This document shows, one piece after another, positions 1 to 38,369 of a DNA stretch of 38,369 nucleotides. The position numbers and the translations under genes were made by a program. The DNA is from Candidatus Moraniibacteriota bacterium. GTDB lineage: Bacteria > Patescibacteriota > Minisyncoccia > Moranbacterales > JAPLXC01. The stretch lies in contig JAPLXC010000016.1 of NCBI GenBank assembly GCA_026396275.1, positions 1 through 38,369 on the forward strand, read 5' to 3'. Position 1 is the stretch's first letter; the number at the start of each line of letters is the position of its first letter. Under the pieces are notes generated by a model. That model saw only the letters and a list, made by a program, of their open reading frames with translations, was not told where the DNA came from and did not search any database.

Positions 1-222
1 ATTTTCAATGATTCTGGCGGTTGTTCCCCAAATAGCCGGAGCTTTTTTCGAATTTCCTTTTTTCAGGATGACGATTCCATCGGGTGTAATATTAACTTTA
101 ACTTCATTGTGATGTGTAAAATCAAGAGTACCCTTGGGACCCTTTATGGTAATTTTGTTCCCCGCAATTTCAGCATTCACTCCTTGGGGAATTGTAATTG
201 GTTTTTTCGCTAATCTGCTCAT
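1..222 (-). CDS. rplF: 50S ribosomal protein L6, N-terminal part
   Basis: Large-subunit protein near the factor-binding region. The reverse complement from position 222 gives an uninterrupted frame of 74 codons starting MSRLAKKPITIPQGV, then an NKITIKGPKGTL strand, which is the standard L6 amino end. The frame runs off the window at base 1, so the C-terminal half is not visible. It follows rpsH by 36 bases on the same strand, the usual spc-operon order. Identification is firm; the gene is partial only because of the window edge. Confidence 0.95.
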   Translation of the reverse strand, partial: MSRLAKKPITIPQGVNAEIAGNKITIKGPKGTLDFTHHNEVKVNITPDGIVILKKGNSKKAPAIWGTTARIIEN

Positions 223-258
223 ATAGTTTTAACTGCTTTACTCAACTTTTCGTAAAAG

Positions 259-663
259 CTACCAGACCTCGCAAATTAATTCTCCTCCCACCTTCTGCTG
301 GCGGGCTTCTTTTCCTGTCATAACTCCTCGAGAGGTGGAAATAACAGTAATTCCATGTCCATACCTGGTTGGCTTGATGTTCCTGTTGCCGGTATACACC
401 CTTTTCCCTTCCTTGCTTATTCTTCTGATTCCCCTGATAGCCGGGGCTTTCTTGACATTAGAATCTTTCAGATATTTGAGATAAATGCGAATATTTGCTT
501 TAGTTTCTTTCATTTCCTTTACTGCCCGTTCAACATAACCTTTGTCTTCTAGAATCTTGGCGATTGCCATTTTTAAATTGGAGAAGGAAATAAGCACTTC
601 TTCCTTGCCTGCTCTTTGGGCATTTCTTATCCGAGTTAACATGTCGCTGATTGGATCGAGCAT
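259..663 (-). CDS. rpsH: 30S ribosomal protein S8
   Basis: Binds the central domain of 16S rRNA; a primary assembly protein and, in Escherichia coli, the translational repressor of the spc operon. The 134-residue product begins MLDPISDMLTRIRNAQ and ends with the typical GKEARQQKVGGELICEVW. Length and both ends match the family. It lies between rpsN and rplF. The 108-base spacer to rpsN holds AT-rich 'ATTAGCG/ATTCG' repeats and no gene. Nothing is unusual in the protein. Confidence 0.97.
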   Translation of the reverse strand: MLDPISDMLTRIRNAQRAGKEEVLISFSNLKMAIAKILEDKGYVERAVKEMKETKANIRIYLKYLKDSNVKKAPAIRGIRRISKEGKRVYTGNRNIKPTRYGHGITVISTSRGVMTGKEARQQKVGGELICEVW

Positions 664-771
664 ATATAATTCTAATTTACGAATAAATGCTAATCTACTA
701 ATTGCGAATAGATTTTACCAGGTATTAGCGATTGGTGGATTGGCATTTATTAGCGTGATTAGTATCATGAT

Positions 772-957
772 TTACCAGCTGCTTTTTTTTACTCCTGGTA
801 TTTCCCCTTTACTGGCCAGCTCCCGGAAACAAATACGGCACAGACCAAATTTTCTCATATATCCTCTCTTTCTGCCGCACTTCCAACAGCGCCGGACTTT
901 CCGGGTAGAAAATTTCGGTTTTTTTACGGATCTAATGTAAGTGGAAATTTTCGACAT
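772..957 (-). CDS. rpsN: 30S ribosomal protein S14, zinc type
   Basis: Small-subunit head protein, 61 residues. It carries four cysteines in two CxxC pairs (CWKC at about residue 24 and CRIC at about residue 40), so this is the short zinc-binding S14 form and not the long Cys-free form. The C-terminal [11 protein letters not shown] is the family ending. It sits between rplE and rpsH as in most spc operons. Growth of this form depends on zinc supply, as known for the family. Confidence 0.97.
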
Positions 958-973
958 AATTGTTTCTCTTGTC

Positions 974-1042
974 TACTAATTACCTGCCCGAAACGCCTTG
1001 ATAAGTATCATGGCAGGCGGGCGAATCGTGTACCAATATACG
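974..1042. repeat. Intergenic repeat, CCTGCC...GGCAGG type
   Basis: The spacer between rplE and rpsN contains TACTAATTACCTGCCCGAAA, a short interior, then GGCAGGCGGGC and AATATACGAATTCG. The CCTGCC and GGCAGG arms are inverted. The same ends and flanks recur at 6750-6880 between rplW and rplD with a longer interior. No coding potential is seen. It looks like a small dispersed palindromic element carried in the transcribed spacers of the ribosomal operon. Confidence 0.6.
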
Positions 1043-1078
1043 AATTCGTATATTCGTAAGTGATTAGTAATTAGTAGC

Positions 1079-1633
1079 CTACTTAATGGGAAATCCTAGT
1101 GCCCTGAATAACGCCACTCCTTCCTTATGACTTTTCGCATTTATTACCACTGTTACCTGAAAACCAAAAATGTTTTTTACTTTTTCAGCAGAAATTTCCG
1201 GAAAGATTGTATGTTCCTGAATGCCAATATTCAAGTTTCCTTTCCCATCAATCACTTTTTCCTCAATACCCTGAAAGTCCCTTATCCGGGGAAGTGTCGC
1301 GTTGACAAGCCGATCGATGAATTGCCACATTCTTCTGCCGCGAAGAGTGATCTTCATTCCAATTTCAAGCCCTTGTCGAATTTTAAAACCGGAAATTGCC
1401 TTTCTCGCCTTGGTTTTGATTGGCTTTTGACCAGTTATCTCTTTCAGTGCGCTTTCAACCTCTTCGATTTTTCCCGATTCCCGGAGAAGCTTTCCTACTC
1501 CTACATTAACCACCACTTTCTCTATCCTGGGAACTGCCAGTGTGTTGGAATATTTAAAATTCTTTTTCATTTCCGGAACAACTTCCTTCTTATATCGCTC
1601 TTGAATTAAAGATGTTTTCATAATAACACTCAT
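1079..1633 (-). CDS. rplE: 50S ribosomal protein L5
   Basis: 5S rRNA-binding protein of the central protuberance. The product contains the family core VVVNVGVGKLLRESGK, ITGQKPIKTKARKAISGFK and an ending in ALFRALGFPIK. From ATG 1633 it is 184 residues; an internal ATG at 1621 (MKTSLIQERYKK) gives 180 and starts closer to the family norm. Neither has a strong Shine-Dalgarno, so the exact start is open. It follows rplX by 6 bases, indicating tight co-translation. Confidence 0.96.
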   Translation of the reverse strand: MSVIMKTSLIQERYKKEVVPEMKKNFKYSNTLAVPRIEKVVVNVGVGKLLRESGKIEEVESALKEITGQKPIKTKARKAISGFKIRQGLEIGMKITLRGRRMWQFIDRLVNATLPRIRDFQGIEEKVIDGKGNLNIGIQEHTIFPEISAEKVKNIFGFQVTVVINAKSHKEGVALFRALGFPIK

Positions 1634-1639
1634 ATTTAA

Positions 1640-1948
1640 TTACTGAATATCGCCCTTGCATACTTTGCACATTCTTATCTTGCGGCTTTTTTCTATTTTA
1701 TAACCGACCCGAGTGGGCTTTCCGCAATGAGGACATATTAATTTAACCTTAGAGGAAGCTAAAGGAGTTGGAATTTCTACTCTTTGTCCTTTTTCTCCTC
1801 CCTTGCGAGGACGCCTGTGTTTTTTCACTAAATTAATTCCTTCCACCACTAATTTTCCGCTTTTGGGAAGAACACGAATTACTTTCCCGCGTTTTCCCCG
1901 GTCTTTACCTGAAATTATTTGAACTTGGTCACCTTTTCTTATCTTCAT
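1640..1948 (-). CDS. rplX: 50S ribosomal protein L24
   Basis: Assembly-initiating large-subunit protein. The 102-residue product starts MKIRKGDQVQIISGKDRGKRG, a KOW motif, and has VEGINLVKKHRRP in the middle. The C-terminal third carries CPHC and CKVC, a possible zinc ribbon found in many but not all bacterial L24 proteins. The neighbours are rplN upstream, with a 127-base repeat-bearing spacer, and rplE downstream with a 6-base spacer. Confidence 0.97.
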   Translation of the reverse strand: MKIRKGDQVQIISGKDRGKRGKVIRVLPKSGKLVVEGINLVKKHRRPRKGGEKGQRVEIPTPLASSKVKLICPHCGKPTRVGYKIEKSRKIRMCKVCKGDIQ

Positions 1949-2002
1949 TAATTTGGCTACTAATTACTAATTTTGTGCTAATATGCGAATATTTTTACCA
2001 CG

Positions 2003-2075
2003 TTATTCGTATATTCGTACATGATTTGCCACTGCCTTAGCGGGGTCCCGCTACAGCGGGATATTTCGCAGAGAA
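2003..2075. repeat. Intergenic repeat with GC hairpin, copy 1
   Basis: An AT-rich arm (ATTCGTATATTCGTA) is followed by GATTTGCCACTGCCTTAGCG, then GGGTCCCGCTACAGCGGGAT and TTTCGCAGAGAA. TCCCGCT...AGCGGGA forms a 7-base stem. Close copies are at 13440-13512 and 14936-15007. This copy begins one base after the rplN stop codon and lies inside the transcript. It could influence RNA stability or coupling, but no function can be shown from sequence. Confidence 0.75.
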
Positions 2076-2441
2076 CTACAAAACCTCTGGCGCCAGCGAG
2101 ACAATCTTAACAAATCCTTTCTCTCGCAGTTCCCTAGCCACCGGCCCAAAGATTCTAGTGCCTCTAGGTTCTAATCCTTCAACAATAACCGCCGCATTTT
2201 CATCAAAACAAATATAAGAGCCGTCGCTTCGGCGAAGGGACTTTTTCTGACGCACGATTACCGCTCTTACTTTATCTCCTTTTTTTACTATTCCGCGGGG
2301 CTCTGCTGTTTTAACAGACGCGGAAACTATGTCACCGATAAAAGCATAACGCCTTCTTGTGCCGCCCAGCACTTTGAAACACTCGATGATCTTAGCACCG
2401 GTATTATCAGCTACTTTTAATTGCGTTTCTGCTTGAATCAT
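2076..2441 (-). CDS. rplN: 50S ribosomal protein L14
   Basis: Subunit-interface protein that forms bridges to 16S rRNA. The 121-residue product starts [17 protein letters not shown] and contains [20 protein letters not shown] and the ending SLAPEVL, all typical of the family. Length is standard. It follows rpsQ by 16 bases and is followed by repeat copy 1. Confidence 0.98.
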
Positions 2442-2457
2442 ATAATTTTTGCAGAGA

Positions 2458-2688
2458 TTACAAAACCTTAAATCTCTTTTCCTTACTTATCGGCCGGCAC
2501 TGGACAAATTCAACCACATCCCCGACTTTGTGTTTATTATCCGGATCATGCACTTTGTAATTTTTTGTTGCCCGATACTTTTTCAAATACTTGGGATGCG
2601 TCTTGAGCGTTTCCACCGCTACCACGATAGTTTTATCCATCTTATCACTTACTACTGCTCCTTTCATTTTTGCTAATTTTTTCTCCAT
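2458..2688 (-). CDS. rpsQ: 30S ribosomal protein S17
   Basis: Primary 16S rRNA-binding protein with an OB fold. The 76-residue product contains [18 protein letters not shown] and [19 protein letters not shown], the two best conserved family segments, and [18 protein letters not shown] near the end. It lies between rpmC and rplN with short spacers, as expected. Confidence 0.97.
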
Positions 2689-2717
2689 AAAATTTATAGC
2701 TTACCACAAAAAATTTT

Positions 2718-2912
2718 TTACTTTTTTATTTCTATTTCTTTACTGATTGCAATAGCTCTGGCAATGTCCCGCTTGACTTTTCGATACTCCCGATGGTTTT
2801 TGAGTTGCTTGGACGAAATATCAAAGCGTAACTGAACAGCTCTTGCTCGCTTTTCTTCTAAAAACTTTTTAATTTCTCCGCTGCTCATTTCTCTAATTTC
2901 TTTTGCTTTCAT
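2718..2912 (-). CDS. rpmC: 50S ribosomal protein L29
   Basis: Small helical protein at the peptide exit tunnel. The 64 residues start MKAKEIREMSSGEIKKFLEE and contain the paired helices ending in REYRKVKRDIARAIAI. Length is normal for the family. The 129-base spacer to rplP holds inverted repeats (TCCGCCTCCGCGGA at 2920-2933, GGCGGA/TCCGCC at 2985-3002, GAAAACCAT/ATGGTTTTC at 2932-2972), so the mRNA just ahead of this gene is probably folded. Confidence 0.95.
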   Translation of the reverse strand: MKAKEIREMSSGEIKKFLEEKRARAVQLRFDISSKQLKNHREYRKVKRDIARAIAISKEIEIKK

Positions 2913-3041
2913 AATTTCATCCGCCTCCGCGGAAAACCATAAGCGTAAATCTGCAACAAATAGATGGTTTTCTTTTCCTGCTTCGGCGGATTTTGCTCCG
3001 CCTACCGGCAGTAAATGCTGCTTATGTTAATCTGCGGAGTT

Positions 3042-3443
3042 TCACTTTTTTATGAATTTCGTCTTTTTTCCCAGCTTATGGGACGCCAGCCGTAGCGCTT
3101 CGCGCGCAATATTTTCCGTTACTCCATCCATCTCAAACAGCATTCTTCCCGCTTGAATCTTGGCTACAAAATGATCAACGCTTCCTTTTCCTTTTCCCAT
3201 CGGAACCTCGTCTCCCTTTTTTGTCATTGGCTTGTCGGGAAATATCCTGATCCAAACTTTTCCTCCCCGCTGGATGTAGCGCGTCATCGCCCGCCGGGCA
3301 GCCTCAATCTGGCGAGCAGTAACTAAGCCGGCATCCATGGACTTAAGGCCAAAGCTTCCAAAACTCAATTCCGTTCCTCTTTGAGCCGTACCGGCAATCT
3401 TTCCTCCCCGCTGAATTTTCCGGTGTTTTACTTTTTTCGGCAT
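3042..3443 (-). CDS. rplP: 50S ribosomal protein L16
   Basis: Large-subunit protein near the A-site tRNA elbow. The product reads [15 protein letters not shown] and contains [37 protein letters not shown] and RMLFEMDGV, all family signatures. An ATG two codons upstream (3449) is in frame; I prefer 3443 because it matches the usual [10 protein letters not shown] amino end. The upstream 206-base spacer after rpsC is strongly structured (see 3529-3639). Confidence 0.97.
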
Positions 3444-3528
3444 TAACATGCTATTTCTGTCTTCAAGCGAAGCGAGAAGCTATCTGCCCACAATGCTACG
3501 CATAGCGTTTGCAGGCGGGTAAAAAAGC

Positions 3529-3639
3529 ATCCCGCATCGATTCGTTTTTTAATCTTTACAATGTTACAGATTAAACCGCAGGCGATTCCAAGAAAAAAAC
3601 TTTAACGAGTATAAATCTTCCTTGGAATCGGTGCGGGAT
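3529..3639 (-). promoter_or_regulatory. Candidate structured RNA in the rpsC-rplP spacer
   Basis: Three helices can be drawn. P1 pairs 3529-3543 with 3625-3639 (14 of 15 bases Watson-Crick, one mismatch). P2 pairs 3584-3592 with 3621-3629 (9 of 9). P3 pairs 3548-3555 with 3568-3575 (8 of 8, 12-base loop). P1 and P2 share bases 3625-3629, so the inner part of P1 and the outer part of P2 exclude each other. It precedes rplP on the transcribed strand. A regulatory role, for example ribosomal-protein feedback, is inference; a repeat remnant is the alternative. Confidence 0.5.
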
Positions 3640-3655
3640 AATCCTTTCAATGCGC

Positions 3656-4309
3656 TTATTCCTTCTTGTCAAATACTTCCTTCTTGTAAATCCATACTTT
3701 CACGCCAATCGCCCCATAGGTGGTGCGGGCCGTCGCCCGGGCGAAATCAATGTCGGCTCGGAGCGTGTGCAAGGGAATTGTCCCCCGGTAAAGCCATTCT
3801 CTTCGGGACATTTCCGCTCCGCCTAATCTCCCGGCTATCTCTATTTTTACACCTTTTACGCTTTTATTTTTTTCGACTTGGTCCAAAATTGATTTCAAAA
3901 CCCGGCGGAAAGGAATTCTCTTTTCCAACTGCTCGGCAACGTTCTGGGAAACTAAAGAGGCACTTTCTTCAAATTGTTTAATTTCCCGTATTTCAATCTT
4001 CAGCTCTATTTTTTTCTTTCCGGCAAAAAATTTCTTTTTAATGAAATTGCTAATATCCTCAATCCCCGTGCCTCCCCGGCCGATTAAAACCCCCGGACGA
4101 GCGGTTTTAATTATAAGTTTCACAATTCCTGCTGACCGTTCTATTTCCACATCGGCAATAGCCGCTTTTTTCCAGCGCTGCATTACAAGGCGGCGAATCT
4201 TTATGTCCTCTTTCAAATTCTGGACGTAATTTTTCTTTCCGAACCACCGCGACCTCCAGGAGGTAGTTATTCCGATTCGCAAACTTTTTGGATTAACTTT
4301 GTGTCCCAT
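3656..4309 (-). CDS. rpsC: 30S ribosomal protein S3
   Basis: Head protein at the mRNA entry tunnel. The 217-residue product starts MGHKVNPKSLRIGI, has the KH-domain loop VLIGRGGTGIEDIS at about residue 75 and the C-terminal domain with GRLGGAEMSRREWLYRGTIPLHTLRADIDF. Length is normal. It is followed by an unusually long and structured spacer before rplP, whereas in most bacteria the two genes nearly touch. Confidence 0.98.
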   Translation of the reverse strand: MGHKVNPKSLRIGITTSWRSRWFGKKNYVQNLKEDIKIRRLVMQRWKKAAIADVEIERSAGIVKLIIKTARPGVLIGRGGTGIEDISNFIKKKFFAGKKKIELKIEIREIKQFEESASLVSQNVAEQLEKRIPFRRVLKSILDQVEKNKSVKGVKIEIAGRLGGAEMSRREWLYRGTIPLHTLRADIDFARATARTTYGAIGVKVWIYKKEVFDKKE

Positions 4310-4403
4310 GCGATTAGCTCTACGAATTACGAATTCTTACGAAATTACGAATTTTGTTTTATCTATTTTCGTAGTTTCGTACATGTTCGTACTTCGTAGA
4401 GAA

Positions 4404-4979
4404 TTATCCGGATTTTCTCCTAAACATTCTCTTCATCCACCCGCCGCGTTCATCCTTTTTCAGCTTTTCTCTTTCCTCTTCGCGCTTTTCCCTAAAAGGG
4501 ACAGCTTCTTCCTTTTTTTCTTTTTCGTCCTTGCCTTTCTTTGCTTTTTCTTCTTCTCTGATCTCGCGCTCCAGTTTTTTCCTGGCCTCTTCGCGCTCTT
4601 TTCTCTCCTTTTCCAGCTGCTCCTTTGATTTTCTGTTTTTTCCTTCAACGCGCTCTTCCAGCGTAAGTGTAACGGCTGAAGTTCTTTTTAGAATCGGAGC
4701 TGCTCTTCCGTGAGCGCGAGCCATCCAGCGCTTAAGCCGTGATCCTTCTCCTACCTGAATATCGAAAACGTATAAATTATCTCTATCTAAACCAAGGTTG
4801 TTTTCCGCATTGGCAATCGCGCTTTTTAGCAGTTTTTCAATGATAGGCCCCGGCTTTTTTACTAAATGTTTGAGTTGAATCAGCACATTCTCAACATCCT
4901 GACCTTTAATAAGATCCGTTACCAGCCGTACCTTACGGGGAGAGATTCGCAGATTATTTAACCTGGCTGTTGTCTTCAT
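4404..4979 (-). CDS. rplV: 50S ribosomal protein L22 with long charged tail
   Basis: Protein lining the peptide exit tunnel. Residues 1 to about 110 are a standard L22 (LRISPRKVRLVTDLIKG; RLKRWMARAHGRAAPILKRT). The remaining 80 residues are an extension made almost entirely of K, E and R (KEQLEKERKEREEARKKLER and similar), predicted to be a long charged helix or coiled coil, ending GGWMKRMFRRKSG. Charged tails occur on CPR ribosomal proteins, but this nearly doubles the protein. The spacer to rpsC holds 'ATTCGTA/TTACGAA' repeats. Confidence 0.96.
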   Translation of the reverse strand: MKTTARLNNLRISPRKVRLVTDLIKGQDVENVLIQLKHLVKKPGPIIEKLLKSAIANAENNLGLDRDNLYVFDIQVGEGSRLKRWMARAHGRAAPILKRTSAVTLTLEERVEGKNRKSKEQLEKERKEREEARKKLEREIREEEKAKKGKDEKEKKEEAVPFREKREEEREKLKKDERGGWMKRMFRRKSG

Positions 4980-5007
4980 ACACTCACATCACAAAATATA
5001 AATTCCT

Positions 5008-5349
5008 TTATTTCTTCTCTTCTGCAGTGGCTTTCGTCGCCTTGGCCGCTTCCAGTTCCTTTTGTTTCGCTTCTATTTCAATTTCTTTCTGCATTCTTCC
5101 TCCGTGGCGAGTGAATTTGCGGGTTGGCGCAAACTCGCCTAACCGATGACCCACCATCTCTTCAGTAGCATAAACAGGGATAAAATCTTTTCCATTGTGA
5201 ACACCAAAGGTAAATCCTATCATTTCAGGAGTAATAGTACACGCCCGCGACCATGTTTTAATGACCGTTTTGTCTCCGGGTTTTCTGTTTCTTATCTTCT
5301 TGAGCACTCGCTCGTCTACATATGGTCCTTTTTTGAGCGATCGCGACAT
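5008..5349 (-). CDS. rpsS: 30S ribosomal protein S19
   Basis: Small-subunit head protein. Starts [19 protein letters not shown] and contains [22 protein letters not shown] and [20 protein letters not shown], full family signatures. At 113 residues it is about 20 longer than the common form because of an Ala/Lys/Glu-rich tail ([16 protein letters not shown]). It sits between rplB and rplV. Confidence 0.97.
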
Positions 5350-5388
5350 ATGCTTTTGCTTACTTTACGAATTTAGTAGAGAATTAAT

Positions 5389-6213
5389 CTATTTTCTTCG
5401 CTTGACTATGAATTTATCGCTGTATTTGAATTTCTTCCTCGTCTTTTTTCCGAGAGCCGGTTTTCCCCAAGGGGTCTTTGGGTGCTTGAGTCCTATTCCC
5501 ATTCTTCCCTCCCCGCCTCCATGCGGATGATCAACTGGATTCATAGCTGAACCGCGTACCGTCGGTCGAATTCCCCGCCAGCGGTTTCTTCCCGCTTTTC
5601 CGATCACTATCGAATTATATTCGAAATTGCTTACTTGTCCAATGGTCGCGTAGCTTTCTTTGCTAATCAGGCGGACTTCTCCCGAAGCCAGCTTTACCTG
5701 CGCCATCTCTCCGTCAATGCTCATCAATGAGGCCCCTGAACCGGCACTTCTTACTACCTGACCGCCCTTGCCGGGAAAAAGTTCGATATTGGATATGATA
5801 GTGCCCACCGGGATACTTTCTAATTTCATTCTATTGCCCCTTTTAATCGGAGCTTTATCCGCTGTAATAATTTCCTTGCCCTTTTTCATTCCTTCAGTCG
5901 CTAAAATATATCGCTTCTCTCCATCCGCATAGTTAACTAACGCTATCAAAGCATTGCGGTTAGGATCTTTCTCGATAGCTATAATTTTCCCCGAAATATT
6001 AAGTTTGTTTTGCTTAAAGTCCACCAGCCGGTACCGGCGCTTGTGTCCTCCTCCTTTGTGGCGAACAGAAATTTTCCCATGAGATCTTCCAGTTTTTCTT
6101 TCCGCTTTCGCCATTAGCGACTTTTCCGGCTTTTTGTCGGTTAGCGTCTCGGGCTTGGCGACTGAAATAAAATTTTTCCCGGGAGTGCTTTTTTTGTAAA
6201 TTTTTATCGCCAT
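5389..6213 (-). CDS. rplB: 50S ribosomal protein L2
   Basis: Core protein near the peptidyl-transferase centre and bridge B7b. The 274-residue product has the KISVRHKGGGHKRRYRLVDF block near residue 50 and the conserved SAMNPVDHPHGGGEGR motif with the catalytic-centre-proximal His near residue 230. Full length. The 107-base spacer from rplW has no gene and contains short 'ACAGATTA' direct and inverted words. Confidence 0.98.
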   Translation of the reverse strand: MAIKIYKKSTPGKNFISVAKPETLTDKKPEKSLMAKAERKTGRSHGKISVRHKGGGHKRRYRLVDFKQNKLNISGKIIAIEKDPNRNALIALVNYADGEKRYILATEGMKKGKEIITADKAPIKRGNRMKLESIPVGTIISNIELFPGKGGQVVRSAGSGASLMSIDGEMAQVKLASGEVRLISKESYATIGQVSNFEYNSIVIGKAGRNRWRGIRPTVRGSAMNPVDHPHGGGEGRMGIGLKHPKTPWGKPALGKKTRKKFKYSDKFIVKRRK

Positions 6214-6320
6214 AAAAATTAACGGATTATACTGATTTTACAGATTATCACTAATCACAGATTATTCTTTATGAACATCCTTGATCCACATAAATCCGTA
6301 TAATATTTGCGAGATTAGTA

Positions 6321-6743
6321 TTAAACACCCTTAAATAATTCTATCTTATCCCCTTCTTTGAGTGTTACAATCGCTTTCTTGTAGCCGGATTTTTTTCCCA
6401 CAAATCTCCCATAGTTTCTTTTTTTGGGAGGAATATTGACTATATTCACATCTGTCACTCTGACATTGTATAATTCTTCGACTGCCATTTTGATATCGCT
6501 TTTATCTGAATCCTTGCTGACTCTGAATTCATACTTGTTGAGAGCCATCGCGGCGTGGGATTTTTCCGTGATCCAGGGCTCAATAAGAATGTCTTTTGTT
6601 ATCGTGCCCGGTTTTATCTCTCCAACTTTCTTTTCCGGCTTTTTTTCCGCTTTCTTTTCTTTCTTTTCAACCTTAACATCAGAAGTTTTTTCTTCTGTTT
6701 TCTTTTCTCCTTCTTCGATTTTTTTCTTTCCAAATAATGCCAT
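6321..6743 (-). CDS. rplW: 50S ribosomal protein L23 with Lys/Glu-rich N-terminal extension
   Basis: Exit-tunnel rim protein and docking site for trigger factor and SRP. The L23 core begins near residue 50 (ILIEPWITEKSHAAMALNKY) and continues with KMAVEELYNVRVTDVNIVN and GYKKAIVTLKEGDKIELF. The first 45 residues are a low-complexity K/E extension (EEGEKKTEEKTSDVKVEKKE). Because L23 sits at the tunnel exit, the extension would lie on the ribosome surface where chaperones dock. Confidence 0.96.
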   Translation of the reverse strand: MALFGKKKIEEGEKKTEEKTSDVKVEKKEKKAEKKPEKKVGEIKPGTITKDILIEPWITEKSHAAMALNKYEFRVSKDSDKSDIKMAVEELYNVRVTDVNIVNIPPKKRNYGRFVGKKSGYKKAIVTLKEGDKIELFKGV

Positions 6744-6749
6744 AATGGC

Positions 6750-6880
6750 TACTAATTACCTGCCCGAAATGCCGCCCCTTTGGAATTTATTCCAACTTAA
6801 GATATTTACAAGATCAGCAAGTTAGTAATAATTTTATGGAATTTCGCGGCAGGCGGGCTAATCTTGCACTAATATACTAA
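6750..6880. repeat. Intergenic repeat, CCTGCC...GGCAGG type, long copy
   Basis: Begins TACTAATTACCTGCCCGAAA, as at 974, and ends CGGCAGGCGGGCTAATC followed by ACTAATATACTAA. The inverted CCTGCC/GGCAGG ends enclose about 90 bases instead of about 20. The interior has a GGAATTTATTCC palindrome. It fills most of the 177-base spacer between rplD and rplW. Confidence 0.55.
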
Positions 6881-6920
6881 CTTTTAACCCTTTTTTTCTT
6901 CTTCTTAACAAGGATGTGAA

Positions 6921-7550
6921 CTATTTCTTGTATTTACCTTCCAAAAACTTCACCGACTCTTTGCTTAAAATCAGATTCTTATGGTTTAAAATATCAAAAA
7001 CATTCAATTGTTTAACAGAAAGCGGACTGACTTTGAGAATATTTCTCGAGCACAAATAAATATCTTTTTCCGAATTACTTAATCCTATCAGCGTACTTCC
7101 TTTAATTTTTAAGTTTCTTAATGCCTTCACGAATAATTTCGTCTTTTTCTCTTTGAGTTTTATCTCATCTACAACCATTAAATTTTTGCTTCTGACTTTT
7201 TCGCTCAAAGCTATTAAAATCGCTTTTCTTTTCATTTTCTCATTAATTTTTTTCTTAAAATTTCTCTCCTTCGTCGGCCCGAACACCACTCCTCCTTTTC
7301 TCCAAACAGGAGTTCTTACTGATCCGACCCGGGCCCGCCCGGTTCCTTTTTGCCGCCAGGGTTTTTTCCCTGATCCGGCTACTTCCGCCTTATCTTTAGT
7401 ATGAGCTATAATTTGGCGCCGATTAGCCGCTTGAGCCACGTAGACCTGATGAAGAAGTGCATTGTTTGATGGCACGGCAAAAATATTTTCAGGCATATTT
7501 ATATCCTCTACTTTCTTACCGGATAAATTGTAAACTGATATTTTAGTCAT
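6921..7550 (-). CDS. rplD: 50S ribosomal protein L4
   Basis: Large-subunit assembly protein with a tunnel loop; in Escherichia coli it also represses the S10 operon. The 209-residue product contains NNALLHQVYVAQAANRR and the loop GSGKKPWRQKGTGRARVGS with VWRKGGVVFGP, which are strongly conserved. Length is normal. It follows rplC by 11 bases. Confidence 0.97.
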   Translation of the reverse strand: MTKISVYNLSGKKVEDINMPENIFAVPSNNALLHQVYVAQAANRRQIIAHTKDKAEVAGSGKKPWRQKGTGRARVGSVRTPVWRKGGVVFGPTKERNFKKKINEKMKRKAILIALSEKVRSKNLMVVDEIKLKEKKTKLFVKALRNLKIKGSTLIGLSNSEKDIYLCSRNILKVSPLSVKQLNVFDILNHKNLILSKESVKFLEGKYKK

Positions 7551-7561
7551 TTGTCAAAAGT

Positions 7562-8131
7562 TTAATTACCATAAATCTCAACTATTCTTCCTGTTACTCC
7601 CGGCACCGCTCCTTTAACCGCCATTAAATTTTTATCCTTATCTACTAAAACCACTTCTAAATTTCGCATTGAACTCCTCCGGCCACCCATTCGCCCAGCC
7701 ATTCTTTTTCCCTTAATAACATGCTCGGGATAAGTGGCGCCAATCGATCCCGGCTTTCTCCAGTCATGCTTGTGGCCGTGAGATCTTGGAGATCCGCTAA
7801 ATCCATGCCTTTTTACCACTCCCTGAAATCCTTTGGCCTTGGAAATTCCAGAGACCTTAACAATATCTCCTGGTTGAAAAATCTCGACTGTAATTGCATC
7901 TCCCGCGTTCGGCGCTTTCTCCGTCTCTTTTCCAATTCTAAATTCTTTTCTGTGAACTTTATTTCTTGTCTTGGCAATTTCAACTTGGACTGCGCTATAT
8001 TTGTCTTTTTCCGGAGTACGTACTAGAGAAATCTTGTTAGGCTCACATTCAATCAAAGTCACATTGAGTGCTCCCTTGTTTTTGTCGTATATCGTCGTCA
8101 TCCCCAACTTTTTTCCTAAAATAAACTTCAT
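7562..8131 (-). CDS. rplC: 50S ribosomal protein L3
   Basis: Binds near the peptidyl-transferase centre. MKFILGKKLGMTTIYD at the start and GVVKRHGFSGSPRSHGHKHD followed by GSIGATYPEHVIKGKRMAGRMGG identify the family. At 189 residues it is shorter than the 205-215 of most bacteria, which is common for compact genomes. The spacer upstream to rpsJ is 234 bases. Confidence 0.97.
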   Translation of the reverse strand: MKFILGKKLGMTTIYDKNKGALNVTLIECEPNKISLVRTPEKDKYSAVQVEIAKTRNKVHRKEFRIGKETEKAPNAGDAITVEIFQPGDIVKVSGISKAKGFQGVVKRHGFSGSPRSHGHKHDWRKPGSIGATYPEHVIKGKRMAGRMGGRRSSMRNLEVVLVDKDKNLMAVKGAVPGVTGRIVEIYGN

Positions 8132-8365
8132 GGTTTGCTTTCTGGCTACTAATTACTAATTAAATACTAATATACTAATTTTCAATTTTAATATTCGTAT
8201 ATTTGTACCTGATTAGTAATTAGTAGAGAATTCTCGTAGAGAGTAACAAAAAACTGGCTTCTCACCAGCACAAAATCAAATAATTTAAATTTTGGCTGAT
8301 TTAGTATCCTATCTACATTTCATTTTCTGGAGTAAGAATCGGACTTAAACCAGTTGGTCTATGAA
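8132..8365. other. rpsJ-rplC spacer, no gene seen
   Basis: 234 bases without a credible ORF. The part next to rplC carries the AT-rich repeat vocabulary shared with 14886-14950 (GGCTACTAATTAC, AATACTAATATACTAATT, AATATTCGTATAT). Nearer rpsJ the minus strand has CTGG-N7-CCAG followed by TTTTTTG, which resembles a weak terminator or attenuator inside the operon, with only a 4-base stem. Regulation there cannot be claimed. Confidence 0.4.
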
Positions 8366-8701
8366 TCACATTTTAATTTCCACATCCACCCCCGCCGGCA
8401 AATCAAGATTAGTCAGATCATCAATGGTTTTGGGAGTAGGATTTAGTATGTCAATCAGCCGCTTATGAATTCTCATTTCATACTGTTCCCGCGAGTCCTT
8501 ATGAGCGAATGTTGACTTATTAACAGTCACTTTATGAATTTCAGTGGGAAGAGGAACCGGGCCGGTTATCCGCGCCCCGGAACGCTGAGCTGACTCGACG
8601 ATCTTGCGCGATGACTGGTCGATAACCTTGCTGTCGTATGCTTTAATCTTAATGCGAATTCGCGTAGACCGCTCCGCTTCTTCCGTCTTTTTCCCTTCCA
8701 T
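8366..8701 (-). CDS. rpsJ: 30S ribosomal protein S10
   Basis: Small-subunit head protein, also the NusE transcription factor in antitermination complexes. After a charged 10-residue lead it reads [20 protein letters not shown], then [20 protein letters not shown] and [21 protein letters not shown], the S10 signatures. 111 residues; the last 8 are ordinary. It follows tuf by 118 bases, so tuf and the S10 operon are probably one transcription unit. Confidence 0.98.
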
Positions 8702-8819
8702 GATGTGCTTTCAAAAATAAAAAATTAAAAATACTTGGATTTTACTCATGAGTTCGGACTCACAGCAACCGCGCATTTTTGCACGGTCTGAACCTATCAC
8801 TTTTTTGCCATTCAATCGC

Positions 8820-10013
8820 TTACTTGGTAATCTTAGTAGCCACGCCGGCGCCTACTGTCTTTCCTCCCTCGCGGATCGCAAATCTCATTCCTTCTTCCAT
8901 CGCCACGGGAGCAACCAGCTTAATTTTCAAATTTACCGTGTCTCCCGGCATAACCATTTCCGTTCCCTCCGGCAATTCAACTTCTCCCGTCACGTCAGTG
9001 GTGCGGATGTAAAACTGCGGCTTGTATCCCTTAAAGAAAGGAGTGTGCCGTCCGCCTTCTTCTTTCGTCAAAATATAAACTTCTCCCTCGAATTCAGTAT
9101 GTGGAGTAATCGTTCCGGGTTTTGCCAGCACTTGGCCCCGCTCCACGTCTTCTTTTTTGGTTCCGCGCAGAAGCACCCCGGCATTGTCTCCGGCTTGCCC
9201 GCGATCGAGTGATTTGTTAAACATCTCAATTCCAGTAATTACGGTCTTTTGGGTAGAGCGAATTCCAACAATTTCCACTTCATCATTAAGGTTAATAACT
9301 CCCCGCTCAATTCTTCCGGTCACGACTGTGCCTCTTCCCTCAATGGAGAAAATATCTTCGATCGGCATCAAAAACGGCTTTTCGGTGTCGCGAACCGGCT
9401 CTGGTATTTTCTCATCCAGTGCCGCCACTAAATCGTAAATGGGTTTGACTGCTTCGTCGTCAGCTGAACCGGCCTCCAGGGCTTTCAGTGCCGACCCTCG
9501 AATGATAGACGCTTTCTCTCCATCAAATTCATACTTGGAAAGGAGTTCGCGCACCTCGGCTTCAACCAAATCAATAAGTTCGGGATCATCCACCATATCC
9601 ACTTTATTAACAAACACTACGATTGCCGGAACGCCCACTTGGCGGGCCAGTAGTATATGTTCCCGGGTTTGGGGCATCGGGCCATCAGTAGCGCTCACTA
9701 CTAAAATTGCCCCGTCCATCTGGGCTGCGCCGGTAATCATATTCTTGATGTAGTCGGCATGCCCCGGACAGTCCACGTGAGCATAATGCCTCTTCTCTGA
9801 TTCGTACTCACAGTGAGCAGTGGCAATAGTGATGCCTCGCTCCTTTTCCTCGGGCGCATTGTCAATTTCATCTACTCCCTTGGGCTTGGCCAATCCTTTG
9901 AAGCTCAGCGCCTTGAGAATCGCCGCTGTCAGAGTCGTTTTCCCATGATCAACATGGCCGATGGTTCCGACATTGATGTGGGGTTTGGTTCGTTCAAATT
10001 TTTCCGCTGCCAT
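8820..10013 (-). CDS. tuf: Elongation factor Tu
   Basis: GTPase that delivers aminoacyl-tRNA to the ribosome. G1 loop GHVDHGKT at residues 19-26, DCPGHADY (G3) near residue 82, NKVD (G4) near residue 137, and the full domain 2 and 3 sequences to residue 397. Length is standard. It is preceded by a strong promoter (10209-10237) and is the first gene ahead of rpsJ, so here tuf leads the S10 operon and is separated from fusA by a terminator. Confidence 0.99.
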
Positions 10014-10257
10014 AAATTTTGATTTTAGCGAATATTTGCGAGCTTAATAAAATTAACCATTAAGCAACTCTCGCGCAATCTTCGCGGATTAAAATTATTG
10101 TTATTTAGTTAATTTTTTTGTTTGTGAATTTATATTAAAACAATTTGCTAATTTTGGCAAGTGTTCCAGTAGAAATCTGTGGATAACTGCGAGTATTTAA
10201 CATTTTTAATATTAGCAAGAGACAGAAAATGTGTCAAGAGAATGTATTCGGGTATAA
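10014..10257. other. tuf promoter and leader region
   Basis: No gene. It holds the promoter at 10209-10237 and an AT-rich untranslated leader of about 185 bases ahead of tuf. No strong hairpin or further repeat was recognised in the leader. Confidence 0.5.
10209..10237 (-). promoter_or_regulatory. Sigma70-type promoter of the tuf-S10 operon
   Basis: On the minus strand TTGACA (10237-10232), a 17-base spacer and TAATAT (10214-10209). The match to the housekeeping consensus is nearly perfect and the spacing is ideal. It lies just after the terminator of the preceding unit and about 195 bases ahead of the tuf start, leaving a long AT-rich leader. Confidence 0.85.
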
Positions 10258-10288
10258 AGAGAAAAAAGAAGGTGAGTTATCACCTTCT
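10258..10288 (-). terminator. Intrinsic terminator of the str operon
   Basis: On the minus strand AGAAGGTGA, a TAAC loop and TCACCTTCT, then TTTTTTC. This is a 9-base perfect stem with a T run. It comes 30 bases after the end of the small UGA-interrupted ORF and ahead of the tuf promoter. Confidence 0.9.
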
Positions 10289-10318
10289 CTAAATCCCTAA
10301 TTGTTCTAATCGAACGAT

Positions 10319-10474
10319 TTAATCTACTTGTTCGGTTTTTTCCTTTTTAATTTTTAAGATTTTCTCTAAGTCTGCGGTGCTTTCAAGCCCGTCATAATGC
10401 CTGAAAAGTCAATCATTTTCCGTTTCAGTTGTCGAAAAGTGACCGAATCCTAAGTCGTTTTCGTCTTTCGCCAT
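10319..10474 (-). CDS. Small ORF with in-frame UGA (51 sense and UGA codons)
   Basis: Starts at ATG 10474 after a strong AAGGAGG Shine-Dalgarno with 5-base spacing. It reads MAKDENDLGFGHFSTTETEN, D, then UGA (10411-10409), then the same frame continues LFRHYDGLESTADLEKILKI and on to TAA at 10319. Both halves have a composition like a real small acidic/basic protein. The UGA is followed by C, a leaky context, and an 8-base hairpin (TTTCAGGC/GCTTGAAA) begins 2 bases after it. It may be a 21-residue peptide, a read-through gene, or a pseudogene in which TGG became TGA. I do not recognise a family. Confidence 0.45.
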
Positions 10475-10508
10475 AATATCCTCCTTCCATTTAATATCCT
10501 CTTTCCAT
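10475..10508 (-). promoter_or_regulatory. Tandem duplicated Shine-Dalgarno segment
   Basis: On the minus strand ATGGAAAGAGGATATT and ATGGAAGGAGGATATT lie head to tail with an 18-base period, directly ahead of the ATG at 10474. The distal copy encodes the mini-frame MERGY-stop. The proximal copy supplies the perfect GGAGG for the UGA-interrupted ORF. Confidence 0.6.
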
Positions 10509-10520
10509 TAATTTGCGTTA

Positions 10521-12602
10521 TTACTTTTTACTGATAATCTCCTCGGCAACATTGCGGGGAACTTCGGCATAATGGCTGAATTCCATAGTATAAGTTGCGC
10601 GGCCTTGGGTGAGCGAACGCATTTGGGTCGCGTAGCCGAACATTTGGGCTAGCGGCACTTCAGAGTCAATTACTTTCACTCGAGCGTTTCCTTCTCCTCG
10701 GTCGGTAATTTCCTTGATTATTCCCCTCCGGGAATTAATGTCGCCCACAATATCGCCCATAAACTGCTCGGGAACAATAACCACCACTTTCATTATCGGC
10801 TCAAGAAGCACGGGACTAGCCCGCCTGACTGCTTCCTGAAGTGCCATTGATCCGGCAATCTTGAAAGCCGCTTCGGAAGAATCAACTTCATGGTACGAAC
10901 CGTCATAAAGAGTAACATTAACGTCAATAACGGGATATCCTGCCACTACTCCGTTTTGCATCGCTTCTTCTACCCCCTTTTCCACCGCGGGAATAAATTC
11001 CTGGGGAATAACTCCTCCTTTGATTTTGTTGATAAATTCAAATCCTTCGCCGGGATGCTTTGGCTCTATTCGCAGCCAGCAGTGACCGTATTGACCGCGG
11101 CCTCCCGACTGGCGAATATATTTTCCTTCCGCTTCCGCGGAGGCCTTCACTGTCTCCCGATACGCTACCTGGGGCTTTCCCACATTGCCTTCCACTTTAA
11201 ATTCCCGCTTCATCCGGTCGACAATTACTTCCAGATGGAGTTCTCCCATTCCGGAAATGATGGTTTGGCTGCTCTCCTCATCAGTTCTCACCTTGAAGGT
11301 TGGATCTTCTACGGAAAGCTTTTTCAGCGCCAGTCCCATCTTCTCCTGATCGGCTTTGGTTTTCGGTTCAATGGCAATATCAATTACTGGCTCGGGAAAA
11401 GTGATCGCCTCAAGAATAATGGGACTCTCCGGATCGCAAAGAGTATCACCGGTAGTGGTGTTTTTCATGCCTACCAGCGCTCCAATTCCTCCCGCGTATA
11501 TTTCCTGCACCTCTTCGCGATGATTGGCGTGCATTCTAAGAATCCGGCCGACTCTCTCCTTTTCATCCTTGGTAGAGTTCAGAATATAAGAACCGGCTTT
11601 GAGAATTCCTGAATAAACACGGAAAAATGTCAACTGACCAACAAAAGGATCAGTAGCTACTTTAAAAGCCAGTGCTGAAAATGGCTCTTCATCTAATGCT
11701 TTTCTTTCTGACTCTTCACTAGTTTCGGGATCAATACCTTTTACTGGTGGAATATCTGCTGGAGAGGGCAAATAATCAACCACCGCGTCCAGAACTTTCT
11801 GCACGCCCTTATTGCGAAGAGCTGAACCTACAAGCACCGGAATTAACCTCGCCTTAATAACTGCTTGGCGCAACGCTTTCTTCAGTTCTTCAATTGATAT
11901 TTCTTTACCTCCCACGTATTTTTCTGTCAGTGCATCGTCGGTTTCGGCGATTTTCTCCACCATTTTATCTCTCCACTCCTTGGATTTTTCGGCATAGTCA
12001 GCGGGAATTTCACCTTCCACCACTTTTTCTCCCTTGTCGCCCTCAAAAGAATAGAACTTCATTATCATTAGATCAATCACGCCGCGGAAATCGCCGCGCT
12101 CTCCGATCGGGATTTGAATTGCCACCGCATGAGGAGTCAGGCGGTTCCAGATCGAACTCAGCGAATATTCAAAACTGGCTCCCTCCTTGTCAATCTTGTT
12201 GATAAAGCAAACTCGGGGAACATTATATTTATCCGCTTGCCGCCAGACCGTTTCGGACTGCGGCTCCACGCCTTCTTTGCCGTCAAACACGACTACTCCC
12301 CCGTCAAGAACGCGCAGTGACCGTTCCACTTCAACGGTAAAGTCAACGTGTCCCGGAGTGTCAATAATATTTATCTGATTATCCTGCCAATAACAAGTGG
12401 TAGCAGCGCTGGTGATGGTGATTCCCCGCTCGCGCTCCTGCGCCATCCAGTCCATCACTGCTTCTCCCTCGTGAACTTCTCCGATTTTATGAGTAATTCC
12501 GGTGTAATACAAAATCCGCTCGGTGACCGTGGTCTTGCCGGCATCAATGTGGGCGATGATCCCTATATTTCTTAATCTTTCTATTGGCGTGGTTCGTGCC
12601 AT
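10521..12602 (-). CDS. fusA: Elongation factor G
   Basis: GTPase that drives tRNA-mRNA translocation. From [20 protein letters not shown] it has the G1 loop AHIDAGKTT, the switch segment [20 protein letters not shown] and NKIDKEGA, and all five domains to [16 protein letters not shown] (693 residues). An in-frame ATG 9 codons upstream (12629) lies in repeat sequence and is unlikely. It is the third long gene of the str operon. Confidence 0.99.
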
Positions 12603-12608
12603 AAGTTT

Positions 12609-12660
12609 AATGCAAAAATCAAAAATCAAAATGCAAAATCACATTTCAAAATGCAAAATT
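12609..12660. repeat. A-rich repeat, left arm next to fusA
   Basis: Consists of AAAAATCAAAAATCAAAATG-like words. The reverse complement of 12859-12918 gives the same words (the best run is AATCAAAAATCAAAAT), so the two segments are inverted around the small Cys gene. Related text is found at 28155-28240. Confidence 0.6.
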
Positions 12661-12835
12661 ATTTTTTATTATAAGCACAAATTACAATGTCTAGATATTC
12701 AATACCTTTAAAGTATTTGCAAATAGAAACATTCTTAACGGCGCATTTATGTTTTTTAGATTTTTCTTCGACATTCCAGGGACAATCATCTTGTTTCCAA
12801 TGGATTTTTTTATTACTTATCAAATCAATATCCAT
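12659..12835 (-). CDS. Small cysteine-containing protein between rpsG and fusA
   Basis: 58 residues from ATG 12835, preceded by AAAGGGTG at 6-base spacing. The sequence starts MDIDLISNKKIHWKQDDCPW and has four Cys residues (about 18, 31, 39 and 53) with an HKCAVKN-ICKYF segment. It might bind a metal or iron-sulfur cluster; this is not shown. I have the impression that similar proteins occur in other Parcubacteria but can name no family. A longer frame reaching 12973 runs through repeats and overlaps rpsG, so the start at 12835 is preferred. It is enclosed by inverted A-rich repeats. Confidence 0.7.
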   Translation of the reverse strand: MDIDLISNKKIHWKQDDCPWNVEEKSKKHKCAVKNVSICKYFKGIEYLDIVICAYNKK

Positions 12836-12858
12836 GTTAGCACCCTTTAGATGCCTAA

Positions 12859-12918
12859 ATTTTATTTTTGATTTTTGCATTGTCATTTTAATTTTTGAAT
12901 TTTGATTTTTGATTTTGC
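12859..12918. repeat. A-rich repeat, right arm next to rpsG
   Basis: T-rich on the plus strand (TTTTTGATTTTTGCATTGTC and on); its reverse complement matches the vocabulary of 12609-12660. It occupies the spacer between the rpsG stop and the small Cys gene. It ends at, and slightly overlaps, the rpsG stop codon. Confidence 0.6.
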
Positions 12919-13385
12919 TAGGCGAAGTGGGCGAATGCTTTGTTGGCTTCCGCCATTCGGTGAGTGTCCTCACGCTTTTTCATTGCCGCACCGGTTTTAT
13001 TGGAGGCATCAATTAACTCATCGGCCAGTTTTTCCGCCATTTTCTTTCCTTTGCGGTTCCAGCAGGAATTCAAAATCCAGCGTATCGCCAGCGTTTGCCG
13101 GCGCTCTCCCGCTACCGGAATAGGAACTTGATAATTGGCTCCTCCGATCCGGCGTGATTTAAGCTCAAGAAGCGGGGAGACATTCTTAATGGCCTGTTCA
13201 AAGACATTAAGTCCGCCTTTTTTTGTTCTCTCGTGAATAATATCAAAAGTATCATAAATAATTTTTTCCGCCGCTCCCCGTTTTCCATCCATCATCAAAT
13301 AGCCAATAAAACGCCCGACCAACAGATTGTTGTATCTGGGATCCGGCTTCCATTTTTTCTTAAATTGCCTCTTCTTTCTCGACAT
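12918..13385 (-). CDS. rpsG: 30S ribosomal protein S7
   Basis: Primary assembly protein of the small-subunit head. MSRKKRQFKKKWKPDPRYNN at the start, RIGGANYQVPIPVAGERRQTLAIRW in the middle and EDTHRMAEANKAFAHFA at the end are diagnostic. 155 residues, normal length. It follows rpsL by 128 bases, filled by repeat copy 2 and 'ACGAAT' repeats. Confidence 0.98.
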   Translation of the reverse strand: MSRKKRQFKKKWKPDPRYNNLLVGRFIGYLMMDGKRGAAEKIIYDTFDIIHERTKKGGLNVFEQAIKNVSPLLELKSRRIGGANYQVPIPVAGERRQTLAIRWILNSCWNRKGKKMAEKLADELIDASNKTGAAMKKREDTHRMAEANKAFAHFA

Positions 13386-13439
13386 GTCTTTGCGCTTACG
13401 AAACTACGAATTTCGTACGAATGCACGAATACTTTTGAA

Positions 13440-13512
13440 AAATTCGTATATTAGTAAATGATTCGCCACCGCCTCAGCGGGGTCCCGCTTTAGCGGGATA
13501 ATTCGTAAAGAA
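13440..13512. repeat. Intergenic repeat with GC hairpin, copy 2
   Basis: Same order as the copy at 2003-2075: ATTCGTATATT, then ATGATTCGCCACCGCCT, AGCGGGGTCCCGCT, AGCGGGATA, TTCGTAAAGAA. Starts one base after the rpsL stop codon, as copy 1 starts one base after the rplN stop. Confidence 0.75.
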
Positions 13513-13513
13513 A

Positions 13514-13936
13514 TTATTCTGATTTTTCTTTGGGTACCTTGGCGCCGTACAGCGATCTTCCTCTTTTTCTTCCTTCCACTCCGGCCGCGTCCAGCACTCC
13601 CCGCACCACGTGATAGCGCACGCCGGGAAGATCCTTAACCCTTCCTCCTCTAATTATCACGATTGAGTGTTCCTGGAGATTATGGCCAATGCCGGGAATG
13701 TAAGCTGTCACTTCCATGCCGTTGGTCAGTCGCACTCTGGCAATCTTGCGCAGAGCCGAATTCGGTTTTTTAGGAGTGGTCGTCCCCACTTTGATGCAAA
13801 CGCCGCGCTTAAAAGGACCGAAGGTCTTAACCGGCCGGTTTTTGATAGTGTTGAAAACATTTGTCAAAGCCGGCGCTTTCGATTTCTTCTTTTTTGATTT
13901 GCGCTGTCTTTTCACTAATTGGTTAATCGTTGGCAT
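13514..13936 (-). CDS. rpsL: 30S ribosomal protein S12
   Basis: Decoding-centre protein and the target site of streptomycin-resistance mutations. [20 protein letters not shown], then the conserved [20 protein letters not shown] and [19 protein letters not shown]. 140 residues. It is the first gene of the str operon and is preceded by a clear promoter (14151-14179) and a leader with a strong hairpin. Confidence 0.98.
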
Positions 13937-14053
13937 ATCCGAATGACAATACTAATTATATCCGAATGACAATTCGAATTCGTTTCTTAATTCGCGTGTA
14001 ATTCGTATTCTAATTCGCATCAAACAAAAACGTGCTAGTTTATCCCTTACCAA

Positions 14054-14073
14054 AACCACATATAAATGTGGTT
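14054..14073 (-). promoter_or_regulatory. Hairpin in the str-operon leader
   Basis: AACCACAT and ATGTGGTT (8 of 8 bases) around a 4-base loop, enclosed by CCCT...AGGG further out. It lies in the leader of about 210 bases between the promoter and rpsL. It may be a ribosomal-protein binding site, but no known leader class was recognised. Confidence 0.5.
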
Positions 14074-14150
14074 ATGCTAGGGTCTGATAGCGGCTATTTA
14101 TCTCAATTTTGCTAAATCTGATTTTGGTGCGGGACAATCTAGCAATGTTA

Positions 14151-14179
14151 ATTCTATTATTATCCGGTAAGATTGTCAA
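14151..14179 (-). promoter_or_regulatory. Sigma70-type promoter of the str operon
   Basis: TTGACA (14179-14174), 17 bases, TAGAAT (14156-14151) on the minus strand. The -35 hexamer begins 8 bases beyond the stop codon of the M50 protease gene, and the first downstream gene is rpsL. Confidence 0.8.
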
Positions 14180-14186
14180 TATAAAG

Positions 14187-14885
14187 TTAAATCGCGATGC
14201 TAAAGAACAGATTCCAGAAAAAATCGAGGAGAATACTCAAGGGACCAGAAAAAAGAAAAATTAGTAATAGCAGAAACATAAACCCGAACTGTTCCAGAAT
14301 TATCATTGTTTCAGTTTTAACGGAAAGCACTGAGAAAAGGAGTTTTGAGCCATCCAGCGGCGGGATAGGAATTAAATTGAAAAAGGCGAGAAGCACATTC
14401 CAAAATATTATCATCGCAAAGAGAGTGAAAAATATCGAACCGACTGATCCGGAAATGGCTTGCGAAATATTTCCCCAGTTGGTGATGTTTTGCACGATGT
14501 CAATTTTAGCGGCTGCCGGAATAGCGATAAATCTCGCTGCTAAAGCAAAAATAAGCGCCAAAAGTATATTTGACCCGGGGCCAGCGACCGCTACTACCGC
14601 CGGTCCCCATCTCTGATTTTTGAGATTATAGGGATTATAAGGTACGGGTTTGGCAGAACCAAAAGTAAATCGGCCTTGAGTCACTAAGAGCATTAAAAGC
14701 GGAATAGCAATCGTCCACCAGGGATCAATGTGCCGGATCGGATTAAAAGTGAGGCGTCCTGCGTATTTGGCGGTCGAATCACCTAGCCACAAAGCCGCAA
14801 TTCCATGAGAAATTTCATGGATAATGACGGAATAGAGCAAGATAGCGATATAAAAGATAATTAATACAACCTCATTTAACATCAT
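14187..14885 (-). CDS. Site-2 type membrane metalloprotease (M50 family)
   Basis: Membrane-embedded zinc protease that cleaves substrates within or next to the bilayer. HEISH is at residues 23-27 inside the first hydrophobic segment, and the second metal motif region PIPPLDGSKLL is near residue 175. Several more membrane segments follow and precede it. 232 residues, a compact form without a PDZ domain, as common for this subfamily. Two adjacent Met codons make 14885 or 14882 the start. The substrate is unknown. It lies upstream of, and in line with, the str operon but has no clear terminator after it. Confidence 0.9.
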   Translation of the reverse strand: MMLNEVVLIIFYIAILLYSVIIHEISHGIAALWLGDSTAKYAGRLTFNPIRHIDPWWTIAIPLLMLLVTQGRFTFGSAKPVPYNPYNLKNQRWGPAVVAVAGPGSNILLALIFALAARFIAIPAAAKIDIVQNITNWGNISQAISGSVGSIFFTLFAMIIFWNVLLAFFNLIPIPPLDGSKLLFSVLSVKTETMIILEQFGFMFLLLLIFLFSGPLSILLDFFWNLFFSIAI

Positions 14886-14935
14886 TTTGGCTACTAATTA
14901 CGAATCAAATACTAATATACTAATTCTCAATTTTA

Positions 14936-15007
14936 ATATTCGTATATTCGTACCTGATTCGCCACCGCCTTGCGGGGTCCCGCTGCAGCGGGATAGTTAG
15001 TAGAGTT
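14936..15007. repeat. Intergenic repeat with GC hairpin, copy 3
   Basis: ATATTCGTATATTCGTACCT, GATTCGCCACCGCCTT, GCGGGGTCCCGCTGCAGCGG and GATAGTTAGTAGAG repeat the layout of copies 1 and 2 with one base deleted. It lies between the divergent M50 protease and rpmB genes, so this copy is not behind a ribosomal gene stop codon. Confidence 0.75.
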
Positions 15008-15027
15008 AGAGATACGACATACTCCAC

Positions 15028-15056
15028 TTGCCAAACAATTATTCCCATGATAATCT
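15028..15056 (+). promoter_or_regulatory. Promoter of rpmB
   Basis: TTGCCA (15028-15033), 17-base spacer, TAATCT (15051-15056) on the plus strand, about 100 bases ahead of the rpmB start. A reasonable sigma70-type match. Confidence 0.6.
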
Positions 15057-15088
15057 AAATCTTGTAATAAATCAACTACGCCATGAAG

Positions 15089-15139
15089 CATGAAACACGA
15101 AACATAAAGCAATTTGGTGTTTATGTTACATGTTTCATG
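15089..15139 (+). repeat. Inverted repeat in the rpmB leader
   Basis: 15089-15108 (CATGAAACACGAAACATAAA) and 15120-15139 (TTTATGTTACATGTTTCATG) match as inverted arms in 17 of 20 positions around an 11-base loop. It lies between the rpmB promoter and start codon, so the transcript would form a stable hairpin ending 17 bases ahead of the ATG. Confidence 0.7.
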
Positions 15140-15156
15140 TTACATGTTCCATATTT

Positions 15157-15333
15157 ATGAGTAAAGTTTGTTCCATCTGCGGCCGGATGGCAAAAAGCGG
15201 GATATCGCGCAGCCATTCCAATATCGCCTCCAAGCGTAAATTTTCTATTAATCTTCAATCCAAAAAAATTAAGGGAAAAAGAGCGAAGGTCTGCACCAGG
15301 TGTATTAAAACAATGTCGAAGGAAAAGAAATAG
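15157..15333 (+). CDS. rpmB: 50S ribosomal protein L28
   Basis: Large-subunit protein, 58 residues from ATG 15157: MSKVCSICGRMAKSGISRSH, then SKRKFSINLQ and a second pair, CTRC, near residue 48. The two CxxC pairs indicate the zinc-binding form. It stands alone on the plus strand with its own promoter, which is usual for rpmB. The in-frame ATG at 15130 lies in the leader hairpin arm and gives an unlikely amino end. Confidence 0.93.
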   Translation: MSKVCSICGRMAKSGISRSHSNIASKRKFSINLQSKKIKGKRAKVCTRCIKTMSKEKK

Positions 15334-15370
15334 TTTTGTTAGCTTAATTAGCTTCATTAGTTATTATAAT

Positions 15371-15402
15371 AGTATAGACGTAGTATATACCACGTATATA
15401 CT
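15371..15402. promoter_or_regulatory. Triple GTATATAC site 1
   Basis: GTATAGAC (15372-15379), GTATATAC (15383-15390) and GTATATAC (15394-15401) occur at an 11-base period. The last two form AGTATATAC-CAC-GTATATACT, a 21-base near-palindrome. A TATAAT (15365-15370) immediately precedes them. Nearly the same 21 bases recur at 35488-35508. The phasing of one helical turn suggests cooperative binding of a small dimeric DNA-binding protein; the protein is unknown. Confidence 0.55.
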
Positions 15403-15428
15403 ATTTCTTTTTGCCTTTTGTAATTTTT

Positions 15429-15464
15429 TATGACACTAACTGCCGGCCGGCAGTTAGTGTCATA
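15429..15464. repeat. 36-base perfect palindrome
   Basis: ATGACACTAACTGCCGG (15430-15446) followed directly by its reverse complement (15447-15463), extended by one T/A pair at the ends. There is no loop. It lies between the convergent rpmB and pyrE-like genes, after the triple GTATATAC site. It could act as a terminator for rpmB, but the T tract after it is weak. Confidence 0.8.
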
Positions 15465-15486
15465 CTTTATTTTGTATTTTCGCCAA

Positions 15487-15538
15487 AAGAAAAACCAACC
15501 ACAGAAATTTTCACCTCCTTTCTTTGTGATTGGTTTTT
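15487..15538 (-). terminator. Terminator of the pyr gene cluster
   Basis: AAAAACCAA (15490-15498) pairs with TTGGTTTTT (15530-15538), and CCACAGAAA pairs with TTTCTTTGTG inside it with a bulge. On the minus strand the stem ends in GGTTTTTC. It begins 8 bases after the stop codon of the pyrE-like gene. The loop contains the perfect Shine-Dalgarno AAAGGAGGTG, with no start codon after it. Confidence 0.75.
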
Positions 15539-15546
15539 AAAGACTT

Positions 15547-16245
15547 TTAACCGATTACCGTGCCTCCTTTTGCCAGCCAAGCCTGACCCTCTTCTGTTTT
15601 AAGCCAGTCATTACCTTTTCCAATATCAATTCGAAGTGGAATCAATTCCTTACAAGACGGGCATTCGGAAGCTTTCCATGTTTGCATTCTAAATTCTTTC
15701 AGATGCGTCATGGCAATTAATACAGGAACGCCAAGCTGTTCAGGAGTTACACCGCCCCGATTAGCGAGTACGATTACGCCCATAACTTCTCCGCCGGCTT
15801 TTTTGACCGCATCAACTGTTCTTTTTGCCGAGCCGCCTGTCGTCAAAATATCCTCGGTAACTAAAACTCTCTTGCCTTTTACATCTTTGTCAAATCCACG
15901 CGAAAGCCGGTGGGGTGATTTTTTGTCCGCTGGATTTTCCGGTTCGGTGTAAATGGCGAGAATATCGCGATCCTCGTGTTCGGCAATGCTGAGCGCAACA
16001 TGTTGGGCGATTGCTATCGCTCCCATGGCCGGACCAACTACTACTTCCACGTTTTGGCCATACCACTGTTCCGCCATAGCTTGATAAAGATTTTTCGCCT
16101 TGCGGGGATTTTTAGTGGCGCTGTCTTTAGCGACATATCCATCGCTGTGATACCAGCCATCCGCTTTGGGCGTAAGGCAAACGTGAATGTTTGTAAGAAT
16201 GGCATTGCAACTGCCTAAAATGGTTTCGACTTCTTGTTCATTCAT
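15547..16245 (-). CDS. pyrE: Orotate phosphoribosyltransferase-like protein
   Basis: Transfers ribose-5-phosphate from PRPP to a base, most likely orotate (UMP synthesis, fifth step). The PRPP-binding motif VLVTEDILTTGGSAKRTV is near residue 128 and a VVVGPAMGAIAIAQHVAL segment near residue 72. 232 residues, a little longer than classical PyrE; the tail has CPSC and a GKGNDWLKTEEGQAWLAKGG segment. A GGGAGG Shine-Dalgarno precedes ATG 16245. It directly follows pyrF, which supports orotate as the substrate. Another phosphoribosyltransferase specificity is possible. Confidence 0.82.
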   Translation of the reverse strand: MNEQEVETILGSCNAILTNIHVCLTPKADGWYHSDGYVAKDSATKNPRKAKNLYQAMAEQWYGQNVEVVVGPAMGAIAIAQHVALSIAEHEDRDILAIYTEPENPADKKSPHRLSRGFDKDVKGKRVLVTEDILTTGGSAKRTVDAVKKAGGEVMGVIVLANRGGVTPEQLGVPVLIAMTHLKEFRMQTWKASECPSCKELIPLRIDIGKGNDWLKTEEGQAWLAKGGTVIG

Positions 16246-16315
16246 TTCCTGTTCCTCCCTTCAAAAATTCCCGGTGGCGGAAAGGGATTTCCCAATCCGC
16301 CAGCGATAGTTCATA

Positions 16316-17104
16316 TTATACAGCCTGCATCCTGCGCGCTCTGCGCTCAAGCCCTTCTTCTATTTCTGCATACGCCCTTCTCACTGCCGGAAGTCCGCCC
16401 TTAATAAGAGAGCTCCCCATGACAATAATATCGGCGCCCGCATCCATCGCATCTGCGGGTATTCCAAGACGTTTTTGATCACGCTTATCTGTTTGGAGCT
16501 CTTCAATAAAACGCATGGCGGGCGTAATCACAAGGAAATCTTCACCGCAGGTGTTTTTGATCATTTCAGCTTCATGCATTGAAGCAACCATGCAGTCACA
16601 TCCGGCCTGTTTGGCATTATGAGCCAAAACTTTTACTAAATCTGCCACGGATCCGGGAATTTTTAATTCATTGTTTAATGCATCCTGGTCAATACTGGTT
16701 AGTATCGAAATGGCTGTACTAAGGGGTCTTTTATCGGGATCGTCTCCGAAAACTTCCTTCCTTTTATCAATGGCGGCTTTCATCATCGCAATTGTACCCA
16801 AAGCATGTACATTGAACATATCAATACCCAACCCTTTTGACGCTGAAACATATCCTGCAACAGTATTGGGAATATCCATCCATTTAAGGTCAAGCCATAT
16901 CTTTGCGCCCTTCGCCTTTATCAGAGAAAACAGATTTATTCCTTTTTCTGCCAACAACACGAAAGCCGAAATGAAAATAAAGTTCATCTTAACCCAGCCG
17001 ACTTCACCTCCAATGGTTTCAATTATTTCCGGTATTTCCGGTGCCTTTTCCATGGACACATCCAGTGCAAACGCTAATCTGTCCTTCAATAAAATATTTT
17101 TCAT
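16316..17104 (-). CDS. pyrF: Orotidine 5'-phosphate decarboxylase
   Basis: Decarboxylates OMP to UMP. The catalytic DxKxxD array is visible as WLDLKWMDIPNTV near residue 71. The start has LAFALDVS (substrate-binding Asp) and the end DAGADIIVMGSSLI with the phosphate-binding loop. 262 residues, TIM barrel. It is preceded by GGAGAAAGAG and followed after 70 bases by the pyrE-like gene, so the last two UMP-synthesis steps are coupled. No other pyrimidine genes are in the window. Confidence 0.93.
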   Translation of the reverse strand: MKNILLKDRLAFALDVSMEKAPEIPEIIETIGGEVGWVKMNFIFISAFVLLAEKGINLFSLIKAKGAKIWLDLKWMDIPNTVAGYVSASKGLGIDMFNVHALGTIAMMKAAIDKRKEVFGDDPDKRPLSTAISILTSIDQDALNNELKIPGSVADLVKVLAHNAKQAGCDCMVASMHEAEMIKNTCGEDFLVITPAMRFIEELQTDKRDQKRLGIPADAMDAGADIIVMGSSLIKGGLPAVRRAYAEIEEGLERRARRMQAV

Positions 17105-17150
17105 CTCTTTCTCCTTTTCCTCCCGTCATTTTTTCTAAATGCCGGGTTTA

Positions 17151-17291
17151 TTATTTTTTTTCCTTTCTGTCTTTCAGAATAAATTTACATACCCTGCCGA
17201 GGCCTAGGCAATAATTCTTTTGATTGCAATCATCGCCTTTACCAAAGCCGTCAATCCATGTCTTTGGCCATCCATAGTTTGGGCAATCCAT
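17151..17291 (-). CDS. Small Cys-containing ORF upstream of pyrF
   Basis: 46 residues from ATG 17291: MDCPNYGWPKTWIDGFGKGD, then DCNQKNYCLGLGRVCKFIL and a basic end. Four Cys. This ATG has no Shine-Dalgarno of its own. A well-placed GGGGG sits ahead of an ATG at 17309 in the same frame, but that frame meets TAG after two codons (17303-17301) and reopens immediately. Either the real start is 17291, or the stop is read through, or one base is a sequencing error. No family recognised. Confidence 0.45.
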   Translation of the reverse strand: MDCPNYGWPKTWIDGFGKGDDCNQKNYCLGLGRVCKFILKDRKEKK

Positions 17292-17311
17292 TAAACTTTG
17301 CTACCCCATTT

Positions 17312-17476
17312 TCACCCCCTTTGCGGTCTCTTGAGTTTACAGTTAATTACGCAACCATTGGCTCTGGTACACTTGCCCTTTTCATTGTAGGAAATCTTCA
17401 TTACTATTCCTTTTCTTCCTTCAAGTTCCTTTTGCCCTTCAGGGCAGTCAAATAATTCCTTTTCTTTCTCTTCCAC
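17312..17476 (-). CDS. Small Cys-containing ORF, first of the pyr cluster
   Basis: 54 residues from GTG 17476, preceded by AAAGGAG at suitable spacing. It starts VEEKEKELFDCPEGQKELEG and includes KCTRANGCVINCKLKRPQ. Four Cys, three of them close together, suggest a metal-binding peptide. Its stop codon overlaps the Shine-Dalgarno of the next small frame. Both small genes sit between the ddl terminator and pyrF. No family recognised. Confidence 0.5.
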   Translation of the reverse strand: MEEKEKELFDCPEGQKELEGRKGIVMKISYNEKGKCTRANGCVINCKLKRPQRG

Positions 17477-17544
17477 AATTTCGTCTCCTTTTCAAGATTT
17501 TTCTATCTATAGCTAATCTTTGGCCTATTAAATATTCACTTTTC

Positions 17545-17582
17545 AAAAAACTAAACCTGCTAAAAAGCTAGCAGGTTTTTGT
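17545..17582 (-). terminator. Terminator after ddl
   Basis: AAACCTGCTA (17553-17562) and TAGCAGGTTT (17569-17578) form a 10-base perfect stem with a 6-base loop, followed on the minus strand by AGTTTTTTG. It lies 30 bases after the ddl stop codon. Confidence 0.85.
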
Positions 17583-17609
17583 TTTAAGCGCAATATTGAC
17601 AAAAGTACA

Positions 17610-18719
17610 TTATGTGGCAAAGCTGCGTTTTAATTTCTCATTTCTTTTCTTTCTTTCAATCGCTAAAGTTATTAATTTATCCAAAAGTTTCGGATACGGA
17701 ATTCCGGACTGCTCGAACATTTTAGGATACATACTGATTGAAGTAAACCCTGGAAGAGTATTAATTTCATTGGCGTATAATTTCCCTTTGGGAGTGAGAA
17801 AAAAATCAACTCTTCCCATTCCTTCGCAGCATAAAGTTTCAAAAACTTTTACGGCCGCCTCCTGGATTATTTTTATCTCTTTTTGAGTCAAGTCCGCTTT
17901 GGGAACCGGAATGGCTGTGTTCTCATCAATATATTTGGCATTGTAGGAATAGTAATGCCCTTTTTTTAGTTTTATTTCCCCCGGTATTGAAGTAATTAGT
18001 CCGCCGGCTGGCGGATTATTTCCCAAAACGGAACATTCAATTTCGCGTCCTTTAATCTCTTCTTCAATAATAATTTTATTGTCGTATTGGAAGGCGTTTC
18101 TTATCGCCTTGCTTAATTCTTTATTATTTCGCGCTTTTGATACTCCCACTGATGATCCAAGATTGGCCGGCTTTACAAAAACAGGCCTGCCTAACTTTTT
18201 AAAAATTTTGTCCGCGTTAAATTTATCCTGTTTCTTAACCACCACAAATTCTGCGGTATTTAAACCTGAATATTGGAATAATCGTTTCATAATATCCTTA
18301 TCCATTCCAACCGCCGATCCCAGTACACCCGGCCCCACATAAGCCGCTCCCAGCAGTTCCAAAAATCCTTGAAGACATCCGTCCTCGCCAAAAGTCCCGT
18401 GGGCAATGGGAAAGAATACATTAATGTCTGCTAATTTTTTCCCGTTTTTTACGCTGACGAGATATATTTTATTTTTTTCATTGATGGCAGTGATAACTGG
18501 GAGTTTTATGTTTAACTTCAATTTTCCCACTCCATATTTGCCAATCCAGATTTTTTTATTCTGCCCCAGATGCCAGTTGCCCTTTTTATCAATCCCGATC
18601 AATTTCACATCATATTTATTTTTATCCAGCGCGCCATAAATTGACCGCGCTGAAATAAGCGAGACCTCGTGTTCCCCGCTTTTCCCGCCGAAGATAAGAC
18701 CGATTTTCAATTTTGTCAT
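17610..18719 (-). CDS. ddl: D-alanine--D-alanine ligase
   Basis: ATP-grasp enzyme joining two D-Ala for peptidoglycan. MTKLKIGLIFGGKSGEHEVS at the start, GPGVLGSAVGMDKDIMKRLF near residue 130, VFVKPANLGSSVGVSKARN near residue 180, and GMGRVDFFLTPKGKLYANEINTLPGFTSISMYPK near residue 310 give the complete set of motifs. 369 residues, full length. At about residue 240 the segment NPPAGG is encoded by the palindrome TCCGCCGGCTGGCGGA (18000-18015) and looks like an in-frame insertion. Confidence 0.96.
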   Translation of the reverse strand: MTKLKIGLIFGGKSGEHEVSLISARSIYGALDKNKYDVKLIGIDKKGNWHLGQNKKIWIGKYGVGKLKLNIKLPVITAINEKNKIYLVSVKNGKKLADINVFFPIAHGTFGEDGCLQGFLELLGAAYVGPGVLGSAVGMDKDIMKRLFQYSGLNTAEFVVVKKQDKFNADKIFKKLGRPVFVKPANLGSSVGVSKARNNKELSKAIRNAFQYDNKIIIEEEIKGREIECSVLGNNPPAGGLITSIPGEIKLKKGHYYSYNAKYIDENTAIPVPKADLTQKEIKIIQEAAVKVFETLCCEGMGRVDFFLTPKGKLYANEINTLPGFTSISMYPKMFEQSGIPYPKLLDKLITLAIERKKRNEKLKRSFAT

Positions 18720-18730
18720 TTATGCGAATA

Positions 18731-19015
18731 TTATAATTTGTTTTCCGTGTTTTCTTCTTCTTTTTCTTCTTTTCGAAAAATATTCACCAGATAGATTGAG
18801 ATAAACACCAGGACAAGCGTCAGCACTGCCGCATAGACAAATTTAGCCAGAAGCGTGTTCCTGGCAATCGGAAAAACATACTCAATGAAGGACTTTATGG
18901 CCTCGTTCCAAGCTAGCCCCGCCACCAGTCCGAAAGCGGCTAAAATGTAAGAAATAGTGCGTTCCCGCACGGCACTTCTGATCCTTTTTCCTTCTTTTAA
19001 TAGTTCGGATTTCAT
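18731..19015 (-). CDS. Small two-helix membrane protein, DUF5654-like
   Basis: 94 residues: a charged amino end, ISYILAAFGLVAGLAWNEAI as the first hydrophobic segment, LLAKFVYAAVLTLVLVFISI as the second, then a KEEKEEE tail. The GLAWNEAIKSFIE linker resembles DUF5654 proteins of CPR bacteria and archaea, as I remember the family. Function unknown. It lies 11 bases ahead of ddl and 2 bases after the preceding small gene, so it is co-transcribed. Confidence 0.75.
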   Translation of the reverse strand: MKSELLKEGKRIRSAVRERTISYILAAFGLVAGLAWNEAIKSFIEYVFPIARNTLLAKFVYAAVLTLVLVFISIYLVNIFRKEEKEEENTENKL

Positions 19016-19017
19016 AT

Positions 19018-19161
19018 TTATTTCTCATTTTTCTTTAAATGCTTAAAAAATTCGATCTGTCGCAGACGCTTAAGGGCTTCTTTTTTAGTCCGATATCTTC
19101 CGAATACTCTTCCCGTTTTTTCGGACAGCACCACATATTGGCCTCGGATTTTTTTAATCAT
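19018..19161 (-). CDS. Small basic protein after rarA
   Basis: 47 residues from ATG 19161: MIKKIRGQYVVLSEKTGRVF, GRYRTKKEALKRLRQIEFFK. It looks like a small basic domain with a beta hairpin and helix. In-frame starts at 19236 and 19335 would give 72 and 105 residues. The longest overlaps the rarA end, and the added sequence is less regular, so I prefer 19161. No family name can be given. Confidence 0.6.
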   Translation of the reverse strand: MIKKIRGQYVVLSEKTGRVFGRYRTKKEALKRLRQIEFFKHLKKNEK

Positions 19162-19246
19162 AGCGTTTCTAAAGTTAGAATTATCGGGGGTTGAATTATC
19201 AAGGTTGAACCTCGATAAAATTCGATAAACCCGCATAAGAAGTCCC

Positions 19247-20449
19247 TTAAATATATTTTCTATTTCTAAGTTTTTCCGGCAGATATTCCTGTTCCGAGCT
19301 GTCTTCAAGCGGTGTGTATTTGTACCCTTTCCCATAGTCCAATTCTTTCATTAATTTCGTCGGGGCGTTTCTGATGTGAAGCGGAACAGGAAGATTACCG
19401 AATTCGGAAACGTCATTTTTGGCCTTTTCATAGGCAAGGTAGGCCGTCACGTCCTTTTTTGATTTAGCTAAATATATCACGCACTGCGCCAGATGCACCG
19501 CGCATTCCGGCATTCCCAATTTGTGGCAGGCGTCAAAAGCGGCGTTAGCAAGTACCAGCGCGGTATTATTAGCCAGTCCGACATCCTCGGAAGCGAATCG
19601 CACCAGCCTTCGCGCAACATATAAAGGATCCTCTCCGCCTTCCAGCATCCGCGCCAGCCAGTAAAGGGCAGCGTTGGCATCACCCCCGCGCATAGATTTG
19701 TGAAGCGCTGAAATTATATTGTAATGCTCCTCCCCGGTTTTGTCATAAAGGAGATGCTTTCTCTGGAGAACCTGTTTAATTAATTCAATATCTATTTTTT
19801 TGCTGATGCTGGCCGCTGCTTCCAGAGTATTAAGCGCCATCCGCGCGTCGCCGTTGGAAATCTTGGAGAGAAATTGAATAGTATTTTTGTCTATATTAAT
19901 CTTTTCTCCACCCAATCCATTTTCCTTGTCTTTTAACGTTCTTTCAATAATCCCGTAAATATTCTCTTCCGATAATCTTTCTAGAACAAAAACCCGCGTC
20001 CGTGAGAGAAGCGCGGAAATAACCTCAAAACTTGGGTTTTCCGTCGTCGCGCCGATTAAAATTATCACTCCCTTTTCCACATAGGGCAGTAACGCGTCTT
20101 GCTGGGCTTTGTTCCAGCGGTGGATTTCATCCACGAATAAAATTGTCTTCTTACCGAATAATTTATTCTCTTTAGCTTTGACAATGACGTTTTGCAAATC
20201 TTTTTTGCCACTGGTCGCCGCGCTGATCTGGACAAAATCGGAGTTTGTGATATTGGCGATAATTTGGGCGAGGGTTGTTTTTCCACTTCCTGGCGGTCCC
20301 CAAAAAATGAGCGAAGGAACTTTGTCCTCCCGTATCGCTTTTTCCAAAAACGAATTTTTTCCGACCAGCTTTTCTTGCCCGACAAACTCGTCAAGATTTC
20401 GCGGCCTTATTCTGTCAGCTAGCGGTGAATCTTGTTTTTTCTGATTCAT
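19247..20449 (-). CDS. rarA: Replication-associated recombination ATPase RarA (MgsA)
   Basis: AAA+ clamp-loader-like ATPase acting at stalled replication forks with single-strand binding protein. The start [20 protein letters not shown] is chosen over 20521 because the added 24 residues lie in repeat sequence. Walker [10 protein letters not shown] near residue 51, Walker [11 protein letters not shown] near residue 103, a GATTENPSF sensor segment, and the C-terminal tetramerisation region ([41 protein letters not shown]). 400 residues, full length. Confidence 0.95.
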
Positions 20450-20625
20450 ACTTTCTTTAATGTCATTCCCGTTTTCGCTCGCCCCGCTATAGCTCTGGTG
20501 AAGCGAGCCGGAAATAACCAATGAGTTACTAAAGAGTTCATGGCGTCTAACACCCTTTAGTGGTGCTACGGCGAACCCGTACTAAAAACACCTCGGCCTT
20601 GCGCCGCGCCCGACTGCCTTGACTA

Positions 20626-20696
20626 TCGGGGTGGGGAGAATCGAACTCCCGCTACAAACACCCCATGCTTGCGTACTACCACTATACTACACCCCG
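20626..20696 (-). tRNA. tRNA-Pro (anticodon GGG)
   Basis: Acceptor CGGGGTG pairs with CACCCCG. The D arm is GTAT/GTAC with loop AGTGGTA. The anticodon stem CAAGC/GTTTG encloses the loop ATGGGGT with anticodon GGG. There is a 4-base variable loop, then T arm GGGAG/CTCCC with TTCGATT, and discriminator A. All stems close. CCA is not encoded. The first 10 bases overlap the end of the GIY-YIG gene, whose TAG stop is bases 8-10 of the tRNA. Confidence 0.95.
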
Positions 20697-20941
20697 AAAT
20701 TGCTCAATAATTTTTTTAATTCATTATATCCCTTGTGTGTTTTGAAAAATTTTTCCCTTGCTCTAGCTTCCTTTTCTTCTTCAAATTCTTCCTGATATAT
20801 CAGCACCAATGGTCTACGATTCCTAGTTGATCCAACTATTCCACGATTATGTTCATTGATTCTTCTAAGTAAACTATTTGTGCTTCCAATGTATCTCTTT
20901 CCATCTTTTTTGCTTTTTAGAATATAAACAAGCCAATTCAT
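20687..20941 (-). CDS. GIY-YIG domain nuclease, single domain
   Basis: 84 residues: MNWLVYILKSKKDGKRYIGS with the paired VYI...YIG motif, an Arg near residue 26 (LLRRINEHN), and the catalytic Glu region EKEARAREKFFKTHKG. It belongs to the short YhbQ/UvrC-N-like group. It lacks any extra DNA-binding domain. The upstream side is a truncated tRNA-Pro 5' half (20952-21013) and the last codons plus the stop are made by the acceptor stem of the intact tRNA-Pro. This arrangement suggests a mobile or homing origin. Confidence 0.9.
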   Translation of the reverse strand: MNWLVYILKSKKDGKRYIGSTNSLLRRINEHNRGIVGSTRNRRPLVLIYQEEFEEEKEARAREKFFKTHKGYNELKKLLSNFGV

Positions 20942-20951
20942 ATTTTTTATT

Positions 20952-21013
20952 CATACTTGCGTACTGCCCCGGGCCTACGGCCCGTAGGGCCGGGCCCACT
21001 ATACTACACCCCG
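20952..21013 (-). pseudogene. Truncated tRNA-Pro 5' half with GC hairpin insert
   Basis: From 21013 the minus strand repeats the first 18 bases of the tRNA-Pro exactly. It is then interrupted by a GC palindrome (20966-20995; arms of 13 bases with one mismatch) and resumes AGTACGCAAG-T-ATG (20965-20952), matching the tRNA to the third base of the anticodon loop with one substitution. After that the sequence is the GIY-YIG leader. It cannot form a tRNA. Confidence 0.8.
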
Positions 21014-21038
21014 GTAAAATTATGCCGCCGATGAGACG

Positions 21039-21060
21039 ACTACTATTACACTACACTCCG
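21039..21060 (-). pseudogene. Diverged tRNA-Pro 5' fragment
   Basis: CGGAGTGTAGTGTAATAGTAG (from 21060) agrees with the tRNA-Pro 5' end in 18 of 22 positions. It stands 26 bases ahead of the second fragment, on the same strand. It is likely an older copy of the same duplication. The sequence after it (TCTCATCGGCGGC) does not complete a tRNA. Confidence 0.5.
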
Positions 21061-21086
21061 CAACTAAAAAATATCATGGAAAGCCA

Positions 21087-21121
21087 AAAAATAAAAGGCC
21101 AGAAAACTTCTGGCCTTTTTC
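21087..21121 (-). terminator. Terminator after the small membrane protein
   Basis: AAAAGGCCAGAA and TTCTGGCCTTTTT form a 12-base stem around a short loop. On the minus strand the stem ends in CCTTTTATTTTTT. It starts 5 bases after the stop codon of the gene at 21126-21374 and could act in both directions. Confidence 0.85.
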
Positions 21122-21125
21122 AATA

Positions 21126-21374
21126 TTAGTCCTTGATCTTCTTTATCGCCGACCAAACAACGCCAGCTGATATTGCTCCCACGCCCGCTAACCAGCAAAA
21201 AATAACCATCCGACCAATGCTTAAAAAAATTGCCTTAACTGCCCAATCAAAAGGATTGGGGATAGCTAGTAAAAGAAGCACGGACGGAAAAGCAAAAGAG
21301 ATAGTCAGCGCAAAAAATTCCGGCGGCTCAAGTGAATAATTGCCAAATATCCTCCTTGACTTTTCAAAAAACAT
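21126..21374 (-). CDS. Small membrane protein, function unknown
   Basis: 82 residues with two hydrophobic segments (FFALTISFAFPSVLLLLAIP and IFCWLAGVGAISAGVVWSAI) joined by a short polar piece, and a basic end KKIKD. An AGGAAATGA precedes ATG 21374. It lies after the beta-propeller gene and ends the transcription unit. No family recognised. Confidence 0.65.
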   Translation of the reverse strand: MFFEKSRRIFGNYSLEPPEFFALTISFAFPSVLLLLAIPNPFDWAVKAIFLSIGRMVIFCWLAGVGAISAGVVWSAIKKIKD

Positions 21375-21413
21375 TTTTCATTTCCTAGCTCTTAACTGGC
21401 CGTTTTGAAAATT

Positions 21414-23447
21414 CTATAAACTTAATTCTTTCACCTTTTCCCAACTCCTCTCATCGAGCACCGAAATTTCTTTCTCGCCGATGATGTAAAGAAAATCGTT
21501 AATGTACAGTGCCCTTTTCACCTGATAGTCACTCACCGCTTTTTTGAGGTTTAATTTATTTTCCGCATAAGAAAATACATATCCGCCCTTTCCTCCGGGG
21601 AGAAAAAATACCTCGTGTTTGGCGTCCTGTAAAAAAGCGTGGTGATTTGACTGCGCTTCCGACCAGTATTCATCGAGGAGATACTTGTCAATTTCCCGCG
21701 GATCGGAAGCATTACCCACATCAAACAGAGAAAGTTTTACCTTTCCACTTTCTTGACCGACTCCTAGAATAATATTATCCGCAATAGGATGAAGGTAAGA
21801 TGAAAATCCCGGAATTTTCAGTTCGCCTTTGAGCACTGGTTTTCTCGGATCGGATAAATCCAGAACATAAAACGGATCGGTCTGGCGGAAGGTTACCAGA
21901 TAGCCACGGTCGCCAAGAAAGCGGGCGGAATAAATCCTTTCAGTGATTCCCAAATCTTTTATCGCTCCGATAATTTCAAGCTTGTCGCTCAATACATAAA
22001 CGTCATTCATATTCGCTTCATTACTGACTGTCCCCCAGCCCCAGAATCCACCGCCGATGGAAGTCGCCACTCTTAAATTATTTTTGTGTTCGTCCAGTGA
22101 AAATTGATTGAGCAGATGACCGGGAATATTTCCCGATGCTACGATATTCAACCCGTTAATATTTACTTTCACGATTCCAGTTTTCTCCAATTCCCTGGAA
22201 TGCTCTTTGAAATAATCCTGCATTTTATTTTGCATCTCGTTTTCAATCCGCAGTTCTTCATCATTGCTTAAAGTCCTTTTGTAATCTTCAGTTATTTTCT
22301 GGAATTCCGTCATTTTCGCTTCGTCACTGATGTCATAGCTTTTCACCTTGTTAAGTTTTTCAATAATATAGCCAGGCAGAATATCTTTCCCAGTATCGGA
22401 AATCGCGTCAGCCAGATAGCCAAATAAATTGTCCACGTAAGTATAAGTTACGTAAACCGCGTTTTCCGACATATACACTAATGAGCTGGAAGTTGAGCCG
22501 ACGAAAGAAGTTTTATTTTCAACCTTGCCACTGGCTGGATTTATAACCAAAACTGAAAAACTGACGTCAGCCGGAATAATTTTTTCGGGATGATAAATTT
22601 CCCCGCAGGCAATTTCAATTGTCTCCGATCCGGAAGTTAAAGGTTTTAGCGGACAGGGATCGCGCTCGTCCAAATAGTTGCGGATGACAAGATAAATTTT
22701 GTTGCTGTAAAATCTTTCGCCGACGAGAGCCGTTTTATCCTCAAGCTTCAAATTCCATTTTTCTTTCGGACTTTTAGGATCAGTTACATCGTAAGCAAAT
22801 ATTTCCTGGCTACTAAAGACGACTAAAATATTTTTTTCTTTAGCGAGCAGCAAGTTCCCGTTCTTTTCAATTTCGGAGATTTTTCCGAGCTTGTCAACGG
22901 GAAAAGCGGAGATTACTTTTGTTTTCGGCTTTTCAAAGTCCGGCGGAAGCGGAGCTGGATAAATTTCTGGAATGGAAATTCCCCTTTCCATAAGCGGCAT
23001 CGGTCCATTTCCGTAAATCCAGTTGCTCTCTGAAGAAAAATAAATATTTTTTCCGTCGGTTTTAACAATATCCGGTTCGTCAATTCCCGACACCTGGACA
23101 TTGGTTTGGGAAACTCTCTCGGGAATAGCCGATTTCAATAAGCCCTCCGCGCTCGGCGCCGACACCGCCTGATCTTCGGCCGTCATTGCACCTCCACGGC
23201 CCCACATCCCCGGAAAACCCGTCTTGTCTTTGGCTTTTTTCAGATACGCCAAAAAATCTTCCTTGGAAGAGAATTTTTTGACTGTTTCGGTATTGGACGG
23301 AATTGGTGAAGAAATTTTTTGGAAAAGCCGGGATAACTTTTCTCCGTTTATTTTGCCAATTTCGCTGGTGATTTTGAAAACCAGCACGGCAAAGGCCGCC
23401 AGAATTAAAATAAAGATAACGCCGGCTATGATATGTTTTTTACTCAT
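21414..23447 (-). CDS. Membrane-anchored beta-propeller protein
   Basis: 677 residues. The start MSKKHIIAGVIFILILAAFA is a short positive end and a hydrophobic anchor, so the rest is outside the cytoplasm. It contains TNVQVSGIDEPDIVKTDGKN near residue 135, the hallmark of the 'secreted C-terminal beta-propeller' family (Beta_propel, COG4880), and repeated blade-like segments such as ERIYSARFLGDRGYLVTFRQ and FYVLDLSDPRKPVLKGELKI. Function is unknown; a surface or adhesive role is a guess. The in-frame start at 23492 lies in the hairpin and is not preferred. Confidence 0.88.
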   Translation of the reverse strand: MSKKHIIAGVIFILILAAFAVLVFKITSEIGKINGEKLSRLFQKISSPIPSNTETVKKFSSKEDFLAYLKKAKDKTGFPGMWGRGGAMTAEDQAVSAPSAEGLLKSAIPERVSQTNVQVSGIDEPDIVKTDGKNIYFSSESNWIYGNGPMPLMERGISIPEIYPAPLPPDFEKPKTKVISAFPVDKLGKISEIEKNGNLLLAKEKNILVVFSSQEIFAYDVTDPKSPKEKWNLKLEDKTALVGERFYSNKIYLVIRNYLDERDPCPLKPLTSGSETIEIACGEIYHPEKIIPADVSFSVLVINPASGKVENKTSFVGSTSSSLVYMSENAVYVTYTYVDNLFGYLADAISDTGKDILPGYIIEKLNKVKSYDISDEAKMTEFQKITEDYKRTLSNDEELRIENEMQNKMQDYFKEHSRELEKTGIVKVNINGLNIVASGNIPGHLLNQFSLDEHKNNLRVATSIGGGFWGWGTVSNEANMNDVYVLSDKLEIIGAIKDLGITERIYSARFLGDRGYLVTFRQTDPFYVLDLSDPRKPVLKGELKIPGFSSYLHPIADNIILGVGQESGKVKLSLFDVGNASDPREIDKYLLDEYWSEAQSNHHAFLQDAKHEVFFLPGGKGGYVFSYAENKLNLKKAVSDYQVKRALYINDFLYIIGEKEISVLDERSWEKVKELSL

Positions 23448-23460
23448 ATAATTTTTAATC

Positions 23461-23507
23461 GAGGTCCGACCTCTCTCGACCACAGCGACCAAAAGAGGTC
23501 GGACCTC
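23461..23507. repeat. 14-base stem hairpin between ndk and the beta-propeller gene
   Basis: GAGGTCCGACCTCT (23461-23474) and AGAGGTCGGACCTC (23494-23507) are perfect inverted arms around 19 bases. Each arm is itself nearly palindromic. No clear T run follows on the minus strand, so termination is uncertain; a dispersed palindrome is as likely. Confidence 0.7.
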
Positions 23508-23515
23508 TTTATATA

Positions 23516-24124
23516 TTACTCTAAAATACCGTCCAAATTGACGTCATAAAGAATCTGCTCCTGAACCAAGCGGTAGTTGATAATCTCACCGTTGTCAAAC
23601 CAAAGGGCTATTTCTTTTTCCGCTTCTTCGGTTGTTCCCGACGCGTGAATGAGATTGCGAATGGGGCGGTCGTCAGTGTCAGCAATCTGATATGAATCAA
23701 TAGTGAAGTCGCCGCGAATAGTTCCCACGTCCGAAGAGAGCGGTTCGGTCCCGCCGGTAACTTTGCGCACTACTCCCACTGCCTGGTTTCCCTGCCAGAC
23801 CATTGCGATTGCCGGTCCGGAAGTCATATATTTTTTGAGCCGCCGCAAAACTTGTTTTCCCACTTCTTCCGGCTCGGTTAAGGGCGGAGTCATTCCTCTT
23901 TTCTGGTAAGAACCAATAGCTTTCTCGCCAACTTTGCGAATCCACTTCAGATCAATAAGATAATGTTTTTCAATTTGTTCTTCAGTAGGAATGAGCATTT
24001 TGAGAGCCACCAGTTTCAGTCCTGTCCGTTCATAGCGGCGGACGATCTCGCCAATTAGGGATCGCTGGATGCCGTCCGGTTTGATAATGACTAATGTGCG
24101 TTCTTTGCTTGGATGAACCTTCAT
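23516..24124 (-). CDS. ndk: Nucleoside diphosphate kinase, extended form
   Basis: Transfers the gamma phosphate from NTPs to NDPs through a phospho-His. Start RTLVIIKPDGIQRSLIGEIV and ending DRPIRNLIHASGTTEEAEKEIALWF with the catalytic His. The usual NxxHGSDSxE becomes NLIHASGTTEE. At 202 residues it is about 55 longer than common Ndk; the extra part is inserted near residues 55-95 (WIRKVGEKAIGSYQKRGMTP and on). It has its own promoter (24190-24218). Confidence 0.93.
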   Translation of the reverse strand: MKVHPSKERTLVIIKPDGIQRSLIGEIVRRYERTGLKLVALKMLIPTEEQIEKHYLIDLKWIRKVGEKAIGSYQKRGMTPPLTEPEEVGKQVLRRLKKYMTSGPAIAMVWQGNQAVGVVRKVTGGTEPLSSDVGTIRGDFTIDSYQIADTDDRPIRNLIHASGTTEEAEKEIALWFDNGEIINYRLVQEQILYDVNLDGILE

Positions 24125-24189
24125 TGTTTTATTGTTAAATTGTTATATTGCTAAATGTCTTTTATGAGTAGTTCCCTAACATTTACTGT

Positions 24190-24218
24190 AATTTATCATA
24201 AACCGCCAATACTATCAA
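24190..24218 (-). promoter_or_regulatory. Promoter of ndk
   Basis: TTGATA (24218-24213), 17 bases, TAAATT (24195-24190) on the minus strand, located between the stop of the metallo-hydrolase gene and ndk. A fair sigma70-type match. The leader then contains TTTAGCAATATAACAATTTA, also present ahead of nrdD. Confidence 0.55.
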
Positions 24219-24221
24219 ATA

Positions 24222-25100
24222 TCATTGATTAAATTCAATTTTGCATTTTGCTCCGCCGGTTGGCGGATTGCACTTGTAAATTATATCTCCCATTTCATCC
24301 GTGCGCCAAACAGTAATGCCACGCTTTAGGAGTTTCTGAATTATTTCCGAATTGGGATGGCCGTACATGTTATTTTTTCCCACAGAAATAACGGCTTCAA
24401 CAGGACGCACGACTTGCAGAAATTCATCGCTGGTGGAATACTTCGATCCATGATGGGCTACTTTAAGAATCTGCGAACTAACATCCACCCCGTTGTTAAT
24501 TAATTCCTGCTCCTGAATACCTGGCAGATCGCCAGTAAGTAAAAATTTGTTTTCCCCATACGTCAATTTCATCGCCACGCTATACTGATTATTATTTGAC
24601 TGGTTAGATGATTCAATCGGCAAAGGCGGATAAAGCACTTGAACCTCGATACTCTCAGGAAATCTGATTGTTAGATCCTTTACCGCCTCAAGTTGTTGGC
24701 TGCCCTCATTATTCACTGTTTCTTTCCAGGCCTTGTATGTTTGGGAATCGCTCTTCGCTTTAGTTTCCAAGACAGTCGATACGTCATAAGATCGAGTGAC
24801 ATCAATCAATCCTCCAATATGGTCCTGATCCGGGTGAGTGGCCACTACCACTTCAATGGTGCGGTCCCAAAACGGAATGTATTTTCCCAGTTTTTCTAAA
24901 AGCAATTTTCCATTTTTCCCGCCGTCAATAAGTATCTGATTTTGCCCCTGGCTTATGAGAATCGCGTCTCCTTGGCTAACATCAAGGAAAATAACTTTCA
25001 GATCCCGGCTGTTTAAGGAATAAAAAACGACAGTTCCTAAAATCACGCTAAGCGCCAGCAGAAATATCAGGATTCCATAAACTAGTTTTCTATTTTGCAT
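24222..25100 (-). CDS. ComEC-type metallo-beta-lactamase domain protein
   Basis: 292 residues with one N-terminal membrane helix (LVYGILIFLLALSVILGTVV) and then a metallo-beta-lactamase fold: FLDVSQGDAILI, THPDQDHIGG (metal ligands) near residue 89, LLTGDLP, KVAHHGSKYSTS and ISVGKNNMYGHPN. This is the order found in the C-terminal nuclease-like domain of ComEC. It begins directly after the comEC stop codon, so it is the same function on a separate chain. Near the end CNPPTGG is encoded by the palindrome at 24252-24267. Confidence 0.9.
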   Translation of the reverse strand: MQNRKLVYGILIFLLALSVILGTVVFYSLNSRDLKVIFLDVSQGDAILISQGQNQILIDGGKNGKLLLEKLGKYIPFWDRTIEVVVATHPDQDHIGGLIDVTRSYDVSTVLETKAKSDSQTYKAWKETVNNEGSQQLEAVKDLTIRFPESIEVQVLYPPLPIESSNQSNNNQYSVAMKLTYGENKFLLTGDLPGIQEQELINNGVDVSSQILKVAHHGSKYSTSDEFLQVVRPVEAVISVGKNNMYGHPNSEIIQKLLKRGITVWRTDEMGDIIYKCNPPTGGAKCKIEFNQ

Positions 25101-26651
25101 TTATTTTTTCCTTAAAAGTGAAGCGCTCCCCGACCTTACGGTTGGGGTTTCAGTTCTTTCGGTTTTCGGAGCGCGGAACCCCGCACCGAAAGCCGCCCGA
25201 AGGCCATTTATCACACGAGCTGACGCTCGTGGCTTTCTGGTGCGTGGGTAAACAATTAGAAGCAGCGCCAGGTACCAGCCCAAAACCCAGGGCCAACCAA
25301 AATTTTCTATTGTTTTACTCGCCCATTTCAGATCTGCGAGGGTATCGGCTATCCATATCTCGTATTTTAGCGGAAGATAGGCAAACCAGGCAAAAACTAG
25401 CGACAAAGGTCCGAAAATGAATCCGCTTCCTGCCGTCAGAAAAACCAGAAGCATAGTCAAAGGAACAGCCAGTAAAATCAGAAGGTTAGCCGGGATGGAA
25501 ATAAGAGAAAGAGTGTGAAAATTATAGAAAATTATCGGGAGCACGAAAATTTGGGCGGAGAGAGTCAGAAAAAATATTTCTGTAAACCCAAACGCCTTGT
25601 TTTTCCCGATTAAACTTTTTTCCCAAAAAGGAGCCAAAGATATTATCCCCAGCGTCGCCAAAAACGAAAGCTGGAATCCGATGTCCCAGCGGAGTAATAA
25701 CGGATTAATCAAAAGCATAACAGCGCCGGCGAATATTATGGCGTTCCAGGAATTGGCCAGGCGTCCATTTTTCATTGCCCAAATAAGAAGCACCCCCATC
25801 ACTCCTGCTCGCACAGCCGAGGAGGGAAATCCAACCATTAAAACAAAAAGTATAATTCCCACGACAGCAAACCAAAAAGCCCGCTTGCGCCAAAGGCCCA
25901 GAAATATTCCCAAAAGCATCAGGTAATTAGCAATTATCGTAACGTTATAGCCGGAAACAGCCACGATGTGAGTAAGGCCGGTTCGGGAAAAATTTTTCTG
26001 AATTTCCTCGCTCATCCGGCTGCTTCCTCCGAGGATCAAGCCATTGGCCAGCGCCGCTTCCGGCTGAGGAATAACCCGGTTGATATTTTCTTCCATTTTG
26101 TTCTTAAACTTCAAGATGGCGCTATAAATCTTATTGGCGCGGATGCCTCCCGTTTTTTCAATCTTCGCGCTTTGGCAAATATAATAAATTTTGTCTTTGG
26201 CCAGATACATCCGGTAGTCAAAATCCTCTTTGTTTTCCGGAACTTTTAAATTACACTGAACTTTCAATTCTTCGCCGTAATCAAATCGCAAATACTTGCT
26301 GGCATTAATCAGAATTCTTAAGCCGTCGCTGGTTCTGACAATTACTTTCTGGTAGTTTTCTTTTTGTTCCGGCTCTCTAGCAACAACGACGCTTCCGGAA
26401 AAATCTGCGCCGGCGCTTAGCAAATTATTTAATTTACTCAAATCAGCTTCCGTCCGCCAGATCCCGAAAACAAAAAACAGGATTGCAAATCCTGAAATTA
26501 ATATGATTTTGTTTTTATAAAAAACCGCCAATAAAATGACGGCGGCAATGGCAAAAAAATAATATAACTGTCCGGAATTGAAAAATGATCTGAAAAAAAT
26601 TCCGAAAATAAAACTTAAAGATAAAATGAGGAAGATTTTGGATTTGGTCAT
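25101..26651 (-). CDS. comEC: ComEC/Rec2 competence channel
   Basis: Inner-membrane channel for single-stranded DNA uptake. 516 residues: an N-terminal DUF4131-like part with membrane helices and an OB-like region, then the Competence domain with GLTHIVAVSGYNVTIIANYL near residue 230, AVRAGVMGVLLIWAM, and WDIGFQLSFLATLGI. It lacks the metallo-hydrolase domain, which is the next gene. The last 46 residues (from about YPRTRKPRASARV) are Arg/Pro/Ala-rich and encoded by GC-rich palindromes, unlike the rest. A TATAAT lies about 10 bases ahead of the ATG. Confidence 0.92.
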   Translation of the reverse strand: MTKSKIFLILSLSFIFGIFFRSFFNSGQLYYFFAIAAVILLAVFYKNKIILISGFAILFFVFGIWRTEADLSKLNNLLSAGADFSGSVVVAREPEQKENYQKVIVRTSDGLRILINASKYLRFDYGEELKVQCNLKVPENKEDFDYRMYLAKDKIYYICQSAKIEKTGGIRANKIYSAILKFKNKMEENINRVIPQPEAALANGLILGGSSRMSEEIQKNFSRTGLTHIVAVSGYNVTIIANYLMLLGIFLGLWRKRAFWFAVVGIILFVLMVGFPSSAVRAGVMGVLLIWAMKNGRLANSWNAIIFAGAVMLLINPLLLRWDIGFQLSFLATLGIISLAPFWEKSLIGKNKAFGFTEIFFLTLSAQIFVLPIIFYNFHTLSLISIPANLLILLAVPLTMLLVFLTAGSGFIFGPLSLVFAWFAYLPLKYEIWIADTLADLKWASKTIENFGWPWVLGWYLALLLIVYPRTRKPRASARVINGLRAAFGAGFRAPKTERTETPTVRSGSASLLRKK

Positions 26652-26669
26652 GGCTTTATTATAGCAAAA

Positions 26670-26692
26670 GGGTTAGCAATGTCTGCTAACCC
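26670..26692 (-). terminator. Terminator ahead of comEC
   Basis: GGGTTAGCA (26670-26678), 5-base loop, TGCTAACCC (26684-26692): a 9-base perfect stem. On the minus strand it is followed by TTTTGC. It ends the unit that finishes with the gene at 26719-27135. Confidence 0.8.
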
Positions 26693-26718
26693 CAGATAAT
26701 CAAGCGTACTTGGCTGTT

Positions 26719-27135
26719 CTACTTCTTGAATATGGTTTCCGAGAGATGAGAAATTTCTTTATTGGATGTTTCCGCCATTTTTATCCAAAAATGGAGAATT
26801 CCCCTCACTATGAAATCATTCACCTCTTCTGGCTTTATTACATTTCCGTTAAAGCCAGTCACATATATGCCATATTCCTGTTTTCCACTATCATACGGAT
26901 TTTTCTTACGGGCATATTGAATATTAACATAGCTTGTAGTTTCCAACCAAGCAAAGTATCCAAACTCTCCACTAGCGGGGATTTTACATTCTGCAACAGA
27001 CATTAAAACCCGATGCAGATTACAACTTTTTTTAACCTTTAAGACATTGACAATTTCATCGGATACACAATCAAGTGGAATTTCATGACCGTAAATATCC
27101 TTTGTTGTGTTATCAAGCTTTGCAAGGATAAACAT
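26719..27135 (-). CDS. Hypothetical protein
   Basis: 138 residues, soluble, starting MFILAKLDNTTKDIYGHEIP after a perfect AAGGAGGTG Shine-Dalgarno. It contains KVKKSCNLHRVLMSVAECKI and FGYFAWLETTSYVNIQYARK. No membrane segment or signal peptide, and no catalytic motif that I recognise. It lies 11 bases after the DUF167 gene and is followed by a terminator. The strong Shine-Dalgarno suggests good expression. Confidence 0.75.
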   Translation of the reverse strand: MFILAKLDNTTKDIYGHEIPLDCVSDEIVNVLKVKKSCNLHRVLMSVAECKIPASGEFGYFAWLETTSYVNIQYARKKNPYDSGKQEYGIYVTGFNGNVIKPEEVNDFIVRGILHFWIKMAETSNKEISHLSETIFKK

Positions 27136-27146
27136 AAAACACCTCC

Positions 27147-27365
27147 TTATTGGATTTCTATTATTTTAATATTGGCGGTTTTTCCGCCGATGATTCTTAA
27201 AGAACTTTTACTGACATTAAAATAATCCGCTAATACTTTTATTAGCATATCATTGGCCTTGTTGTCAACCGGCGGGGCGGTCAGCTTAACTTTATATTCC
27301 CCTTCCACAATTTTAGTGACTTCGTTTTTAGACGAGCGGGGAATGACTTTAATGTAAATTCGCAT
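27147..27365 (-). CDS. DUF167/UPF0235 (YggU) family protein
   Basis: 72 residues from ATG 27365: MRIYIKVIPRSSKNEVTKIV, then YKVKLTAPPVDNKANDMLIK and SLRIIGGKTANIKIIEI. This is the complete small alpha/beta domain of the family. In-frame starts at 27374 and 27380 are possible. The molecular function is not established. Confidence 0.93.
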   Translation of the reverse strand: MRIYIKVIPRSSKNEVTKIVEGEYKVKLTAPPVDNKANDMLIKVLADYFNVSKSSLRIIGGKTANIKIIEIQ

Positions 27366-27369
27366 GAAT

Positions 27370-27435
27370 TTCATTGTCATCCTGAACTTGATTCAGGATC
27401 TATTTAGATTCCGGATCAAGTCCGGAATGACATAT
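27370..27435. repeat. Double-hairpin intergenic repeat
   Basis: An outer pair (TGTCAT/ATGACA) encloses two hairpins, CCTGAACTTGATTCAGG and TTCCGGATCAAGTCCGGAA. It lies between nrdG and the DUF167 gene. This sequence type (GTCATCCTGAAC / GATCAAGTCCGGAATGAC) is common in many bacterial genomes as a dispersed palindromic repeat. Confidence 0.75.
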
Positions 27436-27444
27436 TATTTATTT

Positions 27445-28140
27445 TTATCTCCTAATTCCCACTTTTCCGAAATTTTTCTCAATATTTTTCTTAATCTTCT
27501 CCAAATCAATTTCCTTGCCTTTAGTTTTTTTCTTGAGAGCGGGATCAAGAATTTTAATTTCCCGGTATTCCTGGAGATAATAAGTTTTTGCGCCGGCTAA
27601 CCACTGGGCGATATCATTAAAATCTTTTTCTTTATGCAAGCCCGGAACGGCTGTCGTTCTAAACTCGTAATCAATTCTGCTGTTTTTGATTAAATCAACG
27701 CTTAATTTTACTCTTTCTTTATCGGCTTTCACGCCGCATGTTTCATCATATCTTCCCAAATAGTTTTTGATATCCATCGCGATAAAATCAACCAGTTTTC
27801 CGTCAATAATTTTCTTGAGCACATCCGGCCGGCTGCCGTTAGTGTCCAATTTTACCAGATATCCCTGTCTTTTTATTTTTTTGATAAATTTAATCAAATC
27901 CGGCTGAAGCGTCGGCTCCCCGCCGGTAATGCAAACTCCTTCCAATTTTCCTTTGCGTTTCTTTAAAAAATCAAAAAACTCTTTTTCCGGAATTTTTGAT
28001 ATTTGATATTTAATATTTGATATTAACTCCGGGTTATGGCAAAACGGGCAGCGAAAATTGCAGCCCACGGTGAAAACAGTCGCCGCCAGTTTTCCGGGAT
28101 AGTCAATGAGAGTAAGTTTTTGGTAACCGCCAATTAACAT
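27445..28140 (-). CDS. nrdG: Anaerobic ribonucleotide reductase activating protein (radical SAM)
   Basis: Iron-sulfur enzyme that uses S-adenosylmethionine to make the glycyl radical on NrdD. From ATG 28140: MLIGGYQKLTLIDYPGKLAA, then the CxxxCxxC motif CNFRCPFC near residue 27 and the GGEP motif (CITGGEPTLQPD) near residue 70. 231 residues. The segment ISNIKYQISKIP right after the cluster motif is encoded by an ATATC/GATAT repeat (27995-28026). Located downstream of nrdD, which supports this over a PflA role. Confidence 0.92.
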   Translation of the reverse strand: MLIGGYQKLTLIDYPGKLAATVFTVGCNFRCPFCHNPELISNIKYQISKIPEKEFFDFLKKRKGKLEGVCITGGEPTLQPDLIKFIKKIKRQGYLVKLDTNGSRPDVLKKIIDGKLVDFIAMDIKNYLGRYDETCGVKADKERVKLSVDLIKNSRIDYEFRTTAVPGLHKEKDFNDIAQWLAGAKTYYLQEYREIKILDPALKKKTKGKEIDLEKIKKNIEKNFGKVGIRR

Positions 28141-28154
28141 ATTAAAAAAATAAA

Positions 28155-28240
28155 AATGCAAAATGAAGAAATCAAAATGACAAATCAAAATTTAAAAATA
28201 ATTAAATCATTTTACATTTTGATTTTTGATATTTGCATTA
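28155..28240. repeat. A-rich imperfect inverted repeat ahead of nrdG
   Basis: AATGCAAAATGAAGAAATCA and on (left) and CATTTTGATTTTTGATATTT-GCATT (right) match as inverted arms over about 25 bases with several mismatches. It uses the same words as the arms at 12609-12660 and 12859-12918. It fills the nrdD-nrdG spacer along with the hairpin at 28244-28277. Confidence 0.55.
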
Positions 28241-28243
28241 ACT

Positions 28244-28277
28244 ATGGGATAACCCCCGTGAAGAAAGATTATCCCAT
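28244..28277 (-). promoter_or_regulatory. Hairpin between nrdD and nrdG
   Basis: ATGGGATAA (28244-28252) and TTATCCCAT (28269-28277), 9 of 9 bases with a 16-base loop. No T run follows on the minus strand, so it may protect the nrdD mRNA end rather than terminate. Confidence 0.5.
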
Positions 28278-28302
28278 TATTACTCCGCTTTATAAAGTCG
28301 GG

Positions 28303-30594
28303 CTAGACCTTCTGTTCCGCTATAATAAATGTCTTGCGATTGGCAAATTCTGCTTGTTTTCCCTTATTCCACTGATCCACCGGACGAATGTAGCCCACCA
28401 CTCGGGAATATACTTCGGTCTTTTGTTCCACTACACACTTGGGGCAGGTGTAATGTTCCCCGGGAAGATAGCCGTGAACGGGACAGACGCTGAATGTCGG
28501 AGTGAAGGTAAAATAAGGAAGTTTATAATTTTCCGCGATTCTGCGCACCAGCTTTTTCACCGTCTCAATATCCCAGAGTCGTTCTCCTAAAAATCCATGA
28601 AGAACTGTTCCGCCAGTATACTTTGTCTGAAGATTATCTTGAAGATCCAGCGCCTCAAAGAGATCGTTCGTAAAAGAGACCGGCAGCTGTGAAGAATTGG
28701 TATAATACGGTTCGGCTTTACCCTTTTTAACTTCCTTATGGTTGGCAAAAATAATACTGGGATATTTTTCACGGTCCAGGCGGGCCAGCCGATAAGACGC
28801 TCCTTCCGCTGGAGTGGCTTCCAGATTGTAAAGATTTCCGGTTTCCTCTTGATAGCTAATTATTCTTTTTCTCATATAATCCAGAATTTCTTCGGCCAGT
28901 TTCTTCCCCTCGCGAGTAGCAATATCTTTGCCAATCAGATTGAGCAGTGCTTCATTCATTCCCACCAGCCCAATAGTGGAAAAATGATTGGCCCAATACT
29001 GGCCCCGGCGCATCTTGATAGGATTTAAATAGAATCGACAGTAAGGGTATAATCCTCTCTCGGTAAAACTATCGATCATCTTGCGCTTTGTTTCCAAGCT
29101 TTCTTTGGCCAGATCCATGAGGTGATCAAGGCGTTGGAAAAATTCTTTTTTACTTACTCGCCCTTTGGCGTGGATTTTGGATAAGTATCCGATCCGCGGC
29201 ATATTGATAGTGACCACCCCGACTGATCCAGTCAAAGGATTGGCACCAAAGAGTCCTCCGCCTCGTTTGTAGAGTTCGCGGTTATCAAGGCGCAGCCGGC
29301 AGCACATCGATCGGGCATCCTCGGGACTCATGTCAGAATTGATAAAATTGGCAAAGTAAGGAATGCCGTACTTGGCCGCCATTTCCCAAACGGGGTTGAA
29401 ACGCTCGTCATCCCAGTCAAAATTTTTCCCGATATTATAAGTGGGAATGGGAAAAGTAAAAATCCGGCCATTGGCGTCGCCTTCAATCATCACTTCGGCA
29501 AACGCGCGGTTGATCATATTCATTTCTTCCTGAAAATCCGCGTAGGTCTCTTTCTGGGGAACGCCACCAATAATAATCGCTTCTCCGGCCAGCGTCGGAT
29601 GGGGAGTAATGTCAAGAGTGATATTGGAAAACGGCGTTTGAAAACCGACCCGGGTAGCCACGTTCATATTAAAGACAAAGGACTGGATGTTTTGCTTTAC
29701 TTCGTTGTACGCCAATTTATCATACCTGACAAACGGAGCGAGCAGCGTGTCGAAATTAGAAAATGCCTCCGCTCCGGCTACTTCTCCCTGAAGAGTATAA
29801 ATAAAATTTACCATTTGGCCCAAAGCCGAACCGAAGTGCTTGGCCGGTTTGCAAGCCACTTTTCCCGCCACCCCCGTGAAGCCGCGGAGCAGCAGATCCT
29901 GAAGATCCCAGCCACAGCAATAAGCGGCAACCAGTTGAAGATCGTGGATATGAAAGTCGCCCTGTTCATGAGCATCGCGAATACTTTTGGAATAAACTCG
30001 GTTCATCCAATATTTAGAACTCACGATTGAAGAAATGTAATTATTGAGACCCTGAAGAGAATAGGACATGTTGGCGTTTTCTTTCACTCTCCAGTCAATT
30101 TCCTGAATGTATTTGTCCACGAGGGTTACCGCTTCATCCAGAGCTCCTTCGGCCTCGCGAATTTTGCGGTGCTGTTCCCGGTAAAGAATGTAGGCCTTGG
30201 CGGTTTCCTCAAAATCCAAAATCATCAGTACTCTTTCCACCAGATCCTGGATTTCCTCAATTTCCGGAATGTATCCCTTACGGTAATTCCTGTTAAGCAG
30301 CCGCGTTACCTTATCACTTACCCGGTGGGCATCGGCTAAACTCCCCTCACCAGTCGCTGCGAAGGCCTTGGCCACCGCGTTGGTGATTTTGTTTTGATCA
30401 AGCAGCACCACCCGGCCGCTACGCTTCACCACTTTGGTGATCTGATTCTTGAACTTTTCAGATTTTTCTCCCCGCTTTCCTGCTTTCTTTTTTCCGCCAT
30501 TTTTTTCGGCGCCAGTCATAGGCTGATCAGCCCTTGGCTGAGATCCGCCTCGGGCGGACATTTTTGTTAGCATTTTTGTTTTGCCCCTGCTCAT
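28303..30594 (-). CDS. nrdD: Anaerobic ribonucleoside-triphosphate reductase
   Basis: Class III enzyme that reduces NTPs to dNTPs without oxygen. 763 residues: an ATP-cone region (RSGRVVLLDQNKITNAVAKA) near residue 57, the catalytic barrel with FGSALGQMVNFIYTLQGEVAGA and MCCRLRLDNRELYKRGGGLFG, the C-terminal zinc site CPVHGY...CPKC, and the glycyl radical loop SRVVGYIRPVDQWNKGKQAEF with Gly near residue 740. The first 45 residues are K/G-rich and partly encoded by a palindrome (30544-30558), so the true start may be internal, for example ATG 30573, 30561 or 30519. Confidence 0.96.
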   Translation of the reverse strand: MSRGKTKMLTKMSARGGSQPRADQPMTGAEKNGGKKKAGKRGEKSEKFKNQITKVVKRSGRVVLLDQNKITNAVAKAFAATGEGSLADAHRVSDKVTRLLNRNYRKGYIPEIEEIQDLVERVLMILDFEETAKAYILYREQHRKIREAEGALDEAVTLVDKYIQEIDWRVKENANMSYSLQGLNNYISSIVSSKYWMNRVYSKSIRDAHEQGDFHIHDLQLVAAYCCGWDLQDLLLRGFTGVAGKVACKPAKHFGSALGQMVNFIYTLQGEVAGAEAFSNFDTLLAPFVRYDKLAYNEVKQNIQSFVFNMNVATRVGFQTPFSNITLDITPHPTLAGEAIIIGGVPQKETYADFQEEMNMINRAFAEVMIEGDANGRIFTFPIPTYNIGKNFDWDDERFNPVWEMAAKYGIPYFANFINSDMSPEDARSMCCRLRLDNRELYKRGGGLFGANPLTGSVGVVTINMPRIGYLSKIHAKGRVSKKEFFQRLDHLMDLAKESLETKRKMIDSFTERGLYPYCRFYLNPIKMRRGQYWANHFSTIGLVGMNEALLNLIGKDIATREGKKLAEEILDYMRKRIISYQEETGNLYNLEATPAEGASYRLARLDREKYPSIIFANHKEVKKGKAEPYYTNSSQLPVSFTNDLFEALDLQDNLQTKYTGGTVLHGFLGERLWDIETVKKLVRRIAENYKLPYFTFTPTFSVCPVHGYLPGEHYTCPKCVVEQKTEVYSRVVGYIRPVDQWNKGKQAEFANRKTFIIAEQKV

Positions 30595-30669
30595 TAAATT
30601 GTTATATTACTAAATTTTTACAATACTAGATCGCCAGAGCTAGAAATTTTTTTCACTTCAGAATCAAGA

Positions 30670-31128
30670 TTACTGATTACTATTCTCCAATTTCTCCGCT
30701 TCTTTCTTGAAACTCTCCGCGTTCTTGAATGATTTATAGACGCTGGCAAAACGCATATAAGCCACGTCGTCAATTTCTTTTAGTTTATCCAGAACTATTT
30801 TTCCGATTTCCTTACTAGTTATTTCGCACTCTTCCTTGGATCTGACTTCATACTCTATGTCGCCCATCATTTTATCAATTTGCTCTTCAGTCACCGGCCG
30901 CTTTTCAATCGCCTTGCGAATGCCGGCTTCCACTTTTTCGCGGTTATATTCTTCTTTCCGGCCGTCTTTCTTAACCACGGCGAGACGCAAGATTTCCACC
31001 TCTTCATAAGTGCTAAAGCGGGCTTTGCATTTCTCGCACTCCCGGCGCCTTCTAATTGCTTTCCCATCCTGGGTATCGCGCGAATCAATTACTTTTGTTT
31101 CATTATGACCGCAAAAGGGGCAATTCAT
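30670..31128 (-). CDS. nrdR: Transcriptional repressor NrdR
   Basis: ATP/dATP-sensing repressor of ribonucleotide reductase genes. The zinc ribbon MNCPFCGHNETKVIDSRDTQ...CEKCKARFSTYE occupies residues 1-43, then the ATP-cone VVKKDGRKEEYNREKVEAGIRKA. 152 residues, full length. It lies directly upstream of nrdD on the same strand. A NrdR-box-like palindrome (31137-31150) in its promoter suggests autoregulation. Confidence 0.97.
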   Translation of the reverse strand: MNCPFCGHNETKVIDSRDTQDGKAIRRRRECEKCKARFSTYEEVEILRLAVVKKDGRKEEYNREKVEAGIRKAIEKRPVTEEQIDKMMGDIEYEVRSKEECEITSKEIGKIVLDKLKEIDDVAYMRFASVYKSFKNAESFKKEAEKLENSNQ

Positions 31129-31136
31129 ATATTTTA

Positions 31137-31150
31137 TACAATATATTGTA
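31137..31150 (-). promoter_or_regulatory. NrdR-box-like palindrome
   Basis: TACAATATATTGTA, a 14-base perfect palindrome 9 bases ahead of the nrdR ATG and just downstream of the -10 element. It resembles the known NrdR box (ACAnTATATAnTGT type). A single box is seen here; a convincing second one was not found ahead of nrdD. Confidence 0.6.
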
Positions 31151-31162
31151 CATTGTTATCCC

Positions 31163-31191
31163 ATTCTACCACAAGTCAAAAACCCCGACAA
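31163..31191 (-). promoter_or_regulatory. Promoter of nrdR-nrdD
   Basis: TTGTCG (31191-31186), 17 bases, TAGAAT (31168-31163) on the minus strand. The NrdR-box-like palindrome lies 12 bases downstream of the -10, a position where a repressor would block RNA polymerase. Confidence 0.55.
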
Positions 31192-31245
31192 GCGTTCAGA
31201 TTTAAGCCAAAATCTGGAGTTATGCACAGAGGGCAAATAAAATAA

Positions 31246-31267
31246 GATCACCGGCGATACGGTGACC
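31246..31267 (-). terminator. Terminator after the ftsZ-linked small gene
   Basis: GATCACCG (31246-31253), 6-base loop, CGGTGACC (31260-31267), pairing in all 8 positions with one G-T. On the minus strand it is followed by TTATTTTATTT. It ends the ftsA-ftsZ side of the region ahead of nrdR. Confidence 0.7.
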
Positions 31268-31295
31268 TTTAAAAAATCCTTTTGACAAAGTGATT

Positions 31296-31580
31296 TTAAT
31301 TATCTTTTTCTCTTCTGCTTTTTTGCATGCCTCCTCTTTTTCTCTGCTCTTTCCAATATTCTTTCTCTCCTATTTCTGTCGCTTCTACTCCGGTAACTTC
31401 TTTTTTAGACAATCTAAACTGCAACGCCATTTTCTGTTTAGCATCCTTCTCGTCTCTTGCTATAAACATCTCCGTTAATAATGTCGTGCAAGGACTCTTG
31501 ACGGGAACTTTAATAATAAAGAATCTGTCTTTTTCCTGTTCACTTTTTTTATCAGGAACAGGATAAAGTATTTCTCTCAT
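31296..31580 (-). CDS. Hypothetical protein downstream of ftsZ
   Basis: 94 residues, charged and soluble: MREILYPVPDKKSEQEKDRF, CTTLLTEMFIARDEKDAKQK, then an Arg/Lys-rich end. A strong AAGGAGG Shine-Dalgarno stands at proper spacing ahead of ATG 31580. It follows ftsZ by 29 bases and is followed by a terminator, so it is the last gene of the ftsZ unit. No family recognised. Confidence 0.7.
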   Translation of the reverse strand: MREILYPVPDKKSEQEKDRFFIIKVPVKSPCTTLLTEMFIARDEKDAKQKMALQFRLSKKEVTGVEATEIGEKEYWKEQRKRGGMQKSRREKDN

Positions 31581-31609
31581 AAATACCTCCTTATAAGCAA
31601 GCTCGAAAA

Positions 31610-32827
31610 TTATTTTTTCATTTTTCTCCGGATAAACGCGGGTATTTCCAGTTCTTCTTCCTCAAGATCTCTGGTTTCTTCCATCCCGGATACTCCGCGG
31701 GGCTGAATTTTTTCTTCAATAATCATCTTTGTCTCAAGTTTCTTTGCCGGAAAAATTAATCTTTCTTTTGCCTCCTTGCGCTCTTCTCTTGCCGGCTGGG
31801 TAAATGTCACTCGGGATATCTTTTCGGCGGGGGACTCTTTCACTTTGGCGGCATCAAAACCAGTGGCCACAACAGTAATGTGGACGTCACCTTTCCTGAT
31901 TTGATCGTCAATCACCGCGCCGAAAATAACCTTGGCATTAGGATCAATGCTCTCGGTTATAATATTGGCCGCTTCGTTAATCTCAAGCATCGTCAGATCG
32001 CTTGAGCCGGATATGTTGAAAAGCACTCCTTTGGCGCCATCAATGGAAAGTTCAAGAAGCGGACTATTGATAGCCGCTTTAGCCGCTTCGGCGGATCTAT
32101 TTTCCCCACTGGCAATTCCAATTCCCATAAGAGCTGAACCGCTGTCCTCCATAATTGCCCGGACATCGGCGAAATCAACATTGACGATTCCCGTTTTGAT
32201 AATGAGATCGGAAATTCCCTGCACCCCCTGGCGCAGAACGTCATCAACAATTTTGAAAGCGCTAATCAGAGTGGTCTTTCTGTCAATAATGGAAAGGAGT
32301 TTATCATTGGGAATAGTTATGAGGGAGTCAACCCTGTCTTTAAGGTTTTCTAGTCCTTCTTCTGCAATAGCCCGCCGCTGGGCGCCTTCGAAAGCAAAGG
32401 GCTTGGTTACTACTGCCACAGTGAGGGCTCCTAATTCCTTGGCTGTTTCGGCCACAATTGGAGCGGCTCCCGTTCCCGTGCCGCCGCCAAGACCGCAAGT
32501 TACGAAAACCATATCGGCCCCTTTAAGCACTTCCTGAATTTCATCCCGGTTTTCCTCCGCCGCCTGGCGGCCAATTTCCGGATTCATTCCCGCTCCCAAT
32601 CCTTTGGTTAAATTTTTTCCGATATGCACTTTTTCCGTAGCTTTAGAATGATGCAGGGCTTGGGCGTCAGTATTTACCGCCACAAATTCGACTCCTTTTA
32701 TTTTGGAATCAATCATTCGACTAATAGCCGCATTGCCTGATCCTCCCACTCCCACGACTTTAATTCTGGCAAACGTTTCAATGTCCGGTTTGATTTCCGC
32801 CATATTGTTATTTTGTTCATTGATCAC
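31610..32827 (-). CDS. ftsZ: Cell division protein FtsZ
   Basis: Tubulin-like GTPase that forms the division ring. [16 protein letters not shown] near residue 25, the signature [16 protein letters not shown] near residue 110, and the tail [14 protein letters not shown], the conserved peptide that binds FtsA. 405 residues from GTG 32827; an in-frame ATG at 32803 ([13 protein letters not shown]) is as likely and gives 397. Preceded by a promoter (32930-32959). It follows ftsA after a 356-base gap. Confidence 0.97.
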
Positions 32828-33183
32828 CGCCTGCTAAGAAGTAAAAACTTTTCTACTCCAAGGACCTTTGATCAATTTTTACCAGTTAAAATTTAAATAA
32901 GATAAAAACTGTTATTTCTTTGATATTCCAATCTATCATATAGCCGGCTTTCCTGTCAACCCCTTGGGCAATTCCCGCAAGGAAGAATGCATATTTTCGC
33001 ATTTGTTAGGTTTGAAAGTGCGTTCTGCCCAGTTGCTTAAACACTCTAAAAACTCTCTGTTATTCAATCTACAGAGCCAAAAATAGAAATTTTATTTTTT
33101 ATTTTCGAGCGAAGCGAGTGAAATGGAAATTTATTTTCGTTTCCGAGCGAGCGATGAAAAATTTTATTTTAGGAAAATATCCG
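32828..33183. other. ftsA-ftsZ spacer, no gene seen
   Basis: 356 bases without a credible ORF; ftsA and ftsZ usually nearly touch. It holds the ftsZ promoter (32930-32959). Near ftsA there are two related blocks, ATTTTCGAGCGAAGCGAGTG and TTTCGTTTCCGAGCGAGCGA, with ATTTTATTTT flanks, which read as short repeats. TGATCA occurs at both ends of the ftsZ leader (32820-32825 and 32868-32873). Confidence 0.5.
32930..32959 (-). promoter_or_regulatory. Promoter of ftsZ
   Basis: TTGACA (32959-32954), 18 bases, TAGATT (32935-32930) on the minus strand. This gives ftsZ its own transcription start independent of ftsA. Confidence 0.6.
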
Positions 33184-34440
33184 CTAGGGTAAAAATCTTC
33201 CCAGCCAGCGGCGCATTTTGTCAACGGTGTATTCGGCGTTGCGAGAAATGTTGTCAATAACTTTCACGCCTGTCAGCCCATCCTGCAGAATACTCTCCCG
33301 TTCAAGCCCCCACAGAATAAGTCCCACTGCCGTAGCAAACGACGGATCATCAACTTCATTGAGCATTCCTCCCAGATTCGCGGGAAAACCAATTTGAGTA
33401 GGAAGCCCCAATATTTTTTTGGCAACATCGGCAATGTAGGGAAGTTTTGCTCCGCCTCCCGTAAGTACTGCCCCGGCCGGAAGAAGTCCGGCCCTTTTAA
33501 TCGATTGCAGTTCCTTATTCACCAATTTAAATATTTCCTCCAGGCGGGCTTCAATAATTTCCGCCACATGGTAGCGAGACACTGATCCTTCTTCTTGAGA
33601 ATCAATGCGAGCCAAATCAATTTCTTCTTTTCTACTTATTTCTTCCGGAAGAGCGCAGCCATATTCGAGTTTCACTTTCTCCGCCACTTCAACTGTGGTC
33701 CGCAATCCTATGGCGATGTCATTGGTGATGTGGCCGGCCCCAACGGGAATTATCGCGGTATGAAGCAGTTCCCCTTCCTCAAACACGGCTATTGAAGTGG
33801 TTCCTCCCCTCAAATTAACAAGGACTACTCCCAATTCTTTCTGCTTTTTTCCCAGCACCGATTTGGCCGCCGCCAATGGCTCAAGCACAATATCGTCAAT
33901 TTCAATATTCGACTGGGACAAACATTTCGCAATATTTTTAACATGGGAGGCTGAGTCCTCAATTAGAAGGGCGTTAACTTCCAGGCGAACCCCTCTCATT
34001 CCCACCGGATCCTTGATATTCTCCTGATCGTCCAGCCGATAGCCCTGAGGAACTATATGGACAATTTCCCGGTTGAGAGAAAGGGGAACCATCTGGACTT
34101 CATTAAGAACCCGCTGAATGTCATTTTCTGTAACTTCCCCATCCGCCCGGCCAACAGCCACCACCCCTTTTGAGCGCTGGAATCCTATTTCAGACCCCCC
34201 CGTGCTGACAACGGCTTTTTTGACTGTTATTCCCGCCATCCGCTCGCTTTTTTCCACTGATTCATTGATTACTTTCGCCACTTCTTCAGTATCAACAATC
34301 ACTCCGCGGCGGATTCCAAAGGAGGGCACAATGCTCACTCCCACCACTCGAGGAATTTCCTTGCGTGGGTTTTGAGCTATAATCGTCCGAATGTTGGATG
34401 ACCCGATGTCGATTCCAACCAAAATGGAGTCCCTAGACAT
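33184..34440 (-). CDS. ftsA: Cell division protein FtsA
   Basis: Actin-like membrane tether for FtsZ. From MSRDSILVGIDIGSSNIRTI (phosphate 1 loop) through the 1C subdomain, LGVVLVNLRGGTTSIAVFEE (phosphate 2) near residue 200 and GAVLTGGGAKLPYI (adenosine loop) near residue 335. The end KMRRWLGRFLP is an amphipathic basic helix that fits membrane binding. 418 residues. In-frame ATG 34455 adds five residues. Confidence 0.96.
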   Translation of the reverse strand: MSRDSILVGIDIGSSNIRTIIAQNPRKEIPRVVGVSIVPSFGIRRGVIVDTEEVAKVINESVEKSERMAGITVKKAVVSTGGSEIGFQRSKGVVAVGRADGEVTENDIQRVLNEVQMVPLSLNREIVHIVPQGYRLDDQENIKDPVGMRGVRLEVNALLIEDSASHVKNIAKCLSQSNIEIDDIVLEPLAAAKSVLGKKQKELGVVLVNLRGGTTSIAVFEEGELLHTAIIPVGAGHITNDIAIGLRTTVEVAEKVKLEYGCALPEEISRKEEIDLARIDSQEEGSVSRYHVAEIIEARLEEIFKLVNKELQSIKRAGLLPAGAVLTGGGAKLPYIADVAKKILGLPTQIGFPANLGGMLNEVDDPSFATAVGLILWGLERESILQDGLTGVKVIDNISRNAEYTVDKMRRWLGRFLP

Positions 34441-34517
34441 GGTTTTTCTAAACAAGAATTTATATTGCGCCGTTCCAACACAGACGCCGAACTGGCTAAT
34501 TTTCCTATTTGCTGTTA

Positions 34518-34545
34518 ATTATAGACAGAAAAAAGCTTTTAGCAA
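34518..34545 (-). promoter_or_regulatory. Promoter of ftsA
   Basis: TTGCTA (34545-34540), 16 bases, TATAAT (34523-34518) on the minus strand, about 80 bases ahead of ftsA and just after the end of dgkA. A perfect -10 and a four-of-six -35. Confidence 0.55.
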
Positions 34546-34552
34546 TGGTCTT

Positions 34553-34951
34553 CTAGCGAAGTCCCAGAAACTCTCTAATGTAGGGTAGAAAAATGATAAT
34601 TCCCACTGCCACGGCGACCAGCGTAGAAATAAGCACCACGGCCGCCATAATGTCTTTGATAAGACGGGCGTAAGGATGAATTTTGGGCCTGATTATATCA
34701 ACCACTCTTTCTACTACAGTATTGGTGAGTTCCGTGATGAGCACCCACATAATCATAAGGATAAGCACGATTGCTTCCCAGTTTTTCACTTTGAAAATGA
34801 AGATTAGCGCCAGAACAAACACAGCTAGAACAAGCTCAATCTGAAAATTTCGCTCATAAGAAGCGGCATACTTAAAGCCCCGAAAAGCGTGCCGGAAGCT
34901 CTTGTTTAGTTTTTTTATCTCTTCACCGCTTGTCTGATTTCCGTTGCTCAT
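34553..34951 (-). CDS. dgkA: Diacylglycerol/undecaprenol kinase family protein
   Basis: Small integral membrane kinase. 132 residues with SFRHAFRGFKYAASYERNFQIEL (about 18-40), three membrane segments, and the catalytic LITELTNTVVERVVDII with Glu residues near 91 and 98. In Gram-positive relatives the substrate is undecaprenol; which applies here is unknown. Its start overlaps the end of ybeY by 29 bases. Confidence 0.92.
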   Translation of the reverse strand: MSNGNQTSGEEIKKLNKSFRHAFRGFKYAASYERNFQIELVLAVFVLALIFIFKVKNWEAIVLILMIMWVLITELTNTVVERVVDIIRPKIHPYARLIKDIMAAVVLISTLVAVAVGIIIFLPYIREFLGLR

Positions 34952-35399
34952 TATTTTTGTCTTTTTTAATTATAGAGTTTTGGATGGAAAACATTTTTTT
35001 TCCGTGGCGCAATCCCAGAAGATGGAGCAGGCCATGAGAAACCACTCTGGCCAGTTCTTCTTTAATGCCCCGGCCAGTTTTCTTGGAATAATTCCCTATT
35101 TCAGTATAGCACATTACCAGCTCTCCTAAAAAGATGTTTTTATCAACAGCTTTTTTCAGTTCCTGGGCGCTTCGGTATTCAGAAAAGGAAAGGATGTCAG
35201 TTACGCTGTCTTTTCTCCGGTAGATTCGGTTGAGTTTTTTTATTTCCAAAGGCGCCACTAAAGCGATACTCAAAGATACAATTCTACGCTTCAAAAAATC
35301 ATAATTGTATTCTGCTAAAGTCCTTCTTATAACTTTGGCAAAAAAATCCTTTTTGATAGAACTTCGGGTAGTATTATTGATTTCAAGATTGAGTTTCAT
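34923..35399 (-). CDS. ybeY: Endoribonuclease YbeY
   Basis: Metal-dependent RNase of rRNA maturation and ribosome quality control. From MKLNLEINNTTRSSIKKDFF with VTDILSFSEY near residue 70 and the metal motif SHGLLHLLGLRHG near residue 125 (three His; the usual Asp before the last His is Arg here). 158 residues. The tail after the motif is longer and more basic than usual. It overlaps dgkA by 29 bases. In-frame ATG 35414 is an alternative start. Confidence 0.92.
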   Translation of the reverse strand: MKLNLEINNTTRSSIKKDFFAKVIRRTLAEYNYDFLKRRIVSLSIALVAPLEIKKLNRIYRRKDSVTDILSFSEYRSAQELKKAVDKNIFLGELVMCYTEIGNYSKKTGRGIKEELARVVSHGLLHLLGLRHGKKMFSIQNSIIKKDKNNEQRKSDKR

Positions 35400-35487
35400 A
35401 AATATAGTATACAAAAGAAAAAGGGACGAATCAATGTGATCCGTGTCTCAAGCTGGTTTCTGCTTATTCTTTACACTGTAATGAAAT

Positions 35488-35520
35488 AGTATATACGACG
35501 TATATACTCTGGTATATACT
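35488..35520. promoter_or_regulatory. Triple GTATATAC site 2
   Basis: GTATATAC occurs at 35489, 35500 and 35512, at spacings of 11 and 12. The first two form AGTATATAC-GAC-GTATATACT, differing in one central base from site 1 at 15382-15402. A TTTACA (35471-35476) stands 16 bases before the TATACG at 35493, so a promoter reading to the right would have its -10 inside the site. Confidence 0.55.
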
Positions 35521-35552
35521 ATGTCCTGCTAGGTAAACTTAGACAAAATAAA

Positions 35553-35694
35553 ATCCCTGCCAAGCCAGTTCGGCTAAACTTAACTTGGCAGGGACACGGC
35601 TTCAGCTTGCATTTTTCGCATATGCGTAATTTGCAAGTCGTTAAGTTGGCTAAGGACTACTTCGTTTTCTCGTGCCACTCTCCGGCGTTCCGGA
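35553..35694 (+). ncRNA. Candidate structured RNA
   Basis: Read on the plus strand. Hairpin 1: TCCCTGCCAAG / CTTGGCAGGGA with inner AGCC/GGCT. Hairpin 2: CTTGCA / TGCAAG with inner CGCATATGCG. Hairpin 3: TCCGG / CCGGA with a CGTT loop. AACTTAA near 35577 could also pair with TTAAGTT near 35641. The density of stems and lack of an ORF suggest a non-coding RNA or a long leader. No known RNA family recognised, and strand and ends are uncertain. Confidence 0.4.
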
Positions 35695-35726
35695 AAACAT
35701 CTTATATGAACGTAAAGGGTAAGGAG

Positions 35727-35755
35727 TTGACAAAAAATTTTTTTCAAGCTAATAC
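35727..35755 (+). promoter_or_regulatory. Promoter of the orphan plus-strand gene
   Basis: TTGACA (35727-35732), 17 bases, TAATAC (35750-35755). A near-consensus promoter 71 bases ahead of the start codon at 35827. Confidence 0.8.
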
Positions 35756-35826
35756 ATAAGCAGAGTTGTTCATTGAAATATTAAGCAAATTTAACTGAAC
35801 CTAGCAAAATAAAGGAGGACTTAAAA

Positions 35827-36432
35827 ATGGAAAGTTTTATTTTGAGAACACAAGAAAGGGGTAAGTTTCCTGTAACTAATTTGCATTCGGAAGGGACGGT
35901 CATAGTTTCTCTGCCTCATCGGCACAGTTTTTGGCTAAATCGCTTTGAAAATATCCTGACGCTTGAATGCGATTTGGGGCATATGCCTGGAGATCAAGTC
36001 AATATCTGCAAAATTGACCTCTCTGAAAAAGATTACGAAAAAGCTATGGAAATGGCGCCCGAATTTTTGTCCTGGGCAAGATCGTTCGAAAATAGTTTCC
36101 AAGTTAATAGGTTCGTTGATGCCTATGCCGTAAACAATTACCAGTGGGCTTCGGCTCTAATGTTCGGTCTGGACCATCAAGACCAGATGTGGATTAACCT
36201 TTCTCCTGATTGGCGCAAGAAAACAAATATCGAGTTCAGTATAATTAAAGACGACTACATTGATTTTTTGGGCGACAAGCATAAACTGGACGAGCCGGCT
36301 ATGACTCTGGCTTGCTCATTGAAGCTCTACGGACAAAAACCCTATTATTTTCTCTTTGTTGAATGGTGGGGCGACAATTCCTGGAGGTACGGCAAGAACT
36401 TTTTCTACAACAATACCGCGTTTGCGAGATGA
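35827..36432 (+). CDS. Orphan protein of unknown function
   Basis: 201 residues from ATG 35827, with AAGGAGGA at proper spacing. It starts MESFILRTQERGKFPVTNLH; soluble, Trp- and aromatic-rich, with HRHSFWLNRFENILTLECDL, WASALMFGLDHQDQMWINLS and a C-terminal YYFLFVEWWGDNSWRYGKNF. No signal peptide or membrane helix and no catalytic motif that I recognise. It is one of two plus-strand genes in the window and is a complete single-gene unit with promoter and terminator. Confidence 0.85.
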   Translation: MESFILRTQERGKFPVTNLHSEGTVIVSLPHRHSFWLNRFENILTLECDLGHMPGDQVNICKIDLSEKDYEKAMEMAPEFLSWARSFENSFQVNRFVDAYAVNNYQWASALMFGLDHQDQMWINLSPDWRKKTNIEFSIIKDDYIDFLGDKHKLDEPAMTLACSLKLYGQKPYYFLFVEWWGDNSWRYGKNFFYNNTAFAR

Positions 36433-36460
36433 TATTTGAGTAAAACGTAAATTAAATTGA

Positions 36461-36492
36461 AGAAGCCTGATATAATTCAGGCTTCTTTTTTT
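36461..36492 (+). terminator. Terminator of the orphan gene
   Basis: GAAGCCTGA (36462-36470), TATAAT loop, TCAGGCTTC (36477-36485), then seven T. A textbook intrinsic terminator 29 bases after the stop codon. Confidence 0.95.
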
Positions 36493-36570
36493 AAAGGCAT
36501 AACAGATACTTTTATTTTAATTCTTCCTCTACAATTCTTAATGCCGGATAGATACTAGATACAAACTCCT

Positions 36571-38367
36571 TCATTCGCTCTTCGGCTGGTATTTGTCCTG
36601 CGAAATTGGCAGTTCCACGATGAAGCGCGAGCCCTTGTTCAACCCGTCGGACTCGGTCCAGACCCGTCCGTGGTGGGCTTCAACCATGTTTTTCCCCACG
36701 TAAAGCCCGAGGCCTGTTCCGCCGACGTGGAGGCGGCTGGTGTCTTTGCCGCGAGAAAAGCGGGAGAAAAGGTAGGGCAGTTCTTTTTCGGGGATTCCGA
36801 TTCCCGTGTCGCTGATAACGACCCTGACAAGCTCAGGGCTTATAGTTTGCGGTGACTGGTTGTCAGATGATGATCCCTCGATTGTAATGCCGGGCGCGAG
36901 ATTCGGGATATATCCCGTACCGCCTGTTTCCTGTTCCATACTGCCTGTTGCCAGTTCCGCTCTGACGGTTACTCCTCCCCTATTAGTATATTTAATCGCG
37001 TTGTCAATCAGATTGGAAAGTACTTCGCGGATTTTCGGGCCGTCCATCTCAATTTCCGGAAGCGGATCCGAGGGAAGTTTAATGTCCAGATACAGGCCCT
37101 TGGCGCGGGCTATCAGAATAAAGGAATCCCCCAGTTCCCGGATAATGTTTTCAATTCTGGCTTTTTCGAACTTAAACTCCAGCCGGCCGGACTCAATCCG
37201 GGAAACGTTAAGGAGGTTTTCCACTAGCTGGATGAGCCGCTCGTTGGAAACGTAGACCTTGTTGAGCGCGTCGCGGATTTTGTTTTCCACTTTCCCATAG
37301 GCGCCTTCCAGAATGAGCGAGATGAAGCCCTTGACGGCGGTAAGCGGAGTGCGGAGCTGATGGGAAGCGATGGAAATAAATTCGCTCTTGGCGTTATCCA
37401 GTTTACGCAGCTGATCATTGGCCACCGCCAGCCGGTCGGACATATATTGCAATTCTTCTTTGCGCTGGACTTCAAGTTTCACGGATTTGACAAGCAACCA
37501 GCCCATTCCGGCCGAAAGCGCCAGCGTTACGCCCACTAAAATCTTGCTGGTTGTCGTCTCAACAAAAGCAAACATTGAACCGATGAGCACGACCAGCGAC
37601 ACCACCAACGCCTGCGCCGCCAGCATTTTAATATTAAAGGCCTTGAATTTGACAATCAAATATCCCAAAAAAGCCATGAAAATAGTCATACCAAAAAGTC
37701 CATACTGCTCTATGTTGAAATTTTTAACTATTCCCTTCTCAAATAAGTAACTAGCTAAAAATCCTGAAGAAAAAAAGGAAAGTAAAAATAGTTCCATGCC
37801 TAAAATTAAATAAAGTATCTGTTTTTTGAATTCCTTCTCTGCTCTTTTGTATTTAAAAGCAGAATAAAATAATATGAGAAGTAATATAAAAAACCCGACT
37901 CCATAATAGTAATATGTAAAATATCTACCTTCTGATGCTTCACATATAGACAAATTAATACTTTCTAAATTAAATCTTGTGGACAAAAATAATATCAAAG
38001 GGAGAAATAAAACTGATAAAAAAACTTTTATTAAAAAACTAATATCCTTCTTATTTATAAAAACATATACAAAATAAAAACAAAGTATATATATGAGGGC
38101 ATAAAGAATACCAATCAAAGACCAGGCAAACATTATTACGTCACTTCTAGAGCTAGTCCATAAAATTAGGTTTAAAAATACCCAAAGAGAAAACGAGATT
38201 GATATAGATAATAGAATTTTGCTTAATAAAGACTTATTTTTAAAAAAAACAAAAAAACCGACTAAGAGAGATGCTGTCACAGTTGATAAGTGGGAATAGT
38301 AAATAAGAACGGGAATCTTATCTGTAAAAATTAAATATTTTAACTCGAAAATTTCTTGACAAAACAT
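36571..38367 (-). CDS. Membrane sensor histidine kinase
   Basis: 598 residues if the start is ATG 38367, two bases from the window edge, so the true start may differ. About eight or nine hydrophobic segments fill residues 20-295. A coiled coil (296-325) leads to the HisKA box SHQLRTPL with phospho-His 336. The ATPase part has the N box NLIDNAIKY (452-460), DTGIGIP (520-526), FSRFSRG and GGTGLGL (549-555). Residues about 471-512, between N box and G1 box, are an unusual low-complexity insertion encoded partly by palindromes. No response regulator is visible. The signal is unknown. Confidence 0.93.
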   Translation of the reverse strand: MFCQEIFELKYLIFTDKIPVLIYYSHLSTVTASLLVGFFVFFKNKSLLSKILLSISISFSLWVFLNLILWTSSRSDVIMFAWSLIGILYALIYILCFYFVYVFINKKDISFLIKVFLSVLFLPLILFLSTRFNLESINLSICEASEGRYFTYYYYGVGFFILLLILFYSAFKYKRAEKEFKKQILYLILGMELFLLSFFSSGFLASYLFEKGIVKNFNIEQYGLFGMTIFMAFLGYLIVKFKAFNIKMLAAQALVVSLVVLIGSMFAFVETTTSKILVGVTLALSAGMGWLLVKSVKLEVQRKEELQYMSDRLAVANDQLRKLDNAKSEFISIASHQLRTPLTAVKGFISLILEGAYGKVENKIRDALNKVYVSNERLIQLVENLLNVSRIESGRLEFKFEKARIENIIRELGDSFILIARAKGLYLDIKLPSDPLPEIEMDGPKIREVLSNLIDNAIKYTNRGGVTVRAELATGSMEQETGGTGYIPNLAPGITIEGSSSDNQSPQTISPELVRVVISDTGIGIPEKELPYLFSRFSRGKDTSRLHVGGTGLGLYVGKNMVEAHHGRVWTESDGLNKGSRFIVELPISQDKYQPKSE

Positions 38368-38369
38368 TT

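Follow-up and report, generated by a model that had tools for sequence, protein, structure and literature searches.

Homing endonucleases spare their hosts by splicing, as in introns and inteins, or by an intergenic position, and to our knowledge only engineered gene drives carry a complete spare of the gene that they break. Islands moved by tyrosine recombinases insert at tRNA genes with gene function kept, the integrase restoring part of the gene. Among the systems closest to the locus described here, SegB of phages T4 and T6 is a free-standing homing endonuclease of the GIY-YIG family that is encoded in the tRNA region (PMC2988022; PMC13096335). It cuts tRNA-containing DNA and drives the amplification of a tRNA-nuclease unit, which its authors put down to microhomology of the gene's 3' end with the 5' end of the tRNA (PMC13096335). 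In the rRNA genes of CPR bacteria there are insertions that contain GIY-YIG ORFs but are not introns of group I or group II (Tsurumaki 2024, PMC11270868). REP elements are palindromes of 20–40 nt that are dispersed outside genes and in some cases accompanied by a cognate nuclease gene; their transposases, the RAYTs, are of the HuH tyrosine type (PMC2817692, PMC3116915). Finally, Cleave-and-Rescue and Home-and-Rescue drives are synthetic CRISPR constructs (PMC7951863, PMC7968924).

Here we describe a locus of a Candidatus Moraniibacteriota bacterium, within a window (the whole stretch of DNA analysed) of 38,369 nucleotides, in which a short GIY-YIG gene stands between a palindrome-broken 5' piece of a tRNA-Pro gene and an intact tRNA-Pro gene. 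As with SegB, the GIY-YIG gene adjoins tRNA genes, and the available text on SegB offers a precedent for the nuclease-driven spread of a tRNA region and for tandem amplification of tRNA and nuclease; however, SegB is phage-borne, and that text describes neither a palindrome-interrupted tRNA half nor the nesting of one tRNA in another. The rRNA insertions share with our locus a non-intron GIY-YIG ORF and the same bacterial radiation, but their target is rRNA, and the word tRNA is absent from the main text of that study, so no rescue tRNA is described there (PMC11270868). The palindromes resemble REPs in being short and dispersed, one of them being common to several loci. In contrast to REPs, they break tRNA genes beside an intact tRNA of the same type, and the gene beside them encodes a GIY-YIG protein, not the HuH Y1 transposase of a RAYT. 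The present insert also differs from tRNA-gene islands in carrying a whole tRNA and in being a GIY-YIG insert of ~300 nt without an integrase. Engineered rescue drives likewise join a nuclease to a rescue copy of an essential target, a likeness that is an analogy of mechanism only. The nuclease family and the palindromic repeats are of known kinds. Searches of the open-access literature gave us no report of a mobile unit that disrupts a tRNA gene, carries a whole replacement and is nested up to three deep, nor any description of tRNA-in-tRNA cassettes or of units made up of a GIY-YIG gene, a palindrome and a tRNA.

The tRNA-Pro locus

Every part of the layout reported by the first-pass annotation, namely two 5' tRNA fragments, a palindrome, a GIY-YIG gene and tRNA-Pro(GGG) on the minus strand, is present (Table 1). 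The identities of the diverged fragment and of the half interrupted by the GC palindrome were reproduced, and the final codons of the ORF and its TAG stop are indeed bases of the intact tRNA-Pro.

Table 1. Features of the tRNA-Pro locus, in positions of the window
Feature	Position	Strand	Evidence
Diverged 5' tRNA-Pro fragment	21039..21060	-	18/22 against intact tRNA-Pro
Broken 5' tRNA-Pro copy, bases 1-18	20996..21013	-	18/18 identity
GC palindrome (hairpin), 30 nt, in D-loop of broken copy	20966..20995	-	
Broken tRNA copy continued, reaching anticodon loop	20952..20965	-	
GIY-YIG nuclease ORF, 84 aa	20687..20941	-	PF01541, 63 bits (cut-off 22.6)
Intact tRNA-Pro(GGG)	20625..20697	-	ARAGORN; Rfam tRNA, 59.5 bits
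Weak tRNA-Pro 3'-half remnant, anticodon arm to T-loop	20571..20603	-	Alignment score 21

The diverged fragment, whose score was matched by none of 2885 random windows, is probably the relic of an older insertion round; the score of the 3'-half remnant downstream of the intact tRNA-Pro was equalled by four of 2902 random windows. In loci of this kind the first copy of the tRNA is broken by the palindrome and the intact tRNA, presumed to be the rescue copy, remains, the two being often identical over the duplicated part. Here the two blocks of the broken copy agree with the intact tRNA-Pro at 31 of 33 positions, a match that at the locus itself fits replacement and local duplication alike, and no native 3' acceptor partner for the broken tRNA-Pro was found in the window.

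It had been proposed that the break lies inside the anticodon loop, where group I introns and their nucleases enter tRNA genes. It turns out that the palindrome lies in the D-loop and that the resumed piece merely ends in the anticodon loop; an ATG within this anticodon-loop remnant is in another frame, so it is not the start of the GIY-YIG ORF. The proposed link to group I introns is not supported either, as neither these nor any other Rfam intron family gave a match at the locus (E up to 1). A decayed group I intron, or a permuted or split tRNA that is spliced, would agree with the anticodon-loop breaks seen at some loci; given the lack of an intron match, the intact tRNA that adjoins the break, and breaks that also fall in the D-arm and T-loop, we consider this origin very improbable.

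The encoded protein belongs to the GIY-YIG superfamily (Pfam PF01541, E=3e-17), and its catalytic-type residues Y6, Y17, R27 and E63 are invariant among 16 tRNA-linked proteins. The solved structures nearest in sequence are those of UPF0213 proteins, followed by the structure-specific nuclease SLX1 and then I-TevI. The protein is a catalytic domain without the long DNA-binding part of typical homing nucleases, and tblastn matched it to nothing in phages or plasmids, so that a phage or plasmid vector was rejected.

Recurrence in the order and in other phyla

The host genome (810 kb) contains eight short GIY-YIG genes and 47 tRNAs over the cut-off. Five of the eight genes terminate where an intact tRNA of the same strand begins (Pro, Trp, Gln, Glu and Val), and all five have upstream a broken 5' tRNA piece that contains a GC-rich palindrome. 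GIY-YIG genes beside tRNAs, which the first-pass annotation had suggested seeking in related genomes, proved to be common: in a survey of 37 genomes of the order, which yielded 102 short GIY-YIG ORFs with UvrC left out, the stop codon of 29 lies within -45 to +15 nt of a tRNA start, for 11 tRNA types, against a chance expectation of ~0.15 of 102 by our own arithmetic (~47 tRNAs per 0.95 Mb). All tRNAs listed within 500 nt of those ORFs are on the same strand, which establishes co-orientation. About two thirds of the short GIY-YIG ORFs are without such a tRNA.

In most of the tRNA-linked loci a 5' piece of the same tRNA type, interrupted by a GC palindrome, precedes the ORF, which the complete tRNA follows; the carriage of a same-type tRNA is established. 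The upstream piece is often an exact match to the adjoining intact tRNA (35/35, 34/34, 28/28 and 25/25). Strong hairpins (score at least 24) are found upstream of 34% of the short GIY-YIG ORFs, compared with 5% of control windows. The sole gene of the insert between broken and intact copies is the GIY-YIG ORF of ~85 aa; an integrase is absent.

Other arrangements were also recorded. One GIY-YIG gene without a downstream tRNA (L001, G000:C17:1671-1868) lies between the inverted repeats atccagcagtgaaaattcgaa and ttcgaatttctactgctggat; a 16S rRNA match (L042:1399-2660, G017:C9) contains a short GIY-YIG ORF at about 1501-1713; another such ORF (L088, G002:C35), near 1004-1250, is just 5' of a same-strand tmRNA at 1330-1768; and in L100 (G020:C37) two tandem nuclease-free units, each of a broken tRNA-Ser 5' end and a palindrome, are upstream of an intact tRNA-Ser.

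A tree of the 102 proteins clusters by tRNA type across families, with 16 changes against a shuffled mean of 24.2 and none of 200 shuffles as low. This clustering fits site-specific homing, and it also fits a selection for rescue, in which a cassette with tRNA X survives only in gene X. If the latter applies, the 84-aa domain need not recognize one particular tRNA.

The layout extends beyond the order. When 84,980 species genomes were scanned, an alignment of three of the tRNA-linked proteins being the query, 345 relatives were obtained, of which 80 were kept, and the layout was found in Curtissbacteria (Pro), Scalindua (Asn), Elusimicrobia and Ignavibacteria (Cys), Omnitrophota and Neomarinimicrobiota (Ser), and Bacteroidota (Arg, Pro). 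It is also present in Flavobacteriaceae bacterium 14752 (Arg), where the broken 5' piece is followed by the palindrome and the ORF, and these by an intact tRNA-Arg and a 3' tRNA piece that ends in CCGAGGTC. Most of these records are metagenome assemblies, and tRNAs and palindromes are difficult to assemble, so that an artefact of assembly or binning at repeated tRNA sequences might be suspected. However, the layout recurs in dozens of independent assemblies, with open ORFs and a conserved rpmG-Trp synteny, and the flavobacterial record is not labelled as a MAG; we find an artefact scarcely credible.

Empty sites, nested tRNA genes and palindromes

The gene cluster Thr-Tyr-Thr-rpmG-Trp-secE is conserved, and in most genomes the gap between rpmG and tRNA-Trp is a plain spacer. 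The same gap holds a GIY-YIG gene in G000, G003 (twice), G007 and G017, and in G006 it holds a broken Trp piece and a palindrome, with no more than the end of a GIY-YIG gene; in G011 a broken Trp piece is 5' of the tRNA and the GIY-YIG gene is 3' of it. G017 (occupied) and G030 (empty) are members of one genus. Likewise, at the tRNA-Tyr site of one genus, a GIY-YIG gene is present in G020 and absent in G055, G057, G058 and G026. Occupied and empty alleles of one site were thus found at the rpmG-Trp, Leu(tag) and Tyr sites, and establish the presence or absence of the insert at these sites.

The tRNA-Leu(tag) site also reveals which gene was broken. In G067 and G065 the native gene is uninterrupted (GCCCAGG...CCTGGGC). 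In G014, of the same genus, the native tRNA-Leu 5' part is broken by CCTGCCTGCCGGCAGGCAGG and followed by a GIY-YIG gene and then an intact tRNA-Leu, the acceptor stem of which is GCCGCGG...CCGCGGC, unlike the native GCCCAGG of the broken copy. Similarly, the broken 5' acceptor strand differs from that of the intact tRNA in L085 (Tyr), L005 (Trp), L008 (Val), L176 (Trp) and L192 (Thr), and its pairing partner is found downstream in a tRNA-like 3' context, which is strong in L008, L176 and L085 and weaker in L192 and L005. Since native halves surround a different intact tRNA, the insert split the native gene and brought the working copy with it. These loci establish insertion into tRNA genes, and there is good support for the arrival of a spare same-type tRNA with the insert.

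At most GIY-YIG loci the acceptor of the broken copy equals that of the intact tRNA, and many broken copies are identical to the adjoining tRNA over 25–36 nt, as would be expected if a tRNA had been duplicated in tandem, the spare copy had decayed and a GIY-YIG gene had landed later in the spacer, with vertical descent and no cassette. This history is improbable, as it is contradicted by native halves around a different tRNA, by empty sites within one genus, by the invariable position and strand of the ORF, and by nested cassettes with inverted repeats.

Such nesting also occurs without a nuclease. In the host genome tRNA-Val(tac) (L011) is enclosed by the inverted repeats CCCCGCACCAAA and TTTGGTGCGGGG, and this unit lies inside the anticodon loop of a second tRNA-Val, with halves (GGATCCT.../...AGGATCC) on either side. 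Comparable single nestings were found for Gly(ccc), also in L011, Ile(gat) in L013 and Leu(caa) in L026. At tRNA-Ala(cgc) (L023:1560-1870, G000:C1) three genes are nested via their anticodon loops, with inserts bounded by inverted repeats: the outer is GGGCTGT/ACAGTCC, the middle GGGGACA/TGTCTCC and the inner, which is intact, GGGCTCA/TGAGTCC. Flanking inverted repeats with a score of at least 12 enclose seven of 46 own tRNAs, compared with about 1 in 386 with shuffled partners. The repeat TGGTGCGGGGCAAG is present in 14 of 131 genomes, in several of them beside a tRNA that has a 3' half after it, and at other places with no tRNA. Arms of the TGGTGCGGGGCAAG inverted repeat also occur 50–120 nt apart with no tRNA enclosed (L311, L335 and others).

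An unrelated family of 203-aa ORFs, with an HTH-like N-terminus and no Pfam family over the cut-off, includes G000:C17:2955-3560 (L293), G011:C34:40363-40968 (L294) and L263 (G056). About 15 of its 19 matches have a same-strand tRNA directly downstream, including the tRNA-Tyr of the host genome. G056 has a native tRNA-Tyr 5' piece, an ORF of this family and then a different intact tRNA-Tyr; G058 has mostly lost the ORF and kept the different tRNA-Tyr. The family is possibly a second homing-type nuclease with the same trick.

Repeated and nested insertion is established by these loci. The earlier proposal of repeated insertion that leaves an intact tRNA each time therefore agrees with the same-genus occupied and empty sites, with the native halves around different tRNAs and with the nesting; its further idea, that the tRNA is rebuilt each time, holds in the sense that an intact tRNA is left, but the element brings a whole replacement and the old gene is not rebuilt. 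Nor is the anticodon loop the sole point of entry: clusters of breaks are seen in the D-arm as well as in the anticodon loop, and some breaks fall in the T-loop. A strict preference of breaks for unpaired loops was not significant in the GIY-YIG loci (25 of 36 against 62% expected, p=0.25). That first account overlooked that the palindrome recurs as part of the element and that some versions lack a nuclease.

The palindrome CCTGCCTGCCGGCAGGCAGG was found in 53 of 131 genomes, which have up to 18 copies. Its excision leaves a junction that can be read as tRNA at 10 of 30 loci, compared with 2 of 1800 random cuts; these junctions are mostly without a GIY-YIG gene. Together with the gene-less inverted-repeat tRNA cassettes, this is what one would expect if the palindromes and inverted repeats were themselves the mobile element (REP/MITE-like), with machinery elsewhere and tRNA genes as preferred target, and the GIY-YIG gene were a passenger or late arrival. 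Against this, similar nucleases go with similar palindromes among loci of one tRNA type (Mantel r=0.52, p=0.0002), although not significantly across types (p=0.07), and the presence of the unrelated 203-aa family in the same pre-tRNA position makes gene-carrying versions recurrent. We rate such an element as unlikely, if a serious candidate.

In L008, L005, L068 and L176 the nuclease-tRNA unit is bracketed by the same palindrome. A single palindrome family common to all elements was rejected, the sequences being different, as was a general target-site duplication at the palindromes, since a 5-nt repeat (GTCTC) flanks the palindrome in G007 and G017 only.

Proposed mechanism and its meaning

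We take the locus, with a probability of roughly 0.6, to be an inserted cassette, assisted by a nuclease, that disrupts a tRNA gene and supplies a rescue copy. A palindrome-marked element with a short GIY-YIG gene and a complete tRNA would enter a tRNA gene of the same type; the old tRNA would remain as a broken 5' piece, sometimes also as a 3' piece, and the tRNA of the cassette would take over. We infer from the sequences a role of the nuclease in insertion: its target may be the tRNA gene, or a hairpin form of it, and the cut may then be repaired by copying the cassette into the break from a cassette-bearing copy. The type match would arise because only insertions that supply the lost tRNA survive, and the element would persist and be hard to lose, since its loss would remove an essential tRNA. 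The cassette model gives no account of how the intact tRNA escapes cutting.

By analogy, such a cassette would in effect be a naturally occurring homing element of the cleave-and-rescue kind, with a spare copy of the gene doing what splicing does for introns and inteins. Whether it amounts to a categorically new class of mobile element seems to us evenly balanced; the class would destroy an essential tRNA gene and become indispensable via the replacement carried, exist across phyla in GIY-YIG, HTH-domain-ORF and nuclease-free inverted-repeat forms, replace tRNAs serially and act as a natural cleave-and-rescue drive. The flavobacterial strain 14752 carries a cassette, and should it be obtainable, the idea might be put to a bench test.

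If the cassette model is true, a whole spare copy would be a third way for homing endonucleases to spare their host, and some of the short GIY-YIG genes of candidate phyla would have a role. It would also account for tRNA replacement and tRNA pseudo-halves in bacteria with small genomes, and for same-type tRNA genes that differ between close relatives.
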